Positions 1-64,000 of a DNA stretch of 64,000 nt are shown here, one piece after another (positions within the stretch are counted from its first letter, which is position 1; every line of letters starts with the position of its first letter). The stretch lies in contig CM055099.1 of the NCBI GenBank assembly GCA_029204225.1, positions 62,790,642 through 62,854,641 on the forward strand. Direction: 5' to 3'. The DNA is from Diphasiastrum complanatum. Its lineage: Eukaryota > Streptophyta > Lycopodiopsida > Lycopodiales > Lycopodiaceae. Both the position numbers and the translations under genes were made by a program. Under the pieces are notes generated by a model. It had not been told where the DNA came from, ran no database searches, and saw only the letters and a list, made by a program, of their open reading frames with translations.

Positions 1-618
1 GATCAAAGATGATCAAGAGAGCAACAATCATATAAAACATTTTCCAATAGAACGCAAAATAACTGAATTAGAGCAAGCCAAGTAATGGACAATGTTGCTG
101 CGTGAAGCTTCAGCAGACATGATGGTACAGCAAAAAATTTCAGGCATGGCAGTGCATCACGCTAACAGACAGCAACATTAAGACTTGTAAGAGTTGGATG
201 CTCTCTAGTTGCATGAGTGAAGGGTTAAGGAGCAATTTACTGCCATACTGCAATGATAGCTTTGATGAAAGGTCACTGATTTCCAGCCAGGCATTGAAAT
301 AAGTCATGGACAGATTAAATAGAGCCTGATCTTTAAAGATCCCAAGGGAAACCACATAGATTATGTGCCAAAATCGACTGGAGCATCTTCGGAGGTTTTG
401 ATCAACCTTTTAGGCCTCCTAAAATGGCATTGGATGCAATTGATGTATTAGTTTCTACTTTTCTCCAACATATGTCAAAAGGGATGTGCTATGTTTCAAA
501 CTTTCGAGCAACAGGCATCTAGAGCTTTACAACGTGGTCTATGTAATGGTTCAGACTGTCGTTGTTGCAAAAATCGCCTAGCCAGGGCAAAAGGGTCAAA
601 TCTAGTTTTTGTATGAGA
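1..618. other. 3' flank of MCM5, no gene seen
   Basis: This stretch lies downstream of the MCM5 stop codon and probably contains its 3' UTR and intergenic sequence. I see no convincing exon, RNA gene or repeat in it. The short open frame near 140-355 on the minus strand has no recognisable motif and no splice context. Confidence 0.5.
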
Positions 619-9640
<9,022 letters not shown>

Positions 9641-9799
9641 GACGCCTTTCTTTCTCTGAATCTCAGATCAAGAACTGGGTTCTTTTGACTGGATCGCGTG
9701 GAGGATCAGAAGCTAAAACCAAACTCCAGAAGATCTGAAAAGAAAACATAAATTCTCGCGTGGGTGCGTGCTTTGATCGAGCAAAGGATCAATGCGATG

Positions 9800-9802
<3 letters not shown>

Positions 9803-9836
<34 letters not shown>
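9803..9836. repeat. (GA)17 microsatellite in MCM5 5' region
   Basis: A run of GA dinucleotides lies about 165 bp upstream of the MCM5 ATG, so it is CT-rich on the transcribed strand. In plants such tracts are common in promoters and 5' UTRs and can bind GAGA-binding (BPC) proteins. A role here is inferred only from position. Confidence 0.9.
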
Positions 9837-9839
<3 letters not shown>

Positions 9840-9859
9840 TAGATGGTGGGTGCGGAAGA

Positions 9860-9881
9860 GCGGGAAATTTATCGCGGGAAA
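9860..9881. promoter_or_regulatory. Two E2F-type sites upstream of MCM5
   Basis: GCGGGAAA occurs at 9860-9867 and again at 9874-9881. Reading toward MCM5 both give TTTCCCGC, which matches the E2F/DP consensus TTTSSCGC. They lie about 220-240 bp upstream of the MCM5 start codon. Plant and animal MCM genes are known targets of E2F at G1/S, so these are probably the cell-cycle control elements of this gene. Confidence 0.7.
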
Positions 9882-9897
9882 CCACGTCAGCACTTTG

Positions 9898-9997
9898 TTT
9901 CTGACGTGGACTGTCTCTCTCAAAGGTTGCTCTTTCTGACGTGGACTCCGTCTCTCAAAGGTTGCTCTTTCTGGACCACGCACGGTCTCTCTCTCAA
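9898..9997. promoter_or_regulatory. 35-bp tandem repeats with ACGT cores
   Basis: Units at 9898-9932 and 9933-9967 are almost identical, with a diverged partial third from 9968. Each full unit has TGACGTGG followed by a CT-rich tail. An extra CCACGTCAG lies just before at about 9882. ACGT cores are typical bZIP sites. The array sits in the short interval between MCM5 and the divergent reading frame and could act on either. Confidence 0.65.
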
Positions 9998-10072
9998 CTG
10001 CTAATCGCTTAAGCTGTCTTGCTATATCTTCTTCTTCTATTAATAATTCGAGCATTTCTTGCAAACACGGAG

Positions 10073-10716
10073 ATGGCGATCGTTGCTTCTTCTTCACCCT
10101 CCTCTGCTGTCGCGCTACCCATTTCTCTCGATCGACAATGCCGTCCCTGTCAGGCCACTGCGCCTTTCTCCTTCCATCATCCCAACACTGTTTTGCTGCT
10201 CTCTTTTTGGAGCACAACTGTGGCTTTGCAATGTAGTGTGCAAGGGTTTGCTGATACTGGATTTGGACCTTCCGTATTAGAATGGATCATTGGTGTAGAA
10301 AACCCACGAAGTTCAGATCTTAGGAAATTTTGGTAGAAAGACTAGGCTATCGTCCAGTCATTGAGGAAAGTCCTTAGATAGATAGTCAGTCTGCTAGAAA
10401 ATTGTTGGAAGCATTGTTCAGGATGCAGATGTAACAAAAAAGCGTAGACTTCAAAAAGCTGGGGGTGCTGGAAAGAGGTTGATCAGATTACAATTCTGGT
10501 TCATATCCGAAGCTATGGATGCCGAGATTGATGCAACAGTTCGTGAAGTCTCAACAAAAGGTGTGCAGGCTTTGACTGCTAAGATTCTGGAACGTTATCA
10601 AAGCTGATATTGCAGAACAACACGACGATGTTGAAAGTGCTGATGTTGAAATGGAAGAAGACATAGAAGGAGAATCACAGGTCAGAGAAACAAGAGGAAA
10701 GAGGTTCGAAGACTAG
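10073..10716 (+). pseudogene. Unrecognised divergent reading frame, apparently decayed
   Basis: The first segment starts at ATG 10073 (MAIVASSSPSSAV) and runs to a stop at 10336. Its first residues are rich in Ser, Ala and Arg and resemble an organelle-targeting peptide. A second open stretch without a start Met (about 10415-10605) reads through DADVTKKRRLQKAGGAGKR to a stop. A third, acidic stretch (ADIAEQHDDVESADVEMEE) in another frame ends at about 10716. The segments read plausibly as one protein broken by frameshifts or by introns I cannot place. It is head-to-head with MCM5, about 430 bp between start codons. I do not recognise the family. It may be a spliced gene rather than a pseudogene. 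Confidence 0.3.
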
Positions 10717-11854
10717 ATTCTATGCAGGAGTGAACAGTACTTATTTTATTAAAACTGAGATGGAGAGCATTTGTTAACTGAATAGGTAGCAATAACTATC
10801 TCAAAGCAAGTAATGGTGACCAAATGCTGAGGGAGGCCGAAGCCAAAATAGCGACCCTGCGTGAAGACTGGCAAAAGAGAAAGAAAAGCACCAAGCTGCA
10901 TCTGTGGAGTGTGGCAAGGCTGTTGCATGACAAAATAGAAGTGCTTACCAGCTTCCACGCAGCCTTGAAAGAAAGAGGAAGGTCTGTAAACATCTGCGTA
11001 TTTGCTGCTTTTGGAGGATGATGCCCTACGCATCTGTTATAGTGGAGGATAGCAAATGTAGATCCTGTTGAGGGATCTTATATGCATTTTTGTGTATTAA
11101 AAAAAGAATCAGGCTAAGCAATGTGCTAGCATATAGAAAAGGAACCTTGAGAACATGCCTGATGATGCTTCAGATTCTGGGGACTTCGATGGCAATTATC
11201 ATCGATTTTGGAGTGACTGTTGCTGTACCCTCTGGCCTGTGATCAAAGGGTAGAAAGAGATATGTATATGAAACCACGTTGTCAAATAGCCTGGCTTTCC
11301 TCCTTGCATATGCAAAACCCATAAAAGGGAACCTGCTCTGAGTCTGGATAATCTCAAACAGGAACTCGTAATACAACAGCAGGATGAAGATGAATACAAA
11401 ACCTTCATCTTTCTCAAAATTATAAAAGCTATTGTTCTGGAAATTTGTTAATATGTTCGGTCCTTGATGATGGTTTTTGTAACTGTGCTATCAGACATTT
11501 AGTGATGATTAAAATTGCAATATTGCAACGAATCTCATTGCAGAGAGTGGAGCTGTAAGTGAGCTTTGGAAGAGTGGAGGTCTAAACCTTATTCTTTGAC
11601 AGTGCCATTGAAGACTGTAGGTCTTCGAGGCTCAGTGCCTCCAATCTGCCTTAAGGTAGAGCATTGATGCACTATCATACACTGCTGAGCAACATTGTTA
11701 GCTAGAATGTATTTCTAAAACCCATTTAGATGCACTGAATTTACCCTGATGCTGCAAATCACATTTTTCTCCTTATTGCTCCTAAGAATCTAATTTTCCC
11801 TATAGAGTCATTTACAATTTTGTCCTTCAAACTCTTCAAGCACTAAACGTATTA
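10717..11854. other. Intergenic, no supported gene
   Basis: A 65-residue frame at 10824-11021 (plus) is helix-rich but has no motif, no clear splice context and no homologous neighbour that I can see. The rest is non-coding except for the repeat noted at 11237-11400. Confidence 0.4.
11237..11400. repeat. Dispersed repeat, copy 1 (pair with 12443-12590)
   Basis: The block contains GTTGTCAAATAGCC, TTTCCTCCTTGCATATG and GGATAATCTCAAAC in the same order and spacing as a second block about 1.2 kb away. Identity looks like roughly 75-80% by eye. The pair flanks the foldback and MITE-like elements at 11855-12249, so it may be two remnants of one older repeat. Confidence 0.7.
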
Positions 11855-12034
11855 TGGAAGGAGCCGGGCAGAGGCCATTTTGCCCGGTTCGGATTTCCAA
11901 AATTTTTTAGGCTCGGCCCCTCCCCGGGCAGAGGCCATTCTGCTCGGTAAAGATTTTCAGAATTTTTTTAGGAGAGCCTAAAATTTTTTGGAAATCCGAA
12001 CCGGGCAGAATGGCATCTGCCCGACCCCTTCCAT
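11855..12034. repeat. Foldback element with about 60-bp inverted arms
   Basis: The left arm begins GGAAGGAGCCGGGCAG and ends at about 11915. The right arm (about 11974-12034) is its reverse complement with a few mismatches. The about 58-bp centre also repeats a GGGCAGAGGCCATT motif. There is no coding sequence. It would form a long GC-rich hairpin. GGGCAGAGGCCATT somewhat resembles the hairpin units at 23438-23686, but I cannot show they are related. Confidence 0.8.
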
Positions 12035-12037
12035 TGC

Positions 12038-12249
12038 GTAATGGATTTTTGGATCCTTTTTAAACCAATCCTTTGTTGCCACATGGCAGGTCAAGCAGAA
12101 TCAGCACTAAAAAAATTTGAGACCAATCCAATGCTGCCACATGGCAGATGCAGTCAGAAGCTGCACTAATTTTTAAAATAAAAACAGGTGACTATTCTAC
12201 TTTTTAATCTGTTCAGAAATGGGCAGAATAGTCACCAAAAATCCATTAC
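12038..12249. mobile_element. MITE-like element with 15-bp terminal inverted repeats
   Basis: GTAATGGATTTTTGG at 12038-12052 is exactly inverted at 12235-12249. Inside are a diverged direct repeat (CCAATCC...TGCCACATGGCAG, about 12064 and 12123) and a shorter inverted pair (GGTGACTATTCT and AGAATAGTCACC). The 212-bp length, non-coding content and terminal inverted repeats fit a miniature inverted-repeat element. No target duplication is clear. It abuts the foldback at 11855-12034 and the two could be one composite. Confidence 0.65.
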
Positions 12250-12442
12250 ATAAATATATTTTGAATGAGTTTGAATGTTATTCATGACAATAGCAAAATG
12301 GCTCAAGTTGTCATATGGCTTTCTCATACATAGTTCACAAAAAGAAACTCATTGTTCATGTGTGTTTGTCCTATGTCATCAATGTGAAATATGATGGCTT
12401 TAATATTGTACGTTCTTTTTTAGTGGACATGAACAAGCGTGA

Positions 12443-12590
12443 TCTGTGATCGCAGGGTGGAAAGAAATATCTATATGATGCCACGTTGTCAAATAGCCTC
12501 GCTTTCTTCCTTGTATGTTCAAAACCATAAAAGCAAATTCGGAGTTTGGATAATCTCAAACCGGAACCCTTAACAGAACAACATAATGAA
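12443..12590. repeat. Dispersed repeat, copy 2 (pair with 11237-11400)
   Basis: Same order of shared blocks as copy 1 (GTTGTCAAATAGCC, TTTCTTCCTTGTATG, GGATAATCTCAAAC). It is in the same orientation and diverged. Confidence 0.7.
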
Positions 12591-12599
12591 GATTTAAAA

Positions 12600-13690
12600 C
12601 TTCAATAGATAATAACAAAGTTTGGTACAAGCAATATAAACTTCAATATCTTATGATACAACTTTCATCTTTTTGACCTTTAGTCTTGCCTATTCCTTTC
12701 TTCTATAATACATCTCAATTTTTTTTTTTTCTAAATCATGTGGAGGTACTATAATTTCTCTAGAATTTATAATTCCATTTAAATGTCATTGTAATCACAT
12801 AAGATTTGCAAGAGAAAACCAAATAAAAAAATTAAATGTATTATACAATCATATTCAAATAACAAATAAAGTGCAATTGTTGTCAATATCAATAACAATC
12901 TTTACCACCTTGTTATTGAGTTCACATCTACCATGATAATTTTTTTTGATGATTATTATCTCGTTGTTGTATTAGACAACACAATTAACCAAACAAAGTT
13001 GTCCTAAAAAAGAGCTTTTCAATCTAACACCTATTAGATGAAAGTGGAAACTTCCGTAGATCTATGAGATCAACAAAGGCTATAGGATAAGTATTTAGCT
13101 TGGCAATATGCACTGTGGTGGTTGTAAAAATAATAACAAGATGTGCATGCGGATGATTGATTCTCAAATTTTACATTCAAAAGTACCAGATGTTGCTATG
13201 TAAGTTAAATAGCATGAGAAGATAAATAGGACATAATGCACTTGTTAGATGATTCATATCCAAATTTTTTATATTGTTGTATATTTTGAATCTGAAACAT
13301 ATATATGTTTTTGATAAGTTTGTGTTTTATAATAACAAATTTGATATTAGTTTGTTTCAATGTTTGAAGTTGGAAGCAACAATTTACCTATAGATTTGGA
13401 GTTCGGACAAATGCATTTATGAGCTATATCTGTAAGTTAAATTATCGTAATGATTCATTTGTTTTTCTTTAACAATATAAATTGCAAGAGCTTACACTAT
13501 CATAATCACTACCACAGAAGTAGTTAAAGGTTTTACAATCATAGAATTAAGATTGCAAACTGAGATTTAATTAAGAATTCTGTATGAAATGATTTTGTCA
13601 ACAAATAGGTGATCTTCATTTGATGATAGTTTTTTACAATGGATTTAATATTTTGATCACAAAATATGTCTATCGTTTTGCAATTTTAAA
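12600..13690. other. AT-rich intergenic spacer
   Basis: Very AT-rich sequence with homopolymer tracts. I see no coding region, RNA gene or element end in it. Confidence 0.6.
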
Positions 13691-13699
13691 ATTGGCAAG

Positions 13700-13920
13700 A
13701 ATCTAAGAATATTCACGATCAATATTCACAATAATCATGATCAGTATTTAGAATATTTCAATATTTATGATCAATATTCACGATTAGTATTCACAATAAT
13801 CATGACCAGTGTTCACAACAATCATGAGTATTCTAAATAATCATGATCAATATTCACAATAATCATGGTCAGTATTCACGATCAATATTCACAATAATCA
13901 CAATCAATATTCAAAATATT
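13700..13920. repeat. AT-rich tandem repeat array
   Basis: Imperfect units built from ATTCACGATCAATATTCAC and ACAATAATCATGATCAGT are repeated about ten times. This is a satellite-like or minisatellite tract. Unit boundaries are blurred by divergence. Confidence 0.75.
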
Positions 13921-14698
13921 CGCTTTTCAATGGAACACGTTTTTTATACTCTACTAAAGAAAACACTATTATAAACAATAAAAATATATTGTCAAAGAAA
14001 TTACCAAAATATATATTTACGCTTGTCCTATATCTTCATTCGAGCATGCGAGACACAATAAGAGAAGAAGAAACTGCACATTCTCACATATGTGATTGTT
14101 ATAATCTACATGTTCACAATCAAGCATGCAATAGCCAAATAATTCGTTTTCTTTTTTCTCCTTCTATGCATGCAGACTATGCATGCCAATTTTTGGCCAT
14201 TCGCCAAATGTCGTTTGCTATTTTCCATGCACACTTGATCAATTCCATGCTGGGTAGTTGGGCTAAAAAAGTTGAGTTTACTGTCATAGTTTGTTTTTTT
14301 ACTTTTGACTTTATTTCAAACTCCATTGATCAACCTGAACACATTGTATTGCCTTTGCAAGGCAACGCCAGTAGTGGAAGGATGGTTACCTACGAGTCAA
14401 ACAATAGCTCAAGTCAGAAAATAGCTCCTTCGGCTTTAGTCTTATCAAAGTTTGATTTAATAGCTCAAAGAAAATGGTCAGAGGAATTTCTCAAACCTAG
14501 GCAAGGAAACCTGTTGTGGCAAAGCACTACTTGAAGCATCAATTGGATGCATGTTATATATTTTGCTTGAGAGACAAATGCGAAGTGCATGTGCCATCTC
14601 TCCATTAACCATCACCTATCGGTCACCAAAGTAGGGCTTTTTAAATATCCTAAACAATGATGTGGACCAACCATCCTTGAATTGATATGTTTTGCCTA

Positions 14699-14717
14699 TT
14701 GTTGTTGTTGTTGTTGT

Positions 14718-14782
<65 letters not shown>
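14699..14782. repeat. (GTT)n followed by (CT)n microsatellite
   Basis: About six GTT units run directly into a pure CT tract of about 30 units. The apparent Ser/Leu-rich reading frames across it are artefacts of the repeat. Confidence 0.95.
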
Positions 14783-14785
<3 letters not shown>

Positions 14786-15489
14786 GGATGCTTCTTCGTT
14801 CAAAGGCACCTCACTATGCTATGGTACGCTGAACAACAACAAACTATCGGAACTTCAAAATTAAGCTTAGCCATGACGAAGGGACAAGATTTGTTGCTTC
14901 TCTCTCTCGAGGCAATATGCCATCTTTCAGGAAACCTCACTGCACACCACCATATATCATGCAGTTTCGGCTACTTTTTTTCACAACACTTTGTGAGGAG
15001 AGTTCATCATCTCCCTCCTCTTGTGAATGCGCCCTACCAAGCTATCTTCCTTTGGTTTCAATCTTATGGTAAGAGATTTATCCCATTCGTTATATGTAAA
15101 GACTATAAGTATGGTTGTGTTCTAAAGAAAACAAACTGCTCATGGGAATAGCATGGCATCCTCTCAAGAAACCATGTCTACGATCATCCAGGTATGACTT
15201 CTTTTAGCAAATTTCGGGTTATATACGAACCACATACATCATGGACACGGTTTTGTTACATGCTCTAAATAACAAATACTCAGGATATGGTTCTTACATT
15301 CTTCTTACATATCTAACTTTCGTTGCCGGCCTTTTGCTTCATTCAAACTTAAACCTGACTAATATGCCTTCTATTCTTATTACAAATCAGTTTAACAACT
15401 CTTTCTCACTACTCATGAATAGTCTATACCTTTATCCAAACTAGAGTTTTTAACATAATGTTCTTAGTCAGCATGGATATGCGTGAGCT

Positions 15490-15716
15490 TTTTACAGAAG
15501 GATTAGAATGGCACGGATCTACCTTAATACTTGGTAAAAAATCTTGGAAATCCTTGGGAAGCAATAAACCAAACCCATCCATAACGAAGTCCTATATATC
15601 ATGGGTTAAATCTAACATTCTCAAGCATGGATTTGCTCAGAACTAAATATAGCGATAGAAAACCAGTTTTTGCATAGGCAAGATAGGTACAAGGATTAGC
15701 ATGGCACGGACGACAC
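15490..15716 (+). pseudogene. Two possible U6 snRNA-like fragments
   Basis: At 15687-15716 there is GGTACAAGGATTAGCATGGC followed by a CGACACC ending. At about 15495-15515, ACAGAAGGATTAGAATGGCA is similar. Both resemble the central AGATTAGCATGGCC...GACAC part of plant U6 snRNA, but the 5' stem, the full centre and a T-run terminator are missing. If real they are short pseudogene fragments. Chance similarity is possible. Confidence 0.2.
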
Positions 15717-15899
15717 CATTCAACCATGGTAATAATTTGTTATGGGCTCAAGAAATGGTGGGTAAGTAATCTACATGAAATCAAGCACGATATTTAAAGC
15801 ACAAAGGAGAGCAGACCTAGCAACGCATGCCTTTTAATGAAAACCATTTCGAGTTTCAACGAGACATGGCTAAAGGAAGTGACAAGTTACGCTCATATA

Positions 15900-16608
15900 A
15901 ATGAATCACAAGCGACAATACTCGTCTTAAAACTCGGCTTGGAAACTGGAGCCAGTAATCATAGAAAAGTTTATCTAGCTTCAGGAGCGAGGTTGGAGAC
16001 TTGGAACGTGAAATTGCCACAAATCTCCCAGTTTTGATACAAGAACATAGAGAGTTAGTTTTCATGTTTTAGACCTAGCTCATACTGATTTAATTTTTGG
16101 ATATGAATGGCTATTTAATAAATGCCTTCTCTGATTATTGATTTTGAGAAGCATGTTCTCACTTTCAAGGAAAGAGATAAGGTAGTTACTTTATTTGGCA
16201 ATAATTTTGTACATCCATCAGATGGGATTTCTACAATTAATGCAATCGATGGGATTTCTACAGTTAATACAATTTTGAACCCAATAAGTTTAGATCGTGA
16301 ACAAGCAATGAAAAATCAGATCATAAGTGAATTTAAAAATGTTTTTCCATCAAAATTACCTCATGGTTTATCACCATCTAGGTCAGTAGACCACATGATA
16401 GAGTTAATTCCAGGAAGTCATCCTATCTCTAGACAACCTTATAGGTTCTCTCAAAAAGAGGAGATAGAGATTTCAAATCAAATAGAAAATTATTTGAGGA
16501 TGGGACAAATACAATCTAGTAAATCACCATGGGGCGCTCATGTTCTTCTGAAAGCGAAGAAAGATGGAGGTTTACGGATGTGCGTGGATTACAAGAGGTT
16601 AATCCTCT
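15900..16608 (+). pseudogene. Ty3/gypsy polyprotein fragment (protease end to early RT)
   Basis: DLIFGYEWL at about 16085 matches the conserved DILGMDWL region after the gypsy protease. A frameshift follows. The frame from 16122 then continues with LPHGLSPSRSVDHMIEL, QPYRFSQKEEIEI, and SPWGAHVLLKAKKDGGLRM leading to CVDYKRL. This is the start of the reverse-transcriptase domain, where the copy ends abruptly at about 16608. Catalytic RT motifs, RNase H and integrase are absent. No LTR is seen beside it. It is a truncated relic in an otherwise AT-rich spacer. Confidence 0.8.
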
Positions 16609-16609
16609 A

Positions 16610-18537
16610 GTTCCAATAGTGAGAATGCTCCAATATTAGAGTGGGATAGATGGCTATTTTGGATCAATAGAAAATGTCATGTTGGTGTAATATTGAAAAT
16701 CAATGATCAAACTCGCGAGGAGTTTTTTTTGACTTTGTGCATCCAAGGAGCTAGATAATGCTAATGTACTTTTAATATGGAAAGAAATCAAACTTTAAAT
16801 GTTTTTCTTCTACTTCTTTTTTTCTCTTGCACTTACCAAGCAAGTGCAGTCATGGAGGTCATTAGAGCATAAAAAGAAACATATAAAGCTAAGTATTATC
16901 AAAACATAAAAAAGAGAAGATGAGAGGAATAGAGAGGTGAACTGGCCTTCATTTTTGAAAAAGATGAATCAATTTTCCAAATACCAAAATTTAGCATGCA
17001 TAAAGAGAAGGTGGGCCCCAATGTGGTGGCATGCTATTATTGTCTTTTTACTTTAAGATCAAGCCAAGTTTGATAGTAAATGAGTAAATTGATTTATAAA
17101 ATATTTTCAGTTTTTAACTAAGGTATTCACCTAGATCATAAAATTGATGTTATTAGTTTGAAATCACATTGGTAAATGTCTATACGTCTCTTATTTGTAG
17201 TGAGAAATTGTTCTATACAAATGAATCTACTTGCAACCTGCCCATAGAATGATAACAAAAAATCATTAAGGCAAACATTACAAAGTTGTACTTGGTTTCA
17301 AAAGTTTACATGAGAAGCTTGTGCTTGTACCAAATACAACGTACCTCTAAGAAGTATGAGCAATAACACAACTCACTAGTTGTACCAAAGCTTTAGATGA
17401 GGATGCAAATTACATTCGACATCCAATACAACACGTTTCCCACAAATCTTATTAGGTTGTGGCTCTCCTCTTCCTTGGTTGGAAATTATCTTCAAAAAAA
17501 CAAATTGATACATCAAAAAATGTATTTTTTCCCTCTATGTCAATCACGTTAGTTGTTCATCATGCACATGAAAGAGCACATAGTGTACATTTTACTTTGA
17601 TTTTGTAAGATAGCAATAACAATGATATTACTTTGGCTTATATGAGATTCATTTCATGATGTATGGGATGTGAGTTGGAGATTATGGTTGAATTTATGTT
17701 GAAAGATGTAGTGCTCAATCTCCTTATAAATTATAGATAGACAAGAACAAAGATAGACAAATATGTTTTTGAAAGGGTGGATGCTTGTGATAAGATCATT
17801 TTTGTTTTAATCTTGACCCAGACCCATATTGAGGATGTAGGCTCAAGATTGGCTCTTATAGAAAATTGTATTGAAAAGAGATTCATTGTATATGTACATG
17901 TGTTGGGAATAGCTAAACAAGATCTTAATTTATGAACAAATCATCAAGAAGTGATAGAATTTGCATGTTCAGTTATCAATAACAACGCTAATTGCATCAA
18001 GCAACTAGCAACTAGTTAACATTGGCAATAACTTTCAAAGGCATCAAGATTCAAGATTACTTGTAGATATGATTTTCACCATCTCATAAGACCTATAAAA
18101 CAAGTGGATAAGCACTTAAGAATAGCAAGCTAAAATCTAGAAAGCAAGAAAACACAAACTACTACTTGGCCTCCTAAGACAATGTAGTTATAGCACCAAA
18201 ACACAACTTTTGCATTAACTTGTCAAAGAGGCTACATAAAAATATATATAACACTTGTCCTGATATGAGGTTTCCAATAGCTCTTTGTACCCCTAGCCCT
18301 AAGTTTTTAATCGATATCTAAGCTCTCCCTAGGCAACTACCCATCATAGGGTTTACATTAAAAAATGACCATTTCTCTACTTTCTAAGCACGTTGTCCAT
18401 ATTAAATTTTGTGCTTGGCCTAGACTTGAGTTTTTAGGTGCTCCACCTTTACAAATTATTTTACTACAATTTATTTGAAGATATTACAAAGTGGCTTGAG
18501 AGGCCACGCGACCATCCTCGAGAGCCAAGCATAATAC
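16610..18537. other. AT-rich spacer, nothing recognised
   Basis: I see no coding exon, element terminus or RNA gene between the gypsy relic and the copia relic. Confidence 0.5.
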
Positions 18538-18730
18538 ATGGGACTTGGTGAAGCCACTAGCTGGTAAAAAACCCATTGATTGTAAATGGATATACAGGAC
18601 TGAGTACTATGCAGTTGAGAGCATACCAAAACATAAGGCGATATTGGTGATTAAAGGCTATGCACAAAGTAAGGGCATCGACTACGCTCAAATACACAAC
18701 ACAATTCAAGTGAAACAAACAAAACCTTGA
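18538..18730 (+). pseudogene. Ty1/copia reverse-transcriptase fragment
   Basis: The frame reads VKPLAGKKPIDCKWIY, then KAILVIKGYAQSKGIDYAQ. This corresponds to the copia RT start (LPxGKKxIxxKWVY...KARLVAKGYxQxxGIDY). It aligns with the same region of the copia element on the minus strand near 27780-27920. Only about 60 residues are present and the sequence is degenerate (VIKGYA for VAKGYS, no FSPV). It is an isolated relic. Confidence 0.75.
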
Positions 18731-19280
18731 TGGTCTAGCAACGTGGCTCAAGGAGTGCCTGAGCGTGAAGGTATTCATTGCATCTCAAGATAAAAGGATC
18801 CCTTTTATCAAATCTTGCTCTCTTGAGAAGAAAAAGAAGATTCATAAATGTCTTTTGGGGATCCAAAATTCTGGGACTTTATGCTAATAAGGGCAGAAAA
18901 AATGTCCTGGACAGCATGTGGGAGCAATATGCATACAAATTATCCTGAAAAAACATTATAGAATAACACATTATGATCAATCTAGAGCTAATGCTATAAA
19001 ATGGGGGAGTAAATTCAAAAAAGAAGATTCCAGAGGAGTCATTTTACTGTTCGTCTGTGTGCGCATCCCTGAAACTGTAGCTCCATTTTCTGGGCATGTA
19101 ATCATCAAGTTTCAAGTACTATAGCAAGTTAGCAGTGGAAAATCCAAGAATTACTACATTCTTACCGTCTGAGTTCATGAATAAGCAAACTCAAGGACCA
19201 AAATTTCCCCCATCATTGGGTCCAAAGAGCGAGCTAAAAAGGGCCAGAGACACCAACAACTCTGGCACCACTGGCAGCTG

Positions 19281-20703
19281 TTAAGATAGGGGGTTACAGC
19301 CCCCAATCATTGTGTACATTTTTTCTGATATTTCAAGCTGAAAATACCCTTGTTGCATGATTGAAATTTCCACTGGAAATTTTTGTACATCCTGATCACT
19401 CGAAGCTCCTAAGATGATGGAACTGCCATCAGACTGTATGAAAGCAGGAAATTGCATCCTCAAATGCTGTTAATGGTCAAATATGGGCTTCTTACTAACC
19501 CGCTGAAACAAGTAGTTAGCCCCTCCCCTGTTTAGGCCCCAAGAGTAGGAGTTCAGAACTGCATAAGGTTAGTGTAAAGCCCCATGGTTCTCCTTCGAAA
19601 GACAAAAAGTACCAGCAGGCATAAGAATAGAGTTTGAGTTGTAAATGCTATCTATAGGTAGCTTCTGCTACCCAATATGAGTGTGACATCTTCATTGCGT
19701 ACAATCTTCGCACTTTAATACTCACCAAGTTATCCTCAATGTCAAATTGGACTTACCTTGCTTTTTGCCACCTACTTTCTCATCTTTGAACAAAACAAAT
19801 TCCTTTCGAGGCAAAATGATTAGAAACACCTTCGTAGTCCCCAATATTTGTCATCTCTGAGTCAGAATTCTTTCAACCCATCACCTAAATGCAATCTTCT
19901 TTCCCTTGACAAATCATGATTAAGCCAAATCTGTGCTACGCCTATGGTCAGACTCCACATATCACACCATAAAAACAGCAGCAGTACAGCTAATAAGAGG
20001 TAATATTATACATAAGAAATAGATAACCAAGAGAAATTCTCCTTTACATCTATATACACAATGTCAAATTCAAAAGTACTGTAATTTGCATAGAAGTTTG
20101 AAACCATAACCAAATAATGTGTACACAAGACTCTGGGCTCTGCAAATAATCACATAAAATGCCAAAACAGACTCTCAAAAGACAATTTTCTCACCATCTT
20201 GCCTCTTGGAAACTCTTCACGCCAATATTTTGATGCCAAAAAAGTTGTATTGTACATCAAGTCGTGTGACCGCCATTTTCTGTAAAATTACACTAATGAA
20301 GAGTAAGATGATAATATCTGAAAACCTATTTCATCTGCAAGATACCCAGCTTAAACGTCCAAGTATGAAAACCTTGAAAGATTGAGAAGCTTTCAAGAAC
20401 CAACAATTATCGTATTTCAGTGATATGAAAGCATTTGATATTAAAAAGGAGACCATTCAAGATCTAGCAGCAATGCATAAGCCTGTGACTCAATTATTAT
20501 GTTGGTACAGCCATGACTTACTCAAGGTCTTGCACAACAATCTCTGAACCATCCTCTTCATCAGCATTAATGTGGCCCCACACAGTGCTCCGAAAAGCCC
20601 GATATGTCCATTTGGTTATGTCCAACATCTCCCTTGCAGAAGACTCCTTTACTGCTTCACCCAGAAATTTCTTTTCAAAGACTTCCTGCTCATAAGAAGC
20701 CAT
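19281..20703 (-). CDS. Small spliced hypothetical gene
   Basis: Exon 1 (20522-20703) starts MASYEQEVFEKKFLGEAV and ends at a GTAAGT donor inside a Glu codon. Exon 2 (20195-20279) follows a CAG acceptor, restores that codon and reads KWRSHDLMYNTTFLASKYW to a GTGAG donor. A last exon (19281-19466) after an AACAG acceptor reads HLRMQFPAFIQSDGSSIIL and ends in a stop. A possible middle exon near 19755-19850 contains LPRKEFVLFKDEKVGGKKQ before a GTAAGT donor. Phases agree for exons 1-2. The protein is hydrophilic with no signal peptide or membrane segment. I do not recognise the family. A gypsy LTR lies 360 bp upstream. The coding look of exons 1 and 2 is good; the 3' part is uncertain. Confidence 0.5.
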
Positions 20704-21061
20704 GATTAAATAGCATGCCGCTCAAACTATAAGTACATATGTGAATAACAGCTTGTTTTGTGAATAGAGAACTAAATAGCCAGCGAATAAAAGCATGAAT
20801 GCTGGCTTACCGCTTCACTTGCTATTTACTCAGCTGAAAGTATTTTGCAAAATCTGTATGGGTATTAGAGAACTCATGGAGATACGTTAACATAGAGATT
20901 ACATAACAATATACCTTGAGTTATTCTAAATGGCTCTTGAATGCTTGTATATGCTACTTCGATTGTGGTTGCATTAATTCAATTAAGTTGTCTATCTCCA
21001 TTGAATCAATGCTGAATAATTTGAATCAAGAGCATATCCACCCCAATCTTCAACATTTAAA

Positions 21062-21543
21062 TTACACGCTAAGATTCTCTAGCTATGCTAGAAAGCAGGA
21101 CTTAGGCTTAGGCTAGAAAGCATGAAAGAGAGAATATTTAAAAAGAGGCTTAAGAAGAGCAATCATCATCAACCGAGTAAAAGACTACAATGATGCCCTA
21201 TATATACACCCTACCAATGAACCCCAAAGTAGGAATTTAAAAGTAGAGGGAGGCAAAAGATTTGGAGGGAAAATAGTGCACCCCCCAATAGGAGACCCCC
21301 ACTTCAAATCAATATGACCAAGTCCTAAAAATGTGACCAAATAGGGCCCCAAGGCCAATACATGAATAAAAATGGCGCATAGGTCTGCTTATGCATAATA
21401 AAGAACACGGCGAATGTAATGAGCCGAGTTCATAACTCTCTCCTGCAGAAAAACAAAGCCCTCCACAGAAGCATAATGACTATCTCAAAAACAATAATGT
21501 AAAGTATGCTAAATATTGAAAAAGTATGAACTAATGAAAATAT
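21062..21543 (-). mobile_element. G1 gypsy LTR plus 3' internal end, minus orientation
   Basis: From 21062 to about 21470 the sequence is the reverse complement of the plus-strand G1 LTR at 41065-41438. Shared blocks include AGCTATGCTAGAAAGCAGGA, GCAATCATCATCAA, TTTGGAGGGAAAATAGTG and CGAATGTAATGAGCCGAGT. The remainder to 21543 is internal sequence that stops where the copia LTR begins. Together with 31909-36240 it forms an older gypsy copy that the copia element interrupted. Confidence 0.8.
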
Positions 21544-21610
21544 TGTAGGAAAGCAAGAGTCAAGTCACCAAGATCTAGTTATCAATCAATCTCCACAAGA
21601 AACAAGAGAG
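21544..21610 (-). repeat. Copia 3' LTR, distal 67 bp (split off)
   Basis: TGTAGGAAAGCAAGAGTCAA and the next 47 bases match the start of the LTR copy at 31459. Homology stops at AACAAGAGAG (21610) and resumes at about 26094, showing that 21611-26093 is a later insertion. Confidence 0.9.
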
Positions 21611-21636
21611 TTCACTAATCATGATTAGTGTTAATG
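21611..21636. repeat. Left terminal inverted repeat of the H3-carrying element
   Basis: It pairs with 26004-26029 in inverted orientation. About 18 of 21 central bases agree when one gap is allowed. The left end is itself partly palindromic (CACTAATCATGATTAGTG). Confidence 0.6.
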
Positions 21637-21834
21637 ACGACACGTGTGCCAATAAAAGAATGGCAATTGAGCAGCAATGGCCCATATGACATGGCAAATT
21701 GTATGGTGTAGATTAAATTAAGTGTGGGACCACTAAGTACACCTCTAGCATTAACCCTACATTAACTCTACATTACTATTTTTGAACAATCGAGAGATCT
21801 TTTTGGAATGCTTGCTATAATTGGAATGGCACAC

Positions 21835-21843
21835 TATATAAGG
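21835..21843 (+). promoter_or_regulatory. TATA box of the H3-like gene
   Basis: CTATATAAG lies about 170 bp upstream of the ATG at 22008. A transcript starting some 30 bp downstream would have a 5' leader of about 140 bases. Spacing and sequence fit a plant core promoter. Confidence 0.5.
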
Positions 21844-22007
21844 GTGTGTGGGTCCCCATTTCGCCATTTCATCCTTAGAGTGAGAGAGTTTCCTTTATTT
21901 TTCATAGGTTGATATCATCCTTCTATGCTCACACAAGTGCAAATTAGTGTCATTATTGCAATTCCTATACATTAGTACTCTATTATATCCGCATGGCGAC
22001 CTAGTTT

Positions 22008-23369
22008 ATGGCACGTACGAAACAAACAGCCAGGAGGAATCCAAGGGAAACAGCGTTATTGCACCAAGCTGCTTTAGAAGCAATAGAAGCTCGGGAAAGG
22101 CGCTCGAGGACTAGGAGTAGGAGCAGAAGTAGCAGCATTGAACCTGTGGTGGTGGAAATGGACAGGAGTCAGGATGAGCAGGCAACAATAGATGATCCTG
22201 GGGAAGTTCCCATGGATTGTGAGCAGGTGCAGGGGCAGCAGCAGGTGGCAATGGAAGAGCTTGGGCAACAGCAAGCGGCAATGGATGAGCAGGGGCAGGA
22301 GCAGGGGCAGCAACAAACACCTCTGGATGAGCAGCATATGGCCAGAGCAGCAGAGGATGTCCTGCTGCATGATTTTGGTGTGAGGTCAGTGCTGGGAAGC
22401 CCCTCTCCAACACAGAGCCAGCGCGACGCCACTCAGGCTTTTCTAGACAGTGAGGTAGCTGCTTCCGGGCCGATTCCCAATGATTTCCTTGGGATCTTCG
22501 ACAATCACGGTCCTCAGGAACAGGTGCCTCTTGATGGCTTTGCAGTTGGTTCGTCAAGAGTCGGAGCAGCTTCAGGGGACTCCACTCCGACACAATCACT
22601 CGGACATGTGCAAGGGCCTGTAATGGGGCCCATGATGTCCTTGCTCGTCGGCTCGGACCAGACACCCCACGCAGAAGCCGTTGGGGAGGCTTCTCAGCAT
22701 GTCACACCCACATCACGGCCGAAAGCTAAAGCTGTTCATTGAAAGAGAGGTCGCTCGAAGCCTCGACGCCTTCCGCGGACCATTTCTCAAGCACAGCCGC
22801 AGCCGGAAGCTCCCCAGGTGCCTCGAGATCAATCAGCACCAGAGGTGCCGCAGGACCCCCCGCAGGACCCTCCCACGCAAGATGAGGCAGGACCTAGCCA
22901 GCCAGCAACACGGAAAAGGGCAGCCACACCACCAGCACCCTGCCAAGGCAAGGTCCTCAGAAGGATGCAGCCTCCGCAACCACGCCGCCGAAGGAAGAGC
23001 CGAATTCCGAACTGGTATAAGGAGATTCAAAAATACCAGAAATCCACGGAATTCCTCATACCGAGAGCTCCATTTGTCCGAACGATCAAGGAGATCATGG
23101 AAGAATTCTCCCTTGGGCTCAGAATTACGGGCGAGGCTGCTTCGGCTATCCAAGAGGCGGCAAAGATGTATCTAACAAATTTGTTTGAAGACTCATTTTT
23201 GTGTGTTGTCCATTGTAAGAGAGTTACTATACTTCCAAAGGACAAGTTGTTGGCAAAGAGGCTGAGACGTGAGAGGAATCAAAAACAATGTACTCCAAAT
23301 TTCGAGATAATAGTATTAGATCATTTTTGTCATCCAACTGTTGAATTATTGTGTGAATTCATTTTATGA
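22008..23369 (+). CDS. Long-tailed histone H3-like protein, interrupted by one in-frame TGA
   Basis: The frame begins MARTKQTARRNPRET. The mature ARTKQTAR is identical to residues 1-8 of canonical H3, with K9 replaced by R and S10 by N. A Gln/Glu/Pro-rich, low-complexity tail follows. TGA at 22740-22742 interrupts it after 244 residues, but the same frame continues open to 23369 (453 codons in all). The C-terminal part, about residues 336-420 if read through, is an H3 fold: YKEIQKYQKSTEFLI (alpha-N), FEDSFLCVVHCKRVT (alpha-2 end and loop 2), then LPKDKLLAKRLRRE (alpha-3). Loop 1 has canonical H3 length, unlike plant CENH3. Residues matching H3 K56, R69, R83, H113, R116, T118, K122 and D123 are kept; R63 is P. 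The C-terminus has about 20 extra residues. It is intronless and lies in a TIR element. It could be a functional variant or a recently broken copy. Confidence 0.8.
22740..22742 (+). other. In-frame TGA dividing tail and histone fold
   Basis: CAT-TGA-AAG separates the upstream open frame from a 208-codon continuation in the same phase. No GT-AG intron of usable size spans it. It is therefore a point nonsense change, a sequencing error or a readthrough site. Confidence 0.85.
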
Positions 23370-23437
23370 TGAAATACAGTTTTCTGTGAATGTTTTTGGT
23401 TCACTAAATTTTCTATCAGAGTGTATATCAAATGCTG

Positions 23438-23690
23438 ATTTTCACGCAAGGGCGCGGACAGAGGCCGTTTGACTGGGTCAAACGGCCCTCCTCCGCGCCC
23501 TTGCGTGAAAATCACGCAAGGGCGCGGACAGAGGGAGTTTGACTGGGTCAACCGGCCCCCCTCCGCGCCCTTGCACACAAGGGCGCGGACAGAGGGCGTT
23601 TGAACAGGTCAAACGGCCCCCCTCCGCGCCCTTGCGTGCAAATCACGCCAGGGTGCGGAGGGGGGCCATTTGAAGTTCAAAATGGCACTT
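23438..23690. repeat. Tandem GC-rich hairpin array
   Basis: Three consecutive palindromic units (about 23438-23513, 23514-23574, 23578-23636) plus a partial fourth (23644-23686) each have arms of the type CAAGGGCGCGGACAGAGG and the reverse complement. Loops are short, such as CTGGG or ACAGG. The arms pair over about 25 bp. The array starts about 70 bp after the H3-like stop codon and lies between the two convergent genes, so both transcripts could run into it. In an otherwise AT-rich element the GC content is striking. Confidence 0.9.
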
Positions 23691-23829
23691 TAATGCCCTT
23701 AAATTTAGATGATTGGTAAAAATTTTCATAACCTACCATAATGAATGAAATTTTCGAACGCATGCAGTTTGAACTGAAATATTTTTGAAAAAAGATCACA
23801 TTTTCCTTTAAAATTCTTTTCCATTAGCC

Positions 23830-25723
23830 AGTGCTTCCAGTAGTGACTCTGATCTATTTTCTAGTCCTACTGTTGGCTTCATTAACTCCGATGCTAACTT
23901 AGCAGCATCAGCATGCTCCTCATATGGTCCAACCGCTGAGGCCAGAAGTAATCTGGACTCAAACCCCGGGCAGAAGTCTTGCAAGATAGCGCTCCTTCAT
24001 ACACAGTAGGCCTTTGGTGCAGTCTGTGGAAGTGGAGCATCTGCAAGATGCTTTGATAATGCTTTGCACTTGACCAGCTCAGTGGGCCCATCAGGACTAT
24101 ACTCATTGCTGAAACAGAAGATATAGTTGTCAGGGAATTGTCCAATGTAGTATGCCAGGGATGCATCTGACCTTCGCTCTGTTCGGTCCTCACGAGAACC
24201 TCCGCTCCTCATTGCAAAACTGTCAATCTATAAAACCACTGAAATATCTCTACCAAGGCATTGCTAAGACCTTTACCTCCACCATGTCTTGAATTTTTGA
24301 AATACGCAGCCTTGGCCCTGTAATGACTCTTCTCCATCCCTTGGGTATTCCAAATAGCCAATGATCCATATGTCTTAGAAAATCAAGGTCCATGAGCGTA
24401 CAAAATGTGCTGTTTGCAAAAGAATCTAATTAGTACATTTCACTTGGATAGAACTTACAAAGAAAAAATAAAGACAAAACACTGACCATATAATGAGTGA
24501 TGTGTGTTTCTCCCCATGCATCAATCATCAATCGAGTAAATGCTTGTACTTCCGTCTGATATCTATCGTAATCTTCCTCCCTCAAGTCTTTTTTTATTGA
24601 TAGTCAGTGACAAAGCATCAAATGCTTGCCACACCTTTGCACGTGTGGCAGCCATACAGGGATCCGAGCCAATATTTGTTGTGCATTCACACACTCTCTT
24701 CCAATACTCCCATATTATAATGAAAACGAACAATAGATCCCTTTTGCTTGCTGGATATTTTAAAAGTATCCTGAATATGGAAGAATCCACCTAATTCATT
24801 TTCTATAAATGAATTGCATTCTTGCTTTGTAGTTTGAAGCAATTTGTAAGCAGGTAATATTTGATGTCGTTTCAATCCGTTTTGGTCAGATTTTTTCATA
24901 AATTTTTTCAATGCTCTATATCCCTTTCGACTCACACCTCTTTGATCATATGCATAAACTATTTCGGTTGAAACCTAGTAGCAAGTCTTCTTGCAATATT
25001 TAAACGAAATGAATCACTCGTTTCATTTTCCACAATCTGCATCAAATATTTACCCTTCATGAATTGCTTCATATGTTTGGTGCTTTGGAAATGATCTCCG
25101 ACCATGTTATTCAAAAATTCTTTCGTCAATCTCTTGCATCTTTTACTAGCACTACCACCTGGTGTCAGAACATCTAGTTTGCGCCTTTTAGTATTGTCTT
25201 TTGATTGGTCATCCGTTGAGACTCGACACTTTCGCTGAAATCCATATAATATCTTTTGAAGACTAATGTTTAAAGATTGCAATTCTTCAAACTTTGTCAC
25301 AGATGTGGTGAGCTCTAATTTTGAATTTGTTATCTCTTTAGCCAATGTCTGATTTGTTTGTTGCAATGATTTTAATTGCTCATTCATGTATGTAATATGA
25401 ATGTTTGCACTATTCTCTAGCATTTCAGCTTGGATTCTTTGAGAATCCATAACTTGACAGCAGCCAAGAAGTCCGTTGGCACCATCACCAACGAACCTTA
25501 ACAAACTATGTACATCACAAAATTGAGGAGAAATATTGGTCGATGGATTAGGTGGATAAAAATCACCTTTTACCCATAGATCGATATTTTTCATTCCTTT
25601 TAACCTCCAACAATGCATTTCGTATGAGTTCAGATTAACACCCCATGCAGCTTTGATTGTGAAATACTCCTTCTCTAAGTTCACATGCAAGTGACATTTT
25701 GTTCCCATCTTGAAAAAGTCCAA
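23830..25723 (-). pseudogene. Unrecognised transposase-like gene of the TIR element, disrupted
   Basis: The longest frame (24959-25723) starts MDFFKMGTKCHLHVNLEKEY. It has a predicted coiled coil around NEQLKSLQQTNQTLAKEITN and a basic stretch (TKRRKLD, SKRCKRLTKEF). It continues after a one-base frame change at about 24961 into IVYAYDQRGVSRKGYRALKK (24687-24955). Another change leads to CTTNIGSDPCMAATRAKVWQ, then MIDAWGETHITHYM up to about 24487. After a possible intron comes a block at 24270-24409 with YGSLAIWNTQGMEKSHYRAK, containing one TGA. The last block (23850-24210) includes ASLAYYIGQFPDNYIF. The ITHYM and YGSLAxWNxQGMEKSHY pattern recalls C-terminal parts of some cut-and-paste transposases, but I cannot name the family. 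Convergent with the H3-like gene. Confidence 0.5.
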
Positions 25724-26003
25724 GGTCCAAGAAGATCTTCAAAAACGAATTTGGCTTAATGTTAGTTTGAAGTATGCATTTGAAATGAGCTAGACATGGA
25801 GTATTGTGTCATGCCTAGGTCCTATGTGTTGTACTTTTGGGATGACACTCAATGATAGGTTTTGTCCTACTCTAAGGTTACCCTAGTATAGTCTATGTAA
25901 CAAACCTACTAAAGTCTATGAAAATAGATCTTAGAGATAGCTCTTAACTCATGCTCACTCTATGTGGTAACCCATGGTAAAGGTGCCACGTAAAATGGAT
26001 TAG

Positions 26004-26029
26004 CATTACACTAATTATGATTAAGAAAC
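26004..26029. repeat. Right terminal inverted repeat of the H3-carrying element
   Basis: CATTACACTAATTATGATTA is the inverse of the left TIR with a few mismatches. About 64 bp of additional sequence follow before copia LTR homology resumes. Confidence 0.55.
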
Positions 26030-26093
26030 TTGTTTAGGCAAGGAAGAGGCCCTTTTTGAGTTCAAAAACTTTTTGAGTTCAAAAAGGGCCCTA

Positions 26094-26480
26094 ATGAGAG
26101 GCTGGGCGCCCAACTCTAGGAGAGGGCGAGAGAGAAAACAACAACAAGAGCAATGGAGAGCAATGCTTAGCCAAACTGTTCAAAATGGAATACACAATGA
26201 GCATCTAAGTACTCTACCTGGATGTGGCCAAATGCCACCAAACCCTAAGGTTAACCACTTACTAAATGTAGGGCACCCCCAAAAGACAAGATAGGGCCCC
26301 TAAACAAAATTAGACCTCTAAGGACCCACGAGTCAGTACATGACCAAAATTGGGTCCAGCTGAATTTAAGACAAACTTAAGATGGCCTAAATAACTAAAT
26401 ACCCTTGGTTACACAAATCTCGCCCTTTTGGGTCAAAGTAACCTATGGATTAACTTTAGCATAGTTATTTATTTCTAACA
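26094..26480 (-). repeat. Copia 3' LTR, proximal part
   Basis: GAGGCTGGGCGCCCAACTCT through TTATTTCTAACA matches 31528-31908 with about a dozen differences. It ends at 26480. On the minus strand a purine-rich AAGGAGGG directly precedes it, as expected for the polypurine tract. Confidence 0.9.
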
Positions 26481-26517
26481 CCCTCCTTAAATGACAATGC
26501 AAAAATTGAAATCTTCA

Positions 26518-27084
26518 CTATGTAACAAAACCAACACGTGGTATCAAATTTAAAGCTTTGCATAAAGCTTCAAATCTGACTCTAGGCAATGCCTTAGTGA
26601 AGAGGTCTTCAAGTAAACTGTCGCCATCATGAAGTCTCTCCCGAACAAAGTGATAATGGATCTCGATGTGCTTCGTCCTCACATGAAAAACAGGATTCCG
26701 TGCAATGGCAATAGCACTTTGACTATCACTCAAGATAAGAGTGGCTGAGGGCTCACCAAACTTCATGTCAACAAGTAGTCTTCTCAGCCATAAACACTCT
26801 GTTGTGGCTGAAAATATCGCTCTATATTCTGCCTCACTAGAAGAAGTAGCAACAGTGGGCTGCTTTTTTCTTGACCACGAAATTGCAGAATTTCCATAGA
26901 AAAAGCAATGTCCACTTGTAGAGCGTCTAGTGTCTTGATTTCCACCCCAATCCGATTCACTAGAACCAACTAAACATGCATCATCACAAGCAGGAAAAAC
27001 CAGTCCATGACTTCTTATTCCTTGAAAGATCCTCTTCAACGCTTTCCAATGTGATGTCATCGGGGCATGCATGAATTGACTCAT
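26518..27084 (-). pseudogene. Copia RNase H domain
   Basis: The frame contains SDWGGNQDTRRSTSGHCFF, KKQPTVATSSSEAEYRA, ILSDSQSAIAIARNP and RTKHIEIHYHFVRERL. These are the conserved copia RNase H blocks, with the acidic residues D (SDW), E (EAEY) and D (SDSQS). The stretch is open over its length but is cut off from RT by frameshifts. Confidence 0.9.
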
Positions 27085-27189
27085 GAGTGAGACACTATAA
27101 GAAATGTCCGTCTTGAATTACATAGGTGAATGAGACAACCAATAGCTTGACAATATAAAGTAGTATCAAATGGTTCACCATCACCTTGA

Positions 27190-28010
27190 CTACTTAATTT
27201 CAATAGGTGTAGCAACCAGCTTGCAATCTTCCATCTTGAACCGCTTCAAAATCTGCCCAATGTAGCGTTCTTGAGAGATGAAAATTCCAGCCCCTTCTTG
27301 TACAAATTCAAGAACAAGATAAAAGTGCAATAGGCCTAAATTTGAGGTTTCAAAAACCATACCAAGATCAAGTATTACGGCATCAATCTGCTGCTCATTA
27401 CTTCCCGTAATAATAATATCATCAACATAAAGCAAAATAATAATGATATAATCTGAAGTATCCTTGACATAAAGAGTAGATTCGCGAGGACTATTAGTAA
27501 ACCCACGATCACAAAAGTAGGCATGTATCTTTTGATATCACATCCTCGGAGCTTGCTTCAGTCCATAAAGTGCCTTCTTGAGAAGACAAACTTTATCTTC
27601 TTGGCCTTCAACCAAAAAACCAGCAGGTTGTTGAAGGTACACTTCCTCATTGAGATCACCATTGAGGAATGCTATCTTTATGTCAAGTTGCCGCAAACGC
27701 CAACCAAAGTGGACAGCCAAAGAGGTTACTACCCTCACAGTAGTCATCCGAGCAGTAGGAGAAAAAGTCTCCTCATAATCAATCCCCTTTTGTTGAGAAT
27801 AGCCTTTGGCAACGAGCCTTGCCTTGTCCCTTTCAATGGTACCATCTACCTTATACTTGATTTTGTATACCCATTTAGAACCAATTGCCTTCTTCCCATG
27901 AGGAAGATCAACAAGAACCCAAATCGGGTTCTTCATAAGTGAGTCATACTCATCTTGCATCGCATCCTCCCAACATTTTACTCCCTTGGCCTGCTTATAA
28001 AAATCAGGTT
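27190..28010 (-). pseudogene. Copia reverse transcriptase, frameshifted
   Basis: The upstream part reads KKAIGSKWVYKIKYKVDG, KARLVAKGYSQQKGIDYEE and LDIKIAFLNGDLNEEVYL up to LYGLKQAPRM at about 27541. A stop and frame change follow. The second part (27190-27435) starts MLYVDDIIITGSNEQQI, which contains the catalytic YVDD. The two halves lie in different frames, so no functional RT can be made. Confidence 0.9.
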
Positions 28011-28881
28011 CTTTCGCAATATCTCCATGAGATGTAAGAGCAAAATCTGAAAAATCAGCATAGTCCACTGATTTTGTAGAGGCACGTGTCTTTCCATCAT
28101 AAAATGAACTTACTTTGTTGTCCCGCAAAGTCGACAACAGCCACCGTGGCACTGTTTTGGGCTGTCCAACAGCCATGTCTCTTCTTACAATTTGCCGTCC
28201 AAGATCCTCCGACACCGCACTTGGCTGTCCAAGATCTTCCAAAACTAATCCTTGCTGTCCAACAGTTCCTGCAGGCTGATTATGAGCAACAATGGGCGGT
28301 TCTTGATGAACATTAGGCTCTAAACTTGATGAGGTGTTGGGCAGGTTGAAACTGGTTGATTGTTGCCCCTTATCTCTAGCAATAGAAGATGGTACCAAAT
28401 CTGGAAAAACTTCAACATTCACACTATGTGGGCTGTCCCCCTTCAAGATATGAGTTGGGGCCACATCCAATGAATTCTTTTCATCAAAATGCACATCACG
28501 ACTAACAATAATCTTGTTAGTGCTCAAATTGAACAGCCTATAGCCTTTGCTTTCACTACTATAGCCAACAAAAATGTGTTTAACTCCTTTATCCTCAAGT
28601 TTTTTACGAAGTTTATTTGGAACAAAAGCATAAGCCGTACAACCAAAAATGCGAAAGTGAGAGATTGTAGGCTTCTTTCCATACCAAACTTCATAAGGAG
28701 TTAATACTTTCAATGCTTTATTAGGACAACAATTGCTTATGTATGCTGCCGTTATAACCGCTTCAGCCCAAAACTTGTGAGGCAGCCCCTTTGCTTTGAG
28801 CATGCAATGGGCCATCTCCATAAGTGTGCGATTCTTTCGCTCGGCAACACCATTTTGTTGAGGCGTATAGGGAGTTGTCAT
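28000..28881 (-). pseudogene. Copia integrase C-terminal half and linker
   Basis: The frame opens with TTPYTPQQNGVAERKNRTL, which carries the third catalytic acidic residue (E in AERKN). It continues with the GKKPTISHFRIFGCTAYAFV region and a long Ser/Gln-rich linker to RT. It is in frame with the N-terminal half (28903-29376) across one TGA, but a piece of core is missing there. Confidence 0.85.
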
Positions 28882-28902
28882 TTGATGTAGAATTCCCTTT
28901 TC

Positions 28903-29376
28903 TCAAAGAAATGCACCGAACATATTCAAAGAATGCCCAAACTGATTTTCCACCATTGCTAGAAAATCTTTGAAACGTTGAAAAACTTTCGATTTAGCCT
29001 TCATAGGATAGATCCATGTAAAACGGGAAAAGTCATCAATAAAAGTCACAAAATAGATGCACTTTCCAATGGATTCGGTCCTCATTAGATCACAAACATC
29101 ACTATGAACCAAATCAAATTTATCAAGAACCCTTATAGTTCCATCAATTGGAAAAGGTTTCCTTTGAAACTTTCCAAGTATGCACCCCTCGCATACATGC
29201 CCTTCCGGCTGCTCAATAGTAGGAATGTCTTCTACCATATTAAATGTCTTCAGCTTCTTCAAACTTGCAAAGTTGAGATGCCCAAACCTTGCATGCCACA
29301 ATTCAACCAACTCCAATGATTGTGATGTAGAAGCAACAAGACATGTAGAGGGAATTCGTCGCTCATATGTATTCAT
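28903..29376 (-). pseudogene. Copia integrase N-terminal half with core deletion
   Basis: It shows the HHCC zinc motif (ELWHARFGHLNFASLKKL... then CEGCILGKF) and the first catalytic Asp (FDLVHSDVCDLM). After NQFGHSLNMFGAFL the frame hits TGA and jumps to EKGILHQM. The usual SDRGGEF block with the second catalytic Asp is absent, so about 20 residues are deleted. Confidence 0.85.
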
Positions 29377-30800
29377 AATGAATAAGCCAGCAGCATTGTT
29401 CCCAAAACAATAATCAAGAGTGATCTTTTAGGATCCTTGACAAGACACTTATCTTCTTTGAACTCAACTAGTCCTTGCTTCAAAATAGTTGAAACCGAAA
29501 GAAGATTCTTCTTGATTCCCGGAACATAAAGCACATTCTTAATGTACTTTTCTTTACCATTAGGCAGAACGATGGCTACAATTCCAATTCCATGAATAGA
29601 ATAAGATGCATCATCCGCACATTGTACCTTACTTCCATTTTGCACTTTCACTAATTTAGTGAATGCTTCTTTACGAGAAGTCATATGACGAGTAGCACCA
29701 CTATCAATCACCCATTCAATGGGCTGAAAACCAGCAACTTGCAAAACAGAATCTGAATTCCTCATAGATGTAGTAGTACTAGTAGAAGCAATATTAGACA
29801 CAAAAGCATAGTCTTGGTTGAAGAGATCACCACTAGCTTCGAGCTCTTGCTCCAAAGTAGCAAGTGAAGCACCAGTATCAATTCCTTTACTCTCCTCTTT
29901 CGCAAGCTTCTTCTTACAATCCTTGATGAAGTGCCCATACCTTTTGCAATAATGGCACTTCCCTTTCTTCTTTTGAGTGTTGACATTTTGACCTCCAACG
30001 GGCTTTTGCTCATCCTTGGAAGGAGGCTTCCCCTTTCCTTTTGACTTGCCTTTGCCCTTGCCTTTCGTGAAGAAAGCTTGATCTTGTTGAGTGTCACCCG
30101 CAAAGTTTTGCCTCCTTTGCTCCTCTTGAAGAAGCAGCCCAACAAGTTCATCAAAGGAGAGTTGTTGTCCCCTAAGAGAGATACTCAAAGATGAAACAAA
30201 TGGAAGATAAGATGAAGGTAATGAGTTGAGAGTAATGGAAGCAAATTGAGCATCCTCAATTATCTCATCAATATTGAGAAGCTCCTCACGAAGATCCTTG
30301 ATCTTCGTCAAGTGATTGGTCACTTGATCCCCTTCTTGCATCTTCAACAAAGAAAGCTGATTTCTAAGATACACCACTCTTGTTGAATTTTTTACTCTAT
30401 ACATAGTATAAAGTGTATCCCACGCACTTTTAGATGTCTTACAAGACCTAATATGAGGTAAGATAGATCTTTTCACAGCAAGAGCAACCATAGAATGTGC
30501 TTGTGCACCCCTTCTATCCCACTTCTTTTGTTCTTCCGAAGATGTAGAAGATGATGTTGATGATGATCATCCACGAGGTGTCGGAGGTGCCAAAGACGGA
30601 GGCCTTTCCTCATCACCATTGACCAAATCCCACAGCCCTTTCGCTATGAGAAGATTCTTCATCATGTAACTCCACAAGGAGTAGTTTGTGCCATCCAACC
30701 GATCTTCACTAAACAAAGAACTGATAGCTTCCGATTCTTTAGCCATTACCTCCAACAAAATTTTAGCTTGTAGTAGATAGGAAAGAGAGCCTTTCCACAA
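29373..30800 (-). pseudogene. Copia gag and protease
   Basis: The gag begins around MAKESEAISSLFSEDRLDG, followed by NYSLWSYMMKNLL. One in-frame TGA (about 30566-30568, after PPTPRG) interrupts it, then the same frame continues to the UBN2-type gag, a Lys-rich linker and the zinc knuckle CHYCKRYGHFIKDC. The protease site is WVIDSGATRHMT. Near 29405 a frameshift separates it from integrase. Gag packages RNA; the protease would cleave the polyprotein. Confidence 0.9.
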
Positions 30801-31446
30801 CCAAATCTACTCAAAAATTTGCAGCAAACAAAGAGCTGAAAGTAGGAGCACAAGATGTCTTTAAATCTGCAACCAAAGTGCCCAAAGATAATGGATAGAT
30901 GGCTATCTTTCTGCACAAAAAAACCAGCTTCTTGAAAATTAGGTTAGCTTCGATTGAAGCCTACACCGATACCCAATTAGGAAGCCAAATAGTGTGATCA
31001 ACACACACTCCACTAGGGTTGTTGAAAGCGCCCTACTACTTGCTGAGAATCTGCAAATTTCCAGCCACAAGTTGACCTAACTCTGAATAGGGTTTGCTGA
31101 ATTTTGGGCGCCCTCCTACACAAATGCAAACCTGAAAACAAAAACAGCAAGATAAGGAGACACCACAACCAAAAATCAGTAGCAGATTTTTGGGCGCCCT
31201 CCTCCAAACAATACGTGCTGAAAACTGGTTGCATACAAATCAGACTTGAGATTCTAATTTTTGGGTGCCAAAAATTGCTCCTCCAAGATCTCTGATGGCC
31301 GCCCTCCTTCAACCTGAAAAGAGACAAAAAAGCTGATCCAAACTCCATTTGAAAAGATCAGCAAGATGCTGAAATTTCACAACAAAAAGCAGAGAAGCTC
31401 CTCTTCTGGTAGGGTGCCAACAAACAAGCTTGTTGCAGATCTGATA

Positions 31447-31458
31447 GCTCTGATACCA
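31447..31458 (-). other. Copia primer-binding site (tRNA-Met)
   Basis: On the minus strand TGGTATCAGAGC directly follows the LTR end (CCTACA). It is complementary to the 3' end of plant initiator tRNA-Met, the usual primer of plant copia elements. Confidence 0.9.
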
Positions 31459-31908
31459 TGTAGGAAAGCAAGAGTCAAGTCACCAAGTTCTAGTTATCAA
31501 TCAATCTCCACAAGAAACAAGAGAGAAGAGGCTGGGCGCCCAACTCTAAGAGAGAGAGAGATAAAACAACAACAAGAGCAATGGAGAGCAATGCTTAGCC
31601 AAACTGTTCAAAATGGAATACACAATGAGCATCTAAGTACTCTACCTGGATGTGGCCAAATGCCACCAAACCCTAAGGTTAACCACTTACTAAATGTAGG
31701 GCACCCCCAAAAGACAAGATAGGGCCCCTAAACAAAATTAGACCCCTAAGGACCCACGAGTCAGTACATGACCAAAATTGGGTCCAACTGAACTTAAGAC
31801 AAACTTAAGATGGCCTAAATAACTAAATACCCATGGTTACACAAATCTCGACCTTTTGGGTCAAAGTAACCTATGGAATAACTTTAGCATAGTCATTTAT
31901 TTCTAACA
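31459..31908 (-). repeat. Copia 5' LTR, intact 450 bp
   Basis: The minus-strand sequence begins TGTTAGAAATAAATGACT and ends TTTCCTACA, that is TG...CA. It matches the split 3' LTR. It flanks the primer-binding site on the inner side and gypsy G1 sequence on the outer side. Confidence 0.92.
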
Positions 31909-32165
31909 AATACTGATGGAGAGGACATAAGTCGTCACAACAGATATCCCACAAGCAGCATACAAGTCTAAAGCAACTACTACAGTAACGTGATGTAGAT
32001 GCAAAAACGAAATAGCTAGCCAACAGAACCATGAGGTAGAGGGAACATCTGCAATGATATCTGTGGTAGAGGAAATAACCAAGGCCATGAGGGCTCGAGC
32101 CTGATCTGCCAATAATGGTGTATGATAACAAGATGAATCCTTCATGGAGCCTTTCAGAGGATAAG
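31909..32165 (-). mobile_element. G1 gypsy 3' internal fragment, minus strand
   Basis: It matches the plus-strand G1 copy at about 45545-45753. Shared blocks include the reverse complement of GCAGATCAGGCTCGAGCC and GGTATCTGTTGTGACAACTT. It is the continuation of the G1 copy left of the copia element (21062-21543). Confidence 0.75.
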
Positions 32166-32410
32166 ATAATGTCAATGAACCTAGTCAACATAAATAAGGA
32201 GGAATAATAGTGTGCCCTCCTACAAGAGGGCCCCTGCTCCAATATCATATGGCCGAGTACCTAATAAATGGGGCCAAAGGCCAGTACATGAATAAAAAGG
32301 GCCCAAGGGCCTGCTTATGCATAGCAGTAAAATAATAAAGAAGGACGCGACGAATGTAATGAGCCGAGTCCAAAACTCATTCCTGCGGAAAAACAAAGCC
32401 CCTCAGGTTG
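32166..32410 (-). repeat. Partial G1 LTR
   Basis: GGAATAATAGTG, CAAAGGCCAGTACATGAATA and CGAATGTAATGAGCCGAGT are shared with the LTRs at 21062 and 41065. The R/U5 end is missing. It marks a second G1 copy in tandem with the fragment at 31909-32165. Confidence 0.7.
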
Positions 32411-32486
32411 AATGAAGATGCAACGTATAATCATGGAACAACAAGCTTTGGTGGATCAACAACTGTAGACAATTGAGCACGGGCAG

Positions 32487-33960
32487 CTAGAGCACAAGCC
32501 TGAACCGCAAATAACAATGTATGATAAAAAAACCATCTATAGGCTCCCATGTGGCCTCCTCAAATAAAGGAAAAAGCTTTGGATCATCTGGAAACGTAGC
32601 GTCACGAGGAGCATCATCCTCAATAGCAGCATGTAACAGACTAACATGGAGGATATCACATGCATATGTAGAAGGCGGTAGCTGTAAACAATAAGTCACT
32701 TGACTGAGACACTCCAATATGCGGTAAGGCCCATAGTAGCATGGTGAAAACTGAAGCCGAAGATTAACCAAGCTGAAACTGAACATGGCGGCGATGACGA
32801 TCTATAGAAGTTTGGTAACACTGCTGAATATGCTATAAGTGTACTAGCTAGAGTGATAAGCTTGCGGGCACCTGATAAGAATGAAGCAAGGGTAACATGT
32901 GTATCATCTAGCGGAAGAGGGCTCTTGGTAAAGAAGGAGCATAGCCATGAGCTAGTTAAAATGGGACACACCAATGCCAGTACTGACAGAGCTATTATAG
33001 CTATACTTTGCTAAACATAAATGTTGATCCCAATCCTTCTCTGCAGGAGTAACAAAATGTCGTAAATAATCCTCAAGGACCCGATTAAGGGACTCAGATT
33101 GTCCATCGGCCGTAGAATGATAAGCAGTATTCATAAAGAGTTGAACATCTAGAATACGCAATGCGCATAAGCTCTATCCAAAATAGAGAAGTAAAATTAC
33201 TATCCCAATCAGATAGTATAGAATGTGGAAACCCATGTAATTGAAAGACCTCTGATGAAAAATAAGCGTGCACACTGCTCTCTACTGTGATAGCGCTGCG
33301 GACAGGGATGAAATGTGCTTGTTTCGAGAACCGATCAACCACTATCATACATGAGTAGGTACAAGGTAGGCCAACGATAAAGTCCATAAAAATGTTTGTC
33401 CACTAGTGATGAAGAATGGGCCAACTCTGGAGCAAGCCAGCCGACTTGGCAAGGGAGTACTTATTGGGGGCATAAAAAGGGACACTGGCGGATAAGAAGT
33501 GCGAACTCAGACTTCATGGATGGCCAGTAAAAATGGTCCTTAAGACTAAGACTTCTGAGAACCAAAAGGGCCACCAACAAGAGAAAAATGGGCATCAAAC
33601 AACAACTTAGAACAAACATTAAGGGAATTGAGAATACAAAGGGAACAATGATAAAGACGATGATCAACAATGGAGTACACCTGATGAGGACGAGATGAAG
33701 GAAGCTGAGCAACATTATAAACATCAAAAAAATCAGGACAAGAAAGATAGGCAGAAGGCAATGCATCAAACCATGGGAGAATGGTAGCAACAAGGCTACA
33801 CGATAAGGATAATGATGCCACTTCTTAAGAGCATAAATAATAGCTAGGAGCTCTTTCTCATGAACAGAGCACCGTAGCTCATAAGAGCGTAGACATCGCG
33901 ACTCATAAGCAATGACACACTGGCACTGACAAAGTAAGCAATGACACGCTGACACTAACG
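32487..33960 (-). pseudogene. G1 integrase and RNase H, minus strand, degenerate
   Basis: Reading downward: RNase H tail (SVHEKELLAIIYALKKWHHY near 33830), then integrase core MDFIVGLP (about 33387), VVDRFSKQAHFIP and LSDWDSNFTSLFW (second Asp kept, although R is changed to W before it). STADGQSESLNRVLEDYL follows near 33100 with the third acidic residue. The C-terminal block CYYGPYRILECLSQVTYCL comes next. Multiple stops and frameshifts split these pieces. Confidence 0.85.
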
Positions 33961-34643
33961 AAGTAAGGCGCCTAAACTAATAGAACTAGCATCAATCTCA
34001 ATGAATTTATGATCAAATGGAGGTAACACATGATAGAAGCCGAAACAACAGCGTGACGAAGAGTATCAAAGGTTGTCTAACAATCAGAAGTCCACAAGAA
34101 AGAATGGGATTTCTTAAAAAGCTCATGAAGAGGTGCGGCCACAGTGGCAAAATGTGGAACAGGAAGACGAAGGTTAGTGGCTACAAAAACATATGGACAT
34201 GATGAACATCAAGAGGCACAAGCCAGTCCCAAGTAACCTGGATCTTACGAGAATCAAGACGAATACGACCATCACAAATACAAAAACCTAATAACCCTAT
34301 TGTTGAAACAAGAAAAGAGCACTTACAAATAGCTGATGAGTAACAAGTATCTAAAAATAGAAGAAACATGCTCGGAAAGATGAGAAATAAAAATGAGAAT
34401 GTCATCAAAATAAACTAAAACACAATGACCAAGAAGCCGATGAATAACATTATTCATGACCTTACACTCATCAAAAAGATGCATCCTAATCTGGTGGTAT
34501 CCGAAACAGAGGTCAACTTTGGATATCTTGGAGGTACCAAGCTGATCAAAAAGGTCATCCATATGAGGAATGGGATACTGGTGCCGGATAGTCAACTTAT
34601 TCAAGGATCTGTTTGTTGTCAATGCAAAGGATTTTGGTCTCAT
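33961..34643 (-). pseudogene. G1 reverse transcriptase, minus strand, degenerate
   Basis: The frame contains ALTTNRSLNKLTIRHQYPIP, MDDLFDQLG and VLVYFDDILIFISHLSEHV with catalytic FDD. About 25 residues between CKVMNN and the earlier RT block are missing. Downstream RT and RNase H connection is out of frame. Confidence 0.8.
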
Positions 34644-34930
34644 GAACGGGAAAAGGGAGATGAAGCAAGGGTCTTGGGATACTTATGTTGTAGTGTAGTA
34701 GCAAGTGATATAGCATCAGTAAGCATCATAGGGACCAAAATAGGTCGTAAGCTGGATCTTATCACAAAAGTCACGAGCGTAGTGTGGCTCGGGACTAGCA
34801 TGACTAGGAAATGGGTAAAACCCAGGCAGTGGAGGGGTAGGAATGATAGGACTACCAAAAGGATTGCCAATAGGAGAAGGTGATGAAGTAGCGCCAAAGC
34901 TAGGTAAAGATGTCATGGGCACCTAGAGAG
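34640..34930 (-). pseudogene. G1 gag remnants, minus strand
   Basis: The frames read FCDKIQLTTYFGPYDAY and ISLATTLQHKYPKTLASS. These match gag of the plus-strand copy near 42775-42830 and 43225-43290. They are directly joined to RT sequence, so the zinc knuckle, protease and most of gag have been deleted. Confidence 0.75.
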
Positions 34931-34989
34931 AGGCAAAGCCTATCATGATGACATCTAAAGGAAAAGAAATCCCAAAAATAACACTATCA

Positions 34990-36240
34990 ACGACTTATTG
35001 AATGTGTTCAGCTAAGGCATCTTGACGTGTCTCACTAGTAGATGGAGATGAAGCGGCCATCGAAAAAGTAGTGATAAGGTGAAATGAAATAGACAAAACC
35101 TAAGGGACAGGACTTTTGTCGTCAACCCAACTTAGTCTTATTCAAGTACCCAAAACACGACTAGTATGGACAGCCAAAAGAAGGTAACAATGCTGATATA
35201 AAAGCTGGACAAATAATAGCAAAAAACAACATAAGGTAAAGCAATAAGAACTACCATAAATGCTACATAATAATGCTGGAAAAATACCTCCAAATGTAAT
35301 CTCGATAGTGTTGGCTGAAGATAGGCGCTCAAATTGCCAACGTAAAAGCCTCCAAATAGCTGGAAAATGGTCACCAATACAATAGCGGTAATGGCTGGAA
35401 AATTTTTCCAGAAAGAGGCGCCAAAGATAGGTATAGATGGGCACTGCAAACAATAGGTAGAATGGCGAAAAGCAAACAACAAATGGGTGAAATGATGGCT
35501 AAAAAATGGGCATCGGATATGTCCATAGATGGGCGATGGATAGCAAATGCAAATGGCTGAAAAAGCTGGTAAAATGTGCAAAATCAGCAAGGTAAACTAA
35601 AAATGAGTAATGGACTAGTCAAAAGGTAGAGACAAAAATTAGGCAGAAAAGGGGTGATGGATAGTAACAAAATGGATGCTATATGGGCTGGAAATGGGCA
35701 ATGGACTACTATGCAAAAATTGTGCAAAATGGACAGCAAGATAGGCGCTAGACAACCGGCTGGATGGGCGCTGATCCTCCTCCAATCAATGACGTAAGAC
35801 CTGCAAAATGTAGACCCGTATGCTGGAAATCCAATCTATAGATGGGCGCTCTCCTAGGAAAAAATGCTGATGAAAAACTGCCGACACCTCCTGAAAATTA
35901 GGCATTGGAAAATGCAATAGGTACCTCTGAAAAAGTCTGCCAAATAAGCTGCTAGAAAAGATAGCGGCCACTAAAATAGCCGCTGGAAATATCCTACAAA
36001 TTTTTTTTTCCAGGCTGCCAAGTAGGAACTATCCTTTGATAGCAATCCTAAAGACTATGGAGGTTCAAAGGACCCCTCAGAGGGGCCAACTGAAAACTGA
36101 GAAAAGTCCCTCCCGAAAGTGGACAATAGAGAAAGGTCCCCCTTAAAGACGGCATATCATCCCAGATAAGACATCTAGGTGGTCTTTCATGAACATCTTG
36201 AAAAGGAGCTAATCCAAGAAAAAATCTGAAAAAACTCACT
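34990..36240 (-). mobile_element. G1 5' leader, minus strand
   Basis: On the minus strand TTGGGTTGACGACAAAAGTC (about 35130) matches the plus copy at about 42328. Beyond it lie repeated GGCGC and CAGC-rich motifs like the leader repeats at 41452-42000. No 5' LTR or primer-binding site is seen at the upper end, so the copy is truncated. Confidence 0.6.
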
Positions 36241-38366
36241 GCTGTGAGCCAAAAGGTGTAAGTGCATCCAAAAGATAAGTCATTCCTGATTAGTCACTAG
36301 ATAAGTTATGCTAAATATTGTTCCTCATGAAAAAGTACAAACCATGTTTTTCTTTGGACTAAGGGTGTCTGTCATCTAATTCAATATAAGTCCCAACAAG
36401 TAACCATAGAAAGCGATCAAACATCTCACCTTCCTAAGCAAGCAAAGACCAGTTGATCAATGACACCAAGAAAAAGATGTCATCAGAGACTTTAAGCATT
36501 GGAAGAATTATAGATTGCCAAAAAAAGACCTACCAAAATCTGATTAAATACTGCTTTTGAATTGAAGCAGTATAAGAAAGGATCCCTTAAAGCTTATGAT
36601 CAACTATGAGGAAGACCTTTTTTTCATGGTAACAATAACCTTGGGGAGAATGATTGGTGATTGATTCTTTGATTTAAAGACCTATATACATGGGAAATCC
36701 AGTCAAGATTCTGGTTGATGGAGAAATTTAATTTATTGAGTCCTGTTGGTATGAATAGAGTAATCCACTAAGATTTTTCTATCTAGGTGGGAATGACTAG
36801 GAAATTTACATCACCTAGGAATATCAACACCTTTTGGTGGCATCCTTTCAAGGGGGGCGCTCACCCTCTTCTAGGAGCACTTCTCTCAGCTGAGTTTCAC
36901 TTTGACATCAAGGGATGCTCCCAACAACCTAAATTTATCATATCAGCTCCTCCAAATAAATATAACAAACTAAATTTGACGAAGAACTAGATTGTCGCAC
37001 TTCCAAGTAGCGAGATTTGGTTGGATGGTCTTATCTACAATGAATCCAATAGTTAGTAAGTAATGTTCATGCTAGCTAATATTAGCCTTGGCAAAATATA
37101 CAAAGCGATATGGCACACATCTAATATCACAATGATGATGGATAGTTGGTGTGGATCTTATGTAATGCATGATGGATGTTGGAGGTATGATGTTGTACCT
37201 AGTGGGGGGTAGTCCTAGAATTTATTAGATTTAGAATAGGTAATAATTTGGGTATTCGTATCTATAGTGCAAATTGGTGGATGTGTGTATCTAATGAAGG
37301 TAGATCTAATGTGAAAGGATGTGATGATTTTGGTGGTGGATATAGTGAATATGAGTGAACCAGTCATGACGGGCCAAAGCAAGAAGAGGTTTAGCATTTG
37401 ATAGAGGAGAAGACTTACAATGGACAACCAATTGGGTTACAATCAAACAACCATAAAGCTCTTTACATACATTGCTCATTAAAACACACACACACACACA
37501 CACACACATTTTGAAATCCATGCCCTTCCAAAAATGCATAATTTCAAGTGGTTGCGTAAAGAGTAGCCTAACCTTTTGTAGGTCATGCATTGTTGGATCA
37601 TATAATCCTTTTGTCGAATATTTAATTACATACTGCAAACTTTCAAATGGATTGTAGTCTTGGAATATCATATCTCTGTAGATAAGTTGATTATTTGAAG
37701 CATCCATGTATTGATAATGGAACCTTCCTACAATATCAAAAAAAAATTCAATGTTATACCTCATAAATGTTATATGATCTCTACAGATGTTCTTCTAAAC
37801 TTTGGTTAGCTTAGAGAATTGATATCTTTGATGTGAATACACCACGTACAAGTAGCCTATACTGTTGGAACAACAAAAACATATTCTAAAGTAGAGTGAA
37901 TATGATTGAATTTAACATAGTACATTTTCATTGAAAAAAATTTGATAGGCAAGCCAACAAACGACCCCCAACATATTTACATAAGATTGAGAGGAAAGTA
38001 TGTTTCACAACAAAAACCCACTACCAACTACCATCAAATAGACCAACATACAATAATGCAAAATGTCAACATTAACGAAGTGCACTGCATTAATGAGAAT
38101 AGTTCTATTAGATAAATCCCCAAAATGATTAAGAATGAGTTTCACATTAGCTGCAAAATTTTCTATGAGAAATACAGAGCCAATTCTAAGTCCTTACGAT
38201 GAACATAGAATGACAGCTTGAGGTTCATTCAATAGGTTCATTGTTTGGGGCTTGTAGAGCTCTCATCTTACCTTACAATAGCTACTAGGCCACATTATTT
38301 GGTGGCAAATCATCTAAGACATACATCAGCTACAAAGGGGGATATTAGAGTAAAAGTTTTTGCCCT
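36241..38366. other. Spacer without a supported gene
   Basis: A minus-strand frame at 37306-37764 (YIxFFFDIVGRFHYQYMDAS-like) is open for about 150 codons but runs through a dinucleotide repeat and has no motif I recognise. I see no LTR end or exon pair in the rest. Confidence 0.4.
37484..37508. repeat. (AC)12 microsatellite
   Basis: A pure AC dinucleotide run. Confidence 0.95.
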
Positions 38367-38737
38367 TGGTTACGAGACCGTAACAGTACCGACCCAAGAG
38401 TACATCTGGGAACAGCTAACCACCAGAGGGCAGAGGACAGTGTGAGTCAAAGGCATGCATGCATACCATGCAATTGGTATGAGGACACATGGATACTCAT
38501 GCAGACACATGCGGATGCATGCATCAGGGGCCATGCAATCCTTCAGTGATGGACTGGGACCCCACATGCAACAGTAATCCATGCATGCAGCATGAAAAGT
38601 GGGTGTTGGCAGTAACTCCCACCTACCGCTCCCATGCAAATTCACACTGGGCTAGGAGGGGCATTCTATAAGAGAGTGCATTGGCTGGGTGGATCAGACT
38701 AGCTTTTGCCTTCCTCGTAGTTACGCTGTTCCTAACA
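38367..38737 (+). repeat. LTR of a gypsy-like element (family of 55377-55724)
   Basis: It starts TGGTTACGAGACCGTAACAG and ends CCTAACA just before a primer-binding site. Blocks such as CACACTGGGCTAGGAGGGGC and GGTGGATCAG are shared with the chromovirus LTR at 55377-55724. TATAAGAG near 38669 is a likely promoter element. GCATGC-rich sequence fills the middle. Confidence 0.75.
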
Positions 38738-38738
38738 C

Positions 38739-38750
38739 TGGTATCAGAGC
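38739..38750 (+). other. Primer-binding site (tRNA-Met)
   Basis: TGGTATCAGAGC follows the LTR end by one base. It matches the initiator tRNA-Met type used by many plant LTR elements. Confidence 0.85.
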
Positions 38751-41064
38751 CATAACTATCCTTGCCTACGCTGAGCATGCTCCCATTGCTGCAAAAAAAA
38801 ATTTGGTAGCCAATAATTGATTGATTTTGCAGGATATTGGGCACCTAAGAACCCTTGTCAAAAGGAAAGTTTTTCCGTCAATCAATAGTTTGTATAATCT
38901 CCACCAAATTGGATTTTCCAGCAACCAGTTGCAGCAAGAGATTGGCTTCAGGAGCAAGGTTTTTTGTGGGCTGTAAATCGTGGTCAGAAAGGGGACTTTC
39001 AACGAGTTCCTAGCAGCAGTTTGGGCGCCCTTGAATCTGCCAAAAACTGGGATTTTGGGTAGAGTACACATTGGCCTTGAGTCTGTCCCTCAAGCAGGTG
39101 GAAGAGCACTATAAGGCAGTAGCAAACTATGCTGACTGTTGAAAAAAATCCAGCAAGTAGTTTCAGCAGAAGGCTAGCAATTCTGGAGGATAGGAGCTTA
39201 GTGTCCAGCACGCCTCTTGTAGCCATAATCTCAAGCTAAATCCTAGTTTGTCAATCAGAACAGCAGCGTTGGCTTCCCAACAAGGTTGTAGGCAGTTTTG
39301 AGCATAAAACTACCGCACTATTCTTGACCAACCATAAAATTCATTTAGCAGATGCATCTAAATGCATACCAGTAGGAGAGCTGAGGGGTGTTAGAGTAAT
39401 TATAGAGACAGAGACGTTCGCCATGAATTTCTTTGTCATAAACCCATTAGATACACCAACGTACTCAATATTATTTGGATGACCATGGTTATATCTGCAT
39501 GCAAAAATCAGTGTTTTCTGATGCTAAATAAGGCACACCAGGCTGCATGATCACCGACTGTTTTCCTTCCAATCTTGTTCCCAATTTATGCTCATTCATA
39601 GAATTTCAGCGCCTCCCTAAACATTGATTTCAGTGAGTTCTGGTTTCAAAAACTGTAAGTTCTGGAAAATTAGCAACCTGCCAGCAGGAAGTTAAAGAGC
39701 AACAAGGAGGCAGATTATTGAGGCAACCATCGAACTCTTGAGTGCCTAATTGCAACGTTATATTGAGGTGCATTCGGTGCCACAACAAAATCAGTGCATT
39801 TCTTCTGCAAATCCAAAAACCGTTTTTAACTGATTGAATAGTTCCAAAACCTAAACCTTGAATAGGTTTGAAGAATCCGACTCTATTCTAAGGAGCGAAA
39901 ACTTGAAGCTATCCATCTACCTTGCTTGTAGCTCTTGGAGTGGGATTTTCCAGATCCAGTTTGTGTCAATTCAGGATCGAAGTTGCATGCGTTGAAGTTT
40001 CCAAGTTAGAAACCATTTCCAGAGTCATTCTAACAAAGCTAACAGGTTTATCTTTCGAAATCACTTTGAACTGTCTAAATTTGCTAGCAAGTTCGAAGTC
40101 AGGTGCACACGTTTTGAGAACTTTCAGCAAACTATTCCAGCAAGCTGAAGCAAAAGCTTCAAGGGACCAGCTGAAACCGTACACATAGCTAGTGCATGTC
40201 AAGCTACAGAACAGAGTTTGCAACGCACGAAAAAAGAAATTGCAGAATGAAAGCATTTCTCATAGGTGTCGATTCGACACAAAGCTCAGGGAATTTCTTG
40301 GATAGTATTCTTGCCAATGATCCTAAGCCAAAGCTAAACTTTTATTCCTATTTCTTTCAAAGTTCAACTTTTGTTTGAATTTAGATTTTTCTTTCTACAT
40401 TTTGATATGAGGAAACTTTATTTTCTCTAGTAAGAAGCATTGATGAATTAAAAGCCCAAGCATTAACAGTCAAATGGATGTCGATGAGTAATAAGTAAAC
40501 AATATCTTCAATTAGTAATTGAAGAAGATGAATTAAAAGTAACCATAGCTGACTTGAAATCATTTGTTGATTTACAAATTAGCTTTTTGGTCTAGCCAAG
40601 GACACCATATTTAGTGTTTCTCAGTTGTCACCAGTTGTCAGCACATAGCGATTCTTAGTTACCAGTTCTTCCATAAATCTCTCAGATTTAGTTGAATGAG
40701 AATAGTCTTTCTTCGAAACATTTCAAGTATTGGGTTTATTGTCCCTTAAAAAGCATTCTTTCGATTTGTTCAAAGTTGAATGCAACCAGTTTCTTGCAAG
40801 ATTGTAGTTTGAAGTGAACAAATAGTATGTCTGAACTGAACCATTTTACAGACATTAGAATGGTTTATTAGCTCAGTTATTTTTCTCTGTCATCAAAAAA
40901 GTTAGGATCAGTTTCCAAAACTTTGATAAAATCCAAAAAGTTATACCATAGTTATTTGTTTCTTGGTACAAAAAATTGTACATAATGATAAATGCAATAT
41001 TTTACCTAAATCCACGAGGATCAGCATGTAAAGTAAAGAGACATGGGATTATGGATCACTTACA
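38751..41064 (+). mobile_element. Non-coding body behind the 38.4-kb LTR
   Basis: This 2.3-kb stretch follows an LTR and primer-binding site and should be retroelement leader and gag. I find no gag, zinc knuckle or pol motif in it. It is either a strongly decayed leader, a non-autonomous element, or unrelated DNA joined to the LTR. Confidence 0.35.
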
Positions 41065-41438
41065 GTTATGGACTTGGCTCATTACATTCGCCGTGTCCAT
41101 TCTTTTATTGTTATTATGCATAGGCAGGCCTAAGGGCCCTTTTTATTCACATACTAGCCTTGGACCCTATTTGGTTATATTTTTAGGACTTGGTCACATT
41201 GATTTGGAGTGGGGGTCCTCCTATTGGGAGGGCGCACTATTTTCCCTCCAAATCCTTTTCCCTCCCTTCTTTGAATCCTCCATTTGATTCTGAGAGAGGG
41301 TATAAGTAGGGCAGCATTGTATTCCTTTATTCAGTTGATGATGATTGCTCCTCTTTAGCCTCCTTAAGCATTCTCTCTTCCTGCTTTCTCGCTTAAGTCC
41401 TGCTTTCTAGCATAGCTAGTGAATCTTAGCTTGTAACT
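41065..41438 (+). repeat. G1 5' LTR, plus strand
   Basis: It matches the minus-strand LTR at 21062-21470 over most of its length. A TATA-like GGTATAAGTAGGG lies near 41300. The sequence ends immediately before the primer-binding site. The outer start is uncertain because homology with the other copies fades above 41065. Confidence 0.8.
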
Positions 41439-41450
41439 TGGTATCAGAGC
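41439..41450 (+). other. G1 primer-binding site (tRNA-Met)
   Basis: TGGTATCAGAGC directly follows the LTR. Confidence 0.9.
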
Positions 41451-41451
41451 A

Positions 41452-42010
41452 CTTTCCTGCAGATTGGTGGAGGCTGTCCAGCGCCCTACCACCCATCACT
41501 TTCATCGATTTTCTCCGTCAACTTTCCTGCAGATTGGTGGAGGCTGTCCAGCGCCCTACCACCCATCACTTTCATCGATTTTTCTCCGTCATTTTTTGCA
41601 GATTGGTGGTGGCTGTCCAGTGCCCTACTGCCCATCACTTTCGACGATTTCTTCATCATTTTTTGCAGTTTTGGTGGAGGCTGTCCAGCGCCCTGCTAAC
41701 CCATCACTTTCGTCGATCGGCAGATTTTCATTGTTTTTTCAGATTTGGTAGCTGCTGTCCAGCGCCCTACTACCTCATCATTTTCGACACTTTTTGTCAG
41801 CGATTTGCTGTCCATTTTTTATATTGATTGGAGGCTTTCCAGCGCCCTACTACCGTCTCATTTTCAGTGGTTCTCTTCACCGACTTGCTGTCTGTTTCGG
41901 CTATTGATTGGAGGCTGTTCGGCGGCTTACTTCAGCACCTTTTTCAGCCTATTCTTCAGCATATTGTGGATCTTGGTAGTTGCTACCCAGTGCCCTATTG
42001 TCTTCAGCTT
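41452..42010 (+). repeat. Tandem repeats in the G1 leader
   Basis: A unit of about 60-70 bp centred on GGTGGAGGCTGTCCAGCGCC is repeated seven or eight times, the first two almost identical (period 70). It lies between the primer-binding site and gag. The open frames across it are a by-product of the repeat. Confidence 0.85.
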
Positions 42011-42384
42011 TTACCTCTCTTTGTTGGCACTACCGAGTGAACGACATATCAGCACCCACCCAGGTATTGCTTGCGCCCTTTTTGCACTTCCTTTTTGCAC
42101 CTACTTGCTGTCTTTTTTGCTCACATACTGCTCTTTTCCAGCCCCCTATTCCTGTTCATATTTGCTGCCTCACACCCTCCTCTTTCCATTTTCCATTTTG
42201 TTAGAACCCTTCTACTTCTTGGCCTTGCACATCTATTAATCTACTTTTCAGCCCCTTATTTTTTGATTATTATCCATCTTGATTGACTATTTATGTGCCA
42301 TTTTTGGTGATTTTGAAAGTTAGACTAAGTTGGGGTGACGACAAACGTCCTCTCCCTCAGGTTTTTGTCTCTTCCTCAGTCCCT

Positions 42385-43470
42385 ATGGTGACTTCTTCAT
42401 CGGAAGACCCTCCGCAGAGCTCTTTAGATGATCGTTTTACACATATTAATTCCCGCATGGATCATCTCGAGAGTCGTATTGATCGTGTTCTTTCTAGCCT
42501 TGAGACTATCCTACCACGAGGGGATACCCACCCCCCAGACATTCTTCACCGTCCTGGTAAAGCACCTTTATTTCCTATTTTGAGTACGCCTGCTCCTGCT
42601 CCATCTCCATCTTCAGAGGTGCTTTTGGTAGTACGTTTGGTCTCCCTTCATATAGTGCTAGTCCTTATGGGTCCTTTCGGGTCTTCTGTACCACTGAATT
42701 TCCCTCCGCACCACCAGGATTTCCTCCTTCTACTTTTTCAAGTAATCTTGAGCCTCATTTTGCTCGTGATTTTTTGTGATCGCATCCAGCTTACTACTTA
42801 TTCTGGTTCATCTGATGGGAATATCTTGGAAAATTGGTTCTCTAAGTTAGAGACCTATTTTCTTATGTATCCCAAAACTGAAACCTAGAAAGTGCAGTTG
42901 GCTGCGTTACATTTAGATAGTCGAGCTCAGACTTGGTGGCGTGTCTATCGCTCTAATCCTACTCGTGAGGGATTACTATATGGCCTACTTTTCGTCATGA
43001 TCTTCGTATGGCTATGATTGACCAACAGTGGTTGGTTCGCCAACATGATCTATTTCGTAGCCTTCGCCATACTAGTAATTTGACTGCTTATATTGATCAG
43101 TTTACTGAGCTTTCCTACCTTTTTACTAATCTTCATCCTACAGAGCTTATTTCACGTTTTATTGCTAGTCTTAGAGGTTCCTTACGATATGATGTTTCCT
43201 CTTTTCAACCTCCTACTCTCTCAGATGCTATCTCCTTGGCTACTACCCTGCAGCATAAGTATCCTGAGTTGTCCACTTCTTCTCGTTTTTCTCACCCTCT
43301 TTCCACTGCTTCTCCTACTTTGGCTTCTTCTACTACCGTTCCTCCTCACCCTTCTACACCTCGCCCTGCCTTTGTTCGTCGTTATTCAGCTGCAGAGTTC
43401 GCTGAGATTCAGCAAAAGCGCCTCTGTTATCGCTATAAGAGTCCAGATCATCTCGCCCGTGATTGCCGAT
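42385..43470 (+). pseudogene. G1 gag, plus strand
   Basis: A likely start is MVTSSSEDPPQSSLDDRFTH at 42385. Conserved gag blocks follow in shifted frames: RIQLTTYSGSSDGN, then KVQLAALHLDSRAQTWWRVY after a TAG near 42888, then LTAYIDQFTELSYLF and DAISLATTLQHKYPEL. The zinc knuckle reads CYRYKSPDHLARDC: its second Cys is a Tyr. At least two frameshifts and one stop break the gene. Confidence 0.85.
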
Positions 43471-43689
43471 AGTCTCCTGGTCCTCCTACCGCTGATCTTT
43501 ACCATGAGGCTCTTACTCCTGATGATTCTGATGTTTATATCCAGATTCTTGATACTCCTGACCCACATTTTGTTGATGAGCCGGCTGACCCGCTTCCCGA
43601 TGATCCTGCTTCTGCCGCTTGCCATGCGCAACTTGCTTATGCTACTTGGGCTGGGCGTCCTGGTCCTCGTTCTATTCGGTTACATGTTC

Positions 43690-45145
43690 GCATTTTGGGG
43701 CGAGAGTATATTGCATTGGTGGATACGGGCAGTACACACTTATTTATTAGCAGTTACATTTCCACCAAGATTCGTGCTACACCTATTTCTGCTACACAGT
43801 CTCTCAGTGTCGAGGTTGCTAGCTCACATACTTTTATCAACTCTTAGATGTTTCAGGGCTTGGACTATAGCATTGGTGACTTCTCTGGATAGGCAGATTT
43901 CTATATTATTCCTTTGGAGCACTATGACATTATTCTTGGTGCAGATTGGTTATCATCACTTGGTACTGTTGTTGTGGATCTTTCTCAGCAGACATTGTCT
44001 TTTACACATGCTGGTCGGCATCATTTACTTTCTGGTATTGATTCCCAAGGTGACTATCAGTTGGTTACCCGGAAGCGGTTTATGCGTAGCCTGCCAAAGG
44101 CTCAGGGTGCAGCTATTTTTATCTTTCAGAGTACATCAGTTGCTGCTCCTCCTGCTCCATCCATGGGTCCTCTTCCTCAGGTGATTTCTGACTTATTACA
44201 TCGGTATTCTATGGTCTTTTCAGAACCTACGTCTCTGCCACCATTACGAGATGTCACCCACTATATTGATCTTATTCCTGGTGCTACCCCACCTTCTTGT
44301 GCTCCATATCGTATGTCTAAAGGTGAACGTGATGAGGCTCAGCTCCAAATTGCTTCCCTTTCACGTCAGGGCCTCATTGTTCCTAGCCATAGTCCTTTTG
44401 GTGCTCCTGTCCTCCTTGTTGCCAAAAAAGATGGAACCAAACGCCTTTGCATTGACTATCGTGCCTTAAACAAGCTGACTATCCGTACTCAGTATCCTAT
44501 ACCTCACATGGATGACCTTTTTGATCAGCTTGGCATTTCTTCCATCTTTTCCAAAATTGACCTACGTTCTGGATACTACCAAATTAGGATGCGTCCTTCT
44601 GATGAGCATAAGACTGCATTTCGTACTCATTTGGGTTTGTATGAATTTCGTGTTCTTCCATTTGGTGTTCAGAATGGTCCACCGACATTTCAAAATGCTA
44701 TGAATAATATTTTACGTCCTCTTTTAGGTGTTTGTGTCTTAGTTTATTTCGATGACATCCTTGTTTTTAGTACTTCTTTGTCTGATCATGTAAAACATCT
44801 ATCATCTGTGTTTGATTTACTTATTAAGCATCAACTGTTCGCCAAATTGTCCAAATGTTCTTTTGCCGTGGCTGAAATCGAGTTTTTGGGTTTTCTTATT
44901 TGTGGTGGACGTATTCGTCTTGATCCTCGGAAAGTTCAGGCTATTGAGAATTGGCCTGTCCCAACCGATGTTCATTCTGTTCGTATGTTTTTAGGTATGG
45001 CAACCCATCTTCGTCGTCCTGTTAAGTATTTTGCCATTGTGGCTGCTCCGCTTCATTCGTTACTAAAGAAGTCTCATACCTTTGTTTGGACTTCTGAGTG
45101 TCAAACTGCTTTTGATGCTTTACGTCATGCCAGCAACGCTATCAG
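43690..45145 (+). pseudogene. G1 protease and reverse transcriptase, plus strand
   Basis: The protease motif ALVDTGSTHLFIS (about 43713) is followed by two in-frame stops and DIILGADWLSSLG. RT follows with KKDGTKRLCIDYRALNKLT, FSKIDLRSGYYQIRM, LPFGVQNGPPTFQNAMN and the catalytic LVYFDDILVF. The connection to RNase H reads ECQTAFDALRHAS at about 45133, where homology to pol stops. RT itself is open and well preserved. Confidence 0.92.
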
Positions 45146-45480
45146 ACTTCTGTTGATCGTCATCACCGTCATGTTGAGTTTTAGGTTGGTGATATGGTTT
45201 ACCTCCGGTTACGCTTTGCACATCATCACTTTGTTCAGGGTCACGCTTCTACAGAGAAGCTTGCACCACGCTATTATGGGCCTTACTGTATCTTGGATCG
45301 CCTCAGCCCTTTTACATATCAGTTACAATTGCCTGATTCTACACGAGCTTGTGATATCTTTCATGTTAGCCTGTTACGAGCTGTCATTGAGGATGATGCT
45401 CCTCGCAATCTCACATTTCCTACAGAGCCAGAGCTGTTCCCTTTTTTTCCAGCTGCCATCCATCAGGTTCACCTTTAGTA
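45146..45480 (+). pseudogene. G1 integrase C-terminus joined to RT by a deletion
   Basis: Directly after the RNase H start, YQTSVDRHHRHVEFQVGDM and VYLRLRFAHHHFVQGHAS appear in another frame. APRYYGPYCILDRLSPFTY and DIFHVSLLRAVIEDDAPRN follow. This is the gypsy integrase C-terminal region. RNase H and the whole integrase core are missing, an internal deletion of about 1.5-2 kb judging from related copies. Confidence 0.88.
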
Positions 45481-45753
45481 TAGTCGACGTCGCAGGCAAG
45501 TTCACAGTGGGATGGTCATCCTCTTGAGGAGGCCACTTGGGAGCCTATTGATGTGTTTTATCATACACCATTATTGGCAGATCAGGCTCGAGCCCTCATG
45601 GCTTTAGCTCTTTCCTCTACTACAGATGTCATTGTAGATGTTCCCTCTGCTTCATGATTCGGCTAGCTATGACTATTCTTTATTGTAGTATTTGCTTAGT
45701 ACTTGCTTTACACAGTTATGATGCTTTTGGGGTATCTGTTGTGACAACTTATG
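45481..45753 (+). mobile_element. G1 3' internal region
   Basis: It matches 31909-32165 (minus copy), including ACTACAGATGTCATTGTAGA-like and GGTATCTGTTGTGACAACTT. Homology between the two copies stops at about 45753. Confidence 0.7.
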
Positions 45754-46700
45754 ATGGGTTAGACATAGCCTGGAGGACCACCAGAGATGTAGCTACATTG
45801 ATCATTCGCTTCACATCCTTAGCCAGTCGTAGAGAAGCTTTACAATGTAGAGTCAAACTATGCGGCACCTCCATATATGTGGATGATGATCTCACTTATA
45901 TTCCGGTTGAGGGGAGGCGTAAAGCCTTCCAGGATGCTCGACAGAATGGTAGACGGGTCATCTATCGTGATGGTCAGATACGATTTGTTGCTGGCACCCC
46001 TAGTAGCTCCTAGAGCTAGGGAATTGGAGCCCCCGGGATTGGGGGTATCCCGGGGCATTATCCATATTGTGATGGAACTCTGATGGCATTCACTCATCCT
46101 CTACAACAGGTGATCTGATTGACTTTATTACTGGACGAGACTTATTTTTTTTCATGGAGACTCACGAGAGTTAGGAGCGTGGACTACCCACTTTCCCGAG
46201 ATACATATGGGATTTAGTATATAGACCTGAGACTAGATCAGCTATTGGTTGTGGTTCTGGAGGGGTGGCTTGTCTCTATAGAGAGTCCCTCCAGGTGATT
46301 GAGTTCGTCAGGGACGAGGAGCATGTGGTATATCTGGACTCGTATTACAGGACGGGAGATTGGTTTGGACATTTTCATTGTTGCCTGCTATTTTCCTCTA
46401 GAGTCCTCTTCTTTTGTTGAGGGTGTTGGCTCACCTTAAATGGACCTCTCAATGGATACCATCAGATTTTCGGAGCGGGGGCATATTTTCCTTACTGTGC
46501 CGAACAGCTTCACGACAGACAGAGTTCCATGATTCTACAGACCAACTCCGAGTTCACGCCCTTGACAATGATAGCTTGGGGATTCAGATTACGTCATTCT
46601 TCTCTAGGAGACAACCACGCCAAGACCTCGAGTCTGATGATGACGACTACGACGATACACCACCTCACAGATATCAGAAATAGAGTATCACTCACAGTCA
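45754..46700 (+). other. Unidentified decayed coding-like insert downstream of G1
   Basis: The frame to 46013 reads LIIRFTSLASRREALQCRV, GTSIYVDDDLTYIPVEGRRK and GRRVIYRDGQIRFVAG. The pattern (I-x-V/L-DDDLT, Arg/Lys helix, short basic end) recalls a domain found in ORF1-like proteins of various retroelements. After 46013 only fragments with stops remain (46414-46683 is the longest). Not present at the matching place in the minus G1 copy. I cannot assign it. Confidence 0.35.
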
Positions 46701-46996
46701 TGTGGTAGCTCGCACTACCCGCCCTGCACATCATCCTCCTACACGAGTCAGCGACGTTCCATATTACCTCCTGCTACAGCTCGTATCACATCCTTATTCA
46801 GCAACAGTGCTAGATGATATGATTCTATTCTTAGCAGTTATTTTGCTCCCACTTATGGACGGTTTGTAGTTTATAGTTATGTTGCTCATCTTTTATGCAT
46901 AGATTTTTTCTTGGAGACATTTATATACGCTCCCATGTTTACCACATAGTTGACATGTCTTATATGCTTTTTGGCATGGAAAAGACATTAATAAAG

Positions 46997-47036
46997 CTTC
47001 TTCTTCTTCTTCTCCCTCTCTCTCTCACGGTGTGGC
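46997..47036. repeat. (TTC)n/(CT)n tract
   Basis: Six TTC units followed by a short CT run. Confidence 0.85.
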
Positions 47037-49783
47037 GCTCTTCTTTCTATTAGAAGGGGCTCGGGCTACGTGGTGAAGGGGCTCATGGGTGGGGCTCGAG
47101 TAAGAGAGGAAGGGGCTCGTGGATGGGACCCTTTTAGAGGGAAAGTGAGAAAGGGGGGGAAGGATGATGTTTTCTAAAAATATTCCTATTAGTATTCTAA
47201 AAAGCTTACAATGTTTTTGGGTTACGTTTTAGCAAACAAAACCTTGTGTACCTCACCTAGATATCTTGGCTTGTATGACAAGGAAAGTCAATAATTGGAT
47301 GTAGTATTATCTATTATTGACATCCATTTTCCTACTCCAGATTTACTCACTCATCATGGATACCACTCTTCATTAGAAAGAACTCAAGAGCTTTCTTCTG
47401 TAACAAGAAATCCAAGTTGATATATGTCAAACGTACTTCGAATCCCTTGCCTATTGTAGATTGTAAATTGTAAATTTCAATTGTTATCACTAGCTTGTGG
47501 AGACAATTGTGAATTGCAATGTAAATATAAGTCATAGCTATAAGTGCCTAGTTCTGAGACGGCTAAGGGACATTGGGTCTCAAATAGAGTTTGTTGGAGT
47601 AACCTCAAAAAAGTAGGAGGAGAGCCAACATCCTACTATAGGTGATTTTTTGAGTGTTCAGGAGCCCATAAGATTGTAAATTTCAACAACGCCGGGTTCC
47701 TAACTCATTAGCCGATAGCATGCCCTCATCTAGATCTCTAAATTCTATTGAATGCGAACATGATGAACATGAATTTACTTCTAGATAGCTACAATTTTAA
47801 CTTCCATAATAATGTAGCATAAGTTAACACTAGGCTTTGTTTCTTTGCTCAAGAGACATATTTAGGCTCACATCAGATCTAACCATATTTGCATGTACTG
47901 CTTTCATCTTATGTAACCTTTTCTGATATCAGAAGACTTTAATAACACTTTCTTCTTTTTCTCTCTGATGAAGCGAAAGTCTTCACTACAAATCTGCTGC
48001 AAACAGATAGGTACTCTAGTGACTACCCTTCAATTCATGCGTACAGTCAATAACACGCAACTAACCAAAATCAGGGTCAAATTCCCCATAAATCGTGATT
48101 GTATTCCTTTTGAAAAATTGTGGCCTCAATATTACCTCTAGTTTCATGGATAGAATATTCCAAACCACAGAAAATAGCTTCCAGGCTTACCATTGCATGG
48201 GATTTCAGATCTGCAAAGCGTGTCCTTTCCATAATCCAACCAATCAGTAATGCCCACTTAAGATTATTGAATGCTTCTCCCAGCTTGCAAACATTGCCAA
48301 ATGAGTTTGATATTAATCCAATTCGTGACCATTTTGTGCTCATGAAGATCTTGACAACTTGAAGCAAAAATGTTGGGCTTTTGATGCTTAAAATATGCTT
48401 TCTTAAAATTCTTTTAGAGCGGACCATTATATACCTCACAAAATTAAGTGCATGCACTCTTGATAAGCAGGCCATTGCTAGTTGATCCATGTTGTACTAA
48501 CAATAGATACTCAGAAAAACTACTGTTTTGATCTCATTAATCTCCTATAGAACTCTTGTTTCTGACAATTTTAAATCCTTGGAGGTTAAAATTCCAGAAG
48601 CTGAGCACACTTTGTTAAGTCGGAACTCCTCACTCTCAAAGTTTTCTGAATGCTTCCTTGTTCATCTAGCTCACCTGTAAGAAATGCCTAAATTTAATAG
48701 AACCTGTAAGTGCCACCATGCACAGTTTCCTTCAGCAGTTGCAGATATGGACATAAGCCCTAGTGAAAATTAGACAGACAAATTAGGCTCACAAACAGTG
48801 TGACACCTACACATTTCCCAGCAAGTCACTTACAAATGCAAAGAAAGGAAGCATTCAGCTATGACAAGATTAAGTGACGATAACTAGTTGAACTTGTGAG
48901 TCAAAACTAAAACCTATTGCTGCATGGCATAAATGATTTAGACACAAAGTCTTGAGACAGCATAATATACAAATCTTGACCCAACATGTGATAGGTGAAG
49001 CCCCAACATTAACACTACGATACACACACAAGCATAAAAAATAAGTGAGAGAGCATAAAGAAACACATATAAGGGTGGGATGGACAACCTCACTTTCAAA
49101 ACTCACTAGCATTACATCTTGACAAAATGAGAGCATTATCAAGCAATTGCTATATACGGCGATAGAGAGCTATCAGGAGCCTGAAACAAATTCCATAGAA
49201 AATGTATTGCAAAAGCGGACTTCCACAGCAACCAGCACTGCAGCATTTGCAGGTAAATTATAAGCAATCAGGCTACAAAACCTGAATGCGAACCTTTCTC
49301 AATTAGTTGTCAGGTTAATAGAAGCAACTAAACGCTAAGCTTACAACATTCCAAACAATTAAGAAGCTCACACTCTGCTGAGTCAAGAAAAAAAAAGACT
49401 GGGAAAAAAAGACAAAGCAGTTATATTGTCATCTATAGAACTTTGATAGGCCTTCATGGAGATGAAAAATATTATTCCTGTCTGAACAGCAGCACTATAA
49501 ACAATCTTAGCAAGGATGCAAAGTTTTTCTGTGAAGAGAATCACTTGCCCTCTCCTAAGAGAGTGAACCATTTATATTGTCTACATCCTTATTGTTAGAT
49601 TGATTAGCTCGCAAAAGAGTTTCAAGAGAAAGTAAGATGCAAGGCTGGAATTTAAACCTTGAACCTCCTCTAAACCATAATAAAAAACCATTATACTAAG
49701 CGCGTGCTCTGCTCAACAAGATAAAGTACCATTCTCGACTGTAGAAGATGTCAAGGATCCTCATGAAAGATAAGAAAACTTAC
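47037..49783. other. Spacer, possibly containing the 3' exon of a minus-strand gene
   Basis: The only coding-like piece is at about 48077-48185 (minus), reading EYSIHETRGNIEATIFQKEY and ending NHDLWGI. It could be the next exon of the gene at 49784-50048, but the splice acceptor is unclear. The rest shows nothing recognisable. Confidence 0.3.
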
Positions 49784-50048
49784 TGAGTTTTTCTTTGATG
49801 TAATCTGGAGACATCTTATCCAACTTTTCTTGGAGTTGTTGCCTTATGTCATAGAATACTTGCAATGTCCATTGTTCATACATCAATGCTTGTTTTCGCT
49901 TCCGTTTTTGGTCAGCTACGTCAACCAAGTCATTCATCTCCTTAACAATTCCTTCTTTACCCTTCATTACCTTCAAATAAGAGTGAAACACTTTATTGAA
50001 CTTAGCCTCCTGTCTCAACATGGCAACTTCTTGCTTCCTTCGAACTTG
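49784..50048 (-). CDS. Single exon of a coiled-coil protein, FAM228-like
   Basis: A CAG acceptor lies just above 50048 and a GTAAGT donor just below 49784. The 265-bp exon is open in one frame and reads QVRRKQEVAMLRQEAKFNKV. It then has VKEMNDLVDVADQKRKRKQA and LMYEQWTLQVFYDIRQQLQE. The pattern of a basic QKRKRK stretch followed by L-Y-xxW-x(4)-F/P-xx-I resembles FAM228-type proteins, which I associate with ciliated lineages. The similarity is from memory and weak. A possible upstream exon is at 63338-63473, across the chromovirus array, with matching phase. Confidence 0.4.
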
Positions 50049-50249
50049 CTGTAACATGTGGGACATAAATCACTAGGGAGGATAAAGTATCACAAAAACG
50101 ATAATCACATGGTTGTGTTACATTGGACCAAGAACAGAATATGAAACCAAGTATGTCAATGTGGACAATAGAAATGGATTGCCAATACACTATGACAAAC
50201 ACCTAACGCGACAAGTGTCCCATTAATCACGAATAAAACAAAAAACTTT

Positions 50250-51850
50250 ACAAGTGAATGAAAGGACAATAGATATAAAGTTCAGGATGATTGGTTAAAA
50301 CGATGGTCTAGTTATTTGAGTTCACAAGTGATAATGGATCACAAAAAAATAACTACTAACTTTGAAAGGCAATGCATCATCTTGGTGGAGGGATCTACAA
50401 CCTAAACTAGCCTAGCCACCTGGATTGAATTTCAAGAAATATTCCATAAATCTTTTGTGATGGTTGACGATTCTAACAATTGTAAGAAATTGCTTTCATG
50501 TCCAATAGGTATATTGGAACTTGGATAAGCATAACCATTATTTATGGACTCATTATCTGCATCGAAGAATTTATCAAAAGTTCAAGTCTAGAAAGAGAAT
50601 GTTTGTTTCATCTGCAAAAATATCTAGTCAGTTGATGCAATAGTGTTCTGAACGGAAGAAGAATTATTTCATATAGAAAATGGTGGAACGACCAAGGGGA
50701 CGTACATACTCCTCACTGGGCATTGATTTGGTAGAAAACATTATTGTTGCTTTAATATAACCTCATTTGAAACAAGCAAAATGTTTCACCTTAAAAGTGA
50801 AAAATTGGCACAAAAGTTAAGAGCATTAGGTCCCTGGTTAGCCCTAATTGACCAGGCCTTGACCATGGGTACCAAAGATACATTCATGAATGGATAAGGG
50901 CCTCATGCGGTCCTAATCCCAGTAATAACCAATAATGTCGAGGCTAATATGGGTCCTGGAGGTTAATGTTATGGTTTCTGGAGATGGCACATCAAGTTTG
51001 GACATCAGATGGTGGGAATATTAAATATACTAGATTAGGGACACTTGGGATAAAACTGTAAGTAGTATGGGGGAGCCCCAGCGCCTCATTCATTCATGGA
51101 TCATGATTCTTGTCATATAAATGGTGACTTCGTATCTACTCGAAGTATGCTTGCATCTCTGTTGGATAGACTATGGTGGTATGGGCATCAGGGTTGGCAG
51201 TATATGGTAGATGGTGCCGAAGTTTAATCCCACTGCATGGGGCTGAGTGTATGATCAATTTCATATTCAATTGGATGGGCAGTTTATATGATGCCTAGCT
51301 CCTATTGGCTGATAGTCATAGCTTGTTCATATGGGTCTTCACAGTGCTGTCAGAGCTGGAATTACAATCATGCTATCAACTATCGGCTGAAGGGTATCGT
51401 TTGGCAAGCTTTTGAGGGATTTACGACAATGAAAAATGTGATTCGGTAATACCTTCTTTTAATGAAAGGTGAATCACTTCTACGCTTCATTTTTGTTGTA
51501 TGTCTCATGCATGTATAGCTCTTGTACTTCCTAAGATCTTTTATGCTAAACAATGAAAGTGATCAAAGTTTTGGAGAGTGCACAGCACAGCTGTATTTTC
51601 ATCATTTTTGTCATTTTGTGGGCTTGAAACATGGGAATAGTGAGTAGAGCTGAGCAAGACAAATTGATGCATCTTTAAGCTACTCCAATGTTCAAAACAG
51701 TGACAAGAAGGATGCATGTCAAGTTCAGGGTCAAATTTATCAGACTTCCAGATTCTAGCATAGGAAAGGCAAATTGTTAGGTTTCTATGGCTTATTTTTG
51801 TCAAACAAGGGTATGAAGAATTCAATCACTATTCTAGGAAGCTCGGCAGC
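50250..51850. other. Spacer, nothing recognised
   Basis: I find no exon, LTR end or RNA gene in this stretch. Confidence 0.4.
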
Positions 51851-51906
51851 TCAGAGGTGATCCAGCAAGTCAGCTGGAAAGATCCAGCCAAGCTGAGTTT
51901 AAATAT

Positions 51907-52180
51907 TTGTTGATTGATAGCATGCCAGTGGGGTTGCCGCCTAGACAGAACACGGAGCATCGTATTGAGCGGATGCATCGGAAAGTTGGTAACCAGTCAG
52001 TTAGAGTTATGGTTGATGATGGGGAAACCCATAATTTCATCAACTACACCTTGGTTAAAAAACTTAAACTTCCAGAAGTACCTAGTCAGCATAGGTACAG
52101 AGTTTCACTAGCTAAGGGTGAAGATAAGAAAATCTGGGAAACTATATTGTTCTCGGGAGAGATTGGCTCTACAGTTTAGG
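51907..52180 (+). pseudogene. Chromovirus E protease
   Basis: VRVMVDDGETHNFINYTLV matches the retroviral-type protease site (usually VLVDSGATHNFI). The D-S/T-G triad is changed to DDG, so activity would be doubtful. The frame ends at TAG just before DLPS. Confidence 0.75.
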
Positions 52181-52394
52181 ACCTTCCCTCCATAGTAATT
52201 ATTAGGAGAACACCCTCAGCTTTCAGCATAAAGGCCGAGAGATCCAGTTGCATGGGGAGCATGACGTTCCCAACAGTCCTATGGTCTGCAGTCAAAGCTC
52301 TGTCACCTAATCGGAGACGACGACCATCAGGTATTCTTATGTGACTTTCAGTTTATTCCTGAAGTTTCTATTTCCAATTTTTTACAGTAGAAAA

Positions 52395-53290
52395 TCAATA
52401 AATTAGAAACTTTATTGTCTAAATTTAAAGATGTTTTTCTTGAAGATTTGCCGCATGGTTTGCCACCTAGCAGAGAGGTAGATCATGTAATAAACCTAGT
52501 ACCAAGAACAGCATCTGTTTCTAAACCTCCGTATTGGGTCAGCCGAACAGAGGATGAAGAAATAACTAGGCAATTAACATATTATCTTGGGAAAGGCAAA
52601 TTCAGACTAGTAGTTCACCATCGGCCTCACCAGTCCTTTTGGTGAAAAAGATTACAGAGCCCTCAATAAAGTCACAATTAAGAATAAGTACCCTATGCCT
52701 CGAGCAGACGAGTTGTTTGATCAACTCGACGGGGCTAAGTTTTTCAATAAAATAGACCTCAAATCGGGATATCATCAAGTCCGTATAAAGTCGGAAGATG
52801 TCCCGAAAACAGCTTTTAGGACTCGTCACGGTCATTATGAGTTTAAGGTGATGCCATTTGGGCTCACAAATGCTCTAGCTACCTTTATGACCTTGATGAA
52901 CAGTGTCCTCAGACCATACTTGGGTAAGTTTGTAGTCGTATTTTTAGATGACATCCTCGTCTATAGTAAAACGAGGAAGGAGCATCTAAAACACCTCAAA
53001 AAGGTATTTCAACTGCTCAGAAAGCATAAGCTTTATGCTAAAGAATCCAAGTGTTAATTCTTCGTGGAAGAAGTAGCATATTTGGGTCACATTATCTCGG
53101 CAGATGGGATTAAGATGGACCCGAATAAGGTCAAAGCCATACTCAGTTGGTTGAGACCTCAAAATATTTTGGAACTTCAAATCTTTCTTGGTTTGGCGGG
53201 ATATTACAGACGATTTGTCAAGGAATATGCTCAGATAGTAGTTCCCATGACAAATCTTCTTAAGGGGAAGGGAAAGGAGTTCATTTGAGA
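52395..53290 (+). pseudogene. Chromovirus E reverse transcriptase
   Basis: LSKFKDVFLEDLPHGLPPSR opens the domain. A frame change occurs near 52640. [34 protein letters not shown] and the catalytic [11 protein letters not shown] follow. A TAA at 53056 interrupts before [18 protein letters not shown]. The block ends with [16 protein letters not shown]. Confidence 0.9.
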
Positions 53291-53800
53291 GTCCGCACAG
53301 CAGGAGAGCTTTGATGCTCTCAAAACAGCCTTAGCCACAGCACCAGCTTTAAAAGTCGTCGACCCCAATCAGCCATTTGTGGTCGAAACAGATGCTAGCG
53401 ACTTTGCAGTTGGTGCTGTGCTAACTCAGGGTGGACGACCAGTTGCATTCAAGAGTAAAAAACTCGAGCCAGCTCAGACTAGGTACAGTGCCTATGAAAA
53501 GGAACTCTTTTCTATAGTCCATGCCCTTAAGACTTGGAGGCATTATTTGTATGGTGCCAACTTTGAGGTCCTGACAGACCATGAAAGTTTCAGATACCTT
53601 TGCAATCAACCTGAGATTAGAGGTCGGAAAGCTCGTTGGGCAGAGTTGATGCAAGAGTTTGATATGTCTATTAGATATAGACAGGGGAAATTCAATACAG
53701 TAGCAGATGCCCTTAGTAGAATGCCTATGATAAACGAGCTGAGTTTTACTCATATTCGTAATGAGTTACTCGAGTCCTTGAAAGGGAAGTGCCAGCATGA
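53286..53800 (+). pseudogene. Chromovirus E RNase H
   Basis: After a TGA replacing the usual Trp at 53286, the frame reads QPFVVETDASDFAVGAVLTQ, AYEKELFSIVHALKTWRHYL and VLTDHESFRYLCNQPEIRGR, ending NTVADALSRMP. The catalytic Asp/Glu residues (TDAS, EKEL, TDH) are all present. Confidence 0.9.
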
Positions 53801-54039
53801 TGCATTCTTCTCTACTATCTGGAACTCAGTCCAGAGCAGACAGTTACAGACTCCAGAGCCAATTCCCGGGGCTGGTGCCAGTTCATCCAAGAATACGGCA
53901 GCTTCCGTTGAGGATGATGATGAGTCCGGGTATATGTCAGATGACATTGAGGATTCTGAGCCTGTATTACCCAAGCAAACCCTAGTGGTTGAGGGTCAGT
54001 TGACTCAAGGATTCAAATGGAAACAATATTCCATTCAGG

Positions 54040-54870
54040 ATGAGTACTTGCTCTATAGAGATAGAGTATGTGTCCCCAATTCAGAGGATTATAGGCAGCA
54101 TGTCCTATATGAATGTCATGACAATCCTAGTGCGGGACACCCAGGCATACAGAAGACCTATGAGCTTCTTCGTAGGAAATTTTCTGGCCCAGTATGAAAA
54201 AGGACGTCCAACAATATGTAACCAGTGCCAGAAATGTCAAGTAAATAAAGCAGAGCATTTAAAGGCAGGAGGGTTGTTGCAGCCCTTAGATATACCAGCT
54301 GGTAAATGGGAGAGTATCTCCATGGATTTTATAGTAGGCCTGCCTAAAACCCAAAAGGGTAATGACGCTACATGGGTCACAATTGACCGTCTGACCAAAA
54401 TGGCTCATTTTATTCCGACCAAAACAACCGTTAGAGCTCCAGAGTTAGCGAGGTTGTTTGTAGACGGTCTATTTAAATTGTACGGTCTACCCTCCGGCAT
54501 AGTCAGCGACCGGGACAGTAAGTTTAATGGAAATTTTTGGAAGGCAGTATTCCATCATCTCCATACTAAACTTAATATGAGTACCACCAACCATCCACAG
54601 ACGGACGGTCAAACAGAGAGGGTAAATCAGGTGCTGGAGGATATGCTTCGTGCATACGTCAGCAAGAAGCAGACTAATTGGGAGGAGTATCTCTCGATAT
54701 TAGAGTTTTCTTACAACAGTACCAAACATTCAGCTACGGGATACAGCCCATTTATGCTGATGTACAGTTTTCAGCCACGCTCACCCACAGCTATAGGGTT
54801 TAAACAAGAAAAAGTTGAAGCAGCCAGAAACTTTTTTAGAAGACCTAAACCAGATGATAGAACATGCTAA
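54040..54870 (+). pseudogene. Chromovirus E integrase
   Basis: The HHCC zinc motif (HVLYECHDNPSAGHPG ... CNQCQKCQVNKAEH) is split by a frameshift at about 54190. The catalytic triad is visible as SMDFIVGLPKTQ, GIVSDRDSKFNGNFW and HPQTDGQTERVNQVLEDML. A stop at 54868 separates it from the C-terminal domain. Confidence 0.9.
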
Positions 54871-54945
54871 GCGTAGCATTAGGCAGTCCCAGGATCGAGC
54901 CAGGCATTATGCAGATCCCAGTTCTCCACTGGTGAGAAAGTCTAC

Positions 54946-55365
54946 TTGAGAGTCCCAGTTGACTCTAAAACCCTCAAATCAGGAGTGTGTGCTAAATTGT
55001 CTCCTAGGTATTGTGGTCCCTTTACTATCAATAGGAGACTAGGCGAAGTCACCTATGAACTAGAACTCCCACACAGTAGTAAGGTTTTTCCAGCCTTTCA
55101 TGTAAGTCAGTTACGAAAAGCCTTAGCCAGAGCAAAAAATCTGGTAGGGGACAGTGTTCTAGTTCTCCCATTGGATCCTCAACAACCTCCACATGAGCCA
55201 GAGGAGATTCTTAATAGTAGAGAGATGTAGACTCGTCATACTCTATATCGAGAATATCTGGTCAAGTGGAATGATCAGTCGGTTGAGAATGCCACTTGGG
55301 AAAGAGGCAACGTCCTTCGCAAGATGTTTCCAGACTTTGTCTTAGAGGACCAAGACGGTTCTTAA
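54946..55365 (+). pseudogene. Chromovirus E integrase C-terminus and chromodomain
   Basis: SPRYCGPFTINRRLGEVTYE and VFPAFHVSQLRKAL belong to the GPY/F module. After a TAG at 55228, YREYLVKWNDQSVENATWE is a chromodomain core (aromatic Y, W, W-x-E). Such domains steer integration toward marked chromatin, often H3K9-methylated. Confidence 0.85.
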
Positions 55366-55375
55366 GGGGGAGGGA
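55364..55375 (+). other. Polypurine tract
   Basis: AAGGGGGAGGGA immediately precedes the 3' LTR (TGTTACGAG at 55377). Confidence 0.85.
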
Positions 55376-55376
55376 G

Positions 55377-55724
55377 TGTTACGAGCTCGTGACCAGTGCC
55401 GAACCCTGGAGAACACAGATAGGTCAGATACCACAGTCAGGGTCGTGTCCAGCGTACACGACCAACAGGGCAAGACAGTGTGAGTAGTGTGCCCTAGCAC
55501 GGTCCATAGCCTAACACAGTCTAGGGACCCTGTCAGCAGGACAGGGGCCCCAGTTGAGTCCCGACGTGCAGTCGGCCACGTCAGTGCCACGTGGCCGACA
55601 CTTGGCAGTTGCATGCTACAAGTCCTCACACTGGGCTAGGAGGGGCTTACTCTATATCAGGGAGTAGGCAAGGTTGGGTGGATCAGTTAGTGTTTGCCCT
55701 ACTGTGGTGTTAGGATCTATTACA
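55377..55724 (+). repeat. Chromovirus E 3' LTR
   Basis: It starts TGTTACGAGCTCGTGACC and ends at about TATTACA (55724), where RT sequence of the next copy begins. It shares blocks with the LTR at 38367-38737, including CACACTGGGCTAGGAGGGGC. Confidence 0.75.
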
Positions 55725-56640
55725 AAAGTGGATACCATCAAATACGGATTCGAGATAAAGACGGCCTTCCGAACCCGTTTTGGTCATTATGAGTTTTGGT
55801 TATGCCATTTGGGTTAACCAATGCCCCAACCACGTTCATGATGCTCATGAACGATGTCTTGCAAGACTATATGGGCAAGTTTGTCGTCAATTTTATTGAT
55901 GATATATGGGTTTTTAGTAAAGCGGACGAGGAGCATGAGGTTCATCTCAAGACCGTATTGGGCAAGTTACAAGCTTCTGTCTTGTATGCCAATGCTTAGA
56001 AGACAAAGTTGTGTAAGACTCGTGTCGAGTATTTGGATCACGTAGTAACAGCTGAGGGTATTTCAGTTGACCCAGCCAAGGTGGTTGTGGTTAAGAAGTG
56101 GCCAAGGCCTGCCGATATATGCCAATTACAATCTTTCTTAAGTTTTTGTAAGTTCTACCGGCAGTTCGTTAGGAACTATTCCAAGGTAGTTGCTCCTTTG
56201 ATGGACCAGTTACGGAAAAACAGCATTGTAGATCGGTGGGTTGCTGAAGCTCATCACATGAGACCTTGATGTAGGCGCTGGCTACGGCTCCAGTTCTCAA
56301 GTTTGTTGATACCCAGAAACCGTTTGACCTAGAGACGGATGCAAATGGCATTGCCGTAAGTACAGTGTTGAGCCAAGATGGTATACCCGCACAGGAGTAA
56401 GAGCTATATGTGAGTACATGCGCTCAAGGTGTGGAGACATTATTTATATGGTGCCAAGTTTTTTGTGTACACAGATCATTATACTTTAAAGTATTTTGCA
56501 CTCAGCCAGATTTGTAAGGCCGCCAAGCTCGGTTGGCCGAGCTGATGCAGGAATTTCATTTGGAACTTCGCTTCCGAAGAGGGAAGGAAAATGTGGTCGT
56601 TGATGCACTAGCATTGGTACTGCATCAGATGAGCCTTGCC
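55725..56640 (+). pseudogene. Chromovirus B RT and RNase H, 5' truncated
   Basis: It begins inside RT (KTAFRTRFGHYEF-like, about 55758). [19 protein letters not shown] and the catalytic NFIDDIWVFSKAD follow. A TAG at 55999 and further frame changes occur before CQLQSFLSFCKFYRQFVRN and an RNase H remnant (YLYGAKFFVYTDHYTLKYF). There is no gag or protease. Confidence 0.85.
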
Positions 56641-58158
56641 TGTAGTTGACAGTGATCTCATGGAGGAGATCAAGAGGGCTCAGCAAAAAGGACCCACATT
56701 GTCAGTGTATGTAGCCTATGCATGCAAGTTAGTCGACCAAGCGGAAGAGTCAGCCTCGCCTGTCGCTTCCGTAGAGGAACACACCAGTACTTATTTGACA
56801 TACACCGTGAAGGAAGGTATGTAGTTGAGGAAACGGGAGTATTTGTGCCAAACGTGAAGGATCTTCATCGTAAGATACTTCATGAATGCCATGATAGTCC
56901 CTGTACAGGGCACCCTGGTATTGATAAGACTAGTGAGCTTTTAAGAAGGCATTTTTTTTGGCCACGATTGCAGCGGGATGTAAGAGAGTACGTCCAGCGT
57001 TGCACGGCTTGTCAGGTGAACAAGGTCGACAGAGTAAGTCCTCTGGGCTTGCTACATCCACTTGAGATACCTATAGGAAGGTGGGAAAGCATCTCTATGG
57101 ATTTTATTGTTAGGCTACCCAAGACCCAGAATGGATTCAATTCTGTTATGGTAGTGGTAGACAGGTTTTCCAAGATGGCTCATTTCATCACAACAACCAA
57201 GAAGGTCACAGCTCCACAAGTGGCTGAGTTGTTTATTCAAAATATTGTCAGGTTACATGGTCTTCCGAAGTCCATAGTTTTTGACAGGGATCCCAAGTTT
57301 ACGGGAAATTTTTGGATTGAGGTGTTCGCCAAGCTGGGAACACAATTGTGGATAAGTGGCTCTGAGCATCCTCAGACGGATGGTCAAACAGAGCGAGTAA
57401 ATCCGATCTTGGAAGATATGCTTAGGGCCTATGTTAGTAGTACGCAAACAGACTGGGTAAAGCATTTACCGCTATTGGAGTTCGCGTACAATGATAAGAG
57501 ACATGCGTCCACTGGATTGAGTCCATTTGAGCTCAGTTATGGTTTCAGACCATTGAGTCCTACAATCATTGGGATTCCACATAGGGTACCTAGTGTTGTA
57601 GAGTTTTTGGCTCAATTGCAGCAGAAGCTAGAGTTGGCACAAGATAACTTGTCCAAAGCTGTAGCTAGGGCAAAGAGTTATGCTCATGAGAACCGTACCT
57701 ATCGAGAATTTGAGAATGGAGATTGGGTGTATATACTACTCCCTTCGAAGTCGAAGGTGCTACGCACAGGAAAGTGCGCCGAGTTATCTCCTAGGTATTG
57801 TGGACCATGGTTGATTATTAAGAAGGTGAGCCAAGTAGCTTATAAGCTACAGCTACTTGTGGGATGCAAGGTGCATCCAGTATTTCATGTTAGCAAACTG
57901 AAGAAATGTTTGCACGATGGCGATAGCCTGGTGGAAAGTCTAGTGTCTCTAGAGGAGAAAGACACCACAGGTTATGGGCCAGATAGAATCCTAGATCAAA
58001 GGGAGCGACGAGTGCGGAATCGTCTTCTTCAAGAGTATCTAGTAACTTGAAAAGGGCATCCGTTGTCAGATGCTACCTGGGAGACGCGACAGGCGTTGTA
58101 GAAGTCTTACCTAGAGTTTGTCATCGAGGACCGATGACTTGCCAGAGGAGGGAAGGAT
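56640..58158 (+). pseudogene. Chromovirus B integrase with chromodomain
   Basis: The open frame 56722-58050 contains the zinc motif (HECHDSPCTGHPGIDKT ... CTACQVNKV). The triad follows: SMDFIVRLPKTQ, SIVFDRDPKFTGNFW and HPQTDGQTERVNPILEDML. SPRYCGPWLIIKKVSQVAYK comes next. The chromodomain part (LLQEYLVT, then TGA, KGHPLSDATWE) is split by a stop. At 442 codons this is the longest intact retroelement frame here. Confidence 0.9.
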
Positions 58159-58600
58159 TGTTAGAGTCCAGTTACGACTCTATCATGACCTCGTCACGGC
58201 CGGTTACCAAAGGGCCTGAGGCCAAGTATTTGCAAGGGCCGGTGACCGAGGAGGACATCTGTCCCAAGTTGGGACCGGTGCGTCATGAGCAGTGACCCGG
58301 TGTGGCGGCCTGACAAGCTGTTAGAGATGCGGTGTGTCTTGACCGTCGGGACCCTAGAGATGCTAGCCGGCAAGTAGTCGAGGTGACCAAGAGGGTCACA
58401 GGTCTTTGGCGGGGCACGGGGGTGGTACATAAGTCACTCAGTATTCACAGGTCACAGAGGCCAGGCATGCCAAGTGGACTGATCACCCACAGGTGGATGC
58501 CATGTGCCAGTTGACGGGAATAGCAGGTAGCTATGGTTGGGAGGTTCATTCTACACACGGGCTTCTAGGATTCACGAGCTTGGAGAGACTGGCTTGTGAC
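58159..58600 (+). repeat. Chromovirus B 3' LTR
   Basis: A purine-rich AGAGGAGGGAAGGA precedes TGTTAGAGTCCAGTTACGAC. The far end is set at about CTTGTGAC (58600), by comparison with 61203-61627 and because RT sequence of the next copy begins right after. Confidence 0.75.
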
Positions 58601-58608
58601 GGGATGAG

Positions 58609-59860
58609 TCTACAAGAGGAAGAGGAATTGCGGAAGATGTTGGAGGAATACCTCAGGTTGGGGTAAAAGGTTCGTCCTAGTTATTCACCTTTCGCCTCCC
58701 CCATTTTGTTGGTTAAGAAAAAGGATGGTAGTTTTCGGATGTGCGCGGATTACAGGGGATTGAATAAAATCACTGCAAAGCACAGATATACGATGCCCGG
58801 GAGTGATGATCTACTGGATGCGTTGCAGGGAGCAACCATTTTCAGTAAGATAAATCTCAAAAGTGGGTATTATGAGATACGGATTCGTGAGGAAGACGTC
58901 CAGAAGACGGCCTTCCAAACCCGTTTTCGACATTATGAGTTCTTGGTTATGTCGTTTGGGTTAACCAATGCACCCACCATGTTCATGATGCTCATGAACG
59001 ATATCCTGCGTGATTATATGGGCAAGTTTATGGTCAATTTTATTGACAACATACTCATCTACAGTAAGACGATGGTGGAGCATGAAGGTCATCTCCAAAC
59101 CGTATTTGGCAAGCTACAAGAAATAGTCCTCTACGCCAATGCTTAGAGGACTGAGTTGTGTAAGACTCGTGTCAAGTATTTGGGTCACGTAGTGATGGCA
59201 GAGGGTATTTATGTTGACCCCGCCAACGTGGTTGTGGTCAATAAGTGGCCAGGCCAATATTTGTCAGTTACAGTCTTTCCTAGGCTTTTGCAAGTTCTAC
59301 CGACGGTTTGTTAGGAACTATTCCAAGGTAGCTGCTCCTTTAACGGATCAGTTACAGAATAACAACAATGTGGTTTGCTGGGATGCTGAGGCTCTCAGCA
59401 TAATTTTGAAATCTTGAAGGAGGCTATTGCAACAACCCAAATACTCAAGATTGTTGATACCCAGAAAGAGAAACCTTTCAACCTTGAGACGGATGCTAGT
59501 GGCATTGCCGTGGGTGCAGTGTTGAGTCAGGAAGGTAGACCAGTAGCCTTTGAAAACAAGAAATTGACGCCAATGCAACAAAAATATCCCACACATTAGC
59601 AAGAGCTATATGCGATCATATATGTGCTCAAGGTGTGGTGACATTATCTATATGGCACCAAATTTTATATGTACACTGACCATCATACTTTGAAGTACTT
59701 ATGCAGTCAGCCAGATTTGGAGGGCCACTAGGCTCGGTGGGCCGAGCCGATGCAGGAATTTCATTTGAAAATTTGCTTCCGAAGAGGGAAGGAAAATGTG
59801 GTCGCTAATGCACTATCTTGGATACTGCATGAGATGAGCTTTACTGTAGTTGACAGTGAT
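58609..59860 (+). pseudogene. Chromovirus C RT and RNase H
   Basis: The block opens in RT at EEELRKMLEEYLRLG. VKKKDGSFRMCADYRGLNK, IFSKINLKSGYYEIRI and MSFGLTNAPTMFMMLMND follow. The catalytic site reads NFIDNILIYSKT, with the second Asp changed to Asn. RNase H has NLETDASGIAVGAVLSQEG. Several stops are present. Confidence 0.88.
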
Positions 59861-59989
59861 CTCATGGAGGAGATCAAGAGAGCTCAGCAGAGCGACAGCG
59901 TGTGTGGCCTAGTGCGCGCAAGGTAGTCAACCAAGCGGAAGAGTCAGTCGAGGCTGTCGCTTCCGTAGAGGCACACACCAATATCTAAC

Positions 59990-60712
59990 ATACACCTTGA
60001 AGGATGGTATGTTATTGAGAAACGGAAAGGTTTTCATGCTAGACGTGAAGGATCTTCTTCGTAAGATACTTCATGAATGCCATGATAGTCCCTGCGTAGG
60101 GGTTGGGCACCCGGGTATTGATAAGACTAGTGAACTAGTCGGAAGGCATTATTTCTAGCCACAATTGCAACGAGACGTCAAAGAGTACATCTAGCGTTGC
60201 ATGGTTTGTCAGGTGAACAAGGCCGAGCGGGTAAGTCCTCCGGGCTTACTGCATCCACTGGAGATTCCTGCAAGAAGGTGGGAATGAATCATTGTTGGGC
60301 TAGCCATGACCCAGATGGGATTGAACTCCCTCATCATAGTGTAGACATGTTTTCCAAGATGGCTCACTTCATCACAACGACCAAGAAGCGCAAGTTGCCG
60401 AGTTATTTATCTAGAATGTCATCAGGTTGCCATTGTGTCTGACAAAGATCCCAAGTTTACGGGAAATTTTTGGAACATAGTTGCGGATGAGTAGTTCTGA
60501 GCATCCTCAGACGGATGGCCAGACAAAGTGAGTGAACTAGATCTTGGAAGATATGCTTGGGGCATATGTTAGTAGTACACAAACAGATTGGGTAAAGCAT
60601 TTACCACTATTGGGGTTGGCATACAATGATAAGAGACATGCATCCACTGGATTGAGTCCATTTGAGCTCAATTATGGTTTCAGGCTGCTGAGTTCTACAA
60701 TCATAGGGATCT
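59990..60712 (+). pseudogene. Chromovirus C integrase core, fragmented
   Basis: Pieces of the zinc motif (CHDSPCVG-like), VVDMFSKMAHFITTTKKR-like, HPQTDGQTK and LLGLAYNDKRHASTGLSPFE can be followed with many stops and small deletions. The second catalytic block is partly lost (SDKDPKFTGNFW-like). Confidence 0.75.
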
Positions 60713-61188
60713 TGCGTAAGATTGATCCTCGATGACAAACTCTGGGTAAGATTTCCACAACGCCTGGCGAGTCTCCCAGGTAGCATCAGATAAAGGATGC
60801 TCTTTCCAAGCCATTAGATACTCCTGGAGGAGACGATTCCTCAATCGTCGCTGCCTCCAATCTAGGACTCTCTCTGGCCCATAACCCGTGGTGTCTTTCT
60901 CCTCCAAAGATACTAGACCTTCCACCAGGCTCTTAAGTATGCTAACATGAAACACCGGATGCACCTTGCATCCCACAGGTAGTTGTAGCTTATAAGCTAC
61001 TTGGCTAACCTTCTTAATAATCAACCATGGTCCACAATACCTAGGAGATAACTTGGCGCACTTTCTTGTGCGTAGCCCTTTCGACTTTGAAGGGAGTATA
61101 ACCCTCTACCCTAGCCATAGCCCTGAACAAGTTATCTCGTGCCGTCTCTAGCTTCTACTGCATCTGAGTTAGAAACTCTACAATGCTA
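60713..61188 (-). pseudogene. Chromovirus C integrase C-terminus and chromodomain, inverted
   Basis: The minus strand reads IIKKVSQVAYKLQLPVGCKV, FHVSILKSLVEGLVSLEEKD, then LLQEYLMAWKEHPLSDATWE with the chromodomain Trp intact. It matches copy B (57600-58130) but in reverse orientation, whereas the integrase core before it and the LTR after it are on the plus strand. This segment has been inverted in place. Confidence 0.9.
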
Positions 61189-61202
61189 AAAGAGGGAAGG
61201 AT

Positions 61203-61627
61203 TGTTGGGCTCTAACGTATTCCCGGCACGACCAGCAACTAGGGGCCAAGGGCCAGGGCATTGGCGAGGGCCAGTAATTGGGATGGACACCAGGTGACCC
61301 GTTGGGTTCGGTGCATCACTGACAATGACCCGATGTAACAGCCTGACAGGATGTCAGTATGCGGAGTTATGACCTAATGGACCCTAGTTGTTAGCAGCTA
61401 GCTGGCAGTATGATGGGTGACCGTGTGTGTCATGGATTTCACGCACTGATTGCAGTTAGTAGATTTCATGGAACCATGGGGACTGATCACCCCTTGCATG
61501 GCACCCATGTGTCCCTGGCCCAGAATAGTAATTAGATAAACTCAAGAGGAGGGCACCCACGGTTGGGTGGATCATTCCTCACACTGGCCATCAAAGTTTG
61601 AGAGTTCCTAGAGATTGGAGTGTGACA
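61203..61627 (+). repeat. Chromovirus C 3' LTR
   Basis: AGAGGGAAGGAT precedes TGTTGGGCTCTAACGT, and the LTR ends at about TGTGACA (61627). Shared motifs with the LTR at 58159 include GACTGATCACCC and GGTTGGG. Confidence 0.75.
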
Positions 61628-61736
61628 AATATTATGGAGATAGCCTACGAATTTTTTCTTTTGCAAGAGCATGGGGAGTGAGTGATGCATGGACCTACAA
61701 AAGCATTGAACAAGTGAGAGACAATTGAGTCATCAT

Positions 61737-61850
61737 TTTCTCAACGAGTACTTGGTCACATGGAATGGGCAACCTCTTAGTGAAACTACTTGGGAGACCA
61801 AGTTGCAGGTGCATGCACAACACCCCGATTTTGATATAATAGATGTTCTA
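61737..61850 (+). pseudogene. Isolated chromodomain remnant
   Basis: NEYLVTWNGQPLSETTWETK, followed by a HPDFDI-like end, is a chromovirus chromodomain tail without the rest of pol. It is diverged from copies B, C and E, so it represents a fourth insertion. Confidence 0.8.
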
Positions 61851-63337
61851 GATTCAGGAGAAAGTTTGTTTGTTGTTATTAACATGCTTTGATGTGAATG
61901 CAACAAATTTGATTACAAGTTTGAAGTACAGATATTGTAAAAGGCAATGTCACATGAAAGGATTTACTTGTAAGTGGTTGAGTCGTCAACTTGCAATGAC
62001 ATGCTTGGAATTGTATGTGGGTACTGGGTTTCCAAATGAGACTCTTGAATAGATGTCTTGAAAAGTAGGAATTGACAAGTCAACATGTTGCATGTCCTAT
62101 AGTTTGTGGACCACATGCGTGGCATGCTGGTAATAGACCTTTAGCAACTCCTTTGTCATGTCTATTTGTCAAGGTACTTCCAAGTGGTGTGAGTTTCTGG
62201 CCAGTTTGTATGTACTACATATCATTGTAAGGAGGATGTCGGCTACGAGGGTGCTGTGAGAAGAATGGTGAACTCTTGGAGAGGATGCCTCAATGTTCTT
62301 ATGCGCAATTGGCTGTGGAGATACTAGCAACGTACTCTTATGTCGTTATCACTTTGATGTAATCACTTCGAGATTAGTAAAGTTATAAATTTTCTTATCT
62401 TGTAAAATTGTTGTGTGACAGATGAACACTCCATATTCCAAGGACATCAAACTGTCTAACAACCTGGGCATACCCTCAAAAGCTATCAAAATAGGTGCAT
62501 GTTACTGATCCGATCTATTATCTGTGCTTGGTCAATCACAATAGTGATAAGCAAATAATGGCAAGATAGAAATTTCTCGTGACCATTCTTTTCAATCCTA
62601 GTTGTATCTTTGGAGACCTAGTGCTGGATTTTGGACGTAGATCCACAATTTATTTCAATGATTTGGAGATATAGTTGTGAAGTGTTCTGGGAACAGTTCG
62701 AACTGGCAATTGTATACATGAAGGAGAATTTTCAATTCTAAAATAGGTTCATGGTTTTCATTTTCTGTTGGTATGTCTCTTAACAACTTGCTTGTACTAT
62801 GATCATGAACTATATGCAGATTTTGAGAGGACTCTCGAGATCCTGAAGGAACAGCTCCGGAATATTTTCTTATCTCCCACCCCAAACTTTGATTAGCACG
62901 TGAAGGGTCACAATGGATTATACATCTCTGTGTGAAATTGGAATATATCTAAGATACAGTCAGAGCTGTCAATGACTTGATATCTAGTTCTTGGTATCTA
63001 ATGCCCAATGTGAGTCAACCCATTCAGAATTAAATTCGAGGGAGACTTCCTTGTCACTCCAGAGAACACAAACACTTTAGCAAAAGCTTGCTAATGTCTG
63101 GCTTAACTCATTGCAATCAGTCCCTGCATGTCAATAACTAAGTTTGTTCCAACCTAAACAAACTTGTCAAGTGACTTCAGGGATCCATTATAATTACTAC
63201 TAACAGCAATGCATGTCATAAAGACACTTGAAAAAGATATCATGAGAGTGATACTATTAAAAACAGCCCTTTCTAAAGTAGTGAGCATTATTGGTGAAGT
63301 AAAGCATCAGTCTTCATATAGGAAAGGAAAATCAAAC
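61851..63337. other. Spacer, nothing certain
   Basis: A minus-strand frame at 62655-62885 is open for 76 codons but has no recognisable motif or clear splice sites. I see no other gene. Confidence 0.35.
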
Positions 63338-63473
63338 CTTTAGTTCTTCATCTGACAGGTTCAAGAAGTTTTCCATCCGCTCACATTTTGACATTAAACC
63401 CAATTGCTGACAAAGCCAGCCTCCTGCTTTCTTCTTTTTGTTTGGCCGCACAATGTTCTTCTTAACTGCATTC
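63338..63473 (-). CDS. Possible internal exon of a minus-strand gene
   Basis: A TGTAG acceptor above 63473 and a GTTTG donor below 63338 bound 136 bp. They read MQLRRTLCGQTKRRKQEGWL, then MSKCERMENFLNLSDEELK, in one open frame with one leftover 5' base. The exon ends in phase 0, matching the exon at 49784-50048. It may belong to the same gene, split by a roughly 13-kb intron full of chromoviruses. The family is not recognised. The gene would extend beyond the window. Confidence 0.3.
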
Positions 63474-64000
63474 TACAATAACGTTCAATGAAAGCCATAA
63501 ACATACACATATACTATTCCTTCCAGAAACCAAAGTCTGCTCCAGCTTTCTATTCTAGGTTTCTTTGAGTTATTTTGCTTCCATTTGACTCCAAAGCAGG
63601 TAAAAGCAAGCAGTTAAAACAGTCACAGCTTGAAAAAGACAGTGCAAACATTCACTTTTAGTAAAATATGGATACATAATCCTGGAAGCTCCTTTAACAA
63701 AGCAGATTGTGCTATGTAGATCTACCTTAAGCAGCTCTTTTCACAAAAATGAACAAACATGCATTTGGAATTGTGTGGCATTTGCACATATTGGCACTTC
63801 TATTGGAGCCTTAAATGCAGACTTTGACCAGAACTGAGGTTTGCAAAAACCAGCATATTGTTGCTATTCAATCAGGTCACACAATTATAAATACTATGCA
63901 TGCTCAATCTCATTGACAAGGTACAAGCTTTAATCCATTTTTAGCTCTGCAAGCAAGGCACTTGATGACAGACAATGCTTCTTTTTCTGCATCTTCTTTC

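Follow-up and report, generated by a model that had tools for sequence, protein, structure and literature searches.

The locus analysed here raises the question of why a gene for a histone H3-like protein lies inside a mobile element. In a 64,000-nucleotide stretch of the clubmoss Diphasiastrum complanatum genome (the window), a copia retrotransposon is interrupted by a second element that carries the gene, and an earlier note, made from the letters alone, proposed that the gene travelled with that element, either as its cargo or as one of its own parts. Our survey of the 1.74-Gb genome supports this proposal and goes beyond it: with a probability of roughly 85%, the insertion in the window is a decayed member of a high-copy D. 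complanatum DNA transposon family with its own H3-type histone, which is an integral, selected gene of the element and not one-off cargo.

The H3-like gene occupies positions 22008-23369 of the plus strand. Its translation opens with MARTKQTARRNPRE and closes with an H3 fold; a Pfam profile search of the protein returns Histone (E 7.4e-28), and the closest solved structures in the PDB are H3.1/H3.2/H3.3 chains (E 8.7e-27), in agreement with the earlier description of an exact H3 N-terminus and a complete H3 fold separated by a long tail. An in-frame TGA at 22740-22742 breaks the frame, so that the window copy is split into open stretches of 244 and 183 aa. A chance open frame is ruled out by the stop counts, with two stops in frame +0 (one of them terminal) against 12-22 in the remaining five frames, and by 2000 Markov shuffles, which had 15 stops on average and none of which had two or fewer. 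A putative TATA-box-like sequence, TATATAAG, lies upstream of the gene at 21835-21842 (+).

The tail of about 315 residues (22008-22964, +) comprises the MARTKQTAR start, RS-rich and Q/E-rich parts and a basic linker, as seen in the alignment of the intact copy L023 with six copies of a second subfamily (B; L029-L034), and the same alignment reveals motifs common to the window gene and subfamily B, like FLDxExAASG..ND and GPVxGPMMSLLVGSD. An MQPP linker and the H3 fold follow (22965-23279, +), delimited by Pfam, PDB and the alignments; in relatives, the protein ends with RERN (window position 23279), and the window residues beyond this point are read-through. The canonical H3 tail and the RPGTVALREIR segment are absent from the alignments of the element histone, and loop 1 has the H3 length, as noted earlier, and is not lengthened in either subfamily. 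H113, R116 and D123, residues of the H3-H3' contact, are kept in the window sequence as judged by eye. Used as a query, the read-through protein gave 35 matches that lie around the fold and cover at most 31% of the query. These matches include two long proteins without a name, P0035 (441 aa) and P0037 (430 aa), whose fold is CENH3-like (LIPM..F, RWQA or CWQA). The structural model of the histone fold reached a pLDDT of 69.6 and a best Foldseek E of 6e-4, and no claim made here rests on it.

The element that carries the gene, an internally deleted copy, spans 21611-26096 (+), as delimited by blastn against 20 other copies and by the empty site. This 4.5-kb insertion splits one LTR of the minus-strand copia element: the left part of the 3' LTR lies at 21544-21610 (-), the rest at 26097-26480 and the other LTR at 31459-31908, with flanks AATAT/AATAC. 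Identity with the other LTR is 96.9% for one piece (384 bp) and 98.5% for the second (67 bp), and the left flank, one base and the right flank together restore an uninterrupted LTR. Thus, the insertion is younger than the copia element and generated no target-site duplication, and its location inside a copia LTR, as originally proposed, is borne out by both the LTR identities and the empty site. Elsewhere in the window, at 42283-45527 and 53379-58050, ORFs resemble gypsy-type gag/pol fragments by eye.

The true terminus of the element starts with CATTAGGGCCC and is kept on the right of the window copy (26046-26096, -), where it contains an internal 17-bp duplication and has the end CTAATG. The left terminus is lost, so the description of the insertion as bounded by terminal inverted repeats holds for the family, in which inverted termini are shared, and fails for this copy. 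Given the position of the true terminus, the imperfect repeat 21609-21636/26004-26030 was rejected as the element terminus, and a Helitron was rejected because the ends misfit, as judged by eye. Alignment with the 7.95-kb copy L021 reveals three internal deletions in the window copy, with joints near 21769-21773, 24227-24229 and 24713-24715.

What remains downstream of the histone gene are three GC-rich near-palindromes (23436-23673) located between convergent genes, with a predicted RNA fold of -177 kcal/mol (z -15.3), followed by remnants of the minus-strand genes. Repeats related to the palindromes occupy the equivalent place in L021 and in the subfamily B stretch L035 (193-350 of L035), and these arrays, kept in both subfamilies, are possible terminators or other signals. 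The segment 23690-24229 (-) probably represents the 3' portion of another minus-strand gene, which corresponds to the ORFs m135/m192 of L021 and is mostly deleted here. The 3' exons of a transposase-like gene lie at 24227-24713 (-), with a candidate GT..AG intron from about 24487 that would be spliced out, and its 5' exon at 24959-25723 (-) is a 254-aa ORF, without a Pfam family above the cut-off, for which a long helix is predicted in a low-confidence model (pLDDT 50.8) that likewise supports no claim.

The DNA of the window histone has at least 42 matches in the genome at 84-100% identity, its own copy counted (352 candidates, 40 scored). Twenty copies with flanks were taken from the 42 matches, which, together with the window copy, make up 21 copies of subfamily A. 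From CATTAGGGCCCTTTTTGGACTCAAAAAGGGCCTCTTC to the matching inverted terminus, L021 measures 7.95 kb, and the three fuller elements span 7.95-8.74 kb with inverted termini CATTAGGGCCCTTTTTGRACTCAAAAAGGGCC... The plus-strand genes, a small ORF containing C/H pairs and then the histone gene, are followed by the palindromes; on the minus strand, L021 has ORFs of 135, 192, 339 and 266 residues, of which we infer that the last two form the core of a multi-exon gene, taken as the transposase. None of the ORFs of the element other than the histone matches a Pfam family above the cut-off, and the transposase-like pieces gave no Pfam or NCBIfam family and no PDB match. DDE-like residues in the transposase-like gene were read by eye only, and similar transposase-like proteins probably exist in animals.

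Within the stretches fetched, the left terminus is kept in 10 of the 20 copies and the right one in two, and L011 carries a right-type terminus in reverse orientation. The 32-bp terminus occurs exactly 817 times genome-wide (424 + 393), compared with zero occurrences of the reversed control. Among the first 100 listed places, we examined ten inverted terminus pairs, two of them 8.1-8.7 kb and eight 0.4-1.2 kb apart (two of the eight with one common flank). A target-site duplication of 4 bp or more is ruled out in all ten, one of which has three matching bases at its flanks, and is likewise missing from the empty site of the window. The short pairs (for example, C1:81941129-81941542 and C1:65845078-65846079) are presumably non-autonomous, MITE-like derivatives. 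Three pairs of copies (L021/L022, L014/L015 and L017/L018) are near-identical with equal left flanks at different places and represent segmental or assembly duplicates.

The full histone frame is open in one of the 21 subfamily A copies, L023, which encodes 420 residues from MARTKQTAR to RERN, and the fold is free of stops and indels in 7 of the 16 non-redundant copies. Across the family, an intact histone measures 412-420 aa and consists of MARTKQTAR, a tail of roughly 310 residues and the H3 fold. The most complete copy, L021, has a broken histone frame, the stretch of L023 contains a transposase scrap only and no terminus, and we saw no element with every gene intact among the copies examined. 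Scans of viral contigs confirmed no viral relatives.

Among the protein matches listed, the D. complanatum gene models P0001 and P0002 (two matches of 198 candidates) and P0038, P0039 and P0040 (among 120 listed of 262 matches, from 392 candidates) are the only ones above the general H3 level. They reside on five chromosomes, according to their locus tags, and each covers the fold only. P0040 (locus tag 15G) is 53% identical to the window copy and CENH3-like in places, and may mark another subfamily.

P0002, the sequence of which is encoded exactly at C13, led to subfamily B: all 150 scored places, the best of 6085 candidates, match it, all but the last at 74-100% identity, and 100 of the 150 are listed without an internal stop (counted by eye), with open frames of up to 440 aa. 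Together with the matches of the window DNA, these places touch all of C1-C24. From subfamily B, we sampled six copies picked for long open frames, of which L030 is open over 417 residues from stop to stop. The three that are open to the start begin with MARTKQTAR (two copies) or MAWTKQTAR (one), after which the protein continues with an RS-rich part, a Q-rich part, FLDEELAASG..ND, GPVMGPMMSLLVGGSD, a proline run, GKELRRMQPPPP and the fold. The B tails are 39-41% identical to that of L023 over 270-274 aligned codons.

The two subfamilies share the whole arrangement of the element. L035, located downstream of the B histone L029, has the order and orientation of L021 (H3, palindromes, m135, m192, transposase), with identities of 64% for m135, 50-60% for m192 and 66-71% for the transposase; the 5' transposase exon and the right terminus were not found within this stretch. 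A B element at C2:61995433-62004169 is delimited by the exact shared termini, 8.74 kb apart; the B copy inside it, at C2:61998612, includes the small ORF (61%), and its histone is interrupted by a single stop. Furthermore, a 168-residue transposase piece used as a query matched all 150 scored places, the best of 9834 candidates, and at least 65 of these lie within 9 kb of a listed H3 place (chance expectation, 0.29). In 63 of the 65 pairs, the two genes are convergent as in L021, at a median distance of 3659 bp. Viewed from the histone side, at least 59 of the 150 P0002 matches and at least 6 of the 40 window-DNA matches have a listed transposase place; the 190 listed H3 places amount to 189, because C11:7040653/7041588 stands in both lists, and these counts are lower bounds, as only listed histone and transposase places enter them. 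Copy number, linkage, gene order, termini and intact histone frames are thus established from the genome sequence. The histone is neither single-copy nor confined to fixed host loci outside elements, as many copies share both the neighbouring transposase-like gene and its arrangement.

The evidence that the gene is maintained comes from the comparison between subfamilies. In the fold, seven A copies (picked for open folds) and six B copies (picked for long open frames) differ with pN 0.21 and pS 0.90, that is, they are saturated at synonymous but not at nonsynonymous sites; the differences by codon position are 0.26/0.17/0.66, and the other frames give pN 0.37-0.40 and pS 0.25-0.31. The tail of L023 compared with two B copies gives pN 0.42-0.45 and pS 0.84-0.85. 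The other genes are constrained as well: the transposase pieces of L021 and L035 give pN 0.14-0.17 and pS 0.51-0.52, and the transposase, m192 and m135 pieces taken together pN 0.14-0.27 and pS 0.51-0.72. Given that pS is 0.90 for the histone and 0.51 for the transposase, the two genes may have separate histories; module exchange or a faster-mutating region could account for this gap.

Within subfamily A, the selection tests are weak. The dN/dS is 0.41 for the fold (other frames 0.68 and 0.69), 0.58 for the tail (0.54 and 0.92), 0.49 for m192 and 0.48 for m135, and no frame-specific constraint was detected in the transposase 5' exon (0.73) or the small ORF (0.79), both of which exceed their own other frames. 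A column permutation gave P 0.046 (fold) and 0.022 (tail) for shared substitutions, P 0.11 and 0.33, respectively, for all substitutions; neither the transposase 5' exon nor the small ORF showed a signal. The N/S contrast between shared and single substitutions was equalled by the out-of-frame control, and the codon-position contrast reached P 0.014 for position 2, a position chosen after seeing the table. The near-duplicates L015, L018, L019 and L022 were left out of the N/S counts, and L025 was additionally left out of the fold-intactness, codon-position, dN/dS and permutation counts. The between-subfamily result therefore carries the claim, and at the codon level it shows that the histone is under long-term purifying selection. 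This constraint, the common order and termini, and the linkage in 65 of 150 cases identify the histone as a selected part of the element.

The same data bear on two simpler accounts. A host H3 or CENH3 gene could have been picked up once and amplified as a passenger without function for the element; capture of host genes is common in plant transposable elements, most subfamily A copies examined are broken, and no fully intact element was seen. However, fold and tail are constrained between subfamilies at synonymous saturation, and the gene has an equal place and order in both, with linkage in at least 65 of 150 cases, which makes this account improbable; a Pack-type captured fragment without lasting constraint, in particular, is largely refuted by the pN and pS of the fold. 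The five gene models, for their part, would fit a host family of long-tailed clubmoss H3 genes that merely lie among transposons. Yet these models cover the fold only, the family occupies more than 100 places with common termini, and the window copy is inserted in a copia LTR, so that, in view of the empty site and the copy number, this reading is refuted and retains hardly any probability.

Whether the parent gene was H3 or CENH3 matters for a further alternative, in which the protein is a derived relative of the centromere histone and would direct where the element inserts or how it segregates, by centromere targeting or drive. Two features, LIPRAPFVR and the T of RxT.EA, match plant CENH3, and our trees place the family beside CENH3 with support of 88/83 (89/82 under a C20 model, 83/82 without P0040, and 90/85 with more copies, in a tree that left out three H3 rows and L037-L040). 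A tree of 127 rows groups the family with CENH3 at SH-aLRT 72. However, removal of two columns (LIP and T) moves the family to H3 (58/97.6), LIP also occurs in four other non-clubmoss H3-like matches, and the grouping of the element proteins with H3 had a p-AU of 0.036 in one run of the AU test but 0.054, 0.18, 0.29 and 0.12 in others. The correlation of variation within the family with that among H3 and CENH3 is weak and mixed (rho 0.375, P 0.0004 with P0040; rho 0.247, P 0.02 without). On balance, the sequence comparisons slightly favour CENH3 as the parent. The judgement of the earlier note that the protein is not an obvious CENH3 was fair in view of the short loop 1, yet the trees lean towards plant CENH3.

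With maize CENH3 as a query, the best 150 of 5093 candidates were scored, the first 13 at 60-64% identity and 137 more distant; the one fetched among these 13 (L041) is an ordinary host H3, and no intronless host CENH3 was found among the places listed. Four of the 137 distant places (L037-L040) belong to a third H3-like family (L037-L040 and L042, on contigs C11, C558, C8 and C22); these four have a loop 1 longer by one residue, LIPRAPF or LIPRVPF, and a C-terminal extension, and are only partly aligned in the later tree. One copy is followed downstream by a sequence distantly related to the small ORF (34-37%, E 3.6e-8). The longer loop 1 of this family would fit a CENH3-derived protein, as opposed to the short loop 1 of both A and B, the ARTKQTAR start, which is the H3 N-terminus, and the spread of places over all of C1-C24, where centromere positions are unmapped. 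Altogether, we consider a centromeric role unlikely.

What, then, would an element gain from its own H3? Ten of the 21 A copies have the exact MARTKQTAR start. At position 9, all 21 and the three B copies showing this position have R, Q, G or D and never K; ARKS is absent from all seven proteins inspected, three of which are without the N-terminus. Host silencing of transposons is written on histone H3 tails. We therefore propose, tentatively and from sequence features alone, that the element protein would pair with host H4 and enter nucleosomes on element DNA, so that the resulting chromatin would keep the H3 N-terminus up to R8 (including T3 and K4) and would be without K9 and the ARKS motif of K9/K27. 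Such an element would escape H3K9/K27-based silencing, and the long tail would serve to attract factors of the element or the host. Chromatin that cannot be marked by this host machinery appears to be the simplest use of the gene for the element.

Alternatively, the histone could pack the element or its excised form, or scaffold the synaptic complex. Its convergent position next to the transposase-like gene, in conserved order, would suit such a nucleoprotein role, whereas the elements of 0.4-1.2 kb seem to have moved without encoding the histone, so that the protein would need to act in trans; we regard this role as possible but rather doubtful. In a more far-reaching reading, a lineage of plant DNA transposons may have turned a host H3 or CENH3 gene into its own histone, yielding silencing-resistant or otherwise privileged nucleosomes, and at least one further multicopy H3-like family of this genome may do the same, a suggestion that we likewise advance with reserve. 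If so, encoding a histone may be a strategy that elements have adopted repeatedly.

A family that is present at well over 100 places and has its own histone suggests that a transposon can come equipped with a building block of chromatin. If our proposal is correct, an H3 without K9 supplied by the element would be a direct way round host silencing, and it would become testable how far a selfish gene can set nucleosome identity. The family is also relevant to the emergence and rapid evolution of CENH3, and to those histone-like gene models in plant genomes that still lack an explanation. To our knowledge, no transposon with a core histone gene has been described, and the listings of open-licence papers that we searched show no precedent.

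Compared with plant CENH3 (HTR12 type), the element histone shares the H3 fold, the ARTK start, a divergent tail and LIPxAPF with RxT, but its loop 1 is not lengthened (A and B), its tail is several times longer, and it is encoded within a transposon in many mobile copies. Passages on plant CENH3 and H3 variants in three papers (PMC11687628, PMC4357034, PMC8603533) do not describe such elements. Canonical H3.1/H3.3 shares the fold, the loop 1 length, ARTKQTAR and VTIxPKD with the element histone, which, in contrast, lacks RPGTVALREIR and K9 and has a long Q/P/E-rich tail. With respect to the termini, the clubmoss element is similar to Spy, which also has inverted termini and no target-site duplication; Spy is small with one gene, whereas the clubmoss element is multi-gene. 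VANC of the Arabidopsis VANDAL elements, a transposon-encoded anti-silencing protein, offers a functional parallel, as both genes lie beside a transposase and both products would counter silencing, but VANC is a sequence-specific DNA-binding protein and the clubmoss product is a histone. Finally, core histones are encoded by viruses, namely those of marseilleviruses and the H4 of bracoviruses, and here too a mobile genome has its own histone; these histones are viral, whereas the clubmoss element is a plant DNA transposon.
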